Source of the DNA: Clostridia bacterium | Lineage (GTDB): Bacteria > Bacillota > Clostridia > Oscillospirales > CAG-272 | DNA length: 64,000 bases | Assembly: GCA_017621475.1 (NCBI GenBank) | Contig: JAGATA010000029.1 | Location: 1-64,000 of the forward strand | Reading direction: 5' to 3' | In this document: positions 1-64,000 of the stretch, piece after piece | How positions within the stretch are numbered: position 1 is the first letter of the stretch | Layout: each line of letters opens with the position of its first letter | Made by a program: the position numbers and the translations under genes | Notes under the pieces: generated by a model | Told to the model about the DNA's origin: nothing | The model's database searches: none | Seen by the model: only the letters and a program-made list of their open reading frames with translations

Positions 1-71
1 GACAATATTCTTACCTCCGTGTAGTTGTTTGTTGTGGTGACTACATTTTACACCTTGGTGAGAATATTGTC
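1..71. repeat. Imperfect inverted repeat at left edge
   Basis: Arms at 1-15 and 57-71 are reverse complements with one mismatch (GACAATATTCTTACC against GGTGAGAATATTGTC). The left arm starts at base 1, so the structure may extend outside the window. No coding function is visible. It could be the end of a small mobile repeat or an RNA hairpin. Confidence 0.5.
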
Positions 72-104
72 TATACTTTTTTCGGGTGTTGCACTTATTA
101 TTAT

Positions 105-235
105 AATCTGCCGAGGTGGCACGGCTTGCCGTGACGGAAGGATTGTTTTATCGTTCTTTTACACGAGCACAATCCCTCAGTCCGCTTCGCTGACAGCTCC
201 CTTTGCACAAGGGAGCCTCCGCTGCGGCGGGAACT
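105..235. repeat. Dispersed palindromic repeat, family A
   Basis: Short palindromic modules such as GGCACGGCTTGCCGTGAC and CTCCCTTTGCACAAGGGAG. Near-identical modules recur at 14320-14560, 15225-15355 and 21240-21375, always in intergenic DNA. This looks like a REP/MITE-type family of nonautonomous palindromic elements. No transposase is present in the window. Confidence 0.7.
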
Positions 236-257
236 GCGCAAAGCTAAAGCTTTTTGT

Positions 258-283
258 AACCACCAGCACTGCTGGTGGTTTTT
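258..283 (+). terminator. Hairpin with T-run
   Basis: Stem AACCACCAGC / GCTGGTGGTT with a 3-nt loop, followed by T residues on the plus strand. It would end transcription entering from the left of the window. Confidence 0.5.
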
Positions 284-297
284 GTGAATAAAATAAA

Positions 298-329
298 GCA
301 AAAAATCCACCGTGAGGTGGATTTTTTGC
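298..329 (-). terminator. Intrinsic terminator of lacZ
   Basis: A perfect stem (GCAAAAAATCCACC, GTGA loop, GGTGGATTTTTTGC) lies about 60 bp past the lacZ stop. It has T-runs on both strands and can act in both directions. Confidence 0.75.
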
Positions 330-339
330 GCTTTAATTA

Positions 340-385
340 GCCTTCCCCTATGGGAAGGTGTCGTCCGAGGACGACGGAAGAGGCA
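340..385. repeat. Family A repeat fragment
   Basis: Two small hairpins, CCTTCCC-CTAT-GGGAAGG and GTCGTCC-GA-GGACGAC, in the same style as the repeats at 14454-14560 and 21240-21375. It sits between the lacZ stop and its terminator. Confidence 0.6.
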
Positions 386-4503
<4,118 letters not shown>

Positions 4504-4539
4504 TTATGCGGTACTCCTTTGGAAAAATGCGTTTACTTA

Positions 4540-4568
4540 ATTTTACTACAAAAATGTGATTATTTCAA
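4540..4568 (-). promoter_or_regulatory. Promoter for the DUF4317-lacZ operon
   Basis: On the minus strand, TTGAAA (4568-4563) and TAAAAT (4545-4540) are separated by exactly 17 bp. It is divergent from the NAD(P)HX repair gene at 4662. Confidence 0.6.
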
Positions 4569-4603
4569 TAAATAATATGTAACAAAATAAATTACTTTTT
4601 CTA

Positions 4604-4632
4604 TTCAAAAAGTCATTTTATTGTGTTAAAAT
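4604..4632 (+). promoter_or_regulatory. Likely promoter for the NAD(P)HX repair gene
   Basis: TTCAAA (4604-4609), 17-bp spacer, TAAAAT (4627-4632). The -35 element is weak (4 of 6 consensus bases). The ribosome site AAAGGATG follows before the ATG at 4662. Confidence 0.4.
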
Positions 4633-4661
4633 ATAACTATAAAAGAAAAGGATGTGATGAT

Positions 4662-6146
4662 ATGCAAAAAATAGTTTCCTCTAGCGTTATGCGCGAAAGC
4701 GACGCATATACCTGCGAAAACGTAACGGATTCAAAGACTCTTATGCTCCGTGCAGGGGAGGGGATAGTTGAAAGCTTCCCGTTTGACGGCAGGATAGCGG
4801 TCGTTTGCGGAAGCGGAAACAACGCGGGCGACGGTTACGTTGCCGCAAAGCTTCTTTCCCAAAAGGGCTTGGATGTAACCATCTTTCTTATCGGTGATAA
4901 ATTTTCGCCCGATGGAAAATATTATTTTGATATGTGCGCGGAAGCGGGCGTGAAAACGGAAGCCTTTTCGCCGGAAACGGATCTTTCTTCCTTTAATATA
5001 ATACTAGATTGCCTTCTCGGTACAGGATTTAAGGGTGAGGCACGCGGAAATATCGCCCTTGCAATAGATAAAATAAACGAAAGCGGCGCGCGCGTTATAA
5101 GCGCGGATATAAACAGCGGTCTTTGCGCGGACAGCGGAATTAGCAAAAAATGCGTTATCTCTGACCTTACAGTATCTATCGGAACGTACAAGTATGGTCA
5201 CTTTCTCGGCGCGGCGAAGGATATGATGCGCGAAAAAGTTAATATCGACATCGGCATTGGTATTCGCGGCAAATATGCCGTTCTTGCAGAGAGGGAGAAT
5301 TTCCTTCCGCTTCTCTTGCCGCGCAAAAACGCTTCAAACAAGGGAACGTACGGCTACGTTGGAATTATGGGCGGTTGCACGGAATATTCGGGCTCAGTAA
5401 AGCTTGCAAACCTCGGCGCATCGGCGCTTCGCGCAGGCTGCGGCGTGGCAAAGCTCATAATTCCGGAAAGCATCGCGCCAAGCGTTGCTCCGTTTCTTTT
5501 GGAAAGCACGATCTGTCCTTTGCCTGATGAGCGCGGACACATAATGTTCGATAAAAATTCGATAGACGCGGCAACGGCTCGCCTTGCTTGCCTTGCTGTC
5601 GGTATGGGCTGGGGAGTTTCCGAAGAAAACGAAAAGATTCTTTCCTATCTTCTTTCGGAAAAGGATTTTCCGATTATAATTGATGCGGACGGGCTAAACA
5701 CCCTTGCAAAAATGGATAAGGAGATATTGAAGCGCACGAAATGCCGCGTGGTGCTTACGCCGCATCCGAAGGAATTCGAACGTCTTTCGGGCATCAGCGT
5801 TTGCGAAGTGCAGAAAGACCCTGTGATGTGCGCAGAAAATTTCGCGCGCGAATACGGCGTTATCTTGCTTCTTAAAGGGGCTTCCACCGTTGTGACGGAT
5901 GGGGAGCACACATATATAGTTGATCGCGGCTGTGCCGGAATGGCAACGGCAGGCAGCGGAGATGTGCTTTCGGGCGTTCTTACGGGTCTTTTTGGCTATA
6001 TGCCGTATTCACCGCTCACCGTTTCTCTGGGCGCATACGTTGCAGGACGTGCCGGGGAGCTTGCCTCAGAGGAGAATACAAACATATCTATGACAGCCGG
6101 CGACACCGTGGCGATGCTTCCGCGCGCTTGGAAAGAGCTCGTTTAA
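4662..6146 (+). CDS. nnr: Bifunctional NAD(P)H-hydrate epimerase / ADP-dependent dehydratase
   Basis: A 494-residue fusion that repairs hydrated NADH/NADPH. The N-terminal YjeF_N domain (about 1-205, GSGNNAGDG nucleotide loop) epimerises R-NAD(P)HX. The C-terminal carbohydrate-kinase-like domain (about 215-490) dehydrates the S form; its conserved TAGSGDVLSG anion-hole and catalytic-Asp motif is visible near the end. The start at 4662 is preferred over an upstream ATG at 4623 because AAAGGATG lies just before it and family homology begins there. Monocistronic, and divergent from the DUF4317-lacZ operon. Confidence 0.92.
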   Translation: MQKIVSSSVMRESDAYTCENVTDSKTLMLRAGEGIVESFPFDGRIAVVCGSGNNAGDGYVAAKLLSQKGLDVTIFLIGDKFSPDGKYYFDMCAEAGVKTEAFSPETDLSSFNIILDCLLGTGFKGEARGNIALAIDKINESGARVISADINSGLCADSGISKKCVISDLTVSIGTYKYGHFLGAAKDMMREKVNIDIGIGIRGKYAVLAERENFLPLLLPRKNASNKGTYGYVGIMGGCTEYSGSVKLANLGASALRAGCGVAKLIIPESIAPSVAPFLLESTICPLPDERGHIMFDKNSIDAATARLACLAVGMGWGVSEENEKILSYLLSEKDFPIIIDADGLNTLAKMDKEILKRTKCRVVLTPHPKEFERLSGISVCEVQKDPVMCAENFAREYGVILLLKGASTVVTDGEHTYIVDRGCAGMATAGSGDVLSGVLTGLFGYMPYSPLTVSLGAYVAGRAGELASEENTNISMTAGDTVAMLPRAWKELV

Positions 6147-6234
6147 TAGCTTTTTGTTTATCTTTTACGAAAATTTACACCTATATTTCAGCATATTGCC
6201 AAGAAAACATCGCTTTAATTTGTTAAAATCGCCC

Positions 6235-6264
6235 TTGGACAAAATCCATTTTTTATGGTAAAAT
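6235..6264 (+). promoter_or_regulatory. Promoter for the CarD-like gene
   Basis: TTGGAC (6235-6240) and TAAAAT (6259-6264) with an 18-bp spacer. It lies about 38 bp upstream of the ATG at 6303. Confidence 0.5.
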
Positions 6265-6302
6265 ATATATCAGATTTAATATATTTTGGAAGGATACATA
6301 GT

Positions 6303-6806
6303 ATGTTTGAAAAAGGCGAAACAGTTTATTACGGAACAGCGGGTGTCTGCAAAGTAAATGATATATGCCGCTCTCCTTTCGATCCTCGTGACGAAAGAAT
6401 GTATTATGTGCTTGAACCAAGCGATTTTAATACCGGCACTATAATATACGCTCCCGCAGATAACGACAAAGTTCTGCTCCGTTCCCTTATGACCAAAGGG
6501 GAAGCAGAAGCTCTTATTTCCTCCATATCGGCATTGCCCGCGCTTGAAATAGCAAACGAAAAACAGCGACGCGAGGAATACAGAAACGCGATGAAGAACG
6601 GTACTCCCGAATCTCTTGTAAGGGTCATAAAGACCATATATACAAGAAAAAGCACGGGAAACAAGGATAAAAAACGTATGTCGGACACGGATACGGAGTT
6701 TGACAAGGTTGCCCGCCGCGCGCTTTTGGGTGAGCTTTGCGCAGTGCTCGGCACACCCGCAAATGAAATTGAATCTCTTATAAATTCGGAAATGAAAAAA
6801 GCTTGA
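6303..6806 (+). CDS. CarD/CdnL-type RNA polymerase-binding regulator
   Basis: A 167-residue protein of the CarD_CdnL_TRCF family, which binds the beta subunit of RNA polymerase and stabilises open complexes. The N-terminal RNAP-interaction domain opens with FEKGETVYYGTAGVCKV (about 1-65), and the rest is the predicted helical DNA-binding part (about 70-167). The start at 6303 is preceded by GGAAGGA; an earlier in-frame ATG at 6255 overlaps the promoter. It stands alone between its promoter and a strong bidirectional terminator at 6807. Confidence 0.85.
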   Translation: MFEKGETVYYGTAGVCKVNDICRSPFDPRDERMYYVLEPSDFNTGTIIYAPADNDKVLLRSLMTKGEAEALISSISALPALEIANEKQRREEYRNAMKNGTPESLVRVIKTIYTRKSTGNKDKKRMSDTDTEFDKVARRALLGELCAVLGTPANEIESLINSEMKKA

Positions 6807-6846
6807 ATACAACAAAAATCCACCGAAAGGTGGATTTTTGTTGTAT
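6807..6846. terminator. Bidirectional intrinsic terminator, 18-bp perfect stem
   Basis: Arms 6807-6824 and 6829-6846 are exact reverse complements around a GAAA loop, with T-rich ends on both strands. It serves the convergent CarD-like and FucO-like genes. Confidence 0.85.
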
Positions 6847-6861
6847 ATTATTGTGCTAAAA

Positions 6862-8007
6862 TTACATCAAGCTCTTGTAAAGTGCTTTGATCTCTTCTAC
6901 GCTTGTTTCTCTGGGGTTACCGGGACAGCAAGCGTCGTTGTAAGCATCGAGTGCGAGCTGGTCGAGGTCCTCTTCTTTAACTATGCCTTTAAGCGTTGTG
7001 GGAATGCCAACGTCCTCTGCAAGCTTGCGAACGGCTTCAACAGCGGCAGCACGGTATTCTTCCTGTGTCATAGCCTCTACGCCTTCAACGCCCATAGCGA
7101 TGGCGATATCGCGGTATTTTGTGCCTGTATATTCGGCATTGTACGCCATAATTGTGGGAAGGAGTATAGCGCAAGCCTTGCCGTGGGGTGTGTCATAGTA
7201 AGCGGAGAGCGTGTGTGCCATAGAGTGGTCAACGCCAAGACCTACGTTTGAAAAGCCCATTCCCGCAACGTACTGACCGAGCGCCATACCTTCTCTGCCT
7301 TCCGCCGTGTTTGCAACAGCGCCGCGGAGATTCTTTGCGATTATTTCGATAGCCTTGATGTGGAACATATCGGAAAGCGCCCATGCGCCCTTTGTAATAT
7401 AACCTTCAATCGCGTGTGTAAGAGCATCCATGCCTGTTGCGGCTGTGAGAGCAGCGGGCATAGAAGCCATCATATCGGGATCGACTACGGCAACAACGGG
7501 GATATCGTGAACATCAACGCAAACGAATTTACGCTTCTTTTCAACGTCAGTGATAACGTAGTTGATGGTAACCTCCGCAGCGGTTCCCGCAGTTGTGGGA
7601 ACTGCAATGATCGGAACGCAAGGGTTCTTTGTGGGTGCAACGCCTTCGAGAGAGCGAACGTCGGAAAATTCAGGATTGGTGATTATGATACCGATAGCCT
7701 TTGCCGTATCCATAGCGGAGCCGCCGCCGACAGCCACGATGCAGTCTGCAACGCATTCCTTGAAGGCTTTAACGCCGTTCTGCACGTTTTCGATTGTGGG
7801 GTTTGCTTTGATATCCGTGTAGAGATAGTAGGGAAGATTAGCCTTTGCGATAAGATCCGTTACTTTCTGCACGATGCCAAATTTAACAAGATCGGGGTCT
7901 GTTGCAACGAAAGCTTTTTTGAAGCCTCTTGCTTTGATTTCTTCTGGTATAGCAGAGATAGCGCCCGCGCCGTGGTAGGATGTTTCGTTGAGTACAAATT
8001 TGTTCAT
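6862..8007 (-). CDS. fucO: FucO-like iron-containing alcohol dehydrogenase (lactaldehyde reductase)
   Basis: A 381-residue group III alcohol dehydrogenase, very close to E. coli FucO, which reduces L-lactaldehyde to 1,2-propanediol with NADH during fucose or rhamnose fermentation. Visible motifs are the GGGSAMDTAKA nucleotide loop, the TTAGTAAEVTINYVITD block shared with FucO, and the metal ligands in GMDALTHAIEGY and in DHSMAH...TPHG. ATG 8007 is chosen over GTG 8016 because the ribosome site AAGAAG lies too close to the GTG. A 17-bp-spaced promoter with paired inverted repeats precedes it. Other fucose-pathway genes are absent nearby, although a fucose-isomerase-like gene lies at 19855. A related diol dehydrogenase function is possible. 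Confidence 0.85.
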   Translation of the reverse strand: MNKFVLNETSYHGAGAISAIPEEIKARGFKKAFVATDPDLVKFGIVQKVTDLIAKANLPYYLYTDIKANPTIENVQNGVKAFKECVADCIVAVGGGSAMDTAKAIGIIITNPEFSDVRSLEGVAPTKNPCVPIIAVPTTAGTAAEVTINYVITDVEKKRKFVCVDVHDIPVVAVVDPDMMASMPAALTAATGMDALTHAIEGYITKGAWALSDMFHIKAIEIIAKNLRGAVANTAEGREGMALGQYVAGMGFSNVGLGVDHSMAHTLSAYYDTPHGKACAILLPTIMAYNAEYTGTKYRDIAIAMGVEGVEAMTQEEYRAAAVEAVRKLAEDVGIPTTLKGIVKEEDLDQLALDAYNDACCPGNPRETSVEEIKALYKSLM

Positions 8008-8033
8008 AGTGTTCACTCTTCTTTCCGTATTCT

Positions 8034-8063
8034 ATAGTAATGCTATTCTATAGGAATACTATA
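8034..8063. promoter_or_regulatory. Paired inverted repeats in the fucO leader (putative operators)
   Basis: Two adjacent palindromes, ATAG-TAATG-CTAT (8034-8046) and TATAG-GAATA-CTATA (8049-8063), lie just downstream of the predicted -10 box on the minus strand. Their centres are 16 bp apart. The position suits a repressor or activator site for the alcohol dehydrogenase gene. The regulator is unknown. Confidence 0.5.
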
Positions 8064-8075
8064 TTTTGTAATTAT

Positions 8076-8104
8076 ATTATACACCATTGAAAAAACTTTT
8101 TCAA
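8076..8104 (-). promoter_or_regulatory. Promoter for the fucO-like gene
   Basis: TTGAAA (8104-8099), 17-bp spacer, TATAAT (8081-8076) on the minus strand. The -10 box is a perfect match. Confidence 0.7.
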
Positions 8105-8287
8105 TATGAAGATATGACTAAATATCGAAGACTTTTTTCTCTCTGATTTATTGCGGATAATGTACGCTTTTTGGGTGGAAAATTTGCAACACAAAAAATT
8201 CCAATAGGTTATGCCTGAAGGGTTTGGCTTGTGATAATAAAAATACAAAAAGTTTGTCAAATAAACACATTTTTTTATGGCAAAGTA

Positions 8288-8316
8288 TTGATTTTTTAAC
8301 ATCCAAATGTTAAAAT
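8288..8316 (+). promoter_or_regulatory. Promoter for the leader RNA of the surface-protein locus
   Basis: TTGATT (8288-8293), 17-bp spacer, TAAAAT (8311-8316). Transcription would start near 8323 and run through a structured region to the terminator at 8453-8481. Confidence 0.6.
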
Positions 8317-8322
8317 AAATTA

Positions 8323-8481
8323 TCAAATTACGTCGTCCGAAAAACGGCGCGTTTTTTGCCGGGAGACCCTCAAAAAACAGCTTAAAAAATAAACCTTTTT
8401 AGGTTTCATACAGGCGTTTTGTCCGTATCTGTTCGGGCAGAGTCTTTCCGAGTCCTATAGTTTGTTTGCTATAGGATTTTT
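8323..8481 (+). ncRNA. Putative structured leader RNA or small RNA, about 160 nt
   Basis: Between a good promoter and a good terminator lies an RNA-like segment without an open frame. It can form several hairpins: CCG-AAAAA-CGG near 8337, AAACCT-TTTT-AGGTTT near 8392-8407, GTCCG...CGGGC near 8421-8437, and the terminator. Blocks such as GGGAGACCC and CTTTCCGAGTCC look conserved in style. I do not recognise the family. It could be a free small RNA or a terminator-controlled riboswitch for the gene at 8538. Confidence 0.45.
8453..8481 (+). terminator. Intrinsic terminator in the 5' leader
   Basis: Perfect stem TCCTATAG / CTATAGGA with an 8-nt loop, then TTTTT. It lies 57 bp before the ATG at 8538, so it either ends a small RNA or attenuates the surface locus. 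Confidence 0.75.
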
Positions 8482-8537
8482 GTATGATTTTTATAATACC
8501 CTAAATTTTGCATAAAAACTCATAAAGGGGGAATTAA

Positions 8538-10043
8538 ATGAAAATTTCTTCATACGCAAACCGTGTCGGCGGTTTTGCGTCGATAAATACCGGTGTCATT
8601 AACGATTGCTATACGGACGCTGTTGTGAATTTCAAAGTAAATGCTGCCGGCTTCGTCTTTGAAAATACGGGGATGATAAGCAACTCCGTAGCGCAAAAAA
8701 AGACCGTTGGCAAAGAAAACATCGGCGGTTTTTGCTTCAGAAACAAAGGCATTGTTCTTGAAAGCGGTTGGCTTCGCAAGGATGCCAAGGAAAAGAAATA
8801 CCACAAAAAATATTCCGACCTTGATTTTGCCGTAGATTACGAAAAGTTTGAAGAGCTTAAAGAAAAGCTTGGTCTTGGCGTAAGGTGGAAAACTCCTGCC
8901 GAAGGTGATAGACGCCTTGAGTTTTCCGAGGAGCTGCACGGCAATGCCCTTGCAACTGAGGGAAAGGACATTGTGGAAATATCATCCGCAGATGAGCTTT
9001 TCAAAATAGCGCAGGAGATAGCAAGCGGAGATGCTTATGCCGCTTCTTGTGCGTATAAGCTTACGAAGGATATAAACCTGAAGGGCAAAAAATGGTTGCC
9101 AATAGGTCTTTCCGAAACAATGGCGTTTTCAGGCGTATTCGACGGAAACGGTTTTAAGGTATATAACTTCAAGATAGATGCCAAAAACCTTAATTATGCA
9201 GGCTTCTTCGGTTACGTTAAGGATGCGAAGATCATGAACCTCACGCTAGACTGCGTGGTAAAAGCCGCAGGCGGCAATACCACGGGCAGTATGTGCGGCA
9301 CTAATAACGGCGGCAAGTTTTCGTGCTGCCGCGTGCTTGCAAGAGTCAATGCGGAAAAATGCTGCGGCGGCTTTGTCGGCAACAATATGGGTACTATCGA
9401 AAAATGCTGCTTTATCGGCAAGATAACTCCCGTAGTTCCGCTTCTTCTTTGGCTTTTGCCTTTGCTCGGCGGTATATTTTTATTGCTGATAATAGGTGTG
9501 ATAATCCTTATCATAAACCTAAACAAATCTCCATATAATCCTACTATAATCGACCCGAACGGCAAGCCTATAGTGGACAATACCCCTGTTACACCTCCGC
9601 CTGCGGGCTCCAGCCGTATCAGCTTTGAGTGTAACCAAGAGGTTTATGTGGATGCAAACTCTCAGATAGGTATCATCCAGTACGTAAACCCCAAGCGAAG
9701 CACACAGGATGTTATCATAAGCATAAAGATATCCGATGCAGAGCTTGTTCGCACGCTCGGAAAAACGTGCAGAACCGCAGAAGAACAGGCGGCACTCGAA
9801 GCTTCCGGAAATTATAACCCCGAAACGACCTTCCAAGTGCTTTACCGTTCCGGCAGACTTAAAATAGGCTATATGCTTGAGCTTTGCCAATTCGATGCTC
9901 TTCCCGACGGAACAAAGCTTCCTGTAGGGGATTACGAAATGCTTGTTGGTATCGAGGCTTATGACCCAGAAACTAACGAAAAGGCTGTGGTAAACGCACA
10001 GGCACCTATATCCGTTCACATAATTGAATCCAAAGCGAACTGA
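8538..10043 (+). CDS. Membrane-anchored protein with GLUG-like repeats and an extracellular Ig-like domain
   Basis: A 501-residue protein of unknown function with an odd layout. It has no signal peptide. Residues 1-295 contain short GLUG-like beta-helix turns (GGF...NTGVINDCY, GTIEKCCFIGK). A strong hydrophobic stretch follows at about 298-326, then a proline-rich linker and a C-terminal beta-rich domain (about 350-501). If the single helix acts as a signal anchor, the repeats would be cytoplasmic and the C-terminal domain outside. The C-terminal domain resembles the ectodomain of the protein at 18368 (N/S-P-x-S/T...PG or K-I-G-x...L...G-x-Y). The ribosome site is AAAGGGGG. It is the first gene of the surface locus, 35 bp before the giant protein. 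Confidence 0.7.
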   Translation: MKISSYANRVGGFASINTGVINDCYTDAVVNFKVNAAGFVFENTGMISNSVAQKKTVGKENIGGFCFRNKGIVLESGWLRKDAKEKKYHKKYSDLDFAVDYEKFEELKEKLGLGVRWKTPAEGDRRLEFSEELHGNALATEGKDIVEISSADELFKIAQEIASGDAYAASCAYKLTKDINLKGKKWLPIGLSETMAFSGVFDGNGFKVYNFKIDAKNLNYAGFFGYVKDAKIMNLTLDCVVKAAGGNTTGSMCGTNNGGKFSCCRVLARVNAEKCCGGFVGNNMGTIEKCCFIGKITPVVPLLLWLLPLLGGIFLLLIIGVIILIINLNKSPYNPTIIDPNGKPIVDNTPVTPPPAGSSRISFECNQEVYVDANSQIGIIQYVNPKRSTQDVIISIKISDAELVRTLGKTCRTAEEQAALEASGNYNPETTFQVLYRSGRLKIGYMLELCQFDALPDGTKLPVGDYEMLVGIEAYDPETNEKAVVNAQAPISVHIIESKAN

Positions 10044-10078
10044 TCTTTAAAAAATAACGCGAAAGGAGGAAATGCATA

Positions 10079-13000
10079 GTGAACAAAAAAAGAGCTCTTG
10101 CTCTTTGTATAATTTTTGCGATAGCCTTATTGCTTATTCCTCCTTTTGGAATAAACATAAGCGCGGCATATACCATATCAGGCGGTATTGTTATTATAGA
10201 TGAAGATTTGGTTGCTGCCGAAGGCAACGAATTCATTATTGAAGGCGACGTATTCTCGGTAACGGTCATTGGAGATGTGGATGTTTCCATCATTTTCAAC
10301 AATGTCACAATAGACCGAAGCGCAGATTCTGCGGGAACAAATGTTGCGGGTATATACACCGCAGGTCAAAGACTTAATTGGACCCGTGGCTATAACTCAT
10401 TTTACGTGCCCACCTGCCCTTTGCTTATAACGGGCGGCGCAAACGTGACGGCACGCTTTGACGGTACTTGCACATTTAAAGCGGGTACAAGCGGATGGTA
10501 CGCAGCAAGCGACAATACCCTGTTGCTTGACTCGACAAACAGAGGCGGTTACGCCGGCATACAAGTCGATGGTGACTCATCTCTCACCATAAGCGGCGCG
10601 GAAAACCTTATTGCATACGGTGCGTACCAGACCCAAAATAGTTCCACCTCCGCAGGAAGCGGAAAGCCGTCCGGGTTGACCGGAACAAACAACCGCGGCG
10701 GCGGTGCAGGCATCGGCGGCGGTACGTCGTACACCAGCCCCTCTGCTGCTACATCGTCTTACACGCAAGGCACGCCAGGGACCATTATCATCGATAACGG
10801 AAACGTGACTGCTTACGGCGGTTTCCAAGCAGCAGGCATCGGCGGCGGTACGAACAGCGCCGCAACAACCAACAAGATCGAGATCAACGGCGGTGTCGTT
10901 ACCGCGCACGGCGGCGCTTGGGCGGCAGGCATCGGTGAAGGCGACTCAGTTGACGGAGCCGCATCCAATCTGTTCAATTCGGAAGAGAACACCTATGAGG
11001 TCGTTATCAACGGCGGTGTCGTTACCGCGTACGGCGGATACAGCGCCGCGGCTATCGGTACTACCGACGCCATTACCAACGGCAACTCCTTCTCCGTTGG
11101 AACGACTTCGGGACTTTCGATAACAATCACGGGCGGCAATATAACGGCTACATCAGGCGAAACATCGACTGACAGTCTTACTGCCGCAATAGGTGCAGGT
11201 CAAAACACCGATATGGAGGATAACAGTATCACTATCTACAATGAAGCAAAGATAGTTGCTGCGTCATTCTCCCGATACGCTATATCAAACTACGGTTACT
11301 CAACCGACACCCCCTCCGTTAATATCGACCCGGAAGGCTACGTTTACCTCGCACGCTTCGGAAGCGTAACAAAGGAGCGTACCTTCAAAGTTTACGCTAT
11401 ACACAAAAACGCGAACGGACACTTTATGTACGTTCCCACGGCATCCCACGATATTTCGGACGGAAGTATCGACAGCGCGACTATGCCGTATTATTACGCG
11501 TATGACCCCGGTCACGTTTCCTCGGACGGTACGCGAATCGGCGGTTTCTACCTTGTTGATAAGGACGGAGCAAATGTTGTTCCTTCCGATTATGCGGATA
11601 ACCCGGAAGATTACCTTTACGATAAAGATACGAAACGTTATTATCCCACAACGATACCCGCTGTTTCGGCGTATTACGACACGGAAACGATAATAGAAGA
11701 GATAACCGTTCCCGGCAATTACAAAGCCGTGGCGATAACTCTTCCCAACCCTAACGAATACGGCGGTTCATATGTACTTGAAGTTCCGCAAGCAAGCGGC
11801 AACCCCATTTATGTCCTTATGCAAAAGGACCATCCCGGCGTTACCTCAGGCGAGGTAGAAAACGCCTCTCAAACTCATTACTCTGCGGGCAGTAACCCTC
11901 CATCGGAGGCGAACAGCACCCCCAACATAACGATAGACGGCACGGCAAGACCTTTTACGGACCTTGACGTCGGTATTTACGAGGGCGGCGCGGCACAGCC
12001 CACGCTCATCCCCGAATTTACGGATACCGTGTATGGCTACACATTCTATGTTCCGCACGGAACGGAACGCTTCTGGCTTGATTTTTCTTTCGCTTCATCA
12101 TATACGGACGAATACGGCAACGCTGTTTCTGCGAAAATAATCCTTCTCACGCTGGACGGTGTGAACCAAGGGTTTGACTCCGGCTCAACTTCAATATTGC
12201 TCTCCGATCTTAATATCGGAAGCGACGGAAAGGCAAACGTGTGGATAAAGAAAACGGACACCACCATAGTAAGCGGAAGCACAAAGACCGTTTCTTATAA
12301 AGTGACTATAGTTGTAAAGGATAAATATGCTTTCCTTCTCAACGTGGATGCACTTGATAAAATTTACGACGGTAACCCCGTTGAACCCTCGTTCACAGCA
12401 TTGTTGGAGGGTGCGGGATATTCTACCACCGTTGAAAAGGGAGCTCTTACAACAACTTATTCTCCAAAAGATACCGATTCGGATGGGGCACGGGGCAGCC
12501 TTTCCTTAAGTTACTGGTATACTGTTTATTATACAATAAGCAATGTATCTATTGACGAAAATGGAACTGTTACATATACGGCAACGTTTACTTACAATAC
12601 TTACAATAATTCTTATACGCAGGATTATACGTTTACCGTTGATAAAGACGGTAATATATCGAGTTCAGCCGGAACAAGATATATCGATTGTCCAAAAAAC
12701 GGCAATTACTATTATCGAATAGCTATCACCTACAATAACGGCAATATGACATTGCAGCTGCAAAGCAGTAAAAATCAGAGTTCTTGGTCTACGACAAATA
12801 CCTCTAATCTTCCGCTGAGTGTTTCTGTAACGCATAACTTTGTAACTTCTACCGATCTTTCTGCTGTTGAAAGCTCTCTTAAAGATAAGATTGCGGCAAA
12901 CGGCACAACTTCCGAAAGCACGACTTTTTACGGATATAAAGAACTCGGTACGGCGGTTTACAGCGTAACGCTCGGCTCAATTTCCGATACATACAATGTA

Positions 13001-14299
13001 ACATATACCTCCACGGGAAACGCGATGGTTACCGTTTCTTACAGCCAAGGAACGAACCTTACCTCCAAAATGACACAGGAGGAAAAGGATGCTATTACAT
13101 ATACCTTCTATGAGGACTCCGACGGCGACGGCACGTATGAAACTCTGCTCGGCTTGGATGCGCCGAAAAACGCGGGAAGATACGTTGTCCACGCATTCCT
13201 CGAATCTCAAAAATACGAGGCAGAGGGTCAGGCACTGTTCGTTATCTACAAAAAAGAGATACACATCGTTGCTATTGCCAACTGGCTCAAATACGTTACG
13301 ACGAGCGAGCTCGTAAGCTACGACGGCGTTATCGCCGAGCCGGGAGATATATACTTTGAAGGTGTTATAAGCGGCGAAACAGTTGCTCTTCAGGCAGGCG
13401 CTTCGTTTGGCTATGTTGATACGGGAAATCTGGGATACGCAGACGACGTAAACTACAACGACCAAAAGATAAAGATAACAAACACCGTTCTGAACTCTGC
13501 TTCGCAGGTCAACTATACGCTTACGGGTGTTGTTGACGGCGTTTGTTACGTTCCCGGTCAGATAGCTTATTCCTCAAGCGGAACGTTGTTCCGTAAGGAA
13601 GGCTCTAACACATCTCTTTGGAGAAAGTTCTATCCCGTTGAAGAAACGGATTATCTCACCTGGATAACAAGCGACGGCGCATTTACGGATAGCCGAGTGG
13701 ACTACCACTCCCCCGTGCCGAACGGTGCAAATGCCGAAAACGACTACAGCGGAGGTACGGTAGGTATCCACCGCGAATACGTGAAGCTGCGTACCACGGG
13801 CGACACGAGCGCGCGTTACTCCGTTGATATTGAGTTCGGCGCTATGCAGTACCAGTACACGAAAAGGGTCTGGAACGTAAACACCGGCGAATATGAAGGT
13901 GTTGAAGGCGAGTCCAAATGGAACGGACACAACGGCACCAATAATGCCGTAACGGTTACGAACCGTTCCAACTCCCAAATATATTATAAAGTTGAATTTG
14001 AAATAGACTTTATGTATGCGGCTATCACCGAAGGTGCGGACTCCGGCATACGTGCGGCATTGTTCGATACAAATGGCGCGCTTGTCGCGGGAACGCAAGT
14101 CGGCGAAAAAATAACGAGCACAAGCGGCAAAAGCGATGTTCAAGTTCTTCTTTCCGCGGCTCCGCCTGACCCGACAGGAGTGGGCACGGCACATTCCAAG
14201 ACGTATTTGCTTGTGCTTTCGGGCGTCCCCTCCTCTATAACGGAGGATAACAACATAAATTACACTAATGTTGGCTCTATCACGGTGACGATAATATAA
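10079..14299 (+). CDS. Giant secreted beta-helix surface protein
   Basis: A 1406-residue exported protein. The start is GTG, set by AAAGGAGG 9 bases upstream; a nearby ATG at 10072 is out of frame. Layout: signal peptide (about 1-30); right-handed beta-helix with repeats like TAYGG..AAGIGGG (about 35-400), as in carbohydrate-binding beta-helix proteins; mixed beta-rich region with a cadherin-like segment (about 640-745); an MBG-type repeat starting KIYDGNPVEPS (about 755) that resumes as APKNAGRYVVHAF (about 1025), split by a Tyr/Asn/Ser/Thr-rich stretch; and a C-terminal domain (about 1237-1406) with YSVDIEF and VTVTNRSN, shared with the five smaller downstream proteins. No LPxTG or transmembrane anchor is visible. 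Inferred role: core of a cell-surface structure. Confidence 0.75.
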   Translation: MNKKRALALCIIFAIALLLIPPFGINISAAYTISGGIVIIDEDLVAAEGNEFIIEGDVFSVTVIGDVDVSIIFNNVTIDRSADSAGTNVAGIYTAGQRLNWTRGYNSFYVPTCPLLITGGANVTARFDGTCTFKAGTSGWYAASDNTLLLDSTNRGGYAGIQVDGDSSLTISGAENLIAYGAYQTQNSSTSAGSGKPSGLTGTNNRGGGAGIGGGTSYTSPSAATSSYTQGTPGTIIIDNGNVTAYGGFQAAGIGGGTNSAATTNKIEINGGVVTAHGGAWAAGIGEGDSVDGAASNLFNSEENTYEVVINGGVVTAYGGYSAAAIGTTDAITNGNSFSVGTTSGLSITITGGNITATSGETSTDSLTAAIGAGQNTDMEDNSITIYNEAKIVAASFSRYAISNYGYSTDTPSVNIDPEGYVYLARFGSVTKERTFKVYAIHKNANGHFMYVPTASHDISDGSIDSATMPYYYAYDPGHVSSDGTRIGGFYLVDKDGANVVPSDYADNPEDYLYDKDTKRYYPTTIPAVSAYYDTETIIEEITVPGNYKAVAITLPNPNEYGGSYVLEVPQASGNPIYVLMQKDHPGVTSGEVENASQTHYSAGSNPPSEANSTPNITIDGTARPFTDLDVGIYEGGAAQPTLIPEFTDTVYGYTFYVPHGTERFWLDFSFASSYTDEYGNAVSAKIILLTLDGVNQGFDSGSTSILLSDLNIGSDGKANVWIKKTDTTIVSGSTKTVSYKVTIVVKDKYAFLLNVDALDKIYDGNPVEPSFTALLEGAGYSTTVEKGALTTTYSPKDTDSDGARGSLSLSYWYTVYYTISNVSIDENGTVTYTATFTYNTYNNSYTQDYTFTVDKDGNISSSAGTRYIDCPKNGNYYYRIAITYNNGNMTLQLQSSKNQSSWSTTNTSNLPLSVSVTHNFVTSTDLSAVESSLKDKIAANGTTSESTTFYGYKELGTAVYSVTLGSISDTYNVTYTSTGNAMVTVSYSQGTNLTSKMTQEEKDAITYTFYEDSDGDGTYETLLGLDAPKNAGRYVVHAFLESQKYEAEGQALFVIYKKEIHIVAIANWLKYVTTSELVSYDGVIAEPGDIYFEGVISGETVALQAGASFGYVDTGNLGYADDVNYNDQKIKITNTVLNSASQVNYTLTGVVDGVCYVPGQIAYSSSGTLFRKEGSNTSLWRKFYPVEETDYLTWITSDGAFTDSRVDYHSPVPNGANAENDYSGGTVGIHREYVKLRTTGDTSARYSVDIEFGAMQYQYTKRVWNVNTGEYEGVEGESKWNGHNGTNNAVTVTNRSNSQIYYKVEFEIDFMYAAITEGADSGIRAALFDTNGALVAGTQVGEKITSTSGKSDVQVLLSAAPPDPTGVGTAHSKTYLLVLSGVPSSITEDNNINYTNVGSITVTII

Positions 14300-14319
14300 C
14301 CGTAACCTCTTCCGACTTT

Positions 14320-14560
14320 AAAGCCTCCCTTGTGCAAAGGGAGGTGGCACGGCTATCCGTGACGGAGGGATTGTAAATTTGCTTTTATCCCTAAATGACA
14401 ATCCCTCACCGCCTATGGCGGAGCTCCCTTTACACAAGGGAGCCTACAGACCTCTTCCGTCAGCCTATGGCTGACACCTTCCCCAATTCGCTTACGCGGG
14501 AAAGGCTTAAATACTATCGGCTCTTTTGCCTTCCCCTTTGGGGAAGGGGGACCGCGGACG
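14320..14560. repeat. Family A palindromic repeats, several copies
   Basis: This intergenic stretch holds CTCCCTTGTGCAAAGGGAG, the inverted copy CTCCCTTTACACAAGGGAG, CCGTCAGCCTATGGCTGAC and TTCCCCTTTGGGGAA modules. They match the repeats at 105-235 and 21240-21375. The gap between the 10079 and 14645 genes contains nothing else recognisable. Confidence 0.75.
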
Positions 14561-14644
14561 GGGTCCTCAAATTGTGCGCAAGTACAGTTTGGGGTTCTCG
14601 GGGCGGTGGATGAGGTAAACTAAAAAAGAAAGGCAGATGATGGA

Positions 14645-15196
14645 ATGAAGCGAATATTTTCCTTGATATTGGCGTTTTGCTTTGTAATATTCGGCGGCAT
14701 TTCCGTTTCTGCCGCGAGCGTTGCAAACAATGCGACGGCTTACCCGGGTGGTGCTTCAAGCACCTCGGGCATCGGTGTTGCGGTAATATCCACTGTAAGC
14801 AGATACGCAATAGACGTAACTTTCAGCCAGACGGAGTTTACGCTCAACTCTCTTGTTTGGGATGTAAACAATCTTGAATACATCTTGGTGCAAAACCAGA
14901 GCTTTGAAGCAACACCCATAAACGTGACGGTGACAAACTATTCCGACAAGCCGATTTTGGCTTGGGGAAGTGCCACCCCCAACACGGCTGTGGAGATACA
15001 CTCCATAGAACCCACTTACACGGTGGATAACAAGCTTACCATCCCAGGCGTTGTTCCCGATGGCATTGCGAACAACACGAACGGTGTGAACGGCAAGATG
15101 GCTTATTACATCAACGTTCCTGCGGGATGGTCGCCCCCGAGCCTTTCTGGCAGTGTTGTTATCGGTGCGATATCCGTGTATTTGGCAAAACCCTAA
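14645..15196 (+). CDS. Small secreted protein of the shared-domain family (paralogue 1)
   Basis: A 183-residue exported protein with a signal peptide (about 1-24, ending near VSA). The mature part is one beta-rich domain bearing the locus signature: SRYAIDVTF (about 57-65), W-D-V...L-E-Y, VTVTNYSDKPI, and a closing IGAISVYL strand. No anchor, cysteine pair or catalytic motif is seen. It is the second protein in the locus with this domain, after the C-terminus of the 1406-residue protein. Repeats lie on both sides, so it may have its own promoter. Function unknown; a structural subunit is an inference. Confidence 0.7.
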   Translation: MKRIFSLILAFCFVIFGGISVSAASVANNATAYPGGASSTSGIGVAVISTVSRYAIDVTFSQTEFTLNSLVWDVNNLEYILVQNQSFEATPINVTVTNYSDKPILAWGSATPNTAVEIHSIEPTYTVDNKLTIPGVVPDGIANNTNGVNGKMAYYINVPAGWSPPSLSGSVVIGAISVYLAKP

Positions 15197-15224
15197 AGGC
15201 TCTCTCTTGGGAGCGAAGATTGGC

Positions 15225-15355
15225 GATACCTCACCCGTCACGAAAAATCGTGACACCCTCCCCATAAGGGAGGGGCCCGCGGCGCAATATCTTTTTGCGG
15301 TGCAAACCGCCCTTCCACGAAGACCGGGGAAGGTGGCAACCGTAGGTTGACGGAT
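15225..15355. repeat. Family A palindromic repeats
   Basis: GTCACGAAAAATCGTGAC, CCTCCCCATAAGGGAGG and a CCTTCC...GGAAGG pair, ending in TGACGGATGAGG. The same closing module occurs near 21360. The rest of the 15197-15461 gap holds only the ribosome site of the next gene. Confidence 0.7.
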
Positions 15356-15461
15356 GAGGCTGATTGCATACAAAAACTCGATTATACGAAACGGCAAAAC
15401 CGTTTTCTTATAATACAACAAAAACAAAAAAACAAATAAAAATTTTAAATGGAGGAAAAAA

Positions 15462-16046
15462 ATGAAAAAACTTATTTCTATTATTCTTTCTCTCGCACTC
15501 GTTGCTTGCATGTTCGCAATGAACGTTGGCGCGGCTCTTGTTGTTGGTGATAACGATAGCAATACGGCTCTTAGTGCCGGTGATGGTGCTACAGATATTC
15601 CTGCAAATTCTAGTCTTTCTTCTGATGTCACACTTACGGTTGGAACTGTAAATCATAGATATGCAGTTGACGTTACATTCCAAACCATGGCAATCAATGC
15701 TGGCGATGTTACATGGAATGTAACTACAGCAAAGTATGAATTGGCAAATGATGTTACAGCAACATCTTGGGATATTACTGTTGTTAACTATTCGGATATG
15801 GCTGTTACAGCTACAGCTGCTATAACAGAAACAAATTTAAAGTAAGGAATGACCGTTGCATTTGACGGTGCTAATTCCTTGCCTTTAAATGCAGTAACAG
15901 TTGGCGATACAGATGGTGAAAGTGGTACTATGAAAGTTAAGGCTTCTAGCTCTGATTGGAATGCAACTATTAATGCATATATAAAAGATGGCCAGCTCAC
16001 CGATGTAAAAATTGCGAAAATTACGGTAACAATCAGCAAGCCTTAA
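15462..16046 (+). pseudogene. Shared-domain secreted protein interrupted by one in-frame TAA (paralogue 2)
   Basis: Codons 1-127 (15462-15842) encode a signal peptide (about 1-25) and the first half of the shared domain (NHRYAVDVTF, T-W-N-V, VVNYSDMAV). A TAA at 15843-15845 follows. The same frame then continues without shift through GMTVAFDG to a natural closing strand KITVTISKP and stop at 16046. Read through, the product would be about 194 residues, close to the 191-residue paralogue at 16102. AGGA ribosome-site and leader sequences are intact. It could be a recent nonsense mutation, a sequencing error, or a stop that is read through. The downstream ATG at 15849 has no signal peptide. Confidence 0.75.
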
Positions 16047-16101
16047 TCAATAATTCCGCATTATAATTTTCAAAAACAAAATTTTATCAGGAGGTAATAC
16101 T

Positions 16102-16677
16102 ATGAAAAAAATCATTTCTATTCTCGTTGCTGTGATGATGATCGTTTCTCTCTTTGCTGTACCTGCATTTGCTTATGATATCGATGCTAGCTCCGGCAAC
16201 GATACTTATGAAGGTGCTATAAAAGACGCTTTCGGCGGCAGCACATCCGCGGACGTTCAGATCCAGATCAATGGTGACGTTAACCACAGATATGCTGTTG
16301 ATATCACGTTCGATGCGCAGATATTCACGCTTAGCACGGGTGCTACTTGGCATCCCGAAAGACACGAATACATCCACGACCTTCCTGTTACTTGGAACGG
16401 TGAAGGTACTGTTACTGTAGCAAACCACTCCGATATGCCCATTACATATGAAGCAACGGCAGCGGTTACTACGGACGAATACGGTCCCCTCTCCATCGTA
16501 TTCAACGGTGCAGCTACATACGCTCCCATTCCTGAAACCAGAATTGAAGGATGCACGGTTGGCGGCGTTGCTCCTAAAGGTGATTTTACATACGGTGTAG
16601 TTGGTACACCTATCGTTGCACAGCTCGCTGCTACAAAGCTCGGTACTGTAACAGTAACGGTTGATGCTGTTGACTAA
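16102..16677 (+). CDS. Small secreted protein of the shared-domain family (paralogue 3)
   Basis: A 191-residue exported protein with a strong ribosome site (AGGAGGTAAT) and signal peptide (about 1-23, PAFA then YDI). The mature region is the shared beta domain: ADVQIQI, NHRYAVDITF (about 60), A-T-W...H-E-Y, VTVANHSDMPI and closing LGTVTVTVDAVD. It is the closest relative of the interrupted gene just upstream. No anchor or sortase signal. Probably an extracellular structural or adhesive subunit, by inference from the locus. Confidence 0.72.
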   Translation: MKKIISILVAVMMIVSLFAVPAFAYDIDASSGNDTYEGAIKDAFGGSTSADVQIQINGDVNHRYAVDITFDAQIFTLSTGATWHPERHEYIHDLPVTWNGEGTVTVANHSDMPITYEATAAVTTDEYGPLSIVFNGAATYAPIPETRIEGCTVGGVAPKGDFTYGVVGTPIVAQLAATKLGTVTVTVDAVD

Positions 16678-16691
16678 TGAATTTTACAAAT

Positions 16692-16721
16692 TATGTCGTG
16701 CGGGGAACCCCGCATGACATA
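16692..16721 (+). terminator. GC-rich hairpin between paralogues
   Basis: A 14-bp stem with one G-U pair (TATGTCGTGCGGGG / CCCCGCATGACATA) and a 2-nt loop, not followed by a clear T-run. A second small hairpin, TGTTGA...TCAACA, follows. It may protect or partly terminate the upstream message. Confidence 0.5.
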
Positions 16722-16806
16722 GATTGTTGAGATAATTTTCAACAACCTCTGCCATGCGGGGTATTCGCAGACAACCTACTAAAATACGCAGAAAGGAGAA
16801 GACTTT

Positions 16807-17412
16807 ATGAGGACGATTTTCGCAAAACGTTTTTTTTGCAAGATACTTGCTGTTTTTTTGTCGGTTTGCGTGATGATATTTTCAGCGAATCTTCTCATTT
16901 TTGCGGGGTGGGAACACGGTGCGTCGAACGACGTGCTTATTCAGATCCTCGGCGATTGCAAGGGCGGTTACCGCTATTCTGTTGATATTATTTATTACAG
17001 CATGACTTTTTCTTTTGACGTGCGTTCTTATGAAACAAACGTTGCCACGGGCGAAACTTACATCGCAAGCGGCGTTTGGCATATGGATGAAAACGAACTC
17101 TCTGATGTAGAGCTTTACGTGGAAAACCACGCGGACACTCCTATCCGCGTTACAGCTTTTGTAGATCAGGCGGATTTTGACAAGTGTAAGACGAACGTTT
17201 TGCGCGAAGGCTTGCAGAGCGAGTATCTGCCTGCGTGCGAACTTACAAGCGGCGGCGTTGTTGTCAGCCGCGGCACAATGACACTTGAGCTTGAAAATGT
17301 CCCCCATGTGGGTTTTTTCAAGGGTGAAAAACAATTTTACGTTACCGTTTACGTTGTTCCCACAAGCGGAGAAACAACTTCGGGCCGCTATTTTAATTCT
17401 AAATTCAAATGA
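16807..17412 (+). CDS. Secreted protein of the shared-domain family (paralogue 4)
   Basis: A 201-residue exported protein with ribosome site GAAAGGAG and a long signal peptide (about 1-36). The mature part again shows the shared pattern: NDVLIQI, YRYSVDIIYY, then VELYVENHADTPIRV and a closing strand QFYVTVYVV. It is more divergent than the two paralogues upstream and contains two cysteines (near 126 and 143) that could pair outside the cell. No anchor is visible. A perfect hairpin follows at 17416. Role unknown beyond membership of this surface locus. Confidence 0.68.
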   Translation: MRTIFAKRFFCKILAVFLSVCVMIFSANLLIFAGWEHGASNDVLIQILGDCKGGYRYSVDIIYYSMTFSFDVRSYETNVATGETYIASGVWHMDENELSDVELYVENHADTPIRVTAFVDQADFDKCKTNVLREGLQSEYLPACELTSGGVVVSRGTMTLELENVPHVGFFKGEKQFYVTVYVVPTSGETTSGRYFNSKFK

Positions 17413-17415
17413 TGA

Positions 17416-17449
17416 AAATTCTTGCGCAAATGCATCCGCGCAAGAATTT
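17416..17449 (+). terminator. Perfect 12-bp hairpin after paralogue 4
   Basis: AAATTCTTGCGC and GCGCAAGAATTT flank a 10-nt loop. The T-run is short, so it may be a weak terminator or a message-stabilising hairpin between 16807 and 17491. Confidence 0.55.
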
Positions 17450-17490
17450 AAAGGATGAACCTAAAAACGATGGAAAGAGGTGTTGCACAA

Positions 17491-18360
17491 ATGAATAGAA
17501 TATTTAATAAGGCAAGATCTCTTTGCGCCGTTTTGCTTTCGGGCGCTCTCGCTTTTTCCGGCGCTGCGAGGGTTCACGCAGAGGAAACCACCGCAACGAC
17601 CGCGGCGGTCACCGCACAAACCACCGTAGCTGCAACAACTGCGGCACTTATCGAAACCACGTCTACTGTTGCCACTGCTGCAACCACAAGTGAAGCCGCG
17701 TTAATAACGACGGCAACAACTGTTCCTGCGACCACAACTAACGCAACCGCTACAACCACACAAAGTGTTTTGGCGACAACCACGGCGGCGGTTATCGTTC
17801 CTCCCGTCCAAACCTTGGCAGGCTCTGAAAGCTATGTTTATAACGTAACGATAACTTTTGGCTCTTTTGATTTCTACTACGACTATGGAACGTGGGATTC
17901 TCAAAACCTTAAATACTCGGCAAACCAATCCAGCACGAACCCTGCCGCAGGTACGGTTAATACCTTCCCGGGTTGGTACGGATTTGACGGCACGGCGAAT
18001 AAAATAAGCGTTGAAAATTCTTCTACCGCCGGCGGAGTGCAGGTGACCGTGCAATATGCGGATACACCGCTTGCGGGTGACACCACGGACAATATAGCGT
18101 TTCCGCTTTTGCCCGACTCCGTTACGATGTCCTGCTATGACAATGCGGCTTTTACAATGCCTGCTTCGGGTGCGTTCGAAAACGGTTGCAGTTTCCCTGT
18201 AGCAGGGCTTGATGCCGCCCTGCAACCCACGATAAAGGATATTTACGTTTCGTTCAGCGGTAAACCGTTGAATACGGACGGAACAAATTTTGTAAGCGCG
18301 CAGACAAAGAGAATCGGCTATATCACGCTGACGGTATCTCTGCCCGATGCGGTTCAATGA
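17491..18360 (+). CDS. Secreted protein with Thr/Ala-rich stalk and shared domain (paralogue 5)
   Basis: A 289-residue exported protein. ATG 17491 is chosen over 17455 because AAAGAGG lies about 11 bases upstream and the signal peptide (about 1-30, ending VHA) starts there. Residues about 31-105 are a low-complexity stalk of Thr, Ala and Val, likely extended and possibly O-glycosylated. The remainder is a larger version of the shared domain: YNVTITFGSF, GTWDSQNLKY, KISVENSS and closing RIGYITLTVSL. The stop is 7 bp before the start of the membrane protein at 18368, implying coupled translation. Confidence 0.7.
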   Translation: MNRIFNKARSLCAVLLSGALAFSGAARVHAEETTATTAAVTAQTTVAATTAALIETTSTVATAATTSEAALITTATTVPATTTNATATTTQSVLATTTAAVIVPPVQTLAGSESYVYNVTITFGSFDFYYDYGTWDSQNLKYSANQSSTNPAAGTVNTFPGWYGFDGTANKISVENSSTAGGVQVTVQYADTPLAGDTTDNIAFPLLPDSVTMSCYDNAAFTMPASGAFENGCSFPVAGLDAALQPTIKDIYVSFSGKPLNTDGTNFVSAQTKRIGYITLTVSLPDAVQ

Positions 18361-18367
18361 GGATAAA

Positions 18368-18913
18368 ATGAAAAAACAGACTTTATGTTATACTTCAATA
18401 AAAAGAATAGTGCTCTTTTCGCTCATAGCGGCGCTCGTTATCGCCGCAGCTGTGGCGGCATTCGTTATGCTCGTTTCCATAGAGCCTGCGTTTTTTGATG
18501 AAAACGCTGTTGTCGGCTCTCCCACCGAGATTTTGCCCGATGGCGCAACGTACAAACTCTTTCAAGCGGAGGGAATTTGCGATGCGGCGCTTTGTGAGCT
18601 GCCCAAGGTAACGGACGGAAAAGACGTTCACCTTTACCTTACCAGCCCCGAAACAAACAGCGTTTACATCCGTGCGGAAATATACACTGTGGCATTTGTG
18701 CGCGATGCGAGCGGCAACGTGACGGATTATTACCACGATGAGCTTTTGGGCAGAACAAACTTTATCCGCCCCGGCGAATACGTGGAAACGCTTACGCTTG
18801 ATGATAAGCTGGGGGAAGATGAAACCTACGCTATGATAAAGATAGCTACCTACAACATTGATGACGGCACAAGCAACGGAACTTTCTTTGTGAATACGAT
18901 ACTTTATAAATGA
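18368..18913 (+). CDS. Single-pass membrane protein with an extracellular Ig-like domain
   Basis: A 181-residue protein with a short basic N-terminus, one membrane helix (about 14-38) and an extracellular domain of about 140 residues. The domain pattern (VHLYLTSPETNSVYI, then GRTNFIRPGEYVETL and a late Y-A-M-I-K strand) resembles the C-terminal domain of the protein at 8538, so the locus is bounded by two anchored proteins of one type. Start 18368 follows GAGG by 5 bases; an earlier ATG at 18347 overlaps the upstream gene and lacks a ribosome site. It is the last gene of the locus, with a terminator at 18912-18939. Function unknown. Confidence 0.7.
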   Translation: MKKQTLCYTSIKRIVLFSLIAALVIAAAVAAFVMLVSIEPAFFDENAVVGSPTEILPDGATYKLFQAEGICDAALCELPKVTDGKDVHLYLTSPETNSVYIRAEIYTVAFVRDASGNVTDYYHDELLGRTNFIRPGEYVETLTLDDKLGEDETYAMIKIATYNIDDGTSNGTFFVNTILYK

Positions 18914-18939
18914 AAAAATCGGCGTGAGCCGATTTTTTC
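18912..18939. terminator. Bidirectional intrinsic terminator
   Basis: Perfect stem GAAAAAATCGGC-GTGA-GCCGATTTTTTC between the convergent surface locus and the AraC-type regulator gene. Confidence 0.85.
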
Positions 18940-19753
18940 ATTTATTATTTTGCACCGCTTCTTTGCGGTATTTTCCCGGGGAGATGCCGGTTATGCGTTT
19001 GAATTGGCGCGAAAAATGGCATACGTCGTAATAATGCAACTCTTCTGCTATCTCCTCCAGCGAAAGCGAGGAGGAGCAGAGCAGGAATTTTGCTTTGTTC
19101 ACACGCGCATTTGCAACGTAATCGGAGTAGGAAATCCCAACGTCGCGCGCAAAAAGCCTGCCAAGGTAATCCGCAGAATAAGAGAACTGCGCTGAAAAAT
19201 AGGAAAGCGAGGGCGCGCTTTCGGGAGAAGTGTTGACTCTGTCGCACATTTTTTGAACCATTTCGGTTTTGTTTTCACCTTGTTCGCCGTCGCGCATAAC
19301 GGGAAAGAGGGAGAAGTATTCCGCAAGAGCTGCACGAAAGACCGTTACGGCAAGTGCTTTTTGGGCGGCATTGTACAAGCGGACAACGCGGCGCAAAAGA
19401 CCGCAAAAATACACAAGGTCGCTTACCGCGCGGTATATCAAGGGGAAAGCACCGTCGCAATACGGCGCAAGCGCCCCCTGAGGCGCGGAAAAATGAACGT
19501 TCATTATCGTGAACGGATGGTCAATGTCATGCTCGCCGATGTAATGCGTGTTCGGCAGGAGCAAAAGGCAAGCTCCCTTGGTTACTTCGAACGTTTTTTC
19601 CCCCGCGATTATGCGCCCCTTTCCTTGCGCAACTAGCCAAAGATCGAAATCGTAAAAGCCTTTTTTGCCCGTGTCCCAATGCCAGCTCCTGCTGCATTCC
19701 GTAATGCCGCAGGAATTTATCTTTATGCTATCTAAAAAATCTAAAGTATTCAT
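18938..19753 (-). CDS. AraC-family transcriptional regulator
   Basis: A 271-residue regulator with an N-terminal cupin sensing domain (about 15-95, with H-W-D-T-G, G-x-G-x-I and LLLPNTHYIGEHD) and a C-terminal double helix-turn-helix (about 170-265, ending FKRITGISPGKYRKE). Such proteins usually respond to a sugar. The start is uncertain: ATG 19753 has no ribosome site and would sit at the predicted transcription start, so translation may be leaderless; TTG 19768 is the alternative. It is divergent from the fucose-isomerase-like gene, which is its most likely target. The promoter holds a perfect palindrome. Confidence 0.82.
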   Translation of the reverse strand: MNTLDFLDSIKINSCGITECSRSWHWDTGKKGFYDFDLWLVAQGKGRIIAGEKTFEVTKGACLLLLPNTHYIGEHDIDHPFTIMNVHFSAPQGALAPYCDGAFPLIYRAVSDLVYFCGLLRRVVRLYNAAQKALAVTVFRAALAEYFSLFPVMRDGEQGENKTEMVQKMCDRVNTSPESAPSLSYFSAQFSYSADYLGRLFARDVGISYSDYVANARVNKAKFLLCSSSLSLEEIAEELHYYDVCHFSRQFKRITGISPGKYRKEAVQNNK

Positions 19754-19759
19754 ACCGTA

Positions 19760-19788
19760 ATCGTACAATAATTGTACGGTTTTGTCAA
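19760..19788 (-). promoter_or_regulatory. AraC-gene promoter with embedded perfect palindrome
   Basis: On the minus strand TTGACA (19788-19783) is followed by a 17-bp spacer and TACGAT (19765-19760). The spacer and -10 region overlap a perfect 17-bp palindrome, CGTACAAT-A-ATTGTACG (19762-19778). A bound dimer would block this promoter, suggesting autorepression or control of both divergent genes. Confidence 0.55.
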
Positions 19789-19854
19789 TGGAATTTTTAC
19801 GTTTTTTATGTTTTAATAAAAATATAAACGCAATGCGTATAAAGGAGTTTATTT

Positions 19855-21168
19855 ATGGCTACTAAAGTAAAAATAGCGGTACAGATGAAAGGAAAGGACA
19901 TTCCCGGCTGGCCCTGTATCAATTATGATTATGACAAAGAGCTTGCCCGCGTTATGGCACCTATCATCGCGCGCAACCCCGACATTGATTTTGATATTTT
20001 TAAATATACAAGCCTCGATATGGCGAAGGCGGACTACGAAGAAGACCTTAAAAAATATGACGGTGTTCTTGTCCTGCTTATGACAAACTGGCTCAAAATC
20101 GATGAATTTTACATAAATCAATCCAAGGAAGGTCTTCCCACGATAGTTGCAGACGTACCTTACTGCGGAAGCGGCTCTATGCTTGAAAAGACAAGTCCCC
20201 TCGTTCGCAGCGGAGGGTTCCCCGTGCCGATGGTTTCAAGCTTTAACTACAACGATATTGCCGAAGCGGCGGCGCTTTTCGGCGTTATCAAAAAGATGAA
20301 AGAAGCAAAGATCCTTGTTGTTAAAAACGATGTTCAGGAAAAAGCGCAGAAAGCGGCAACCGCTATCTGGGGCTGTGAATTTATAAACAAGACCTCCAAG
20401 GACCTTATGGAAATGTTTAATTCCATTCCCGATGAAAAGGCGCTCCCTCTTGCCGAAAAGTGGGAGGCGGAAGCGACGGAAGTGCGCGAGCCCACAAAAG
20501 CGGATATTTTGCAGGGCGCGAAGCTTTACTATGCTATGAAGCAGATGATGGCGGAATGCGGTGCGGATGCCGTTACTATCGACTGCCTGGAGCTTTCTTA
20601 TAACGATATTTACGGCGAAAGCTGCCATATGTACCCGTGCCTTGCATACTACCAGATGGCAAATGACGGCGAGATCGGCGTTTGCGAAGCGGACATCAAC
20701 TCTACAATTTCCTCTATGATAACTCTCTACCTTACAAAGCGCCCGGGCTATGTTTCCGACCCCGTTATCGACACAGCGAGCGATAGGATCATCTACTCTC
20801 ACTGCGTTGCCTGCCGCAAGGTTTACGGCAAGGACGACCCCAGAACGTGCCAGTATTATTTGCGCAGTCACGCGGAAGATAAGAAAGGTGCATCCGTTCA
20901 GGTCATCTTCCCTGCGGGAGAAGCGCTTACAACGGTTCAGATAAGCAATACAGAGGGCTGGGCGTCTATCCATTCCTCCAAGTCCTGCGGAAACTCTACG
21001 GGCGAAAACGGCTGCAGAAGCAAGCTTGATGCAACCTGCAACGCGGAAAACATCCTTACCAACTGGATGCCCCAGTGGCACAGAGTTACCGTTTTCGGCG
21101 ACTACCGCAAGGAAATGAAAAAACTCTTCAAAATGAAAGGCTATACCATTATCGAAGAAGATAAATAA
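19855..21168 (+). CDS. L-fucose/L-arabinose isomerase-like protein
   Basis: A 437-residue cytosolic protein resembling the fucose/arabinose isomerase fold, which interconverts aldoses and ketoses with a divalent metal. Supporting features are the N-terminal alternating alpha/beta Rossmann-like part, the central VCEADINSTISSM segment with candidate metal ligands E and D, and the C-terminal HRVTVFGDYR strand typical of the family. The true substrate cannot be read from sequence. Its strong ribosome site (AAAGGAG) and divergent AraC regulator suggest sugar induction. A terminator follows at 21173. The convergent MFS transporter at 21398 may carry a related substrate. Confidence 0.65.
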   Translation: MATKVKIAVQMKGKDIPGWPCINYDYDKELARVMAPIIARNPDIDFDIFKYTSLDMAKADYEEDLKKYDGVLVLLMTNWLKIDEFYINQSKEGLPTIVADVPYCGSGSMLEKTSPLVRSGGFPVPMVSSFNYNDIAEAAALFGVIKKMKEAKILVVKNDVQEKAQKAATAIWGCEFINKTSKDLMEMFNSIPDEKALPLAEKWEAEATEVREPTKADILQGAKLYYAMKQMMAECGADAVTIDCLELSYNDIYGESCHMYPCLAYYQMANDGEIGVCEADINSTISSMITLYLTKRPGYVSDPVIDTASDRIIYSHCVACRKVYGKDDPRTCQYYLRSHAEDKKGASVQVIFPAGEALTTVQISNTEGWASIHSSKSCGNSTGENGCRSKLDATCNAENILTNWMPQWHRVTVFGDYRKEMKKLFKMKGYTIIEEDK

Positions 21169-21172
21169 TAGA

Positions 21173-21206
21173 AAAACCTCCGAACGCGACAGCTTTCGGA
21201 GGTTTT
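21173..21206 (+). terminator. Intrinsic terminator
   Basis: Perfect 12-bp stem AAAACCTCCGAA / TTCGGAGGTTTT directly after the isomerase-like gene. Confidence 0.85.
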
Positions 21207-21239
21207 GTTATAACATAGGAAATTACTTCAAAATGAGAT

Positions 21240-21375
21240 AAAACCTCTTCCGTATTTTGCTTCGCAAAATCCCCCTTCCCCAAAGGGGAAGGTCGGCTAC
21301 GCCGAGAGCCAGGTCTGTGAGAAAGCCTTCCCCTTTGGGGAAGGTGTCAGCGTAAACTGGCGGATGAGGTGGGGT
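21240..21375. repeat. Family A palindromic repeats
   Basis: CTTCCCCAAAGGGGAAG, CTTCCCCTTTGGGGAAG and a closing GGCGGATGAGG module. The two halves are in inverted order, as in the 14320-14560 copy. Confidence 0.75.
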
Positions 21376-21397
21376 GCGATTTATCGCACTTTTTTAT

Positions 21398-22645
21398 TTA
21401 ACGAGTTTTTTTCTTCGTAAAAACGGAGAAGGAAAGGCATATCGCCGCGGAAACGCCCGCGAAGATAAAGAGCGTCATAAGAACGCTTTCCCAACCGAGG
21501 CTCTGCGACATTTTGCCGAGTAGCGTGCCTGCGGCGGAGGAGCCGACGTAGCAGAGGGTATCGAGAAGCCCCGCAAGAAGTCCCGAATCCATCTTATCTC
21601 TGTTGTCAAGTGGGAACATACTTGTGATTACGTTGTTGATAGCCGCCATCATACAAGCAAGTCCGATGAACAGCACCATCGTGAACGCAACCGTGCGAAG
21701 CGGATAGATAAGATATACGGTGAGCGCAAGTGTGAATGCAACCGTATAGAAAATACCATTGATAAAGAGGTGGTTTTTGAGCTTGATGTAAAGTTTTCTT
21801 GCAATGATAGAACCGAGAATAGAGAAAAGCGGAAGCAGAAGCGTAAGTATTATGGAAAGGGAATCCGCAACGCCGAACTCATCGCGAAGAATTTTGGGAA
21901 GCCAATTGTTTACACCATCCTTGATAAAGCCGTTGGCAATAGCCGTTACAGCAACGAATATGAGCGTTGCAATAAAGATACCGCCAATAGAGCTTTTGCC
22001 GGAAATAGCGGCGTTTGTGTCTTTTTTGAGCGCGGCAAGCTCGTCTTCTTCCGTTTCACTGTTTTTGATAGCATTTTCAACACGGGTCATGATGCATACC
22101 CAGGTTATTGCGGCGGCAACGAGGAGTGCAGCGGCAACAAAGAATGTTACTTTCCACATATCGAGTGCTACGAAAAGCGCGGAAAGACCGTATGCGGATG
22201 CCGTACCTGCGGCAACCGTAGAGCTCATAACGTAGATAGCTTTGCTTATGGTGTGGCTTGCGATATTGCGGGAGAGAGTGCGTATAAGAATGCTGAAGAG
22301 CATGGATTGAACTATGCCGTTTACAAGCCAAAGCGCCGCCATAACGCGGTAATCGCCGGCAAGGGGCATGAATACGTTGACAATGGCGGAAACGCAGAGA
22401 GCGCCTGTTATAACGAATTTGGGGTTGTAGCGCTTGCAGAGAATACCGTTTAAAAGCTGACCTATGCCGTATGTAAGCGCGAAGCAGGAATAAACAAGAC
22501 CGCCATGGTCGTTCGTGATACCAAGCTCGGAAATTATCTTTACCATACTTGCGGAGTAATCAAGCCTGCCGATGTATGCGGCGGTGTAAACGAGCCAACA
22601 TCCGAGTATGAGAAGGCTCGCTTCTTTCTTTTTAAGATATTTCAA
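21398..22645 (-). CDS. MFS transporter, organophosphate/sugar-phosphate antiporter-like
   Basis: A 415-residue major facilitator with about 12 membrane helices. The opening block (LGCWLVYTAAYIGRLDYSAS), the long central cytoplasmic loop rich in Glu/Lys near residue 190-215, and overall length fit the GlpT/UhpT-related group, but the substrate is not determined. Translation most likely starts at TTG 22645, because GGAGG lies 6 bases upstream; an in-frame ATG at 22684 lies before that ribosome site. The gene is convergent with the isomerase-like gene and separated from it by family A repeats. Confidence 0.8.
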   Translation of the reverse strand: MKYLKKKEASLLILGCWLVYTAAYIGRLDYSASMVKIISELGITNDHGGLVYSCFALTYGIGQLLNGILCKRYNPKFVITGALCVSAIVNVFMPLAGDYRVMAALWLVNGIVQSMLFSILIRTLSRNIASHTISKAIYVMSSTVAAGTASAYGLSALFVALDMWKVTFFVAAALLVAAAITWVCIMTRVENAIKNSETEEDELAALKKDTNAAISGKSSIGGIFIATLIFVAVTAIANGFIKDGVNNWLPKILRDEFGVADSLSIILTLLLPLFSILGSIIARKLYIKLKNHLFINGIFYTVAFTLALTVYLIYPLRTVAFTMVLFIGLACMMAAINNVITSMFPLDNRDKMDSGLLAGLLDTLCYVGSSAAGTLLGKMSQSLGWESVLMTLFIFAGVSAAICLSFSVFTKKKTR

Positions 22646-22900
22646 GGTGCACCTCCAAAATAAATGATATAAAAAGTCACACATTAAATTTTATTTTACC
22701 ACAGAATGAAACATTTTACAAGGAGGATGGGATGCTTTTTTGAGAATTTTCAAAGAGAATGTTTTTTGCAAAAAATAATTAAATTATTTTGCGTTTTTCG
22801 CAAGGATTTTTGAATTTTAAATCGTATAAAAAGTAGAGAGAAATAAAAATAATGCTTACAAACAAATTGTTAACATATTTTTAATTTAGCTTTTGATATG

Positions 22901-22929
22901 TTGACGGAAAATATTGCTTGTATTAAAAT
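22901..22929 (+). promoter_or_regulatory. Promoter for the small secreted protein
   Basis: TTGACG (22901-22906), 17-bp spacer, TAAAAT (22924-22929). The rest of the 22646-22968 gap is AT-rich and shows nothing else recognisable. Confidence 0.65.
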
Positions 22930-22968
22930 TGTGTAATGAAAATTTATATAGAAAGGTAAATTACTTTT

Positions 22969-23508
22969 ATGAAGAAAGTCATAAGTTTATTGATTGTATT
23001 CTCTGTTTGCCTTTGTTTCCTTTGCTCTTTAAATATAAAAGCAACCGATGTAAAAACAATCGACACTTCAAAAACAAATATTTCAAACTACAGAATACCT
23101 GACTCCTCTTTTCAAAAAATTTACTTAAACAAAGAGGAATTTTCACAAGTTCCAAAATACATTGTGTGTACTATAAAAAATACATTTGGTGACCCGGTTG
23201 CAAGCTGCGAAGCTATATTTATCGAAAAAAATTACGATAAGCTGTATGACCGATACGTTACAAAAAACTTCGGCAGTATATATCAGCCGATAACCGGGGG
23301 AGAAAACAGCCGTTGGGAGCGCATACCCTTTGAGTTTGACGGAGCAAAGCTTCGACAGGTTTCCAAGCAAAGGCTTGCAGGGCTTATCTACCTTGAAAAT
23401 AATTTGACATCCGCGTATGAATTCACCCCCGGAAGTTACAGATTGGTCGTTGAATATTCTGACGGCTCCATAGGGCGCACTGAATTCAGAATATTAAGTA
23501 AAATTTAA
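22969..23508 (+). CDS. Small secreted protein of unknown function
   Basis: A 179-residue exported protein with a clear signal peptide (about 1-26: MKK, hydrophobic core with two cysteines, then A-T-D). No lipobox in the right place, no anchor and no known catalytic motif. The mature part is predicted to be beta-rich and ends with YEFTPGSYRLVVEYSDG, the pattern of an Ig-like closing sheet. The ribosome site is GAAAGG. The gene is AT-rich compared with its neighbours. It stands alone between its own promoter and terminator, and I do not recognise its family. Confidence 0.6.
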   Translation: MKKVISLLIVFSVCLCFLCSLNIKATDVKTIDTSKTNISNYRIPDSSFQKIYLNKEEFSQVPKYIVCTIKNTFGDPVASCEAIFIEKNYDKLYDRYVTKNFGSIYQPITGGENSRWERIPFEFDGAKLRQVSKQRLAGLIYLENNLTSAYEFTPGSYRLVVEYSDGSIGRTEFRILSKI

Positions 23509-23514
23509 ACATAG

Positions 23515-23545
23515 AAAAGCTCCTTGCGAAAGCAAGGAGCTTTTT
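23515..23545. terminator. Bidirectional intrinsic terminator
   Basis: AAAAGCTCCTTGC-GAAA-GCAAGGAGCTTTTT between the convergent secreted-protein gene and obgE. Confidence 0.85.
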
Positions 23546-23595
23546 GTCTTATTCGGTAGGGGAGGGGCTTGCTCCTCCCGTTTTTAATCCGATCA

Positions 23596-26918
<3,323 letters not shown>

Positions 26919-27039
26919 TTAATATATTTTATCACATTTTCCGCAAAATGAACAGGGGTTTTGAAAATAAAAAGAAACAACTTTTTCGAAGTTTAGGACT
27001 AAAACGCGTGATTTTTTGCGTTAAAATTTAATTTTATTA

Positions 27040-27230
27040 TTACGCGCTTGATTAAAAGCAGCAGAGCAAATGAACTCGGCGCATTCCACGTGGTTTTTGC
27101 GAGCTTGCGAGTGAAAATTACGCGGTAGCCGACAACGAACCATTATAACTTTTGATAGCGGGTAAAGCGAAGGGCTTTTTTATCTTTTTGTAACTTTTTC
27201 TTTAAACAAGAAAAAGTTATTGTTATTTTT
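27040..27230 (+). repeat. Dispersed repeat family B, copy 1
   Basis: This element of about 190 bp shares ordered blocks with the reverse complement of 28800-29010: GCAAATGA-x-CTC, TTTTTGCGAGC, GCGAGTGAAAA, GCGGTAGC, AACGAACC, and a closing hairpin AACTTTTTCTT...AAGAAAAAGTT. The remaining bases between 26889 and 27293 show only AT-rich sequence and the terminator at 27232. Confidence 0.7.
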
Positions 27231-27231
27231 G

Positions 27232-27262
27232 CAAAAAACAGTCGGCTTGTTACAGCCGACTG
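27232..27262 (-). terminator. Intrinsic terminator of the phosphohexomutase gene
   Basis: Perfect 9-bp stem CAGTCGGCT / AGCCGACTG, followed on the minus strand by TTTTTT. Confidence 0.8.
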
Positions 27263-27293
27263 CCAAAATTATTTCTTTTTGAAAACAAGATAT

Positions 27294-28718
27294 TTACTCT
27301 ACGTCGTTATCCCATTTGTCAGAGATATCGGGATACTGGCGTGTGTAGCTCTTTATAAGCTCGCGGATCTCAAGCATACGTTCTCTTGTTGTAGCTTCAA
27401 AGATAAGAACGAGCTCGGGCATATTGGAGGAAGCGCGGATAAGACCCCAACCGTCGTCAAATTCAACGCGCGCACCGTTGATGTCGCAAACCTTGCCGGG
27501 AAAATCGGCTTTGATCTTTTCTGTGATCTCATCGATAATGCCGTATTTCTTTTCGTCGGGGCAGTGTGCTTTGATCTCTGGGGAAGTAACGTATTTGGGG
27601 AACGTGTCAACAATTTCGGAAACTGTTGCATCCTGGTGGGAGAGAAATTCAACAAGCTTTGCTGCAACGAACGTAGCATCGTCAAAGCCGTACCAATCTT
27701 CGCCGCCCATAAAGATGTGACCGCTGCGCTCGCCCGCGAGCTCTGCGTTCATTTCGTGCATCTTTGCTTTGATATAGGAGTGACCCGTCTTCCACATAAT
27801 AGCCTTGCCGCCGTTGGCTTCGATAACGTCTGTGAGCGCCTTGGAGCATTTTACGTCGTAGATGACCTTAGCGCCGGGAGTTTTTTCAAGGAGCTGTTTT
27901 GCGATGAGCGCAAGAACAGTATCGCTCCATACGTTGTTGCCTTTTTCATCGATAACGCCGATTCTGTCGCCGTCGCCGTCAAAGGAAAGACCGATGTCTG
28001 CGTGAATGTAAGGGTGAAGGATCATCTCTTTCATTCTCTGTCTGCCTTTAAGTTCGGAGGGGTTGGGGAAGTAGTGGGGGAAGGAAGTGTCGGGGTCAAT
28101 GTTGAGCTGGAATGTCATACAGCCGAGGCGCTGGAAAACTTCGTAAACGAAAACGCCTGCACCGCCGTTTGCCGCATCAAGAACGACACGGGGCTTCTTG
28201 GGACCCATATGGATACGGGAAACGACTGCTTCAATATAAGCATCGCGCACGTCAACTTCTTCGTATTTGCCTTTTTCGCCTTCGTTCGGGAGGTCGAGGA
28301 GGGAATATACTTCCTTAATATCGTCGGGTTCGAGAGTTTTGGAATATCCGTTTGCAAATTTGAAACCGGACCAACCGTCGGGGTTGTGGCTCGCTGTAAT
28401 CATAACAGCGCCTTCGCAGGAAAGGTGATACTGCGCAAAATAAGTTACGGGAGAGAGGGAAAGACCTGTGTAGAACACGTCAACACCGTTGTCGAGAAGA
28501 GCGTTTGTAGCCGCTTTTGCGAAAGCGGGGGAACAGGAACGGCTGTCGTAGCCGACAACGGCTCTTGTGATAGATCTTTTCTTGAGGTATTTTGCGTATG
28601 CGCTTACTATTTTGTAAACGTTTTCGTCGGAGAGTTCTTCGGGGCAAACCTTGCCGCGGATATCATATTCGCGGAACATACTGCGGAATGCCTGGGGGTA
28701 TTTGTTATCGATGATCAT
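27294..28718 (-). CDS. Phosphomannomutase/phosphoglucomutase
   Basis: A 474-residue alpha-D-phosphohexomutase that moves phosphate between C1 and C6 of glucose or mannose, feeding nucleotide-sugar synthesis. Key motifs are FREYDIRGK near the start, VVGYDSR, the phosphoserine loop TASHNP, the metal loop SFDGDGDRIG, the sugar loop GERSGH, and the C-terminal phosphate site RASSNMPEL. The length fits the ManB/AlgC class rather than the longer eukaryote-like PGM. It is bracketed by inverted copies of repeat family B, with no operon partners. Confidence 0.9.
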   Translation of the reverse strand: MIIDNKYPQAFRSMFREYDIRGKVCPEELSDENVYKIVSAYAKYLKKRSITRAVVGYDSRSCSPAFAKAATNALLDNGVDVFYTGLSLSPVTYFAQYHLSCEGAVMITASHNPDGWSGFKFANGYSKTLEPDDIKEVYSLLDLPNEGEKGKYEEVDVRDAYIEAVVSRIHMGPKKPRVVLDAANGGAGVFVYEVFQRLGCMTFQLNIDPDTSFPHYFPNPSELKGRQRMKEMILHPYIHADIGLSFDGDGDRIGVIDEKGNNVWSDTVLALIAKQLLEKTPGAKVIYDVKCSKALTDVIEANGGKAIMWKTGHSYIKAKMHEMNAELAGERSGHIFMGGEDWYGFDDATFVAAKLVEFLSHQDATVSEIVDTFPKYVTSPEIKAHCPDEKKYGIIDEITEKIKADFPGKVCDINGARVEFDDGWGLIRASSNMPELVLIFEATTRERMLEIRELIKSYTRQYPDISDKWDNDVE

Positions 28719-28799
28719 TGTTTATTCGTCTGCCTTTCGGTTAGATTGTGTGGATGAGGGGGGATGTGGATGCAAAAATTATGGTGATTTTTGCAGGGA

Positions 28800-29010
28800 T
28801 AGATCGCATATTCGGTCAACTTTTTCTTTTTGAAAGAAAAAGTTGCAAAAAGAAGCAAAAACCTTGCAGGTTTATCGGTTGGCGAAATTCGGAAAGGTTC
28901 GTTTTCCGCTACCGCATATTTTTCACTCGCTTGGGCTCGCAAAAAATATACGGAATCCCGCGGAGGTCATTTGCTTTGCCATTTTTTACTGAGCGCGCAA
29001 TAACGAAATT
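28800..29010 (-). repeat. Dispersed repeat family B, copy 2 (inverted)
   Basis: This is the reverse-complement relative of the element at 27040-27230. The hairpin AACTTTTTC...GAAAAAGTT lies at its left end here. Together the two copies flank the phosphohexomutase gene in opposite orientation. No other feature is seen between 28719 and 29076. Confidence 0.7.
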
Positions 29011-29076
29011 ATAAACTTTGTTTTATTTCTCGCGCCCCAATTTGCCAATTAAAGCTTATTTTATCAAGAAAGCAGG

Positions 29077-29817
29077 TTATTCTTCGTCCCAGTTGTGCCA
29101 AACGTTAACGATGTCTTCGTCTTCTTCAAGGTTTTCGAGAAGAAGGTTCATAAACTTTCTGTCGTCGTCCGTTGTAAGGGAAACATATGTTGCGGGAACT
29201 TTTTCAACTTCGGCGGATTCGAATTTGTATCCTTTCTTTTCAAGGTCTTCGCAAACAGCGGAAAGATCGTCCGGCTCTGTGTAGATCTCGTAGAGGCCGT
29301 CTTCTTCCGCGAAGTCTGCCGCGCCGCATTCGAGAGCGTCTTCCATAAGCTGGTCGCCGTCGACAACTTTATCGCCGTATTCGTCATTTTCCGCAACGAT
29401 GATAACGCCCTTGGAGGAGAACATAAAGCTTACAGAGCCTGTAACGCCGAGCTTGCCGCCGAATTTATCGAAGTAGTGGCGAACTTCGCCCGCTGTTCTG
29501 TTCTTGTTGTCTGTTGCCGCTTCAACGATAACGGCAACACCGGAGGGACCGTAGCCTTCGTAAACGATCTCTTCGTATGCAACGGCATCTGCGCCGCTTG
29601 CTTTTTTGATAACACGTTCGATGTTATCGTTAGGCACATTGTTTGCTTTTGCCTTGGCAATAAGGTCGCGGAGCTTTGCATTGGAAACGGGATCGGGACC
29701 GCCTTCCTTAACTGCGATAGCCATTTCTTTGCCTATCTTTGTGAAGACTTTGGCGCGCTGTGCGTCGGTCTTCTCTTTTTTATGCATAATATTTTTCCAT
29801 TTGCTATGTCCTGACAT
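29077..29817 (-). CDS. yebC: YebC/PmpR family DNA-binding or translation factor
   Basis: A 246-residue member of the highly conserved YebC family. The opening MSGHSKWKNIMHKKEKTDAQ and the three-domain length are typical. Family members were first described as transcriptional regulators; more recent work links YebC proteins to relief of ribosome stalling at proline runs. The acidic C-terminus (EEDEDIVNVWHNWDEE) is also typical. It lies downstream of argS on the same strand with a gap of about 150 bp that contains only a small GC palindrome. Confidence 0.93.
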   Translation of the reverse strand: MSGHSKWKNIMHKKEKTDAQRAKVFTKIGKEMAIAVKEGGPDPVSNAKLRDLIAKAKANNVPNDNIERVIKKASGADAVAYEEIVYEGYGPSGVAVIVEAATDNKNRTAGEVRHYFDKFGGKLGVTGSVSFMFSSKGVIIVAENDEYGDKVVDGDQLMEDALECGAADFAEEDGLYEIYTEPDDLSAVCEDLEKKGYKFESAEVEKVPATYVSLTTDDDRKFMNLLLENLEEDEDIVNVWHNWDEE

Positions 29818-29966
29818 TGGAATATCTCCTTTTATATAATTTTAAAAATGAATAATAAACGATGAATGATGAATATTACGGTAGGGGGCCCTCCCCTGTG
29901 ATTAGACGATGGGTTTTGCGAAAAAATACGGTTTTTTTCGAGCAAATCTCTGAAAGAAAAAGTAAG

Positions 29967-31697
29967 TCAGATTTTTTCGGGGTGCTTGATGCAGATGAGC
30001 TCCAGAGCCTTGCCGAGAATGTCGCGCGTGCCGCGTGTGAGCGCGATACGAACCGCTTTTTTATCCGCATCTTCGCACGTCGCGATGGGGCAAGCCTGGT
30101 AAAATCTGTTGAAAGCACCGCAAACATCGAGGATATAGCGCGTAATTACGCTGGGCTCCATGCCGTCGATGGCTTCCTCCACCTTTTCGGGGAAGAGGGA
30201 GAATGTCTTGATAAGGTCGCGCTCCGCTTTTTCAAGGTTTTCCACGTTTTCGGGAAGCGTTACGTTTGCGCTTTCACCGAGCTTGTTTATAATGCTGCAG
30301 GTTCTTGCGTAGGTGTACTGTGCGTAAGGACCTGTGTTGCCGTTAAAGTCGAGCGCGTCTTCCATAACGAAGTTGATGTCGCGCACACGGTTTGCAGCAA
30401 GGTAGTAGAATACGATCGCGCCAACGCCGACAGCTTCTGCCGCTTCGTCCTTGTTCTGCATATTGGGGTTCTTTTCTTCCATAATGGAGCGAACCTTGTC
30501 TATTGCAACGGCAAAGAGATCGCGCAGGAGGATGACGTTGCCCGTTCTTGTGGCGAGCTTTTCTCCGTTTATGCTTACTGTGCCGTAAGGAACGTGGTAG
30601 AGCTTGGGAGCGAAATCGTAACCCATAAGCTCAACTACCTTGAACCACTGCGCGAAGTGGAGGGACTGCCCTGCGGAGGTAACGTAGATACACTTATCAA
30701 AGTTGTACGTTCTGTTGCGGTAAACAGCCGCCGCAATGTCGCGCGTGGGGTAAAGAGTGGAGCCATCGCGCTTGAGGATAAGGCAAGGGGGCATATTGTA
30801 TTCGGAAAGGTCAACGATGGACGCGCCGTCGTCGATTTTCATAAGATTTTTATCTCTGAGTACCTGAATCTGCTCCGGCATTTTGTCCGTGTAGAAGCTT
30901 TCACCGTTGTAGCTGTCAAAAGTTATGCCGAGTTGGTCGTAGGTTGTTTTGTATTCCGCAAGGCTAATGTCGATAAACCATCTCCAAAGGGCGAGGTTTT
31001 CTTCATCGTGGTGTTCGAGTTTTGTAAATTCGGCTCTTGCTTCGTCTGCAAGGGCGGGGTCTTTTTCGGCTTCTTCGTGGAATTTAACGTAAAGCTCAAC
31101 GAGCTTGTCGATACCGCCGTTTTCAATATCTTCGCGGCTGCCCCATTTGCGGTAAGCAACGATAAGCTTGCCGAACTGCGTACCCCAGTCGCCAAGATGG
31201 TTGATGCCTATGCAATCATAGCCCTGATACTCGTGAAGAAGCTTGAGGGAATGGCCGATGACCGTTGTGCCGAGGTGACCGATGTGGAAGGGTTTTGCAA
31301 CGTTGGGGGAGGAATAGTCGAGAACGACAGTTTTGCCTGCACCTACGTTTGTTCTGCCGAAGTCTGCACCCTTCTGTGCAACTCCTGCAAGGATATTTTT
31401 TGTAAAAAATTCGACGGAGGCGAAAAAGTTGATGTAACCGCCGACGATCTGCGCTTTCTCTACGCAGGAGGGAATGTTGCCCGAAAGATGCTCAAAGATC
31501 GTTGCCGCAATCTTTGGGGGGGCTGCGCGGAGCACGCGGGAGAGCTTGAAGCAAGGGAACGCCAAGTCGCCCATAGCGTCGTCCGGAGGGTATTCGAGCA
31601 TACCGAAAATTTCTTCTTCCGAAATGGTCGCCGCAGGGTAAAGTGCGGCAATACTTTCTTTAAGGGAAGAAGCTACGCTGTGTTTGAATTCAGTCAT
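29967..31697 (-). CDS. argS: Arginyl-tRNA synthetase
   Basis: A 576-residue class I synthetase that charges tRNA-Arg. The N-terminal Arg-S additional domain (about 1-110) is followed by the catalytic Rossmann fold with SSPNVAKPFHIGHLGTT (HIGH motif), a KLATRTGNVI segment where the family carries its degenerate KMSKS-type loop, and the anticodon-binding DALR domain (about 455-576) ending in E-L-I-C-I-K-H-P. ATG 31697 has a GGAG site 6 bases upstream. A promoter is visible at 31752-31780. Confidence 0.95.
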   Translation of the reverse strand: MTEFKHSVASSLKESIAALYPAATISEEEIFGMLEYPPDDAMGDLAFPCFKLSRVLRAAPPKIAATIFEHLSGNIPSCVEKAQIVGGYINFFASVEFFTKNILAGVAQKGADFGRTNVGAGKTVVLDYSSPNVAKPFHIGHLGTTVIGHSLKLLHEYQGYDCIGINHLGDWGTQFGKLIVAYRKWGSREDIENGGIDKLVELYVKFHEEAEKDPALADEARAEFTKLEHHDEENLALWRWFIDISLAEYKTTYDQLGITFDSYNGESFYTDKMPEQIQVLRDKNLMKIDDGASIVDLSEYNMPPCLILKRDGSTLYPTRDIAAAVYRNRTYNFDKCIYVTSAGQSLHFAQWFKVVELMGYDFAPKLYHVPYGTVSINGEKLATRTGNVILLRDLFAVAIDKVRSIMEEKNPNMQNKDEAAEAVGVGAIVFYYLAANRVRDINFVMEDALDFNGNTGPYAQYTYARTCSIINKLGESANVTLPENVENLEKAERDLIKTFSLFPEKVEEAIDGMEPSVITRYILDVCGAFNRFYQACPIATCEDADKKAVRIALTRGTRDILGKALELICIKHPEKI

Positions 31698-31751
31698 GTT
31701 TTTCTCCGATTAGTATGTGATGTTGTGTTTAGATTACTATCATAATTTTGT

Positions 31752-31780
31752 ATTATACTACAAATTATTTATATGTGCAA
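31752..31780 (-). promoter_or_regulatory. Promoter for argS
   Basis: TTGCAC (31780-31775), 17-bp spacer, TATAAT (31757-31752) on the minus strand. The 31698-32016 gap holds this and the divergent promoter at 31916. Confidence 0.65.
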
Positions 31781-31915
31781 GGCAAAAACGAGTATTTTTG
31801 CAAAAAGAAGTACGAAAAATTACTTGAAGGGGAAAAAATGATTGTGAAAAATAAATAAGTTCGGGACTCGAATTAGTGAAAACTCAACAAAGATTAAATA
31901 TTATGAAAATAAGGT

Positions 31916-31945
31916 TTGATTTATGGGGGTAATAAGTGATATAAT
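31916..31945 (+). promoter_or_regulatory. Promoter for the peptide-binding lipoprotein gene
   Basis: TTGATT (31916-31921), 18-bp spacer, TATAAT (31940-31945). The leader is about 65 nt with GGAGG before the ATG at 32017. Confidence 0.65.
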
Positions 31946-32016
31946 TATAGAGACAAATAATCGCATTATTACCGGCGCAACGGTATATAGACAAGAAACT
32001 TGGAGGGTTCGTTAAA

Positions 32017-33870
32017 ATGAAGAAAATTTTATCTCTTGCTTTGGCTCTCGCAATGTGCCTTATCTGTTTTGTAGGCTGTACACAGATAGAGGACGATGAT
32101 CCCAACGGCAAAGGCGCAAAGATCGATGTTTATATTGGTACAAAAGTATATGACCTCGATCCCGCTATTGCTTATACGGATGAGAGCACATCCAAGATCC
32201 TCAGCCTTATTTTCGAAGGTTTGATGAAAGTGGATGAAAACGGTAAACTCAGCAAAGCTCTTATGAAAGAGTATGAGGTTTCCGAAAATCACAAAACAGG
32301 TGTTACCGAAATGGATATCACCATCAATGAAACTTATTGGAGCGATGGCTCTCTTGTACAGACAAACGACCTTATCTACGCTTGGAAGCGTATCCTTGAT
32401 CCTACGTTTGACTCCCCTGCGGCTGCTATGCTTTTCTGCATCAAGGGTGCTTACGACCGTAAAATGGGTAACATAGGTGAAGACGATATCGGTATTTATT
32501 CCACAGCGAAAGATAAAATGACTATTGAGTTTGAGGACGGCGCAGACATTGATGAATTCCTCTACAGCCTTGCAAGCCTTGCGCTAGTTCCCGTTCGTGA
32601 AACGAAAGTAAAAACATACGCCGACACTTGGTCCAAAAAGAGCAGTGACCTTTCTACAAACGGAGCATTCAAGGTTAAGAAATTCTCCGGCAACGTTGGT
32701 GAAGAGATCATTCTTGAAAGAAGCACATACTACTACCTCTCTCAGCAGACAAACACGGAAGCTCTCGATAAGTATGTTACACCTTACCAAATCATCTTCC
32801 ACTATGCTGAACCCCTTGATAAGGGCGTAGTATATGCTCCCGATGCGGAAAAAGACATTATCTCTCTCGTATCCGAGGCAGAACTTTTCTACGTATCAAA
32901 TCTCACAGCATCGGTGCTCGGTAACTTCAAATCTTCCGATGTTAAATATAAGGATATTGCATCCACATATTCTTATTATTTCAATACAAGCTCCGCGATC
33001 GGTTCCAATGCCGCTGTAAGATACGCTCTGTCTATTGCGCTTGACAGAACAGCTATCGCAGATGCACTCGGAAACGGCTCCAAAGCGGCTACCGGTCTTA
33101 TTCCTTCTATGATCTTCAATACAAAGAAGGGTACATCTTTCCGTAAAGAAGGCGGTGACGTTCTTTCCGCTTCCGCTAATATAACAGCTGCACAGAACGC
33201 TCTTACAGAAGCAGGCGTAAACCCCGCAGATTATGAAGAAATCTATCTCTACTATATCAAAGACGTTGTAAACGACAGCTACCAGTCCGCTTCCACAGAA
33301 AACGGCTTTGGCTATATGAGCAAGGAAAAGACAGTTGCTACATATGCAAAACAGGCTTGGGAACAGCTCGGCTTTAAGGTTGTTCTTAAGGGTGTTACAG
33401 CAGAAGAACACGCAAAAGTTTATGCAAACGGTCGGTACGATGTTATCGGTCTTGACTACCAGATGATGTCCGCATACCCTGTATATGCACTTGCAGGCTT
33501 TGCTAAATCCTATAGCGGCAGAGTTTTGGAAACAGATACAACTTCCAACGTAACATATACAGCACTTCCTCACATTTCCGGTTATGAAAGCGAAGCATAC
33601 GATGCTCTTATCTCATCCGCTTTTGCGGCAGGCTCTCAGAAAGAAAAAGCTAAACTTCTCCACCAGGCAGAAGAGCTTCTTCTCAAGGACGCTCCCGTTG
33701 TTCCTGTGATCTTCAATTCCGAAGCTTACGTCACAAGCGGTCTTTCTGACCTTGAAACAAACTTCTGGGGCGCTACAGACTTCAAGAAGGCTTACCTCAA
33801 CAACTACGTTGAATATCTCGCTACAACAGTTGTGACAACTAATCCCGAAGACGAAAAAACAGCCGGCTAA
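32017..33870 (+). CDS. Oligopeptide ABC transporter substrate-binding lipoprotein
   Basis: A 617-residue extracellular binding protein of the SBP_bac_5 (OppA/DppA) family. A lipoprotein signal peptide ends at C21 (F-V-G-C), so the mature protein is lipid-anchored outside the membrane. The family start (IYVGTKVYDLDPAIAYTDES-like, LIFEGLMK, WSDGSLVQTNDLIYAWKR) and late paired motif for peptide binding are clear. Permease and ATPase genes are not adjacent; the gene has its own promoter and terminator, so it must work with a transporter encoded elsewhere. Codon use looks like that of a highly expressed gene. Confidence 0.88.
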   Translation: MKKILSLALALAMCLICFVGCTQIEDDDPNGKGAKIDVYIGTKVYDLDPAIAYTDESTSKILSLIFEGLMKVDENGKLSKALMKEYEVSENHKTGVTEMDITINETYWSDGSLVQTNDLIYAWKRILDPTFDSPAAAMLFCIKGAYDRKMGNIGEDDIGIYSTAKDKMTIEFEDGADIDEFLYSLASLALVPVRETKVKTYADTWSKKSSDLSTNGAFKVKKFSGNVGEEIILERSTYYYLSQQTNTEALDKYVTPYQIIFHYAEPLDKGVVYAPDAEKDIISLVSEAELFYVSNLTASVLGNFKSSDVKYKDIASTYSYYFNTSSAIGSNAAVRYALSIALDRTAIADALGNGSKAATGLIPSMIFNTKKGTSFRKEGGDVLSASANITAAQNALTEAGVNPADYEEIYLYYIKDVVNDSYQSASTENGFGYMSKEKTVATYAKQAWEQLGFKVVLKGVTAEEHAKVYANGRYDVIGLDYQMMSAYPVYALAGFAKSYSGRVLETDTTSNVTYTALPHISGYESEAYDALISSAFAAGSQKEKAKLLHQAEELLLKDAPVVPVIFNSEAYVTSGLSDLETNFWGATDFKKAYLNNYVEYLATTVVTTNPEDEKTAG

Positions 33871-33881
33871 TTGAATAGTAT

Positions 33882-33913
33882 AAAAAACTTCCCTTGCAAA
33901 AGGGAAGTTTTTT
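33882..33913 (+). terminator. Intrinsic terminator
   Basis: AAAAAACTTCCCTT-GCAA-AAGGGAAGTTTTTT just after the lipoprotein stop. Confidence 0.85.
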
Positions 33914-33961
33914 CGTTTTTCTTAAGGAATTGTAAACAATTTTCGGAGTTGATTTATGAGA

Positions 33962-33991
33962 TTGACAAAGTTTTCTTCCTTGATATATAAT
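33962..33991 (+). promoter_or_regulatory. Promoter for the serine hydrolase gene
   Basis: Consensus TTGACA (33962-33967) and TATAAT (33986-33991) with an 18-bp spacer. Confidence 0.75.
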
Positions 33992-34045
33992 TGTAATAGA
34001 AGCAGGCTATAATTTATTTTGAGCAAAAGGAGCAGGAGGTTTGTT

Positions 34046-35803
34046 ATGAATCTTAATGTTATAAATCGTTTGGCGACCCACGTAACAAATTTTATGGATT
34101 CTAAGTGTGCTACCGTTCCGATAATAGAAACGTTACCGCAGAAGCCGGAAATAAAGATAACGGGCATCAAAAACGGATTTGAGCGTGTTGCCCCAGAGGA
34201 AATGGGCGTCTCTTCCGAGACTATACGCGGATATATAGAAAAAATCGTGGCTGACAAAAGTCTTAATATGCACAATATAATGATACTTCGCGGCAATAAA
34301 GTTATTTTTGAATGCAGTTTCGGCGGTCAGGATATAACGGTGCCGAAGATGACGTTTTCTGCGTGCAAGAGCATTACATCCATAGCCATAGGTATGCTTA
34401 TTGATGAAGGTAAACTTTCACTTTCCGAACGCGCCGCGGATATTTTTGAAGACAGAATAAGCGTTATAGATAAGCTCCGTACATCCGATATAACCGTGCG
34501 CGACCTTCTTACTATGCAGACGGGTATTGTATTTAATGAAGCGGAGTCCTTTGCAAGCACGAACTGGCTCAAAAGCTTTTTCTCTTCCGCAACAAACGCA
34601 AAGCCCGGAACGGAATTTTCGTATAATAGTCTTAACACATATATACTTTCCGCGATAGTTTATAAAAAGAGCGGAAAGCACCTTTCCGAATATTTAAAAG
34701 AACGTCTTTTTGACCCGCTCGGAATTACCGATATAGCTTGGGAAAAATGTCCGATGGGTGTTGAAAAAGGCGGATGGGGGCTCTATATACGCCCCGAAGA
34801 TATGGCGAAGATCGGCGTTCTTGTGCTGAACGGTGGGGTTTGGGACGGCAAACGCCTTGTTTCGAAAGAATATCTTGATGATGCAACAACGGCTCACGCA
34901 AAAGTTCCGCTTGATGCGGGCGCGTTCAACTATGGTTATCAAATATGGGTGGGCAGGGAAACGGATACGTTTCTCTTTAACGGAATGTTGGGGCAAAACG
35001 TCCTCTGCTTCAAAAACAACGGAATCACCATAGTTTCCAATGCAGGCAACGGAGAGCTTTTCCAACAGAGCAATTATTACGATATAACGCTCACAACTTT
35101 TTCAAAAATCTTTCCTGAAAAAATACCTCAGGATAAGATAGAGCAAATGAAGCTTGCAAGGCTTAAAAAGACCTTGGCGTTCGGCGGAGGAAAGACGCGC
35201 CTTGCAAGTAAAGCAAAGATTTTTGCTTCTCTTGAAAAGCTTTTTTACGGAAGTTTTGATACGGATGATGCGGATGCACCATCTTTCGGGCTTATGCCGG
35301 CAATACTTCAGGTTTCACAAAATAATTATACCAAGGGAACAAAGCATATAAACTTTGCTCTTGATAAGGAAGCGTGTGCGGTAAATATAACTTTTGAAGA
35401 AAATGATGAAACGCATAATTTCCGCGCAGGGCTTATGTCGGGAGAGAAAACAGAGCTTTATTTTCACGGGGAAAAGTTTACCGTTTGTGCTTTTGCAAGG
35501 TATGCGCAAGACGAGGATATGCGCCCTGTGCTTGTTGTGAGAATAGATTTCATTGAAACTCCGTGCTCTCGCATTATGAAGTTCTTTTTTGAAGACAATG
35601 AAATGATCTGCGTTGCAGAGGAAGATCCCGGTGCCGGATTTGTGGCGAAGTGTGCAAACGACATATTGGGCGAGGCTCTGGACAATAAATTTGTGGCTCT
35701 TATAGCGAGCAAGATGGATAAAGATTACTTTACCTATAAATTTGAAAAGATAATGGCACCGCATATTCATTTTATAAGAAAAGCCGTTATTTCAACAGAA
35801 TAA
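34046..35803 (+). CDS. Beta-lactamase-related serine hydrolase
   Basis: A 585-residue protein with a class C beta-lactamase/esterase fold in its first 350 residues. The catalytic SxxK is S105-A-C-K108, and the second motif is Y193-N-S within FSYNSLNTY. Such domains act as esterases, amidases or D-peptidases; the substrate is not predictable here. There is no signal peptide, so it appears cytosolic. The C-terminal 230 residues are an unrecognised beta-rich extension. ATG 34046 is chosen because GGAGG lies 6 bases upstream, and the earlier start at 34019 lacks a site. Single gene with its own promoter and terminator. Confidence 0.82.
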   Translation: MNLNVINRLATHVTNFMDSKCATVPIIETLPQKPEIKITGIKNGFERVAPEEMGVSSETIRGYIEKIVADKSLNMHNIMILRGNKVIFECSFGGQDITVPKMTFSACKSITSIAIGMLIDEGKLSLSERAADIFEDRISVIDKLRTSDITVRDLLTMQTGIVFNEAESFASTNWLKSFFSSATNAKPGTEFSYNSLNTYILSAIVYKKSGKHLSEYLKERLFDPLGITDIAWEKCPMGVEKGGWGLYIRPEDMAKIGVLVLNGGVWDGKRLVSKEYLDDATTAHAKVPLDAGAFNYGYQIWVGRETDTFLFNGMLGQNVLCFKNNGITIVSNAGNGELFQQSNYYDITLTTFSKIFPEKIPQDKIEQMKLARLKKTLAFGGGKTRLASKAKIFASLEKLFYGSFDTDDADAPSFGLMPAILQVSQNNYTKGTKHINFALDKEACAVNITFEENDETHNFRAGLMSGEKTELYFHGEKFTVCAFARYAQDEDMRPVLVVRIDFIETPCSRIMKFFFEDNEMICVAEEDPGAGFVAKCANDILGEALDNKFVALIASKMDKDYFTYKFEKIMAPHIHFIRKAVISTE

Positions 35804-35819
35804 TAACCGAATATTGGGA

Positions 35820-35849
35820 AAAAGGGGAAGCTTTGCTTCTTCTTTTTTT
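35820..35849 (+). terminator. Intrinsic terminator
   Basis: GGGGAAGC-TTTG-GCTTC-type hairpin with TTTTTTT, 17 bp after the serine hydrolase stop. Confidence 0.65.
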
Positions 35850-35906
35850 CGTCGGTTAGTTGCGGCTACATTTTTTTGTTTTCAGCAAAAAAATGTAAAA
35901 AAACTA

Positions 35907-35935
35907 TTGACAAATTGATGTAACGGTGGTAAAGT
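35907..35935 (+). promoter_or_regulatory. Promoter for feoA
   Basis: TTGACA (35907-35912), 17-bp spacer, TAAAGT (35930-35935). Two inverted repeats lie just downstream. Confidence 0.7.
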
Positions 35936-35944
35936 ATTTATGAA

Positions 35945-35993
35945 GTTAGTGCAAGCTAACTTTTCCGCAGAGTGTTGGTTAGCCTCTGCTAAT
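35945..35993. promoter_or_regulatory. Two metal-repressor-like operators upstream of feoA
   Basis: GTTAG-N6-CTAAC (35945-35960) and GTTAG-N6-CTAAT (35978-35993), centres 33 bp apart (three helical turns), lie right after the -10 box. The half-sites recall DtxR/MntR-family operators (TTAGG/GTTAG...CTAAC). A ferrous-iron-loaded repressor binding here would shut off feoA when iron is plentiful. Confidence 0.6.
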
Positions 35994-36025
35994 TCATTTA
36001 GTAAATATATCGGGAGATAATGAAA

Positions 36026-36244
36026 ATGAATTTAACTGCTGCGATTGAAGGAAAAGAGTACATCGTTCAGAGAATAGAGACTGATGATGAAGAACTTGAT
36101 GCGTTTTTGTTCTCTTTGGGATGTTACAGCGGTGAAGCTATTACTGTAATTGCGAAAAGAAAAAGCGGTTGCGTTGTTTCCATAAAAGATGGAAGATATA
36201 ATATAGATATGCAGCTTGCGGAAGCGATTATTGTTAAGGAATAA
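36026..36244 (+). CDS. feoA: FeoA ferrous iron transport accessory protein
   Basis: A 72-residue FeoA with an SH3-like beta-barrel. FeoA proteins assist the FeoB ferrous iron channel at the cytoplasmic face. Family features are the central L-x-S-L-G-C-Y-S-G-E motif and the final short segment ending MQLAEAIIVKE. ATG 36026 gives a 9-base gap from GGGAG; an ATG at 36020 is only 3 bases away and less likely. A terminator separates it from feoB, so the two are not simply cotranscribed. Confidence 0.88.
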   Translation: MNLTAAIEGKEYIVQRIETDDEELDAFLFSLGCYSGEAITVIAKRKSGCVVSIKDGRYNIDMQLAEAIIVKE

Positions 36245-36274
36245 GTTTGCACCAAAATCTTCAACTTTTGAATT

Positions 36275-36306
36275 AAAAAAAGTAACAAATGAGAGTTACT
36301 TTTTTT
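36275..36306 (+). terminator. Terminator or attenuator between feoA and feoB
   Basis: AAAAAAGTAAC / GTTACTTTTTTT hairpin with an 8-nt loop, 30 bp after feoA. A third operator-like repeat follows at 36318. Confidence 0.7.
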
Positions 36307-36317
36307 AAAACGATCGG

Positions 36318-36333
36318 GTTAGCAAAGCCTAAC
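36318..36333. promoter_or_regulatory. Third GTTAG-N6-CTAAC operator, upstream of feoB
   Basis: The same half-sites and spacing as the two operators before feoA. It lies 12 bp past the terminator and 79 bp before the feoB start, suggesting independent iron control of feoB. Confidence 0.6.
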
Positions 36334-36411
36334 TGCGTTTTACGTATTTTCACAGCTCGAGTCTGTAAAAATAAATTTTATTTTATATATTTACTTTAGG
36401 AGGATACAAAG

Positions 36412-38463
36412 ATGAGAATTGCCTTAACGGGTAATCCTAACAGCGGTAAGACTACTATGTACAATGCTTTGACCGGCAGAAACGAAAAGGTCGGAAACTG
36501 GGCAGGCGTTACCGTTGAAAAGAAAACTCACCCTATCAAAAAGAGCTTTTACAAAGGAGAAACGGAGCTTATTGCGGTTGACCTTCCCGGTGCATACTCT
36601 ATGTCGCCCTTTACTTCCGAGGAAAGCATAACAAGCGCTTACGTTAAGAACGAAAAACCCGATGTTATCATAAACATCGTTGATGCTACGAACTTGAGCC
36701 GTAGCTTGTTCTTCACAACGCAGCTTTTGGAGCTTGGAATTCCCGTTGTTGTTGCGCTCAACAAAGCAGATCTTAACCAAAAGAAAGAAACAAAGATAGA
36801 CACAGCGCTTCTTTCCGAAAAACTCGGATGTCCTGTTGTGGAAACAACATCTACTAAGGGAGACGGACTTAAAAAAGTTGTTGAAGCTGCTGTTGATGCT
36901 GCGGGAAAACCTCAATCCGCGCCTTATGTTCAGGGCGATATCGATCTTACAGACAAAGCTGTTGTTGAAGCAGCGGACAGAAAACGCTTCGATTTCGTAA
37001 ACGGAATCGTATCTTCTGTTGAAACACGTAAAGTATTAACAAAAGAGAAGAATTTTCAGGATAAGATCGATGCTGTTCTTACGAATAAATGGATAGGTAT
37101 CCCGATTTTCGCGCTTGTTATGTGGGCTGTGTTCTGGATATCACAGGCGGGTCCCGGTGCTTGGTTTGCAGAGGGTTATGACCTTTCAAACGGATACCAT
37201 ATTTGGGGCCTTGTTGACTGCATCGGTTGGTTCAAAGAAATCGTTGCCGGATGGATGTCCGGTGCTCACGAAATACTTCAAGCTATCATTCTTGAAGGTA
37301 TTATAGAGGGCGTTTCCGCGGTTGTTGGCTTCCTCCCTCTCGTAATGGTAATGTACTTCCTTATCGCTCTCCTTGAAGACTGCGGCTATATGGCTCGTGC
37401 AACTATTGTTCTCGACCCTATTTTCAAAAAGGTCGGTCTTTCCGGTAAATCCGTTATCCCCTTTATCATTGGTACAGGTTGTGCTATCCCCGGTGTTATG
37501 GCTTGCCGTACGATCAGAAATGAACGTGAACGCAGAGCAACGGCAATGCTCACACCATTTATGCCTTGCGGCGCGAAGCTTCCTGTTATATCTCTGTTTG
37601 CGGGCGCATTTTTTGAAAATGCCGAATGGGTAGGCGTAACGATGTATTTCGCCGGTATTATCCTTATTCTTCTCTGCGCTCTTCTTGTTAACAGCCTCAC
37701 AGGTCACAAGGTAAGAAAATCCTTCTTCATTATCGAACTTCCGGAATACAAAGCTCCTTCTTTTTGGCTTGCATTCAAGTCTATGTGCCAGAGAGGTTGG
37801 GCTTACATAGTAAAAGCAGGTACGATCATTCTCGTATGTAACTTTGTTGTTTATATGATGCAGACATACGGCTGGAACTTACGGGCTGTTGAAGACCCTG
37901 CAAATTCTATTCTTGCAACAATAGCAACTCCCTTTGCTTACATATTCGCTCCTATCGTTGGCGTTGTTCTCTGGCAGCTTGCTGCTGCGACACTTACAGG
38001 CTTCATCGCTAAGGAATGCGTAGTTTCCACTCTTGCAACTGTATTTATGTTTGAAACTCTTATCAATGAAGATCTTGAACTTATCGAAGGCGCAACTATC
38101 GGCTCTGCTCAGTTCGGCGGTATTACAGCTGTTGCGGCTCTTGCGTTCCTTATGTTCAACCTCTTTACACCTCCTTGCTTTGCAGCTATCGGTGCCATGA
38201 ACTCCGAAATGAAGAGTGCTAAGTGGCTCTGGGCAGGTATCGGCCTTCAGTTTGCGGTAGGCTATTCCGTTGGTTTCCTCGTATTCTTCTTCGGCACACT
38301 CTTCACAGGTGGCTCTTTCGGTGCCGTTTGGATGCCTATCGTTGGTTGGGCTCTCGTGCTCGGTATTGCTGCTGTATTCACAGCTCTTATCATCAGAAAG
38401 AATAAAAACCTTAAAGCAGAATATGCTCTTAACGGTGTTTCCAAAGCAAGCGTTAAAGCTTAA
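36412..38463 (+). CDS. feoB: FeoB ferrous iron transporter
   Basis: A 683-residue ferrous iron uptake protein. The N-terminal G domain (about 1-165) has P-loop GNPNSGKT (7-14), DLPGAYS and NKAD. A helical spacer leads to the membrane part (about 220-680) with two Gate repeats, including the conserved I-G-T-G-C-A-I-P-G and PFMPCGAKLPV segments whose cysteines line the proposed iron path. The ribosome site is GGAGG. The start is adjacent to an operator resembling those before feoA, and the small Cys-rich membrane peptide gene follows after 8 bp. Confidence 0.96.
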   Translation: MRIALTGNPNSGKTTMYNALTGRNEKVGNWAGVTVEKKTHPIKKSFYKGETELIAVDLPGAYSMSPFTSEESITSAYVKNEKPDVIINIVDATNLSRSLFFTTQLLELGIPVVVALNKADLNQKKETKIDTALLSEKLGCPVVETTSTKGDGLKKVVEAAVDAAGKPQSAPYVQGDIDLTDKAVVEAADRKRFDFVNGIVSSVETRKVLTKEKNFQDKIDAVLTNKWIGIPIFALVMWAVFWISQAGPGAWFAEGYDLSNGYHIWGLVDCIGWFKEIVAGWMSGAHEILQAIILEGIIEGVSAVVGFLPLVMVMYFLIALLEDCGYMARATIVLDPIFKKVGLSGKSVIPFIIGTGCAIPGVMACRTIRNERERRATAMLTPFMPCGAKLPVISLFAGAFFENAEWVGVTMYFAGIILILLCALLVNSLTGHKVRKSFFIIELPEYKAPSFWLAFKSMCQRGWAYIVKAGTIILVCNFVVYMMQTYGWNLRAVEDPANSILATIATPFAYIFAPIVGVVLWQLAAATLTGFIAKECVVSTLATVFMFETLINEDLELIEGATIGSAQFGGITAVAALAFLMFNLFTPPCFAAIGAMNSEMKSAKWLWAGIGLQFAVGYSVGFLVFFFGTLFTGGSFGAVWMPIVGWALVLGIAAVFTALIIRKNKNLKAEYALNGVSKASVKA

Positions 38464-38471
38464 TTAAAATT

Positions 38472-38666
38472 ATGATCAAAAATATCATTATAATAGCTGT
38501 TATCGTGCTTATAGTCGGCGGTGCCCTCGCCTATATAATTAAAGCAAAGAAAAGCGGTAAAAAATGCATAGGCTGCCCCGACAGTGGCTCTTGCGGCAAA
38601 TCTTGTTGCGGGGCAGGTAATAGCGAACACTCTTGTTGTTGCGGGGGCAAATCAGAGGAAAAATAA
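38472..38666 (+). CDS. FeoB-associated Cys-rich membrane protein
   Basis: A 64-residue protein with one N-terminal membrane helix (about 3-24) and a cytosolic tail containing about nine cysteines in C-x2-C, C-x3-CC and CCC patterns. This composition and its position right after feoB match the FeoB-associated Cys-rich family, thought to take over the FeoC role of helping FeoB or handling Fe(II). It starts 8 bp after the feoB stop and is almost certainly cotranscribed. Confidence 0.88.
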   Translation: MIKNIIIIAVIVLIVGGALAYIIKAKKSGKKCIGCPDSGSCGKSCCGAGNSEHSCCCGGKSEEK

Positions 38667-38692
38667 CACTCTTTTCGTGTGCAAATTCTCCG

Positions 38693-38729
38693 AAAAAACT
38701 CCCTGTGGTATTCCACAGGGAGTTTTTTT
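38693..38729. terminator. Bidirectional intrinsic terminator
   Basis: AAAAAACTCCCTGTGG-TATT-CCACAGGGAGTTTTTTT between the convergent feo operon and spoIIID. Confidence 0.88.
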
Positions 38730-38730
38730 G

Positions 38731-38988
38731 CTATACTTCCTTTATGTTTATATATTTCTGCTTCGTAGCTTCGCCGCCGCGCATATGGCGTTCTGCTTTG
38801 TTTTTGTCAAGAACCGCGCGGACCTCGTCGAAAAGAGCCTTGTTAAGCTTTTCAAGGCGTTCTGTAACATCTTTATGTACGGTTGATTTTGATATGCCGA
38901 ATTTTTTAGCCGCCGAGCGAACGGTAGCGCCGTTTTCCGCTATGTATGAGCCAAGCGAAAGCGCTCTTTCTTCCACCGAACCTTTCAA
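38731..38988 (-). CDS. spoIIID: Sporulation transcription factor SpoIIID
   Basis: An 85-residue mother-cell regulator that, in sporulating Firmicutes, activates or represses sigma-E and sigma-K period genes. The helix-turn-helix (TVRSAAKKFGISKSTVHKD) and the basic C-terminal region with RHMRGGEATKQKY match the family. Translation starts at TTG 38988, since GGGAGG is 8 bases upstream; the frame stays open to an ATG at 39078, but those residues have no counterpart in SpoIIID. Its presence argues that the organism forms endospores. It is divergent from addA. Confidence 0.93.
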   Translation of the reverse strand: MKGSVEERALSLGSYIAENGATVRSAAKKFGISKSTVHKDVTERLEKLNKALFDEVRAVLDKNKAERHMRGGEATKQKYINIKEV

Positions 38989-39129
38989 GGTAAATTCCTC
39001 CCATATTTCAGATACTGTAGAAATATATGATGTGAGAGAGGAGTTTATGAATATTGCAGGCGCAAATTCAGTTGACATAACTTCAAATAATTATTATAAT
39101 AAATATATATTATTTTAACGGAGGCAGAA

Positions 39130-42100
39130 ATGGCGGAAAAAATACAATGGACACCGAGCCAGCAAAGCGCAATAGAGGCGCGCGGTTGCTCACTTGCCGT
39201 TTCTGCAGCGGCGGGTTCTGGCAAGACGGCGGTGCTCACCCAGAGAATAATAGAGAAACTGATGGGCGGCGCGGATATTTCTCGTTTGCTTGTCGTAACT
39301 TTTACAAACGATGCGGCGGCAGACCTGCGCGAAAAGATTCGCTCGGCACTTTCCGCGTCTCTTATTGAATTTCCCGAGTCAACGCATCTTTCGCGCCAGC
39401 TTGTAAAGCTTTCGGGCTCGAAAATAAGCACGATAAGCAGCTTTTGCCTCTCCCTTGTAAAAGCGAATTTTCAGCTTGCATCTCTCCCGTCCGATTTCTC
39501 CGTGCTTTCGGACACGCAGGACGTGCTCCTTCGCAAAAACGTGGCGGATGAGCTTATTTCTGATTTCTTTTTCGGAAGGGTAGAGAAGGATGAAGCGAAT
39601 ATCGCGGATTTTTCCGCGTTTGCGGACACGTTCGGTAAGCCCGGCGACGATGAAGCGCTTTCCGAGGCGGTCTCCCATATATACGATAAACTTTCAAGCA
39701 CGGCACGATTTATTGAAACCTTGAAGGATCAAATAGACGAGCTTTCGGTATCGGGCGTGGATTTTGCTAATACGAAATTCGGCAAGTCCGTCCTTTCGTA
39801 TATAGATAAAATGTGCGCTCATTACGTCGGCATTTTCGATGCTATGGCAGAATACGCATCTGAGCATGATGAGGTCATGGGCTACGTTCCTGCATTTGCG
39901 GATGATGCTTCTTTCCTTGAAGATATACGGCACAAAATCGTGGCAAGGCGCGGATTTGAAGAGATACGTACCTCTTTCCTCGGTCACGATTTTGTAAAGC
40001 TTGGCAGAGTGCCGCGCGGTTACGTTCCGACGCCGGAGGTCGCTTTCTTCCGCGAAGCGCGAGATGATTTTAAAGCAGAGTACAAAAAGCTTTGCGAGGA
40101 TATATTTGTTTTCGGCGCGGATGCTTCCGAAAAGGGGCGCGAGATGCTTCGCATGTCGCTTTGCGATCTCTATGAGTTTATGAAGCTCTATAAGCGCCGC
40201 TTGGATGAGCAGAAGCGCGAACGCCACGCAATATCCTTTTCCGATATAGAGCATAAGGCTCTTGCGCTCACGGTTTCGGAGGATGGCTCGCCCACGCCGC
40301 TTGCGCTTGCTATGCAGGAAGATTTTGACGAAATTTATATAGATGAATATCAAGATACAAACGAGGTGCAGGACCGCATATTCTGCTCCCTTGCAAAAGG
40401 GAACAACCGCTTTGTCGTTGGCGATATAAAACAGTGCATCTACGCTTTCAGAAGTGCGGACCCCTCCATTTTCGAGCATCTTATCGGCGCGAGCGAAAAA
40501 TATTCCGCGGAAAACACGGCGGAAAAGCAAAAGGTATTCCTTTCCCAAAACTTCCGTTCCACGGACGAGATATTGGAGTTTTCCAACGCCGTGTTCGAGC
40601 TTCAAATGCAGCGCGGCGGCATTATGGCTTATGGCGCGGACGAGCGCCTTTACGGCACGGGCAAACACGCACAGCGTGTTCATGTTGCCGTTTGCTTAAA
40701 AGAGCTTGGCGAGGAAACGGAGCCGGAGGCGGAATACGTTGCTAAAAAAATTTCGCAGCTTATAAAAAGCGGAAAAAAGCGAGATGGCTCCCCCATACAG
40801 CCTTCCGATATAGTTATAATTCTTCGCTCGGTCAAAAACCGTGCGCCTACATTTAAAGCGCAACTTGAAAAGCAAGGTGTCCCGTGTGAGGATCTTGCGA
40901 CACAGGCTTTCTTCGAAAGCCCGGAGGTATTGCTTGTTGTGTCCCTCCTTAACGTGATAGACAACCCTGCGCGCGACATATACCTTGCGGCAACGCTTAA
41001 AAGCCCGCTGTACGGCGTAACACTTGAAGAGCTTGTTTATATACGAAGATACAGCAAAGAGGGAACTCTTTTTGATGCTTTGAGAAAATTTACGGAAGAA
41101 AAAAACTTTTCAAAAGGCAAGCGCTTCCTTTCGGATTATGAAAAATACCGTGAATGTGCGCGCACAAAGCCGTGCGACGAGCTTATATGGCAGATATACC
41201 TTGAAAAAGAGATACTCTCTCTGGTTGCCGTGTCAGACGATAACGCACAGCGAGAGGCGGCGCGCGCAAACCTTATTCAGCTATACAATTACGCACGCTC
41301 GTTTTCGGGCAGTGCTTTTAGGGGCGTGTATGATTTTCTTTCTTTTATTTCCGATGTTATTGAGGATGGAACGAAGATAGACATACCCGGCTCCACCGCT
41401 TCCGCAAACGCAGTGCGGATAATTACCTCCCACCAATCTAAAGGTTTGGAATACCCTGTTTGCTTTGTAAGCGCTTGCGGCGCATCGCTTAATAAGCGCG
41501 ATGCCGCGGCGGACACCATAATCGATAAGGAACTTGGCATAGTTCCCAAAATTGCGGTGAATTACGGCCTTGAGCGCGTTAATACGCCGCAAAGGGCGGC
41601 GGCTTCGTTTAAAATAGCCCGTTCCGCCTGCGAAGAGGAGCTTCGCGTGCTTTACGTTGCCTTGACCCGTGCAAAGGAAATGCTTTTCGTCACGGGAGAG
41701 GTAAGCGGCAAGGTGGAAGAAAATCGCGAAAAATACGATATACTTCCCGAATACGGAACACCGTATTTTGCGCTCAAGGAAAGGTTTTTCTCACCTTACA
41801 GCGCGCTTGATTCCAAAAATTATCTTGAAATGATACTCCCTGCTGTTGCGGGAAGAACTGATCTTTGTACGGCGGAAATATATACTCACACAGAGGACGA
41901 GCAAACAGCTCCCGTTTCTTACGAAAAAACGGTGGGGGAAACATCCGAAATAAATTATTATGCGGCAAAAAAGATGATAGAGGAGCGTTTTTCCTTTGTT
42001 TATCCGAATGCGGCGCTTTCCGATGTTCCGACCAAGCTTTCCGTTTCTCGCCTTTACCCCGATGTACTCGATGAGCACGACACGTCGGCAGAGCTTGAAG

Positions 42101-42693
42101 AACGTGAGACGAAAATTTCCGTTCCAAAGTTTATGCTTTCGGAAGAGGAGGAAAAGGGTGCAAAAAGAGGCAATGCAACGCACCTCTTTATGCAGTTTTT
42201 TGAGTTTGATTCCGTTGAGAAGCTCGGCATTGAGGGGGAAATAAAGCGTTTGGAAGCGCAAAAATTTATTTTCCCGAACGATGCTTCTCTTATAAATAGG
42301 TGGGCGCTTGCAAGATTTTTTGAAAGCGAGCTTGCTGCAAAGATGAAAAAAAGCTCCCGCATTTACCGCGAGAAAAGATTTATCATAAATTATCCTGCGG
42401 AAAACTTCACCCTCGAAGAGGAGAAAAAGCTCTCTCTTAAAGGCGAAAAGCTTTTGGTGCAGGGAATTATAGACTGTGCTTTCTTCGATGAAAACGGGGA
42501 GCTTATCCTTGTGGATTATAAAACGGACTTTTTCCCGCGTGAAATGCCGTTCGAGGAAGCGCGAAAGGTGCTTATCGAAAGACACTCTCGCCAGATAGGC
42601 TACTATAAATATGCCTGCCGCGAGATGTTAGGCACTGATTGCGCCCACGCATACATTTATTCTTTTTCATTAAATAAAATTATAGAAATATAA
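39130..42693 (+). CDS. addA: ATP-dependent helicase/nuclease subunit A
   Basis: A 1187-residue AddA, the UvrD-like helicase-nuclease of the AddAB complex that resects double-strand breaks for RecA. Walker A is AAAGSGKTA (26-34), and DEYQDTN is the Walker B region. Later helicase motifs (Q-N-F-R-S, VRIITSHQSKGLEYP, VALTRAKE) are intact. The C-terminal RecB-like nuclease keeps the LVDYKTD motif near residue 1130 and the Q-x3-Y region after it. AddB, normally the preceding gene in Clostridia, is not here; spoIIID lies divergent upstream instead, so addB must be elsewhere. The ribosome site is GGAGG. Confidence 0.94.
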   Translation: MAEKIQWTPSQQSAIEARGCSLAVSAAAGSGKTAVLTQRIIEKLMGGADISRLLVVTFTNDAAADLREKIRSALSASLIEFPESTHLSRQLVKLSGSKISTISSFCLSLVKANFQLASLPSDFSVLSDTQDVLLRKNVADELISDFFFGRVEKDEANIADFSAFADTFGKPGDDEALSEAVSHIYDKLSSTARFIETLKDQIDELSVSGVDFANTKFGKSVLSYIDKMCAHYVGIFDAMAEYASEHDEVMGYVPAFADDASFLEDIRHKIVARRGFEEIRTSFLGHDFVKLGRVPRGYVPTPEVAFFREARDDFKAEYKKLCEDIFVFGADASEKGREMLRMSLCDLYEFMKLYKRRLDEQKRERHAISFSDIEHKALALTVSEDGSPTPLALAMQEDFDEIYIDEYQDTNEVQDRIFCSLAKGNNRFVVGDIKQCIYAFRSADPSIFEHLIGASEKYSAENTAEKQKVFLSQNFRSTDEILEFSNAVFELQMQRGGIMAYGADERLYGTGKHAQRVHVAVCLKELGEETEPEAEYVAKKISQLIKSGKKRDGSPIQPSDIVIILRSVKNRAPTFKAQLEKQGVPCEDLATQAFFESPEVLLVVSLLNVIDNPARDIYLAATLKSPLYGVTLEELVYIRRYSKEGTLFDALRKFTEEKNFSKGKRFLSDYEKYRECARTKPCDELIWQIYLEKEILSLVAVSDDNAQREAARANLIQLYNYARSFSGSAFRGVYDFLSFISDVIEDGTKIDIPGSTASANAVRIITSHQSKGLEYPVCFVSACGASLNKRDAAADTIIDKELGIVPKIAVNYGLERVNTPQRAAASFKIARSACEEELRVLYVALTRAKEMLFVTGEVSGKVEENREKYDILPEYGTPYFALKERFFSPYSALDSKNYLEMILPAVAGRTDLCTAEIYTHTEDEQTAPVSYEKTVGETSEINYYAAKKMIEERFSFVYPNAALSDVPTKLSVSRLYPDVLDEHDTSAELEERETKISVPKFMLSEEEEKGAKRGNATHLFMQFFEFDSVEKLGIEGEIKRLEAQKFIFPNDASLINRWALARFFESELAAKMKKSSRIYREKRFIINYPAENFTLEEEKKLSLKGEKLLVQGIIDCAFFDENGELILVDYKTDFFPREMPFEEARKVLIERHSRQIGYYKYACREMLGTDCAHAYIYSFSLNKIIEI

Positions 42694-42704
42694 AGGGGGA
42701 CAAT

Positions 42705-43208
42705 ATGTCAAACACAATTAAAAAAACGAACACGGCTAAGAAAACACCGATATGGGTGTGGTTTCTTTCTCTTGCGCCCGTGTTCTCTACGGCGCTCTAT
42801 GTTTTGATACTTTCGGGCATTATTCCGTTTATCAAAGCGGAAAGTTTCCATTTCACGGGAATAATAATTTTTATTCTTGCTGTTTTTGGTTGGGGCGCTT
42901 GCGGATATGCTTATGCTTACCACCGCGTAGAACTTAAAATAGCTGTTTTTTCCGCAAATGCTTTCCCTATGCTCTGCGCGATCGTCTATACGGTAACGCT
43001 TTTCTTCACAGGCCTTGAAGCTGATGCACTTTCCGATGTCGCGCTGTATGCTTCTCTGGGTATGGGACTTTTTTCCTATGTGGACGTATTCCTTTACGAG
43101 GTTTTTGCCATCGGCGTATTTGGACTTTATATCGATCTTATTTTTATGGTTGCGGCGTTTGTGATAGGTTATACCGTAGGAAAAACAAAAAAGTTAAGTG
43201 TTAAATAA
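42705..43208 (+). CDS. Four-helix membrane protein of unknown function
   Basis: A 167-residue protein with four predicted membrane helices (about 18-42, 50-72, 80-103 and 130-160). The N-terminus is short, basic and hydrophilic. I see no conserved catalytic or binding motif and do not recognise the family. It starts 11 bp after addA with its own AGGGGG site, so it is probably cotranscribed with it, followed by a terminator at 43210. A link to DNA repair is not implied. Confidence 0.6.
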   Translation: MSNTIKKTNTAKKTPIWVWFLSLAPVFSTALYVLILSGIIPFIKAESFHFTGIIIFILAVFGWGACGYAYAYHRVELKIAVFSANAFPMLCAIVYTVTLFFTGLEADALSDVALYASLGMGLFSYVDVFLYEVFAIGVFGLYIDLIFMVAAFVIGYTVGKTKKLSVK

Positions 43209-43209
43209 T

Positions 43210-43237
43210 AAAAAAGTGTGCGAAAGCGCACTTTTTT
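43210..43237 (+). terminator. Intrinsic terminator
   Basis: AAAAAAGTGTGC-GAAA-GCGCACTTTTTT directly after the membrane protein gene. Confidence 0.85.
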
Positions 43238-43310
43238 ATTATTCAACAACACTTTTCATTTCGCAAATTTTTATATTATAAAAAAACTCAAAAAAACTTT
43301 AAAAAACATA

Positions 43311-43339
43311 TTGACAAACCAAAAATCTTATGTTAATAT
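43311..43339 (+). promoter_or_regulatory. Promoter for perR-rubrerythrin
   Basis: TTGACA (43311-43316), 17-bp spacer, TAATAT (43334-43339). Confidence 0.75.
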
Positions 43340-43356
43340 ATAACCATAAGCAAAAG

Positions 43357-43377
43357 CAATAATCGTTATCGTTATTG
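43357..43377. promoter_or_regulatory. Fur/PerR-like box
   Basis: A CAATAA-N9-TTATTG inverted repeat that also reads as three adjacent hexamers (AATAAT, CGTTAT, CGTTAT), the architecture of Fur-family boxes. It lies just after the promoter and before the perR start, suggesting autorepression. Confidence 0.6.
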
Positions 43378-43393
43378 ATTGAGGAGGCGGGAT

Positions 43394-43774
43394 ATGAAAC
43401 ATTCAACCAAGCGCGATGCTATATGCGAAGTGCTCGGCGCTAAAAGGGATCACCCCACGGCAGATATGGTATATGAACGTGTGCGTGAAAAATACCCGGA
43501 AATAAGCCTTGCAACGGTCTATCGCAATCTTGCACAGCTTTGCGCGGAAGGCAAGATAGTTAAAATCGGCGCCACCGGCAGGGAAAGGTACGATATCGAC
43601 ACTTCTAATCACACGCATTTCTTTTGCGATGAATGCGGCGATGTTTACGATGTGTTTTGTCCGCTCACATTGAACGGATATAAAAACGCCGAAAACGAAG
43701 TAGGCGGCGAAATCACTTCCGCGAGCATCACTTTTCACGGAATTTGCAGGCAATGCCTTGCAGCAAAAAAATAA
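43394..43774 (+). CDS. perR: PerR-type peroxide-responsive repressor (Fur family)
   Basis: A 126-residue Fur-family repressor. The winged helix ends in ISLATVYRNLAQL. All five regulatory metal ligands of Bacillus PerR are present by alignment (H20 in HPTAD, D67 in RYD, H73 and H75 in NHTH, D86 in VYD), as are two zinc CxxC pairs (C78/C81, C118/C121). The aspartates favour PerR over Fur or Zur. The start at ATG 43394 follows GAGGAGG by 6 bases. The N-terminus is about 17 residues shorter than in B. subtilis PerR. The next gene, reverse rubrerythrin, is a classic PerR target in Clostridia. Confidence 0.88.
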   Translation: MKHSTKRDAICEVLGAKRDHPTADMVYERVREKYPEISLATVYRNLAQLCAEGKIVKIGATGRERYDIDTSNHTHFFCDECGDVYDVFCPLTLNGYKNAENEVGGEITSASITFHGICRQCLAAKK

Positions 43775-43825
43775 AAAATAAAACTAAAAAATAAATTTGG
43801 TTCAAATTTTAGGAGGAAAATTATT

Positions 43826-44371
43826 ATGGCAAAATTTGTATGTTCTGTATGCGGTTATGTTCACGAGGGAGATTCTGCTCCCGAAAGATGCCCACAGTGC
43901 AAAGTTCCCGCGGATAAATTCGTTGAGGTAAAGGAAGACAAGAGAACTTGGGCTTGCGAACACGTTGTTGGTATCACAGAGGGTGTTTCCGAAGATATTA
44001 TAAAAGATCTTCGCGCCAATTTTGAAGGCGAATGCTCCGAAGTTGGTATGTACCTCGCTATGTCTCGTGTAGCTTTTAGAGAAGGCTACCCCGAAATCGG
44101 TCTTTACTGGGAAAAGGCAGCTTATGAAGAAGCTGAACACGCTGCTAAATTCGCTGAAATTCTCGGTGAAGTTGTTACATCTTCCACAAAGAAGAACCTC
44201 GAAATGAGAGTTGAAGCTGAAAACGGCGCAACAGCAGGCAAATTCGACCTCGCTCGCCGTGCAAAACTCGCTAACCTCGACGCTATCCATGACACAGTTC
44301 ACGAGATGGCAAAGGACGAGGCTCGACACGGCAAAGCATTTGAAGGACTTCTTAACAGATATTTCAAGTAA
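43826..44371 (+). CDS. Reverse rubrerythrin
   Basis: A 181-residue protein with the domains in reversed order: an N-terminal rubredoxin (about 1-38, iron ligands C6, C9, C22, C25) and a C-terminal ferritin-like diiron domain (about 50-181) with E-x2-H pairs in the EEAEHAAKF and DEARHGKAF helices. Reverse rubrerythrins reduce peroxide or oxygen using NADH-derived electrons and protect clostridia from air. It lies 52 bp after perR with a strong AGGAGG site. A decayed second copy of the 3' end is found at 45050. Confidence 0.93.
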
Positions 44372-44392
44372 TATTAGTTGAAAGTTATTAAA

Positions 44393-44425
44393 GGATATGC
44401 TATCATAACGGTAGCATATCTTTTT
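44393..44425 (+). terminator. Intrinsic terminator
   Basis: GATATGCTA / TAGCATATC stem with a 9-nt loop and TTTTT, after the rubrerythrin gene. Confidence 0.75.
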
Positions 44426-44453
44426 GATTATATCAAAGAAAGGGGTATTCGTT

Positions 44454-44945
44454 ATGATAAAAATCAAAACAACCATTGAACAAGACGTGCAAGTTCTTAC
44501 TGAAATTCAAAAACAGGCTTTCTTACCGTTGTATGAAAAGTATAATGATAAAGGTAACCCCTGTTTGCGCGGTGCAGAGGATGTGGCTAATCGGTTAAAC
44601 TCACCTTCCTTTCGTTACTTTACTATATTTGAAAACGAAGAAATCGTTGGCGGAGTTTTATATAAATGCAAAGGAAAGGGTCCGTTTTTTGCTGAATTAC
44701 AATACGGAGAATACTATCTACAAAGAATTTATATTAAACCGGAGCGGCAATGCAAAAAAATAGCACAGAAAGCCATTTTGTTATGCGAAAAAGAATTTAC
44801 CAATGCAAAATACTTTTCTGTTGATTTTCCCGAAGATTTAATAAAAAACAGAAAGTGCTATGAAGCAGCTGGATTTTGCGATACCGGAAAGAGAATGGAA
44901 ACAGAACCGGGGTTAGTGCTGGCTTGTTTTGAAAAACGGCTTTAA
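44454..44945 (+). CDS. GNAT-family N-acetyltransferase
   Basis: A 163-residue acetyl-CoA-dependent transferase of unknown substrate. GNAT features are the central beta strand with YYLQRIYIKPE, an acetyl-CoA-binding segment in the usual place (ERQCKKIAQKAI, lacking the full Q/R-x-x-G-x-G/A consensus), and the late NRKCYEAAGF. ATG 44454 is preferred, with GGGG 8 bases upstream; the earlier ATG 44424 lies in the terminator. The gene is AT-rich and sits between the rubrerythrin gene and a fragment of another rubrerythrin, which suggests it was acquired by insertion. Confidence 0.78.
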   Translation: MIKIKTTIEQDVQVLTEIQKQAFLPLYEKYNDKGNPCLRGAEDVANRLNSPSFRYFTIFENEEIVGGVLYKCKGKGPFFAELQYGEYYLQRIYIKPERQCKKIAQKAILLCEKEFTNAKYFSVDFPEDLIKNRKCYEAAGFCDTGKRMETEPGLVLACFEKRL

Positions 44946-45049
44946 ATTAAAATAGGCAACTATTCTTTTATATTTTTGGTGTGACAAAAGTGTGTTTTTT
45001 AAATGCACATCTCTAAAACCTTAATTTTAGGTGGTTTTTAGGTTCGTTT

Positions 45050-45112
45050 CGTAACGAGGCAAGCCACGGTAAGGCATTTGAAGGATTTCTCAAGAGATAT
45101 TTCGGTAAATAA
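45050..45112 (+). pseudogene. Remnant 3' end of a second rubrerythrin gene
   Basis: In one frame this reads RNEASHGKAFEGFLKRYFGK then TAA, closely matching the end of the reverse rubrerythrin at 43826 ([18 protein letters not shown]). Upstream of 45050 the similarity stops abruptly, and no start codon or rubredoxin part is present. It is the scar of a deleted or recombined tandem copy; the GNAT gene lies between the two. Confidence 0.75.
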
Positions 45113-45133
45113 TCTCCTTTGAATACACATAGA

Positions 45134-45177
45134 AACACAACAAAAACAGGATGGGTGACCATCCTGTTTTTTGTGTT
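45134..45177. terminator. Long bidirectional terminator
   Basis: A stem of about 19 bp built around ACAGGATGG-GTGA-CCATCCTGT, extended by AACACAA/TTGTGTT, with T-runs on both strands. It lies between the rubrerythrin remnant and the convergent membrane gene. Confidence 0.8.
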
Positions 45178-45205
45178 ATAAGGGTTTACAAGGCTATTTT
45201 GGGTT

Positions 45206-45618
45206 TTATTCGGGAATTTCGTTCTTTAATTTGGCGAGCAATACCGAGTTGCGAATTACTCTTGAAAGGAATACGATCATACCGATGATATGTATAAAAC
45301 AGAAACAAAACAATCCGATTAACATTATTTTTAATAAAGAACTTGTAGCTAAGCGTTTCCCTAACGAGCATTTAAGGAACTTAAAACCTACGCCGATTCC
45401 TACGGGAATAAATGCCATCAAAAACGGTGCAAGTATAATCCCAACTACCAATTCTGCTTTACTTACGCCGATATCCAAAATTTCTTCGGTTCCTGTCATT
45501 ATCAAAGCGAAAATCATAAGTACTGCGCGATGCCTGTAACTATTCCGTACATCAAGAGATCTTTGCGTACTTTTTGTTTTAAAATATCTTTTTGCTCCTG
45601 TAATGTTATTTCTTCCAT
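45206..45618 (-). pseudogene. Small membrane protein gene, probably frameshifted
   Basis: A good ribosome site (AAAGGAGG) precedes ATG 45618, which opens a 34-residue frame (MEEITLQEQKD...GIVTGIAQYL) ending in TGA at 45514. A second frame starts in the overlapping ATGA at 45517 and encodes 103 residues with about three membrane helices, but no ribosome site of its own. The junction AQYL / MIFALIM would be continuous hydrophobic sequence after a one-base insertion. Either a frameshift has split one gene, or two coupled peptides are made. It is divergent from the XRE regulator at 45759, sharing a palindromic control region. Function unknown. Confidence 0.6.
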
Positions 45619-45667
45619 AAAAATTGTCCTCCTTTCAGTTTAAAATGTCGATGTACTACGAAAAGTA

Positions 45668-45740
45668 CAATATTACAATACCATAGTATTTTAATATTGC
45701 CAATCAATATTTTATAATAGTATTGTAATATTTGATTATA
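45668..45740. promoter_or_regulatory. Divergent control region with inverted repeats
   Basis: CAATATTACAATAC near 45668 is mirrored by GTATTGTAATATTTG near 45719-45735, and AATATTGCCAATCAATATT lies between them. The region separates the membrane gene from the XRE regulator, so these are likely binding sites of that regulator. Confidence 0.5.
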
Positions 45741-45758
45741 GCGGATATTGGAGGCATT

Positions 45759-46046
45759 ATGCTGGGACAGAGAATAAACGAATTGCGCCGCGCGTGCGGG
45801 TGGAATCAGGTTGAGCTTGCCGCACGCTTGAATGTAACAAAGCAGACCATGTCTAATTGGGAAAACGATAATATTCAACCGTCGATAGAGATGCTTGTGC
45901 GTATTTCAAAAATTTTCGGCGTTACTACGGATTATCTTTTGGGGCTTGATGATGTTACGCGCCTTGATGTTTCGGGCTTGCCCGTGGAAATGGTAGCGCA
46001 TTTTTCGGTTTTGATAGATGGTTTCAGAAAAAATAACGATAAATAA
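45759..46046 (+). CDS. XRE-family HTH regulator
   Basis: A 95-residue DNA-binding protein with a Cro/CI helix-turn-helix (about 3-60: LGQRINELRR, NQVELAARLNVTKQTMSNWEND, ITDYLLG-type end) and a short C-terminal tail. ATG 45759 follows GGAGG closely; an upstream ATG at 45732 lies before the ribosome site. It probably represses itself and the divergent membrane gene through the shared inverted repeats at 45668-45740. Confidence 0.85.
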   Translation: MLGQRINELRRACGWNQVELAARLNVTKQTMSNWENDNIQPSIEMLVRISKIFGVTTDYLLGLDDVTRLDVSGLPVEMVAHFSVLIDGFRKNNDK

Positions 46047-46076
46047 AAAGTCACGGTGATAAACCGTGACTTTTTT
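46045..46076. terminator. Bidirectional intrinsic terminator
   Basis: AAAAAGTCACGGT-GATA-AACCGTGACTTTTTT between the XRE gene and the convergent epimerase gene. Confidence 0.88.
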
Positions 46077-46078
46077 GC

Positions 46079-47020
46079 TTATTTATATTCGTCCATGGGG
46101 TCTGTTTCCGCAGTTATTCTGCCGACGAAGTATCTGCCGAGATCGCCGAGCATATTAAGCGCGGAGGGAACGAGCTCTTTGGGGAATTTTCTGTTGAAGT
46201 TGCTTGCTTCAAAGCTGAAATTGCCTTTGTACCCTATCTTGCGAAGACCGAGAACAACTCTGTCCCAGTTGCAACAGCCGAGATAAGGTGCGATATGATC
46301 GTCGCCGACACCATCATTATCGTGAACGTGGAGCGTTTCGAGTCGGTCGCCGAGTTTTTCTATCCAATAGCAAGGATCCTGACCAAGAAGCAAGAGATGA
46401 CCGATGTCAAGGCAGAACCCGAAGCATCTTTCGCCTGCGATAGCGTTGAGCTCATCTATATATTTTATAGTTTCGTTTATGTCGGAGCAGCAAGCTGTGT
46501 ATATTTTTTTGCTTTTCCAATCCTGCGCCCACATATTTTCAAGGCAACAAACCACTTTGTGTTTTTTAAGAAGAGGAATAATGGAGGTGTAATAATCCAT
46601 ATTGAGCTTATATTCCTGCTCTTTTGTAAGTGTAGGGTAACGAGTGCCTCCGTCGAAAAGCGGATGAATTACGATGCGTGGGCAACCGAGCTCACTCATA
46701 TATTCTATGCATTTGGCAACGTCTTCCTGTACGATCTTGCTTCCTTCGGGGGAGCGGGGAAGGAAAAGCGGGAACGGAGCGTGCATTTGACCGAATTCAA
46801 TGCCGTATTTTTTTGCGGCGGCTTTATGCTTTTCCATGAAGGCTTTTAAATTTTCATCTTCAAAAAAAGCACATTTTTGACCTTTCATAAGGTCATCCCA
46901 TTTGTGCTGACCGTCAAGCCCAAAGTCAACACAATCGAAACCTGCGGCTTTTATAGCGGCATAACCTTCGTCTATACCGATAATTTCGGTAGTTCCCATA
47001 GTTTGAACACTTAATTTCAT
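46079..47020 (-). CDS. Sugar phosphate isomerase/epimerase (xylose isomerase-like TIM barrel)
   Basis: A 313-residue protein of the AP endonuclease 2/xylose isomerase-like TIM-barrel superfamily. Candidate metal ligands occur in the expected order: E in CCLENMWAQDW, D and H in CLDIGHLLL, H in LHVHDNDG, and a final E in FSFEASNF. Members isomerise or epimerise sugars, inositol derivatives or hydroxypyruvate; the substrate is not known. The ribosome site is GAGAGGT, and a consensus promoter lies at 47082-47110. It stands alone. Confidence 0.85.
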   Translation of the reverse strand: MKLSVQTMGTTEIIGIDEGYAAIKAAGFDCVDFGLDGQHKWDDLMKGQKCAFFEDENLKAFMEKHKAAAKKYGIEFGQMHAPFPLFLPRSPEGSKIVQEDVAKCIEYMSELGCPRIVIHPLFDGGTRYPTLTKEQEYKLNMDYYTSIIPLLKKHKVVCCLENMWAQDWKSKKIYTACCSDINETIKYIDELNAIAGERCFGFCLDIGHLLLLGQDPCYWIEKLGDRLETLHVHDNDGVGDDHIAPYLGCCNWDRVVLGLRKIGYKGNFSFEASNFNRKFPKELVPSALNMLGDLGRYFVGRITAETDPMDEYK

Positions 47021-47081
47021 AAAAATTACCTCTCGTTTAATTTGAATATGTTAGAACCCGGCAGGGCCTTTTTATAATATT

Positions 47082-47110
47082 ATTATAATGCTTTAAGCTT
47101 CCGTAGTCAA
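47082..47110 (-). promoter_or_regulatory. Promoter for the epimerase gene
   Basis: TTGACT (47110-47105), 17-bp spacer, TATAAT (47087-47082) on the minus strand. Confidence 0.75.
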
Positions 47111-47154
47111 TGAATAATAAAAATCAAAATTTTGAAAAAAATTAAAAAAAGGTA

Positions 47155-47183
47155 TTGACATTTAAAAAAAGTTGTGTTAGAAT
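47155..47183 (+). promoter_or_regulatory. Promoter for tRNA-Ser
   Basis: TTGACA (47155-47160), 17-bp spacer, TAGAAT (47178-47183), a few bases before the tRNA 5' end. Confidence 0.8.
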
Positions 47184-47195
47184 AAACGAGCTGAT

Positions 47196-47287
47196 GGAGA
47201 GATGGCTGAGTTGGTCTAAGGCGCACGACTGGAAATCGTGTGACCGCTAATACCGGTCCATGAGTTCGAATCTCATTCTCTCCGCCA
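47196..47287 (+). tRNA. tRNA-Ser (GGA)
   Basis: The acceptor stem GGAGAGA pairs with TCTCTCC, the discriminator is G, and CCA is encoded (47285-47287). The anticodon loop CTGGAAA gives anticodon GGA for UCC/UCU. A long variable arm (ACCGCTAATACCGGT region) marks a class II tRNA, and the T loop TTCGAAT is normal. It has its own promoter and a terminator directly after. Confidence 0.97.
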
Positions 47288-47288
47288 T

Positions 47289-47317
47289 AAAGGACTTGCA
47301 AATGCAAGTCCTTTTTT
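47289..47317 (+). terminator. tRNA terminator
   Basis: AAAGGACTTGC-AAAT-GCAAGTCCTTTTTT immediately after the encoded CCA. Confidence 0.88.
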
Positions 47318-47552
47318 CTTTTCCTTTGTTATTTGCTGTGCATACAGGCAATTTTAAAAAGAGAAAAATCCAGAATTTTTTGATGTTTTTTCAAAATATT
47401 CTATTTTATGGTTGTTTGCCAAAAAATAAATTATTAAATTTTTTAGTTTTTTCAAAAGAATTTTTCTGCAGAAAATCAAAAAGTCCTGTTGCTGTCAAAC
47501 TTTTTCGGGTTTTTACGGAAAAATGCTGAATTTTTTGGATTGATAAAACTTC

Positions 47553-47580
47553 TTGACAAAACAGCAAATATAAATATAAT
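47553..47580 (+). promoter_or_regulatory. Promoter for the Cys-repeat surface protein
   Basis: TTGACA (47553-47558) and TATAAT (47575-47580) with a 16-bp spacer. The transcript leader of about 118 nt contains a perfect hairpin, GCCTTGTG...CACAAGGC (47626-47653). From 47318 to 47550 the DNA is AT-rich and shows nothing else. Confidence 0.7.
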
Positions 47581-47704
47581 AAATAGTATGGCGATTTGTG
47601 CTTCTAATTCAAAAAAAGAACACACGCCTTGTGTAAATTGCAGCGCACAAGGCAAAAATCATTCACAAACGAAAACAAACCCACAAACAAACTTGGAGGA
47701 AAAA

Positions 47705-50700
47705 ATGAAAAATAAAATTCTTTCTGTATTTCTCGCTGTAATGTTGCTCCTCGCTTGCTTTGCTCCCGCAGCTCTCGCTGTTGAAGCAGATAAGCACGAC
47801 CATGACCACAGTGTTGAATTGTATGCAGACACAACATTCGAAGCAGCGGCCGGTGCTTACAGAAACGCAGTTGCTGCTCTTAAAACTTATGTAAGCAGCG
47901 GTTCTTATACACATACGGCTGCATCCTATGCGGCATTGAAAACAGCTGATGAGGCTAGATACGCACTTTTTGAAGCGGCGGCTCAGGATAATGCCGGTTA
48001 TTCCGCGTTCCTTGCAGAAACTTTTGAAGGAACAACATACACTACTTACCACAATGAAAAGAAGAGCGAGTTTGATTCTCTCAGCGCAAAACTCATCGCT
48101 GATTACAAAGAATATGTAGATATTCTTAAAGCTAAAGATCCCCAGGCTAGTACATATGCTACTTTGTACAATACTATGAAGGCTGGCTACGATCTTCTTC
48201 TTGCTCATGAAGTAGCTTCTCTTCCTGCGGAATACGCTTTCTCTACCGTAGCGGTTCCCGGCACATCCGGCGGCACAACTCCCGGTGGCTCAACAACCAG
48301 CGAAGCTCTCAAGGATATTGAAACAGCAACAACTCTCGCAAATCTTATCACTGCAGTTAATGCTGCTGCTGCAAAGATCAACAGCCTTGAGATGGTCGAT
48401 AAAATGAGAGTTAACGAAGCGCAGTTTGTTGTAAACTACCTTACAAGCGTTGCATCTTCTACTGTTTTGCTCTCTATTTCCGAAACGAGTCTTGGTGCAA
48501 GTGAATCGGTTTACAATCAGTATCTCGGTTTCTCTGAATTTCAGAAAACTCTTTGCGCAAATATAACTGATGTTGATAACTCTACTTTCGTTTCCGTATG
48601 TAGCCTTGCAACACAGTTCTACGATTTGTCCGGCTCTGTTGCGGATTCCAACATCACTTCTATTTATACAGCTTTCAATTCTTTGACCTCTCCCAGTAAA
48701 TATTGCAAACCTTCTTTCGTCGAAGCTCTTACAGCAGCTTACCAGACTTTCGTAACAGAATGCAATATGTCCGTTTCTGTAGACGGCTTTGATACAGCTA
48801 CGAGACAGGCTACAATAACAGTTACTCTCTCCGCAGGTTATTCCGTAACATCTGCAAGAGTTGTTCTTGACATTTCCGGTATTTGGTTCACAAGCGCTTG
48901 GCTTGGACAGGTTAGCGCTAAAAACAACAACGTAACAAACATTAACTATAATAGCGGTGTTCTTGAAATAGACCTCGCTTCTTTCTCCGGATACACAACT
49001 GCTGTTACTATAGTTCTTAATGTCCCTTCCGATTTCACTGAAAAAGAAATCAATATCGCTGTTACAGGTACAGTAAATTCCCTTAATTCTTCTTCCGATG
49101 TTTACGGTTCTGCAAAAGTTCTTTGTTGCAGCCACAGAGTAGCAGGCGCATTGGTTTATGAACAGAAGACGCTCAGACAGCCTACCTGCTCTCAGGCCGG
49201 TGTCGTTGGTTACTTCTGCAAGCTCTGCGGCGGACGTCTTACAACTGCTGATGGCGCTCCTGCAGATATTCCGCTTTTGTCCTCTGCACACACACCCGGT
49301 GAAAAGGTTACTGCCGGTGTAACAAATAAACCTTCCACTTGTACAACAGCAGGTATCCAGTATTTCGAATGCGCTGATTGCCACGCTGTTATCACAAGAG
49401 GCGTTACTCTCCCTGCTTCCCACAAAGTAAACGTAAATACAATTACTTGGAACGCAACAACAAATACTTGGAATGCTAACTGTACAGGATGCGGCGTTGT
49501 ATTCGATGCAACAGTAGCTAAAGCTACTTGCACTTGCGAAGCAACATACGGTAAGAGCTTTGCAAAGGTTATTGCTACAAAGGCTGCAACTTGCGGCGTA
49601 AGAGGTTACCAGGTTTACCAGTGCCAGGTTTGCACAGTTACTTGGGTAGAATCTTACGGCCAGGTTCTTGAAAACCACACTTGGGGTGCTTGGGTAACAA
49701 CAACTCCCGCAACTTGCACAACAGAAGGCGTTCAGACAAGCACTTGCTCCGTATGCTTGCAGACAAAGACACAGCCTATTGCAATGCTTGAGCACGATTA
49801 CCAGATCCAGTCATACACACCTTCCACTTGCTTGGTACAGGGTGATGCAGTAGAAAAATGCTCTCGTTGCAACGATGTAAAATCTTATAAACTTCCTCTT
49901 GCCGATCATAAATATGATGGCGAAGCTGTTGTTATAACTCCCGCAACCTGCGCTGCAACAGGTGTTAAGGAATTCACTTGCACAGTATGCAATACAGCTA
50001 AGAAAACAGAAGTTATTGCTATCGACCCCAACAACCACGTTGAACTTGTTACAACAACAGTAACAGAGGCTACTTGCCTTAAAGAAGGTCTTGAAGTTAC
50101 AACTTGCAAGAGCTGTGACTACAAACTTGAAACAGTAACAGAAGCTACAGGTCATAACTGGCAGACAGTTACAAGCGAAGATAAACTCACAGAAAAGAAA
50201 TGCTTGAACTGTAAGTCCGTTTGGAGCCAGAAAGAAACAAAGAAGGCTACAATCCTCAATATCACTTCTGCAGGTCACTTCACATTCTCCATCAACAACA
50301 GCGATATTGCTGAAAAGGATGTTGAATTTGTTGTAACAGATGTTGAACTTCCCGAAGAATACGTTGATATCTTCAACGATTTCTATGATGAAGGCAAATA
50401 TGACGCTAAATACTATGGCGCATATGCGGCAGAACTTCTCGTTGACGGTGAAAAGACTTCCGCTACAGAAGATATGAGCCTCGTTATCAATCTTGGCGAA
50501 GACTTCAAGAAGAAAGAATTCTTTGTTCTTGCTATCAACGCAGACAACACATTCGATAAGATCGAAGCTGAACGCGATGGCGCTACTATCGTTATCGCCG
50601 GCGAAGATTATAACGATATGGCTGACAAGACATTCGTTGTTATGACAAGCAATGAAAAAGCAGGTTCTTCTCCTGTTGTTGCTATCATCATCTGCGTTGC

Positions 50701-50779
50701 AGTAGTTGCTATCGCAGGTATCGCTATCGTCCTTGTTCTCACAACAAAGGGCGGCAAGAAAAAAGGCGTTAGAGTTTAA
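47705..50779 (+). CDS. Large surface protein with Cys-rich repeats and C-terminal membrane anchor
   Basis: A 1024-residue exported protein. The signal peptide (about 1-26, ALA) is followed by a His/Asp patch (HDHDH), a helical region (about 40-190), a Gly/Thr linker, a second helical region, a cohesin-like beta domain (about 355-470, starting MSVSVDGFDTATRQATITV), and about six Cys-rich repeats (about 480-820) of the type A-T-C-x-x-x-G-V...C-x2-C...H. A beta-rich stretch and a C-terminal membrane helix (about 990-1012) with a basic tail (KGGKKKGVRV) complete it. Such repeat proteins are common on gut Clostridia but uncharacterised. ATG 47705 follows GGAGGA; upstream frame is noncoding leader. 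Codon use suggests high expression. Confidence 0.82.
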   Translation: MKNKILSVFLAVMLLLACFAPAALAVEADKHDHDHSVELYADTTFEAAAGAYRNAVAALKTYVSSGSYTHTAASYAALKTADEARYALFEAAAQDNAGYSAFLAETFEGTTYTTYHNEKKSEFDSLSAKLIADYKEYVDILKAKDPQASTYATLYNTMKAGYDLLLAHEVASLPAEYAFSTVAVPGTSGGTTPGGSTTSEALKDIETATTLANLITAVNAAAAKINSLEMVDKMRVNEAQFVVNYLTSVASSTVLLSISETSLGASESVYNQYLGFSEFQKTLCANITDVDNSTFVSVCSLATQFYDLSGSVADSNITSIYTAFNSLTSPSKYCKPSFVEALTAAYQTFVTECNMSVSVDGFDTATRQATITVTLSAGYSVTSARVVLDISGIWFTSAWLGQVSAKNNNVTNINYNSGVLEIDLASFSGYTTAVTIVLNVPSDFTEKEINIAVTGTVNSLNSSSDVYGSAKVLCCSHRVAGALVYEQKTLRQPTCSQAGVVGYFCKLCGGRLTTADGAPADIPLLSSAHTPGEKVTAGVTNKPSTCTTAGIQYFECADCHAVITRGVTLPASHKVNVNTITWNATTNTWNANCTGCGVVFDATVAKATCTCEATYGKSFAKVIATKAATCGVRGYQVYQCQVCTVTWVESYGQVLENHTWGAWVTTTPATCTTEGVQTSTCSVCLQTKTQPIAMLEHDYQIQSYTPSTCLVQGDAVEKCSRCNDVKSYKLPLADHKYDGEAVVITPATCAATGVKEFTCTVCNTAKKTEVIAIDPNNHVELVTTTVTEATCLKEGLEVTTCKSCDYKLETVTEATGHNWQTVTSEDKLTEKKCLNCKSVWSQKETKKATILNITSAGHFTFSINNSDIAEKDVEFVVTDVELPEEYVDIFNDFYDEGKYDAKYYGAYAAELLVDGEKTSATEDMSLVINLGEDFKKKEFFVLAINADNTFDKIEAERDGATIVIAGEDYNDMADKTFVVMTSNEKAGSSPVVAIIICVAVVAIAGIAIVLVLTTKGGKKKGVRV

Positions 50780-50803
50780 TCTCTGAATTAAAAAACAAAA
50801 ATT

Positions 50804-50839
50804 GCTCGTGTGTTCAAACGAACACACGAGCTTTTTTTT
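50804..50839 (+). terminator. Intrinsic terminator
   Basis: Perfect 12-bp stem GCTCGTGTGTTC / GAACACACGAGC with an AAAC loop and TTTTTTTT. Confidence 0.9.
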
Positions 50840-50894
50840 ATAAAAATTTTGCTAAATAAAGCCATCGTAAAGGAGGACTTTATTTAGGCTGTAA

Positions 50895-51260
50895 TTATTT
50901 AGCTTTAATTATATCTGCCCCAAAGGGAAGGAACGCAAGCTGCATCATTTTAAAAGCCTGCAAACCGAACGGGATTCCTACTATGGTGATACAGCAAACA
51001 AGTCCTGAGCAAAGATAGCCGAGCGCCATTTCCCAACCGAAGAATATTGCCCAGAGAAGATTTGCTATCGGATGCTCCGAAAACTGAATGCGAATTTCTT
51101 TACCGAAAGGCGCAAATGTCAATTTAGCCATTTTGAAGCACTGCACGCCGAAGGGAATGCCAACTACCGTAATGCAGAGCAGAATGCCAAGCAGACCCCA
51201 GGTAAGACCCATAAAAAATCCACCTAAAATAAACCAAATGATATTTCCTATTAAACGCAT
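50895..51260 (-). CDS. YccF domain membrane protein
   Basis: A 121-residue inner-membrane protein with two tandem YccF repeats, each ending in V-G-I-P-F-G-x-Q-x-F-K-M (about 35-46 and 93-104), and about three or four membrane helices. The family is widespread but its function is unknown. ATG 51260 has an AGGAG site just upstream. It lies 27 bp downstream of the acyltransferase gene on the same strand and may be cotranscribed with it. Confidence 0.88.
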   Translation of the reverse strand: MRLIGNIIWFILGGFFMGLTWGLLGILLCITVVGIPFGVQCFKMAKLTFAPFGKEIRIQFSEHPIANLLWAIFFGWEMALGYLCSGLVCCITIVGIPFGLQAFKMMQLAFLPFGADIIKAK

Positions 51261-51287
51261 AATGTACTCCTTTGTTCGTTTTTGATG

Positions 51288-52568
51288 TTAGTGCGATTTT
51301 TTTCTTTCTATCTTGTGTATTTTGTAAAGCTCCTCTGCGGCAAGGCGCGTTTTTGCAACAAAATCGCCTTTTACTTTTGGGAAACAATAGTAAAGAATTT
51401 TTCCGCCGCCGATGGAGATCATATCCCCGATCTCATACCAATAGTAGTCGGAATTTACGCTGTAGGAGGAAAGAGTTTTTTGCTTATAATCGAGCTTTCC
51501 GTCACAGCCTGTAAGATGGAAGCCTTCTTCATTGTGAACGAGGCGTCCTTCACCGACATTATAGAGCTTTTTCGTATCGACAAGGACGTAAATGTCAACG
51601 GGCACATCAAGAGAGTATTCGCCGCGTTCAATCTCTTTTCGCACGCAGGCGCGCTGCCAAGCGAACCAATCTGGGATGTGGTTGAATTTCGTTTCCCCTT
51701 CGTGAGCTTCGAGGAAGCCGTACTCCGTAAGCTCCCAGGCTTTGCCGCAATGTTTGCAGGAAAGTGTTGTGCCTTTGCCCTCCATCTCACCTTCGGTAAG
51801 ACATTCGGGGCATTTATAGAGCACGCGGTTGAGGTAGTCTGCACGGAATTTTTCCGTTATTTTCGTTTTCGTTTCCTGCTGATGGCGGAAATTATCGAAC
51901 GAGAATTTTTCCGCGATGATGGCGTTCAGCTCTTCGTTCGAGCTTTCTGCTATCTGTTCCGGGGAAAGAACATATTCTACATCTGCGCTGACCCTCACCT
52001 TGCGAAGTTGGAGGTTATTGTAAAGAGGGTCACGGGCAAACGCACCGTATGTGCGGATAACGACAAGCGGAACTTTAAGCATTTTAAGGCATTCCGCAAG
52101 TGAATCGGGAAGCGCGGTTGAAGTACCATCGAAAGTATATCCCGCTTCGGGGTACATAAGCACGGAGCTTTTGAGCGTTTTTACCGCATACATCATATCG
52201 CGCACGAGAGCTATATCCGTTACGAATTTTTGCGTGGGTATGCAGCCGAGATTTCGCATAAGCCACGCTTTGCCGACAAAGCCGTCCGACGTGCACACGA
52301 TATTGAAGGGGCGGGGATAAAGCACGGATGAAGCTATTTTAAGGTCTATAAAGCTGGAGTGATTCATAAGAATGAGACAAGGCTCTTTTTGGGAAAGCTT
52401 CTCCATACCGATTTTGCGGTATTTAAAACGAGTTGCCAAAAGATCCGGTGTTGAAACGATCTTGAGCAGGATGCGGAAAAGAATATTCGGCTTCTTGGGT
52501 TTGGGGCGCGGCTTTTTCGGAAGCTCCAGAACTTTTTCGTAATCGAGTTTAGCTGTTTTAATTTTCAT
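51288..52568 (-). CDS. PlsC-like acyltransferase with C-terminal zinc-ribbon extension
   Basis: A 426-residue protein. The first 230 residues match 1-acylglycerol-3-phosphate acyltransferases, which add the second fatty acid to phosphatidic acid: catalytic H70-x4-D75 in NHSSFID, and MYPEAGYTFDG in place of the usual EGTRS block. The remaining part is unusual. It has a zinc-ribbon-like C-x2-C...C-x2-C segment (near 270-293) and a beta-rich tail, making it nearly twice the usual family length. The N-terminus is basic and proline-rich (KKPRPKPKKP). The start is set by GGAGG upstream. Confidence 0.8.
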   Translation of the reverse strand: MKIKTAKLDYEKVLELPKKPRPKPKKPNILFRILLKIVSTPDLLATRFKYRKIGMEKLSQKEPCLILMNHSSFIDLKIASSVLYPRPFNIVCTSDGFVGKAWLMRNLGCIPTQKFVTDIALVRDMMYAVKTLKSSVLMYPEAGYTFDGTSTALPDSLAECLKMLKVPLVVIRTYGAFARDPLYNNLQLRKVRVSADVEYVLSPEQIAESSNEELNAIIAEKFSFDNFRHQQETKTKITEKFRADYLNRVLYKCPECLTEGEMEGKGTTLSCKHCGKAWELTEYGFLEAHEGETKFNHIPDWFAWQRACVRKEIERGEYSLDVPVDIYVLVDTKKLYNVGEGRLVHNEEGFHLTGCDGKLDYKQKTLSSYSVNSDYYWYEIGDMISIGGGKILYYCFPKVKGDFVAKTRLAAEELYKIHKIERKKSH

Positions 52569-52602
52569 TTATTCCTCCCGTAATTGAATCATAGTGAGTA
52601 AA

Positions 52603-53217
52603 TTATTTAATAATAGAGTTTGCGGGGGCGTGCGCACAATTCTCGTGCGCATAGGAAAAATTCTTGCCTGTGCAGGGGTAGAGTGAAATAAGCTCGGAAA
52701 GAGAAGCGCTTTTTAGGGAGCAGAGCTTTTTTGTAACATTCATAGCGGCAAAAGCGTCTTCGTCGCTTCTGTGGAGCAATATCTCATCATTTATTTCCAA
52801 AAGATCATATGCTCTTTCAATACCTATCTGGTTTTTGCTTTCAAAAACTTTATCGATAAGAGTTTGGACGTCCATATAGCTAAACTCAAAAGAGGGAAGA
52901 TCATATCGTTTGCATTCGCTGTTCAGGTATTTAAGATCGTTTGAGATGCTGAAACCGCAAACAAGTGTATCTTCATCTTCCAAAAGAGCTTTTATTTTAT
53001 CATAATGAAAATCGAAGGTCGGTTCTTTAGCGAGCTGCGATTTAGTATAGGATAGTAGCTTTTTTACAACATACCAATCGTACTTGGAATTCGGGTTCAT
53101 AAGAATATCTTCCCGCGCGATGAGGTCAAAATTTTCGTCTGTAAGAACATAGCCGAATGTTGCAATAGTGGAAAGCTTCGGGCAGGCTCCCTCTATATCA
53201 AAAAATAAGTATTTCAT
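52603..53217 (-). CDS. DEDD-family 3'-5' exonuclease
   Basis: A 204-residue RNase T/DnaQ-like exonuclease domain. The first acidic pair is in FFDIEGACP (D6, E8); the second acidic block is VCGFSISNDLKYL; the third is HRSDEDAFAAM, with His-x4-Asp giving the DEDDh arrangement. It could trim RNA or single-stranded DNA. ATG 53217 follows GAAAGGG; an upstream ATG at 53256 lacks a ribosome site. It is followed on the same strand by the acyltransferase gene 34 bp later. Confidence 0.8.
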   Translation of the reverse strand: MKYLFFDIEGACPKLSTIATFGYVLTDENFDLIAREDILMNPNSKYDWYVVKKLLSYTKSQLAKEPTFDFHYDKIKALLEDEDTLVCGFSISNDLKYLNSECKRYDLPSFEFSYMDVQTLIDKVFESKNQIGIERAYDLLEINDEILLHRSDEDAFAAMNVTKKLCSLKSASLSELISLYPCTGKNFSYAHENCAHAPANSIIK

Positions 53218-53334
53218 ACGGTCCCTTTCTGCAGAGTGATAGATATATTTTACCATATTTTTTGATTATTGTAAACTAAAAATATCACTTTCCACGATAA
53301 AAACACAATTATCTGCGAGAAATTAAATATATTA

Positions 53335-53363
53335 TTGCATTTAATGAGATTTTGGTATATAAT
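53335..53363 (+). promoter_or_regulatory. Promoter for uxaC
   Basis: TTGCAT (53335-53340), 17-bp spacer, TATAAT (53358-53363). Confidence 0.7.
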
Positions 53364-53429
53364 TTATATTAAAAGATTAAATAAAATCGAATAATGCCGC
53401 CACGCGCGGCAAAAACAGGAGAACGTAAA

Positions 53430-54875
53430 ATGAAAAACTTTATGGACCACGATTTTTTGCTTGACACAGAGCTTGCCCAGCTTCTTTACCACAACTATGC
53501 TGCGGCTATGCCCATCATCGACTATCATTGCCATATGAGCCCCAAAGATATCGCAGAGGACAAGAAGTTTGAAAATATTACGCAGGTCTGGCTTGCGGCG
53601 GACCATTATAAATGGCGTGCTATGCGTTCCTGCGGCGTTTCTGAGCGCCTTATTACGGGAGACGCGGATGATTTTGCGAAGTTTGAAGCTTTTGTCGGCT
53701 GTATGCCCAGCCTTATCGGACACCCCGTTTATCATTGGTCCCACCTCGAACTTAAACGTTATTTCGGATATGACGGCGTTATCTGCCCCGAAAACTGCGA
53801 AGAAATTTGGGAAGTTACAAAGAAGGTGCTTGAAGATGGACTTTCCACACGTAAGATCATAGAGCAGTCCGGAGTAAAGCTTCTATGCACGACCGATGAC
53901 CCTGCGGATTCACTTGAATACCACGTTGCCCTTCGCGATGACACAAGCTTTGCCCCCGTTGTCCTTCCCGCATTCCGCCCCGATAAGAGTCTTAACGTTG
54001 ATGCAAAAGGCTTTGCGGAATATATAGAGCTTCTTTCCTCCGTTGTAGGTCAGAAGATAGATTCTTTTGATAAGCTCTGCGAAGCACTTGCAAGCAGAAT
54101 AGAATACTTTGCGCTCCTCGGCTGCAGGACTTCCGACCACAGCTTTGACAACGAAGTTGTGTTTGACGCAAGTCTTTCCGCGCAGGAAGTTAAAAAGGTT
54201 GCGAACGCTACGTTCAAACGCGCCCTTTCCGGAGATCCCATACCTGCGGAAGCTGCTTGTGCGTACAAGAATGCTCTTATCCGTTTCCTCGGCAAGGAAT
54301 ACGTAAAACACGGATTCGTTATGCAGATCCATTTCGGTGCTATGAGAAACACAAACAGCGTTATGTTTGCAAAACTCGGCCCCGACCGCGGTTACGACAC
54401 TATCAGCGGAAAGAGCAGCACTATGGCACTTGCGGCTATGCTTGATACGCTCAATTCCGAAGGCGCTCTTCCCAGAACGGTGCTTTATTCCCTTAATCCC
54501 GGCGATAACGAGCAGATAGCAGACCTTGCCGGCTGCTTCCAGTATGCAAGCGAGGAAAGCGAAGGGCTTATGGGGCTTCCCAACGTTGTTCAGGGTGCGG
54601 CTTGGTGGTTCAACGACCATTTGAGTGGTATGAAGGATCACTTCCAGGCTTATGCCAATGCTGCGGCTTTCGGCAAGTTCCTTGGAATGCTCACAGACTC
54701 CAGAAGCGCGCTTTCTTATACAAGACACGAATATTTCCGCCGCGCGCTGTGCTCTTTCGTGGCTGGCTTTGTTGAAAGAGGCGAATATCCCCTCGATATA
54801 GAAGCACTTGCACAGATGATCTGCGACATTTGCTATAACAATACAAAAGATTTTTTCGGTTTCAAACTTGTTTAA
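53430..54875 (+). CDS. uxaC: Glucuronate isomerase (uronate isomerase)
   Basis: A 481-residue amidohydrolase-superfamily enzyme that converts D-glucuronate to fructuronate, or D-galacturonate to tagaturonate, at the start of hexuronate breakdown. Typical signatures are D-Y-H-C-H-M near residue 31-36 (metal ligands), TTDDPADSLEYH, MQIHFGAMRNTNS, and YSLNPGDN. ATG 53430 is chosen for its AGGAGA site. Other hexuronate genes (uxuA, kdgK, transporters) are not adjacent, so the pathway must be scattered. The next gene starts 48 bp downstream. Confidence 0.95.
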   Translation: MKNFMDHDFLLDTELAQLLYHNYAAAMPIIDYHCHMSPKDIAEDKKFENITQVWLAADHYKWRAMRSCGVSERLITGDADDFAKFEAFVGCMPSLIGHPVYHWSHLELKRYFGYDGVICPENCEEIWEVTKKVLEDGLSTRKIIEQSGVKLLCTTDDPADSLEYHVALRDDTSFAPVVLPAFRPDKSLNVDAKGFAEYIELLSSVVGQKIDSFDKLCEALASRIEYFALLGCRTSDHSFDNEVVFDASLSAQEVKKVANATFKRALSGDPIPAEAACAYKNALIRFLGKEYVKHGFVMQIHFGAMRNTNSVMFAKLGPDRGYDTISGKSSTMALAAMLDTLNSEGALPRTVLYSLNPGDNEQIADLAGCFQYASEESEGLMGLPNVVQGAAWWFNDHLSGMKDHFQAYANAAAFGKFLGMLTDSRSALSYTRHEYFRRALCSFVAGFVERGEYPLDIEALAQMICDICYNNTKDFFGFKLV

Positions 54876-54923
54876 ACCGCTAATAAATAAATTTATCGTT
54901 AATCCCAAAGGAGTTCTTTAAAA

Positions 54924-55796
54924 ATGGCAGAAGAAAAAAATTACGAACAGGAAGTGGAATGCACACACGATTGCTCCACTTGCTCCGCTAATTGTGGCAG
55001 TAAACCCAAGAAACCCACTTTCACACCTATAAACCAGTACAGCAAGGTTGATAAACTTATCGGTATTGTCAGCGGCAAGGGCGGCGTTGGTAAATCCCTT
55101 GTAACTTGCCTTTCCGCAGTAGAGCTCAACCGCCGCGGTCTTAAAACAGCGGTGCTCGACGCAGATATTACAGGTCCCTCCGTTCCCAAGGCTTTCGGTC
55201 TTCACGGTCTTTGCGAACAGGCACCCTTAGGCGGTCTTATGCCCAGAAAGACAAAAACAGGCATCGACATTATGAGTATCAACCTTCTTATGGAAGATGA
55301 AACATCCCCCGTTGTATGGCGCGGTCCCGTTATTTCCGGTACCGTACAGCAGTTCTGGACAGATGTTGTTTGGGGCGACGTTGACTGTATGCTCATCGAC
55401 TGTCCTCCCGGAACGGGCGACGTTCCGCTTACAATATTCCAGTCCTTGCCCCTTGACGGTATCATCATCGTAACAAGCCCCCAGGACCTTGTTTCCATGA
55501 TCGTTGCAAAAGCCGTTAATATGGCAAAACTTATGAACATTCCGATCGTTGGTATCGTTGAAAATATGAGCTACGTTAAATGCCCCGATTGCGGCAAGGA
55601 GATCAAGCTCTTCGGTGAAAGCAATATCGATGCTATCGCGGCTGAATACGATATTCCCGTTATTGCAAAACTTCCCATCGATCCCGCTGTTGCACGCCTT
55701 TGCGACACAGGTACGATTGAGCTTTGCGAAAATGACACGGCAAAATCCATTGCCGATGCTATAGAAGCACAGCCTATGCGTGCAGAACTTGCGTAA
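54924..55796 (+). CDS. Mrp/NBP35-family iron-sulfur cluster carrier ATPase
   Basis: A 290-residue P-loop ATPase (ApbC/Mrp type) that assembles or transfers Fe-S clusters. The deviant Walker A is SGKGGVGKS (about 50-58), and the C-terminal cluster-binding C-x2-C is in VKCPDCG (about 221-224). The N-terminal tail has several further cysteines (C-T-H-D-C-S-T-C-S-A-N-C), the feature of NBP35-like proteins that hold a second cluster. The ribosome site is AAAGGAG. The next gene starts at the base after its stop. Confidence 0.92.
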   Translation: MAEEKNYEQEVECTHDCSTCSANCGSKPKKPTFTPINQYSKVDKLIGIVSGKGGVGKSLVTCLSAVELNRRGLKTAVLDADITGPSVPKAFGLHGLCEQAPLGGLMPRKTKTGIDIMSINLLMEDETSPVVWRGPVISGTVQQFWTDVVWGDVDCMLIDCPPGTGDVPLTIFQSLPLDGIIIVTSPQDLVSMIVAKAVNMAKLMNIPIVGIVENMSYVKCPDCGKEIKLFGESNIDAIAAEYDIPVIAKLPIDPAVARLCDTGTIELCENDTAKSIADAIEAQPMRAELA

Positions 55797-56234
55797 ATGG
55801 GAACAAAGACAAAAGTTCTCTTTGTCTGCTCTATGAATACTTGCCGTAGCCCTATGGCTGCGGCAATCCTTTCGGAATTCGGCGGGGACAGATACTCTGC
55901 ATCCAGCGCGGGTACGTTTGTTTTTTCCTCTTCCCCTATATGCCGCGATGCGGCGTTCACGCTGGAAAGCGTGGGGATTGCGAAATATAACTACATTCCT
56001 CACCGTTCCCGTCCCGTGACGGATAAGCTGATGCGGGAGAATGATATTATCGTTGCTATGACGGCAGGGCACCGCGACGTGCTTTGCCGTCTTTACCCCG
56101 AATACGAGGGTAAGATACGCGTTTTCTGTGAAGATGTTGGCGATTTTGCACGCGGCGACATTGTTAAATATCAGCTTGCTTACGTTAAACTTAAAAAGGG
56201 CATTTTTGAAATGTTTTCTCTTGGAGCAGAATAA
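55797..56234 (+). CDS. Low-molecular-weight phosphatase, YwlE-like (possible protein-arginine phosphatase)
   Basis: A 145-residue LMW protein phosphatase. The P-loop C11-x5-R17 reads CSMNTCRSPM. Thr at the fifth loop position matches B. subtilis YwlE, where that Thr gives specificity for phosphoarginine; tyrosine phosphatases usually have Ile or Leu there. The usual D-P acid loop is altered (DVGDFARGD), so the general acid is uncertain. The ATG directly abuts the Mrp stop, and its own stop overlaps the rimI start by one base, so the three genes are translationally coupled. No McsB kinase gene is in the window. Confidence 0.78.
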   Translation: MGTKTKVLFVCSMNTCRSPMAAAILSEFGGDRYSASSAGTFVFSSSPICRDAAFTLESVGIAKYNYIPHRSRPVTDKLMRENDIIVAMTAGHRDVLCRLYPEYEGKIRVFCEDVGDFARGDIVKYQLAYVKLKKGIFEMFSLGAE

Positions 56235-56710
56235 TGAGTATGGATTTTTATGAGTTTTTGGGGCTTGAAGAACCAAAAATTAAAATAAAGAAAATAGATG
56301 AAGACAGCGCGTATATGGCGTCTCTTCTTGAAAAGATGTGTTTTGTCCATCCTTGGAGCGAAGAAGCCATACTTGAAGAAGCGGAGCGAGGATATTTTAT
56401 TGCCGCCTATTTTGACGGCGTTTTCGCGGGCTATGCCGGAATGACGGAGGTGCTTGACGAATGCGGCATCTGTAACATAGCCGTTATGCCCGAATGCCGC
56501 AGACACGGCGTTGGAGAAGTGCTCGTAGCAGACCTTATACGCCGTGCAAAGGAAAAGAACGCATTTGTTATTATGCTGGAGGTGCGAAGATCCAACGTAC
56601 CTGCCATCAAGCTTTATGAAAAGATGGGCTTTGAGCTTGTCGGCGAGCGCAAAAACTTCTACGATATGCCCAAAGAAGATGCTTTGCTCTATAATCTTTA
56701 TCTGAGTTAA
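56234..56710 (+). CDS. rimI: Ribosomal-protein S18-alanine N-acetyltransferase
   Basis: A 158-residue GNAT enzyme. RimI acetylates the N-terminus of ribosomal protein S18. Family marks are H-P-W-S-E near residue 38, the strand ICNIAVMPECRRHGVGEVL (acetyl-CoA loop R/Q-x2-G-x-G), VRRSNVPAIKLYEKMGF, and ERKNFYDMPKEDALLY, the RimI C-terminal signature. It is immediately upstream of tsaD, the usual Firmicutes order, although the tsaB gene that normally precedes it is missing here. The ATG overlaps the preceding stop (TAATG). Confidence 0.9.
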   Translation: MSMDFYEFLGLEEPKIKIKKIDEDSAYMASLLEKMCFVHPWSEEAILEEAERGYFIAAYFDGVFAGYAGMTEVLDECGICNIAVMPECRRHGVGEVLVADLIRRAKEKNAFVIMLEVRRSNVPAIKLYEKMGFELVGERKNFYDMPKEDALLYNLYLS

Positions 56711-56758
56711 AAATCTCAGAAACATATCAAAATAAATCACAGAAAAAGGGGTTTTGAA

Positions 56759-57775
56759 ATGCAGATCCTTAGCTTTGAAAGTTCTTGCGATGAAACCTCC
56801 TGCGCCGTTGTCGAATACACGGACGGAGTTTTCAATGTAAAATCAAATATAGTTGCTTCGCAGATAGATATACATGCGCGCTTCGGCGGCGTTGTGCCGG
56901 AGATAGCAAGCCGCGCACATTGCGAGGTAATCTCTAAAATCACATATGAGGCCCTTGAAGAGGCGAAAGCGGATCTTGATAAGGATATAGATGCTATTGC
57001 CGTAACGAGCTCTCCGGGGCTTATAGGCGCTCTTCTTGTGGGTGTTAATTTTGCAAAATCCCTTGCGTATTCCCACGGTATCCCACTTGTTGCCGTAAAT
57101 CATATGAAGGGGCATATTGCGGCAAACTACATCTCCCATCCAGAGCTTAAGCCGCCTTTTCTTACTCTTATCGCTTCGGGCGGTCACACATCATTTGTTA
57201 TAGTTCACGATTATACCAAAACAGAAACTGTCGGCAGCACGCGCGATGATGCTATGGGAGAAGCATTTGATAAAGTAGCTCGTGTCATGGGTATGCCTTA
57301 TCCGGGCGGTGCGGCTCTTGACAAACTTGCGTATGAGGGTAATCCTACACTCAAATTCCCATCATCCGCCATTACGGGAGATACGCTCGATATGTCTTTC
57401 TCCGGAATAAAGACGGCGGTACTCAATTACATCAATTCCAAAGAGCAGAAGGGTGAAGAGATACCTAAGGCGGACGTTGCGGCAAGCTTTGTGGAAAGTG
57501 CAGTTTCGGGTGTTATAGCAAAGCTTTCTCTAACGCTTGACTCTTATCCCGAAATTAAGTCGCTCGCGCTTGCGGGTGGTGTTGCTGCAAACAGCCATCT
57601 TCGTTCTGCGGTTACAAAGCTTGCGGGTGAAAGAGGAATAAATCTCTATCTTCCCGAACTTAAATATTGCGGCGACAATGGCGCGATGATCGCCGTTGCG
57701 GGAATTTTTGAATATCTTGAGGGGAAGCGCGCGGATGTTTTCCTCAATGCTTGCGCTGCTGACGAAGAAGAATGA
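56759..57775 (+). CDS. tsaD: tRNA N6-adenosine threonylcarbamoyltransferase TsaD
   Basis: A 338-residue TsaD (Gcp/YgjD), the catalytic subunit that transfers threonylcarbamoyl to A37 of ANN-decoding tRNAs. Markers are the opening SFESSCDETS, GGVVPEIASRAH, metal ligands H115 and H119 in HMKGH, the nucleotide site SGGHTSFV, and the late D-N-G-A-M-I motif. Partners TsaB and TsaE are not in this window. It ends the rimI-tsaD run. The following 357 bp are noncoding with DnaA boxes. Confidence 0.96.
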   Translation: MQILSFESSCDETSCAVVEYTDGVFNVKSNIVASQIDIHARFGGVVPEIASRAHCEVISKITYEALEEAKADLDKDIDAIAVTSSPGLIGALLVGVNFAKSLAYSHGIPLVAVNHMKGHIAANYISHPELKPPFLTLIASGGHTSFVIVHDYTKTETVGSTRDDAMGEAFDKVARVMGMPYPGGAALDKLAYEGNPTLKFPSSAITGDTLDMSFSGIKTAVLNYINSKEQKGEEIPKADVAASFVESAVSGVIAKLSLTLDSYPEIKSLALAGGVAANSHLRSAVTKLAGERGINLYLPELKYCGDNGAMIAVAGIFEYLEGKRADVFLNACAADEEE

Positions 57776-57934
57776 AATAAGAAAAAAAGTGATTTTTGCC
57801 GTAATAAGGGCAAAAATAAAAATGCTTTTTGTGTTTTTTTGCCAAAGGCTGTTTTCGACCCAAACTGCCGTTTTTTGTAAAAAAATCGGAATTTGGCGAT
57901 AAAGTAAATAAAAAGTCGACTTTCTTCCGAAAAC

Positions 57935-58050
57935 GGTGGAAAAAGCGGAAAATGCTGATAAAAAGCCGCTTTTTTCTTGTTTTAATGTGGAAAACCCTGT
58001 TGAAAATGTGGATAAAATCGACGTTTTCGGTCGGAAAACTTTGTGGAAAA
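57935..58050 (+). promoter_or_regulatory. Cluster of DnaA-box-like sites upstream of dnaD-dnaC
   Basis: A perfect DnaA box TGTGGATAA (58007-58015) is flanked by two one-mismatch boxes TGTGGAAAA (57986-57994, 58042-58050) and looser ones (57935-57943, 57998-58006), all in one orientation. An AT-rich stretch follows (58091-58120). The 57776-58132 gap holds no gene. This is either DnaA control of dnaD-dnaC or a secondary DnaA-binding cluster. Confidence 0.6.
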
Positions 58051-58132
58051 CAGTGAAAAACGCCAAACCTATCCGAAAGGGACAGATTTTTCTGTTCTAA
58101 TTTAATTTTAATTTTTGAAAATACGGTGCAAA

Positions 58133-59170
58133 ATGAAGTATAATTTTTTGTTTGAAAAAAGCGCGTTCTGCCTGCCGGGAAACGCCGTGGACGTTGCTAA
58201 GAAGGCTTCACAAAACGATCTTCGGGTGCTTATGGCTTTGGGCAGCGGAAGATTTTCGGATGAAGCGCAGATAGCCAAATTTCTCGGCATATCCGTTTCC
58301 TCCGCCGTGCGTTCGCTGGAGTTCTGGCGCGGTGCGGGCGTTGTGGAGCTTCCCGAGGAAAACGGAGAGGTCAAGTTCTTTGAAACGTCGGAATTTACCG
58401 TGCCCTCCGAGGTAATAAAAACGGATGCCCCCGAAAAGGCACCCCAAAAAGTTCAGGAGATACAAAAGGTTTCTCCCCCCAATGTGGACAGGGATTCATA
58501 TACGAGCGAGGAGATAGACCGCATTTGCGCCGAAAAAGCAAACGTTCCGCTTCTTATCGATGCTTGCCAGGCGATACTTGAAAAGACGTTTACAAAGACG
58601 GAAATATCCGGCATAGTTTATCTTTCCGATCACCTTCGTTTTGATGACGAATATATAATGATGCTTTGTATGCACTGTAAGGCGCGCGATAAAGCTTCCG
58701 TACGCTATGTGGAGAAGCTTGGAATTTCTCTTTACGACAGCGGAGTTGTGACCGTGCCCGAGCTTGATAAATATATAAAGAAAGAAAGCAAAAAGAACGA
58801 AGTGGAAACGAAGATACGAAAGCTTTTCGGCTTGGGAGAGCGCACGCTCGTGCCCAAGGAGCGCGAATACATCAACAAATGGATAATCGAATGGGCTCTG
58901 CCGTTCGAGCTTATAGAGAAGGCGTACGAGGCTATGATGGGCTCGGGAAGAGTAGAGAAGCCCTCCTTTGCATATGAGAACGGAATACTTGAGAAATGGC
59001 GCGAGGCGGGCGTTAAAACGCCCGAGGACGTTGACGCTATGAAAGAGGCGCGCAAAAAGGCGTCAAAGCCCGCTTCGCAAAAGGAAACGAGCTTTGACCT
59101 TGATGAATTTTTCGAGCTTGCGGTAAAACGCGGCGCGGGCCGTGCCGACGGCATAAAAACGGGAGAATAA
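58133..59170 (+). CDS. DnaD domain replication protein
   Basis: A 345-residue DnaD/DnaB-type primosome protein. The N-terminal winged helix (about 1-75: NDLRVLMALGSGRFSDEAQIAKFLGISVSSAVRSL is the core) is followed by a linker and a C-terminal DnaD (DnaB_2) domain (about 225-305) with Y-I-N-K-W and the ending S-F-A-Y-E-N-G-I-L-E-K-W. These proteins remodel DNA at origins and help load the replicative helicase. The start is unclear: ATG 58133 has no good ribosome site, and TTG 58115 is in frame upstream. It is followed 21 bp later by the helicase loader gene. Confidence 0.85.
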   Translation: MKYNFLFEKSAFCLPGNAVDVAKKASQNDLRVLMALGSGRFSDEAQIAKFLGISVSSAVRSLEFWRGAGVVELPEENGEVKFFETSEFTVPSEVIKTDAPEKAPQKVQEIQKVSPPNVDRDSYTSEEIDRICAEKANVPLLIDACQAILEKTFTKTEISGIVYLSDHLRFDDEYIMMLCMHCKARDKASVRYVEKLGISLYDSGVVTVPELDKYIKKESKKNEVETKIRKLFGLGERTLVPKEREYINKWIIEWALPFELIEKAYEAMMGSGRVEKPSFAYENGILEKWREAGVKTPEDVDAMKEARKKASKPASQKETSFDLDEFFELAVKRGAGRADGIKTGE

Positions 59171-59191
59171 ATTCCGAAACAGGAGAGTCAT

Positions 59192-60175
59192 ATGGGATAC
59201 AACGCCGAAAACTGCAGAAAAATTGCCGCTATCTACAGCGAAAAGAATTTCCGCGCTCAAAAAGAAGCGGAAGCACGCAAAGAAAAATTACATATGCTTT
59301 TTCCCGAGATAGCGGAGATAGACCGTGTCCTTTCCGAAACGGGTATGAAGATCTTTTCCGCCGCGCTTTCGGGCGAGGGGAATATCGACAAGCGTATAGC
59401 AGAGCTTAAACGTGCCAACGACGAGCTTCTTGAAGCAAGACGCGAGATACTTGTTTCCCACGGTTATCCTGCGGATTACAGCGACCTTAAATTTGAATGT
59501 GACAAGTGCCGAGATACGGGATACGTGGAAGGAAAGATGTGCTCTTGTATGCGCCGCGACCTCGTTATGGCGGGGTACGAAAGCTCGGGCATAGGCAAGC
59601 TTATAGCAAAGCAGAATTTTGAAAACTTCGACCTTTCGTATTACAAGGGCGCGGAATATGAGCAGATGAGCCGCGTTTTTGAAAGCGTGAGCGATTTTGC
59701 AAATACTTTCCGCGAAAACAGCGGCAGAAACCTGCTCTTCATAGGAATGACGGGGCTGGGAAAAACGCACCTTTCGAGCGCTTGCGCAAAGGCGATCATA
59801 GAGCGTGGATTTGACGTTGTTTATGAGAGCGCGCAGAATATCTTCTCCGATTTTGAATATGAGCGCTTTTCCCGTGGATACAACAACGATGAACAAAGCT
59901 CTAAAACGGACAGGTATTTTGAATGCGATCTGCTTATAATAGATGACCTTGGAACGGAGCTTTCCAATCAATTCACAACATCCTGCCTTTACAATATCGT
60001 AAACACGCGTATGTGCGCAGGTAAGTCTATTATTATTAACACAAACCTCAAACGCGGAGAGCTTATGGAAAAATACCAGGATCGCGTTACTTCCCGCCTT
60101 TTCGGGGAGTTTGAGGTATGCCTTTTTGTCGGCAGGGATATAAGAAGCCAAAAACTTGAAAGGGGCAGATATTGA
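59192..60175 (+). CDS. dnaC: DnaC/DnaI-type helicase loader ATPase
   Basis: A 327-residue AAA+ protein that loads the replicative helicase. A zinc-binding C-x2-C...C-x-C set (CDKCRDTGYVEGKMCSC, about 107-123) precedes the ATPase domain with Walker A GMTGLGKTHL (about 185-194), Walker B LLIIDDLGTE and a sensor segment IIINTNLKRGEL. The N-terminal helical region would contact the helicase. The ribosome site is AGGAGA. It forms an operon with the upstream DnaD gene, and its stop overlaps the start of a 64-residue membrane protein (TGATG). Confidence 0.9.
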   Translation: MGYNAENCRKIAAIYSEKNFRAQKEAEARKEKLHMLFPEIAEIDRVLSETGMKIFSAALSGEGNIDKRIAELKRANDELLEARREILVSHGYPADYSDLKFECDKCRDTGYVEGKMCSCMRRDLVMAGYESSGIGKLIAKQNFENFDLSYYKGAEYEQMSRVFESVSDFANTFRENSGRNLLFIGMTGLGKTHLSSACAKAIIERGFDVVYESAQNIFSDFEYERFSRGYNNDEQSSKTDRYFECDLLIIDDLGTELSNQFTTSCLYNIVNTRMCAGKSIIINTNLKRGELMEKYQDRVTSRLFGEFEVCLFVGRDIRSQKLERGRY

Positions 60176-60369
60176 TGGGCGGCGAGATAGGCATCATCGG
60201 CGGCGCAGATACGCCGACGTTTCTTTTCATTTTGGAAAAGTTCCTTTTAAACGCAGTTATTGCCGTTTTGATAGCCATTGCCATTGCTTCTGCCGCAATG
60301 CTGTGCATTTTGCTTTTGAAAAAGAGGAAAAAACACGATGAAAATAAGAAAGATAGAAGAAAAAGATAA
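60175..60369 (+). CDS. 64-residue membrane peptide with decarboxylase-beta signature
   Basis: A 64-residue protein whose N-terminus, MGGEIGIIGGADTPTFLFIL, closely matches a conserved loop of sodium-translocating decarboxylase beta subunits (consensus IGIIGGADGPT, with T replacing G here). One membrane helix (about 26-50) and a highly basic tail (KKRKKHDENKKDRRKR) follow. It is far too short to be a decarboxylase subunit. Its start overlaps the dnaC stop and its end overlaps the GNAT gene, so it is embedded in the operon. Function unknown. Confidence 0.65.
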   Translation: MGGEIGIIGGADTPTFLFILEKFLLNAVIAVLIAIAIASAAMLCILLLKKRKKHDENKKDRRKR

Positions 60370-60775
60370 GAGCATTTATTTGGAAATGGCGCGGGATTTT
60401 TACGCATCTCCCGCCGTGCTTTCCAATATACCGGAGGAAAACCTGACCTCCTCTTTCCGCGAATTTACAAGCGGCACGCCGTTTGGGGATGCATTTATTT
60501 TCGAGGAAGAGGGAAGCGTTATCGGCTACGGCGTGCTTGCTTACACGTATTCGCAGGAAGCGGGCGGCAAGGTCGTGTGGCTGGAGGAAATATACGTTAA
60601 AGAAGCGTTCCGCGGTAAGGGCGCAGGCTCACGCTTTATAGATTTTGTTCTCAACAATATTCCCGCAAAGCGCTACCGCCTTGAAACGGAACCGGAAAAC
60701 GAAAAAGCCGCCGCGCTTTACCGCCGCAAAGGCTTTGAGTTTTTCGAATACGTGAATTATAAAATGGATAGATAA
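60338..60775 (+). CDS. GNAT-family N-acetyltransferase
   Basis: A 145-residue acetyltransferase. The central strand VWLEEIYVKEAFRGKGAGSRFI contains the R/Q-x2-G-x-G/A acetyl-CoA loop, and the late E-N-E-K-A-A-A-L-Y-R-R-K-G-F-E motif is classic. Substrate unknown. The start ATG 60338 lies inside the preceding membrane-peptide gene (32-bp overlap) after GAGG, so it is the last gene of the dnaD-dnaC unit. A terminator follows. Confidence 0.85.
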   Translation: MKIRKIEEKDKSIYLEMARDFYASPAVLSNIPEENLTSSFREFTSGTPFGDAFIFEEEGSVIGYGVLAYTYSQEAGGKVVWLEEIYVKEAFRGKGAGSRFIDFVLNNIPAKRYRLETEPENEKAAALYRRKGFEFFEYVNYKMDR

Positions 60776-60779
60776 AAAA

Positions 60780-60816
60780 GTACCGTCAGTATGTGTGCCG
60801 ACGGTACATTTTTTTA
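60780..60816. terminator. Intrinsic terminator
   Basis: GTACCGTC / GACGGTAC stem with a 12-nt loop, flanked by A and T runs that work in both directions. Confidence 0.82.
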
Positions 60817-60824
60817 TGTAAATT

Positions 60825-61160
60825 TTACTTTGTGTTACGCTCAAATTTTATTATTTTTCCGCCTTGCCAAGTAAGCATTCCTTCATCTCCTATTACAAGA
60901 TTATTTGGAACTTTTGCGCGAAGTCTTACTCTTTCTCCCCTTTCAGTTTCAAATAATACTTTTGTTTCAAAAGATTGAGAAGGTGCTTTTTCTATCAATC
61001 TGGCTTTTTCCGTTAAGATCGGTTGTGTGCTATCCGCAGCACTTTGACCGAGCTTTATTATTCCATATATAATCCATATGAAAATAGCCATTCCAACAAG
61101 TATAGCGATAAATACAGAAGCGTCTTCTATACTGTCAAATCCATCAATTTCAATATTCAT
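60825..61160 (-). CDS. DUF2500-like membrane protein
   Basis: A 111-residue protein with one membrane helix (about 15-38) and a small C-terminal beta domain (about 48-108). The pattern V-L-F-E-T-E-R-G-E-R-V-R-L...G-D-E-G-M-L-T-W-Q-G...F-E-R matches DUF2500 proteins, whose function is unknown. It is the last of four small membrane-protein genes on the minus strand (62345 to 60825), probably one unit controlled by the XRE operators at 62380-62424. Confidence 0.7.
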   Translation of the reverse strand: MNIEIDGFDSIEDASVFIAILVGMAIFIWIIYGIIKLGQSAADSTQPILTEKARLIEKAPSQSFETKVLFETERGERVRLRAKVPNNLVIGDEGMLTWQGGKIIKFERNTK

Positions 61161-61175
61161 TAGTTATATCTCCTA

Positions 61176-61448
61176 TCAATAATCTGTTTTGTTGGAACCT
61201 TTTACAAGGCCAATAAATAATACGATACCACCAATAATCAAGGAGGTTACGCCGGTTGTTTTGAGAATTTGAGCGCCGTTTAGGCCGTCTAGGTCTTCTC
61301 CCAGTACATAGTTGTCAAATTCTTTATATGTACCGTTTTGCATATATCCGGAAGATACATTTATTCCCGTGGATTCCTCTTTAATAATTCCTGATGCCAA
61401 TGTAAGTAAAATTCCTATTATAAGCAACATTGCTCCAAAAAATTTCAT
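61176..61448 (-). CDS. Two-helix membrane protein of unknown function
   Basis: A 90-residue protein with membrane helices at about 1-20 and 65-84 and a polar loop between them. The C-terminus is short and basic (GSNKTDY). I do not recognise the family. It lies 15 bp upstream of the DUF2500-like gene and 28 bp downstream of the 139-residue membrane gene, on the same strand. Confidence 0.55.
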   Translation of the reverse strand: MKFFGAMLLIIGILLTLASGIIKEESTGINVSSGYMQNGTYKEFDNYVLGEDLDGLNGAQILKTTGVTSLIIGGIVLFIGLVKGSNKTDY

Positions 61449-61476
61449 TGAAATATGTTTTCCTTTCTTTATTTAA

Positions 61477-61896
61477 TTATTCCGATTGTTTATAGTCGTA
61501 TATACAATTATTATTGGCGTCTTCAAAATTCGATAAAATTTCCGTTTTTGATTGTTCCTTGTAATTGTAATCTTCCGAATAATCTCTTTTTAAATATTTT
61601 TCTATTTTATCTCTCTGCAATCTGGCCGTTAATTGAAGATTTCTGATAGAGTTTAATGTTTCTTGTATATTGAATAAATATTGAATTATTGCTCCAAAAG
61701 CAAGGAACAATGTTCCTAAAATAAGGGTTGTGAAGAAATATTTTGCCCATAAGCCAACGTCAAATTCCGTAACTTTTTCTCCCCAAGAAGTATAAGTTTC
61801 CGTTGATGCAATAATGCTGTGAAAGAAACCCAAAATATAAATTATGATAGATACACCATATAATGTATTAGCTATGAAATTTTTTAAATTTTTCAT
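61477..61896 (-). CDS. Membrane protein of unknown function, 139 residues
   Basis: Two membrane helices (about 9-30 and 47-75), then a charged, probably helical cytoplasmic tail rich in Arg, Lys, Asp and Asn. AT-rich codon use. No known domain is recognised. Its ATG overlaps the stop of the upstream 150-residue membrane gene by 4 bp (ATGA), showing translational coupling. Confidence 0.6.
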   Translation of the reverse strand: MKNLKNFIANTLYGVSIIIYILGFFHSIIASTETYTSWGEKVTEFDVGLWAKYFFTTLILGTLFLAFGAIIQYLFNIQETLNSIRNLQLTARLQRDKIEKYLKRDYSEDYNYKEQSKTEILSNFEDANNNCIYDYKQSE

Positions 61897-62345
61897 TTAT
61901 TAAACTCCATATTGGTTGTTTTTTCTTTTTTTGCGGAATCCTGCGCTTTTACATCTATAATGCTTAATGCATTATCAACTGTTTTAGAGAGCTCTCTTTG
62001 AGATATGAGCCAAAAAAGAACTGCGGAAATGATCGCCGCTATAGCAAGCGCAAAACCGCACAGACGTATTGAACGCAATAATCTTTCGTAGAAAGCGCCG
62101 ATAGCCAAAAGTGTGTTTTCCGCTTCATCGCTTTTAGTTTCTTCGCTTTGCGGGTCTTCACTTGCGTCAGTTAGTGCTTCTTCTTGAGTTTTGATAGTTT
62201 CTTCATAAGAATTATTTGCAATTATTGCTATTTGAGCGAACAACGCTAAAAATATGCCTAAAATAAGAATTATGGTGCAAATTATACGCCCTACTTTATA
62301 GGCAACCTTAATGGCGTATAAGCTGCTTAATGTTTGTTTGTTCAT
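61893..62345 (-). CDS. Membrane protein of unknown function, 150 residues
   Basis: Two membrane helices (about 17-38 and 92-114) separated by a very acidic loop (about 43-80, rich in Glu, Asp and Ser), and a basic C-terminal tail. The overall shape resembles that of the downstream 139-residue protein, so the two may be distant paralogues. The ribosome site is AGGAGG. It is the first gene of the cluster, divergent from the XRE regulator at 62457, with two perfect palindromes between them. Confidence 0.6.
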   Translation of the reverse strand: MNKQTLSSLYAIKVAYKVGRIICTIILILGIFLALFAQIAIIANNSYEETIKTQEEALTDASEDPQSEETKSDEAENTLLAIGAFYERLLRSIRLCGFALAIAAIISAVLFWLISQRELSKTVDNALSIIDVKAQDSAKKEKTTNMEFNK

Positions 62346-62379
62346 CAGAACCTCCTAAATATAAATTTTATACACATAT

Positions 62380-62424
62380 TTTACTCAATCTTTGAGTAAA
62401 TGCCAATACTCAATATTTGAGTAT
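62380..62424. promoter_or_regulatory. Twin perfect palindromes: XRE operators
   Basis: Two palindromes share the core ACTCAA-N3-TTGAGT: 62380-62400 (21 bp, outer bases TTT/AAA) and 62406-62424 (19 bp, outer bases AT/AT). Their centres are 25 bp apart. They occupy the divergent promoter region between the membrane-protein cluster and the XRE gene, so they are likely the operators of that regulator. Confidence 0.75.
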
Positions 62425-62456
62425 GATAAAATTTTTATAAAAAGCGGAGGGCATTT

Positions 62457-62678
62457 ATGGATTACAGAGAAAGATTGCGAGCGATAAGGGAGGATAGAGA
62501 CCTTACGCAGGCTCAGGTCGGCAAAGTTTTGAACAAATCTCAGCAGGGGTACAGCCATATAGAATCGGGCAGGGCAGAGCTGAAAATAGACGACCTTAAA
62601 TTACTCTGTAAATTTTACGGAGTTTGCGCGGATTATCTTATCGGCATTTGCGATACTCCTTTTCCATATCAAGAATAA
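62457..62678 (+). CDS. XRE-family HTH regulator
   Basis: A 73-residue protein that is almost entirely a Cro/CI helix-turn-helix (about 4-62: RLRAIREDRDLTQAQVGKVL, S-Q-Q-G-Y-S-H-I-E-S-G, A-D-Y-L-I-G). GGAGG precedes the ATG. It very likely binds the twin palindromes just upstream, controlling itself and the divergent membrane-protein cluster. Confidence 0.88.
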   Translation: MDYRERLRAIREDRDLTQAQVGKVLNKSQQGYSHIESGRAELKIDDLKLLCKFYGVCADYLIGICDTPFPYQE

Positions 62679-62716
62679 AAACGCTTGAAACCAAAGCAGG
62701 TTACAAGCGTTTTCTG

Positions 62717-62935
62717 TTAATTATCTTTTCTTCTATATTCGAGTATATCTCCCGGTTGGCAATCGAGCGCTTCGCAAAGCTTTGCAAGCGTGGATATTTT
62801 AAGGGCTTTTGCCTTGCCGTTTTTGAGCACCGAAATGTTGGAGATGGTGATGCCCACGCGCTCTGCAAGCTCCGTTACGCTCATCTTCCTTTTTGCAAGC
62901 ATAACGTCGATATTAAAAATTATTTCGTCCTGCAT
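62717..62935 (-). CDS. Cro/CI-type HTH regulator paired with DUF2975
   Basis: A 72-residue helix-turn-helix protein of the YozG-like group: MLAKRKMSVTELAERVGIT, ISNISVLKNGKAKAL, C-Q-P-G-D-I-L-E-Y ending. ATG 62935 follows GGGAGG by 5 bases; the frame is open further upstream but has no ribosome site. It lies 11 bp downstream of the DUF2975 gene, the usual pairing of these two families. Confidence 0.88.
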   Translation of the reverse strand: MQDEIIFNIDVMLAKRKMSVTELAERVGITISNISVLKNGKAKALKISTLAKLCEALDCQPGDILEYRRKDN

Positions 62936-62946
62936 AGAGTCCTCCC

Positions 62947-63423
62947 TTATATAGTAAGGTCGCACTCTTCTTGAAGTTCTGCGGCGCGCGCCACAAGGTG
63001 AGAGAGCGCGGCGAAGGCAACGGAGAGCACAATGCCCAAAAACGCCACAAGCACGCAAAAAGCCATCATAAAGAGGTTGTTCATTTCAAGCAGTAATAGG
63101 GCAATGTTCCCGAGAAACAAAAACAGCGTGTCCGCACCTGCAAGGATGGATATTATTTTAAGCCTTTTGGAATTTTTCGCGGTAAAAGCTCTGTCTTTTG
63201 CAATATCATTGCATACAAGCCAGGATATGGCGAGAACGGCATAACAGGGAACACCGCTTGCCCAGAGAACGCCAAGCCACGAATATTTTGCGGCGGCATC
63301 GTTTGCGAAAGGTTCGAGCGTGCCTGCCGTTATCGGCAAAACGAGCGCGTATATAAGCGCTCCGCAAGCACCAACGCATATTATCATCGTTTTAAGCCAT
63401 ACGGATAGATTTTTTCTGTTCAT
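62947..63423 (-). CDS. DUF2975 membrane protein
   Basis: A 158-residue protein with four membrane helices (about 12-33, 48-68, 88-110 and 118-142) and the DUF2975 pattern, including the central A-F-T-x-x-N-S-K-R-L-K segment between helices 2 and 3. The family function is unknown. It typically forms a two-gene cassette with a small HTH protein, as here; the membrane protein may sense a signal and affect the regulator. Confidence 0.85.
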   Translation of the reverse strand: MNRKNLSVWLKTMIICVGACGALIYALVLPITAGTLEPFANDAAAKYSWLGVLWASGVPCYAVLAISWLVCNDIAKDRAFTAKNSKRLKIISILAGADTLFLFLGNIALLLLEMNNLFMMAFCVLVAFLGIVLSVAFAALSHLVARAAELQEECDLTI

Positions 63424-63435
63424 ATAACACCTCTG

Positions 63436-64000
63436 TCATTTTATTTTTATTGAGCCTATGCCGCTTGCAAGTATCAGACGGCGGAGAAGCGGATCGTACA
63501 TAAACGGGCGCTTTAAGCATTTTAAGCCTATTTTAAGGCGTAGCTTGAACGTTTTGCACTTGTATAGGTGTTGAGCTTGCCGTGAGCCTTCTGCGTGTGA
63601 AAAAGCCTCAAAAAGCGCCTCCGCGCTTGCAAGAGCATAGCTTATGCCCTCCAAGGAGCTGGGGCTGATAAAGCCTGCCGCCTCCCCTATAAGAAAAGCG
63701 CCGCCCGCACCCGTAAACATCCCGCCCGAAAGTTTGGGGCGCAAAACGGTGCAAGCTTGCGTCTTTATCGGGCTTTTAAATATCTTTTCGGAAACTGTTC
63801 CGAGGGAAACGAGCTTTGCTTTTTGCGCTTCAAACGCTTCTCTCGGATTTCTATTTTCAAAAGCGCCGCCGAAAACGAGCATTCCGTCCTTGAAAAATAT
63901 CCAGGAGCAGGAGGGGGATGTGGCGCTGTCGAAAACGCAGGAATAATACGGGTCTTCGGTTTCCGCCGCAAAGCTTTGCTGGATAGCAACGTAGCGTTTT
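63436..64000 (-). CDS. FAD-dependent oxidoreductase, geranylgeranyl-reductase-like (partial)
   Basis: The 3' part of a gene that runs off the right edge; the start is not in the window. The frame is open from base 64000 to the stop at 63436 (about 187 residues). Features include YYSCVFDSATSPSCSW, FFKDGMLVFGGAF, and the flavin-binding FLIGEAAGFISPSSLEGISYA segment, characteristic of the geranylgeranyl reductase/FixC-like family that reduces isoprenoid double bonds or related substrates. An internal ATG at 63882 is not the start because homology continues upstream. Confidence 0.82.
   Translation of the reverse strand, partial: KRYVAIQQSFAAETEDPYYSCVFDSATSPSCSWIFFKDGMLVFGGAFENRNPREAFEAQKAKLVSLGTVSEKIFKSPIKTQACTVLRPKLSGGMFTGAGGAFLIGEAAGFISPSSLEGISYALASAEALFEAFSHAEGSRQAQHLYKCKTFKLRLKIGLKCLKRPFMYDPLLRRLILASGIGSIKIK

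Follow-up and report, generated by a model that had tools for sequence, protein, structure and literature searches.

The gene clusters closest in organisation to the locus described here are the WxL/Csc clusters, in which small exported proteins consisting mostly of one domain, large exported proteins carrying that domain at the C-terminus and a membrane Ig-like partner are encoded together (PMC1534035, PMC10599100). Such clusters sometimes also include a short, C-terminally anchored protein. A WxLIP strand is predicted to insert into the WxL sandwich and complete it, which is the nearest precedent for the strand complementation considered below (PMC10599100), and Csc clusters were reported in 2006 to be absent from Clostridia (PMC1534035). 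Three kinds of surface fibre offer further comparisons. Chaperone-usher pili (PapD/FimC) show a weak fold likeness to the proteins studied here, pilins resembling the domain shared by the exported subunits and PapD-type chaperones resembling the membrane anchor, and they likewise include a large protein with the subunit domain at its C-terminus, as in two-domain tip adhesins. However, the present lineage is monoderm, its putative chaperones are membrane-fixed and no sequence similarity was found. Fibres of TasA/TapA and camelysin have in common with the present locus exported beta-sandwich subunits and a Gram-positive lineage, and strand exchange is proposed here by analogy with them (PMC9674648, PMC10151520), whereas the giant adhesin and the two anchors have no counterpart there. 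Sortase-assembled pili differ in that no sortase gene occurs here: the remark of an earlier note on this DNA that sortase is missing holds for the whole genome (97.7% complete), in which PF04203 gave zero matches while controls were positive in three.

The locus consists of eight co-directional genes on the + strand, at 8538-18913 of the window, by which is meant the whole 64,000-nucleotide stretch analysed (Table 1). It is larger than the six-protein set of the earlier note, whose six domain proteins stand but which missed the two membrane anchors, 8538-10043 and 18347-18913, and with them a second common domain. Judged by analogy, its organisation closely parallels that of a WxL/Csc cluster, perhaps with pilus-like assembly, as exported proteins, large and small, that end in the same domain are encoded in one gene set together with a membrane Ig-like partner. 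It differs from WxL/Csc in being found in Clostridia, in having two anchors rather than one, in the N-terminal rather than C-terminal position of their transmembrane (TM) helix and in having up to five small subunits, and it lies outside every family tested. WxL (PF13731) matched 0/49 members of the shared-domain family, the shared domain scored 0.2% in hhalign comparison with WxL proteins, and no WxL domain was detected in the genome (Lactococcus served as positive control). Among window proteins there was no match to DUF916/DUF3324 or to Peptidase_M73 (TasA/camelysin) at E 1, nor any to the latter among the 49 members at E 0.01, and neither a short LPxTG protein (CscD) nor SipW was seen within the locus.

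Table 1. Features of the eight-gene locus (window coordinates)
Feature	Position	Strand	Description
Promoter-like sites	8288..8323	+	upstream of gene 1; weak, 9/12 matches, within chance expectation; pattern scan
Gene 1	8538..10043	+	501 aa; cysteine-rich GLUG-like beta-helix, TM helix 302-329 and Ig-like anchor domain about 368-496 (AlphaFold2 model)
Gene 2 (slot 2)	10079..14299	+	1406 aa; giant exported beta-helix protein, shared domain at C-terminus (about 1231-1406)
Gene 3 (slot 3)	14645..15196	+	small exported subunit with shared domain
Gene 4 (slot 4)	15462..16040	+	small exported subunit; frame interrupted in this genome by in-frame TAA, 15843-15845
Gene 5 (slot 5)	16102..16677	+	small exported subunit; AlphaFold2 beta-sandwich, residues 61-191
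Gene 6 (slot 6)	16807..17412	+	small exported subunit
Gene 7 (slot 7)	17491..18360	+	small exported subunit; Thr-rich linker; without N-terminal alternating beta segment
Gene 8	18347..18913	+	188 aa; one N-terminal TM helix; extracellular Ig-like domain, a homologue of the gene 1 anchor domain
Terminator-like hairpin	18906..18945	+	strong, 18-bp stem directly 3' of gene 8, ending the gene set; pattern scan

The signal peptide of gene 2 was read directly from the sequence, and the matches of this protein to Beta_helix_3 are weak. The gaps at 14300-14645 and 15196-15462 contain G+C-rich, repeat-like palindromes that are related to each other (34-nt inverted arms, 85% complementary). An AraC-type regulator (18938-19768) lies at the 3' end of the locus in convergent orientation, and beyond it lies a 437-aa protein (19855-21168) with zero Pfam matches at E 1.

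The earlier note's central observation, that six exported proteins have one C-terminal domain in common, was confirmed by profile search and blastp, which located all six domains where they had been placed. A profile built from other genomes only, without any sequence from this species, matched 6/6 domains among the 396 six-frame window frames (E 6e-26, for gene 2, to 3e-14) and nothing in 20 shuffled copies of those frames, while a profile built from other families only recovered five of the six, missing 17491. By blastp, each domain is linked to at least one other at E 0.002 or better, the best pair being 15462 and 16102 (E 1e-19); some single pairs are not significant, for example 16807 against 17491 (E 0.7). 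That the six constitute one family and not a simple recent duplication was likewise upheld. The whole genome (97.7% complete) contains eight copies of the domain, the six in the window and a pair on another contig (C40). This pair consists of adjacent paralogues (L035, 5680-7186) with a counterpart in the genome G021 of the same genus (L034, 681-2145), in each case with no anchors or giant nearby. No Pfam family was found for the shared domain among 49 members, nor any NCBIfam family above cut-off among 41. A single weak match to Mfa1 fimbrial subunits (1/41 members, E 0.0019; NCBIfam) was not counted as evidence, and a PDB sequence search yielded nothing beyond weak hits to designed Ig proteins and hits of the signal peptide to recombinant antibody chains. 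On these sequence comparisons, the shared domain and the anchor domain are two protein domains without a Pfam or NCBIfam family. No description of the gene set was found in the literature searched, which included few subscription papers and no bioRxiv preprints.

The anchors encoded by genes 1 and 8 are single-TM proteins with homologous outer Ig-like domains (hhalign 96.8%, E 2e-10). These domains have no detectable relation to the shared domain, no supported Pfam family and no match to DUF916/DUF3324 at E 0.1. Orthologues of gene 1 occur in three other genomes (91, 59 and 44% identity), both anchor genes are reciprocal best matches among the window, G021 and a genome of another genus (G006), and the C-terminal domain of gene 1 has homologues among the short TM proteins of other families. 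Strong matches to the outer domain of gene 8 were obtained in 11/19 domain-positive and 0/61 domain-negative genomes, with three weak ones among the negatives, although eight of the eleven matched genomes had helped to build the profile; among genomes outside the profile the counts were 3/11 and 0/61 (p about 0.003, hypergeometric). The beta-helix of gene 1 is predicted to be cytoplasmic and its Ig-like domain extracellular, since the high cysteine content of the beta-helix half (3.3-4.0% vs 0.3-0.6% in the giants) and the lack of a signal peptide fit this location. Fusion of a GLUG-like beta-helix (8538-9430) to a TM anchor was seen here, whereas the anchor of other families has just a short cytoplasmic tail; in one of the partial loci (L093) this tail has 118 residues with a CxxC motif.

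All eight genes recur in identical order and orientation in G021 and G006, and all eight are present in L069 (SVRQ01000011.1, Oscillospiraceae MAG SIG647), which is closely related to the window. The full order thus recurs in three other genomes, of at least two genera; L070 and L071, judged by length, duplicate the G021 and G006 contigs and add no further loci. The supposition that the genes co-occur as a locus is thus borne out, rather than homologues lying scattered. A reduced core extends to other families (L089, L090, L091 and L092) and to another order (L149). Its order is a large exported protein with the domain C-terminal, a TM protein whose domain is of the gene 1 type, one or two small domain proteins and a second TM anchor of the gene 8 type; the domain of the large L091 protein was matched in the first profile search and is visible in the translation, but fell below the threshold of a later script. 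L150 has the first three core components only, and partial cores were found in L093, L094, L100 and L102, three of the four near contig ends. In L095, L097, L099, L101 and L103 the domain is present with no anchors nearby. In genome samples searched at E up to 1e-3, counts from which are lower bounds, the domain was detected in 3/59 genomes of the family, 17/394 of the order, 5/391 of the class (this one included; G633 and G786 clear, two marginal) and 2/398 of the phylum (this one and a marginal one). A class search with a different alignment (A5) returned 125/391 genomes, nearly all through signal-peptide matches, and was discarded in favour of the domain-only alignment A9. Together with the two domains outside Pfam and NCBIfam, the conserved gene set makes it possible to recognise giant surface proteins in Clostridia and to sort them into groups.

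When gene slots were compared across four genomes in a maximum-likelihood tree (33 domains), the sequences grouped by slot rather than by genome. Slots 2, 6 and 7 are single clades across the four genomes (98/96, 100/100 and 100/99), and slot 5 needs two changes in the tree, with a well-supported inner group of three rows. Slots 3 and 4 form a common clade (98/97) and are intermixed inside it. The earlier note had described the small subunits as interchangeable; because clustering follows slot and not genome, with slot clades at 98-100% bootstrap across genera, most of them appear not to be, the exception being slots 3 and 4. Between the window and L069, identity is 95.6% in slot 3 and 89.5% in slot 5 vs 37% in slot 4, which suggests from sequence that the last is a hypervariable or replaced subunit. 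Despite this divergence (window 15462-16040, L069 16863-17624), its signal peptide, the preceding stretch and both neighbours are highly similar. The homologous frame of slot 4 runs past the stop codon to about 16037, with the second half still matching the domain, and the orthologues in L032, L033 and L069 are intact; the stop may be an assembly error, a polymorphism or a real loss.

An AlphaFold2 model of gene 5 has pLDDT blocks mostly of 82-94 in the sandwich and leaves residues 25-60 unfolded. Unrelated folds, which the earlier note named as a refuting outcome, did not appear in the one domain folded (16102), a beta-sandwich whose 49-sequence alignment included the other five. The best Foldseek matches of the shared domain (gene 5) are donor-strand pilins, at E 5e-3 at best, and those of the gene 1 anchor are PapD-type pilus chaperones and pilins, likewise weak. 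In VIA-align both Ig-like domains stayed below Z 8, within the usual background, and the sole clear match was that of the GLUG-like part of gene 1 (Z 11.2, 3n6z). These weak model-based scores may reflect merely a common Ig arrangement, and the pilin and chaperone matches are suggestive only. Between signal peptide and domain, 26/33 small subunits have a segment of alternating residues (e.g. DVQIQI, DVTAKY), vs 7.9 on average and at most 15 in shuffled sequence and 2/8 among giants, a contrast overstated by a pattern that was written after inspection of the sequences. A similar but looser segment, which fails the strict pattern, occurs in giants of the window type.

The reading we favour, at somewhat short of an even chance, is that the eight genes encode one sortase-independent adhesive assembly of the cell surface, held by the anchors and strand-complemented. 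The anchors, with N-in/C-out topology, would retain the subunits at the membrane or help them to fold there. In the shared domain, the Ig-like sandwich would be incomplete until a partner supplies a beta strand, which could come from an anchor or be the alternating segment that follows the signal peptide in the next small subunit. The small subunits, each with a fixed role, would make up the stalk and the giant protein its adhesive end, assembled without sortase. We infer the assembly on the cell surface and, more tentatively, the strand complementation. Joint assembly is supported by the conservation of the locus, the slot-specific orthology and the recurrence of the core in other families and another order, and strand complementation by the unfolded residues of gene 5, the alternating segment and the weak pilin and chaperone fold matches; the loci without a nearby anchor (the five listed above) and the lack of the segment in slot 7 weaken the explanation. 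The surface assembly that the earlier note proposed stays plausible, without the free exchange of subunits that it envisaged. If this model is true, strand-complemented surface structures of Gram-positive gut bacteria are more diverse than known, and sortase-free display of giant adhesins becomes directly testable.

A less probable reading, yet one that merits serious weight, is a wall complex of WxL/Csc type without a polymer, in which the shared domain would bind peptidoglycan or an anchor and the giant and small proteins would stand side by side. The likeness in architecture to WxL clusters speaks for it, and a reduced core with one or two small subunits needs no polymer; however, no wall-binding domain was recognised in the window proteins, and five distinct, mostly slot-conserved subunits in the window type suggest ordered assembly. 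That the locus is an equivalent of the chaperone-pilus system in a monoderm, with membrane-tethered Ig-like chaperones, donor-strand subunits, a giant adhesin end and no usher or sortase, is unlikely. Still less likely is a set of independent secreted adhesins or decoys that duplicated and then diverged, in which the domain would be merely a fold and no joint assembly would occur: the divergence of slot 4 between close relatives (37% vs 90-96% for its neighbours), its broken frame here and the single domain genes without a locus in L095, L099 and L101 fit such a history, but the slot clades and the constant gene order of four genomes, together with the linked anchors in other families, argue against it. 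That the locus builds a spore coat or a spore appendage is very improbable. F-ENA loci are similar in general layout, with tandem small beta proteins beside a larger one of the same domain (PMC11952670), but the Sec signal peptides and TM anchors found here point to the cell envelope and DUF4183 (Pfam) was unmatched among 49 members.

A fifth component is possible in other loci, though the window locus shows none. In L090 (9219-10241), L091 (5999-6766), L092 (1897-2703) and L149 (3485-4003), gene 8 is followed by a secreted protein with a common 'EA..WF...P.E.Y' region; in L090, L091 and L092 this protein also has a C-terminal TG-TM-basic tail, which is absent from that of L149.
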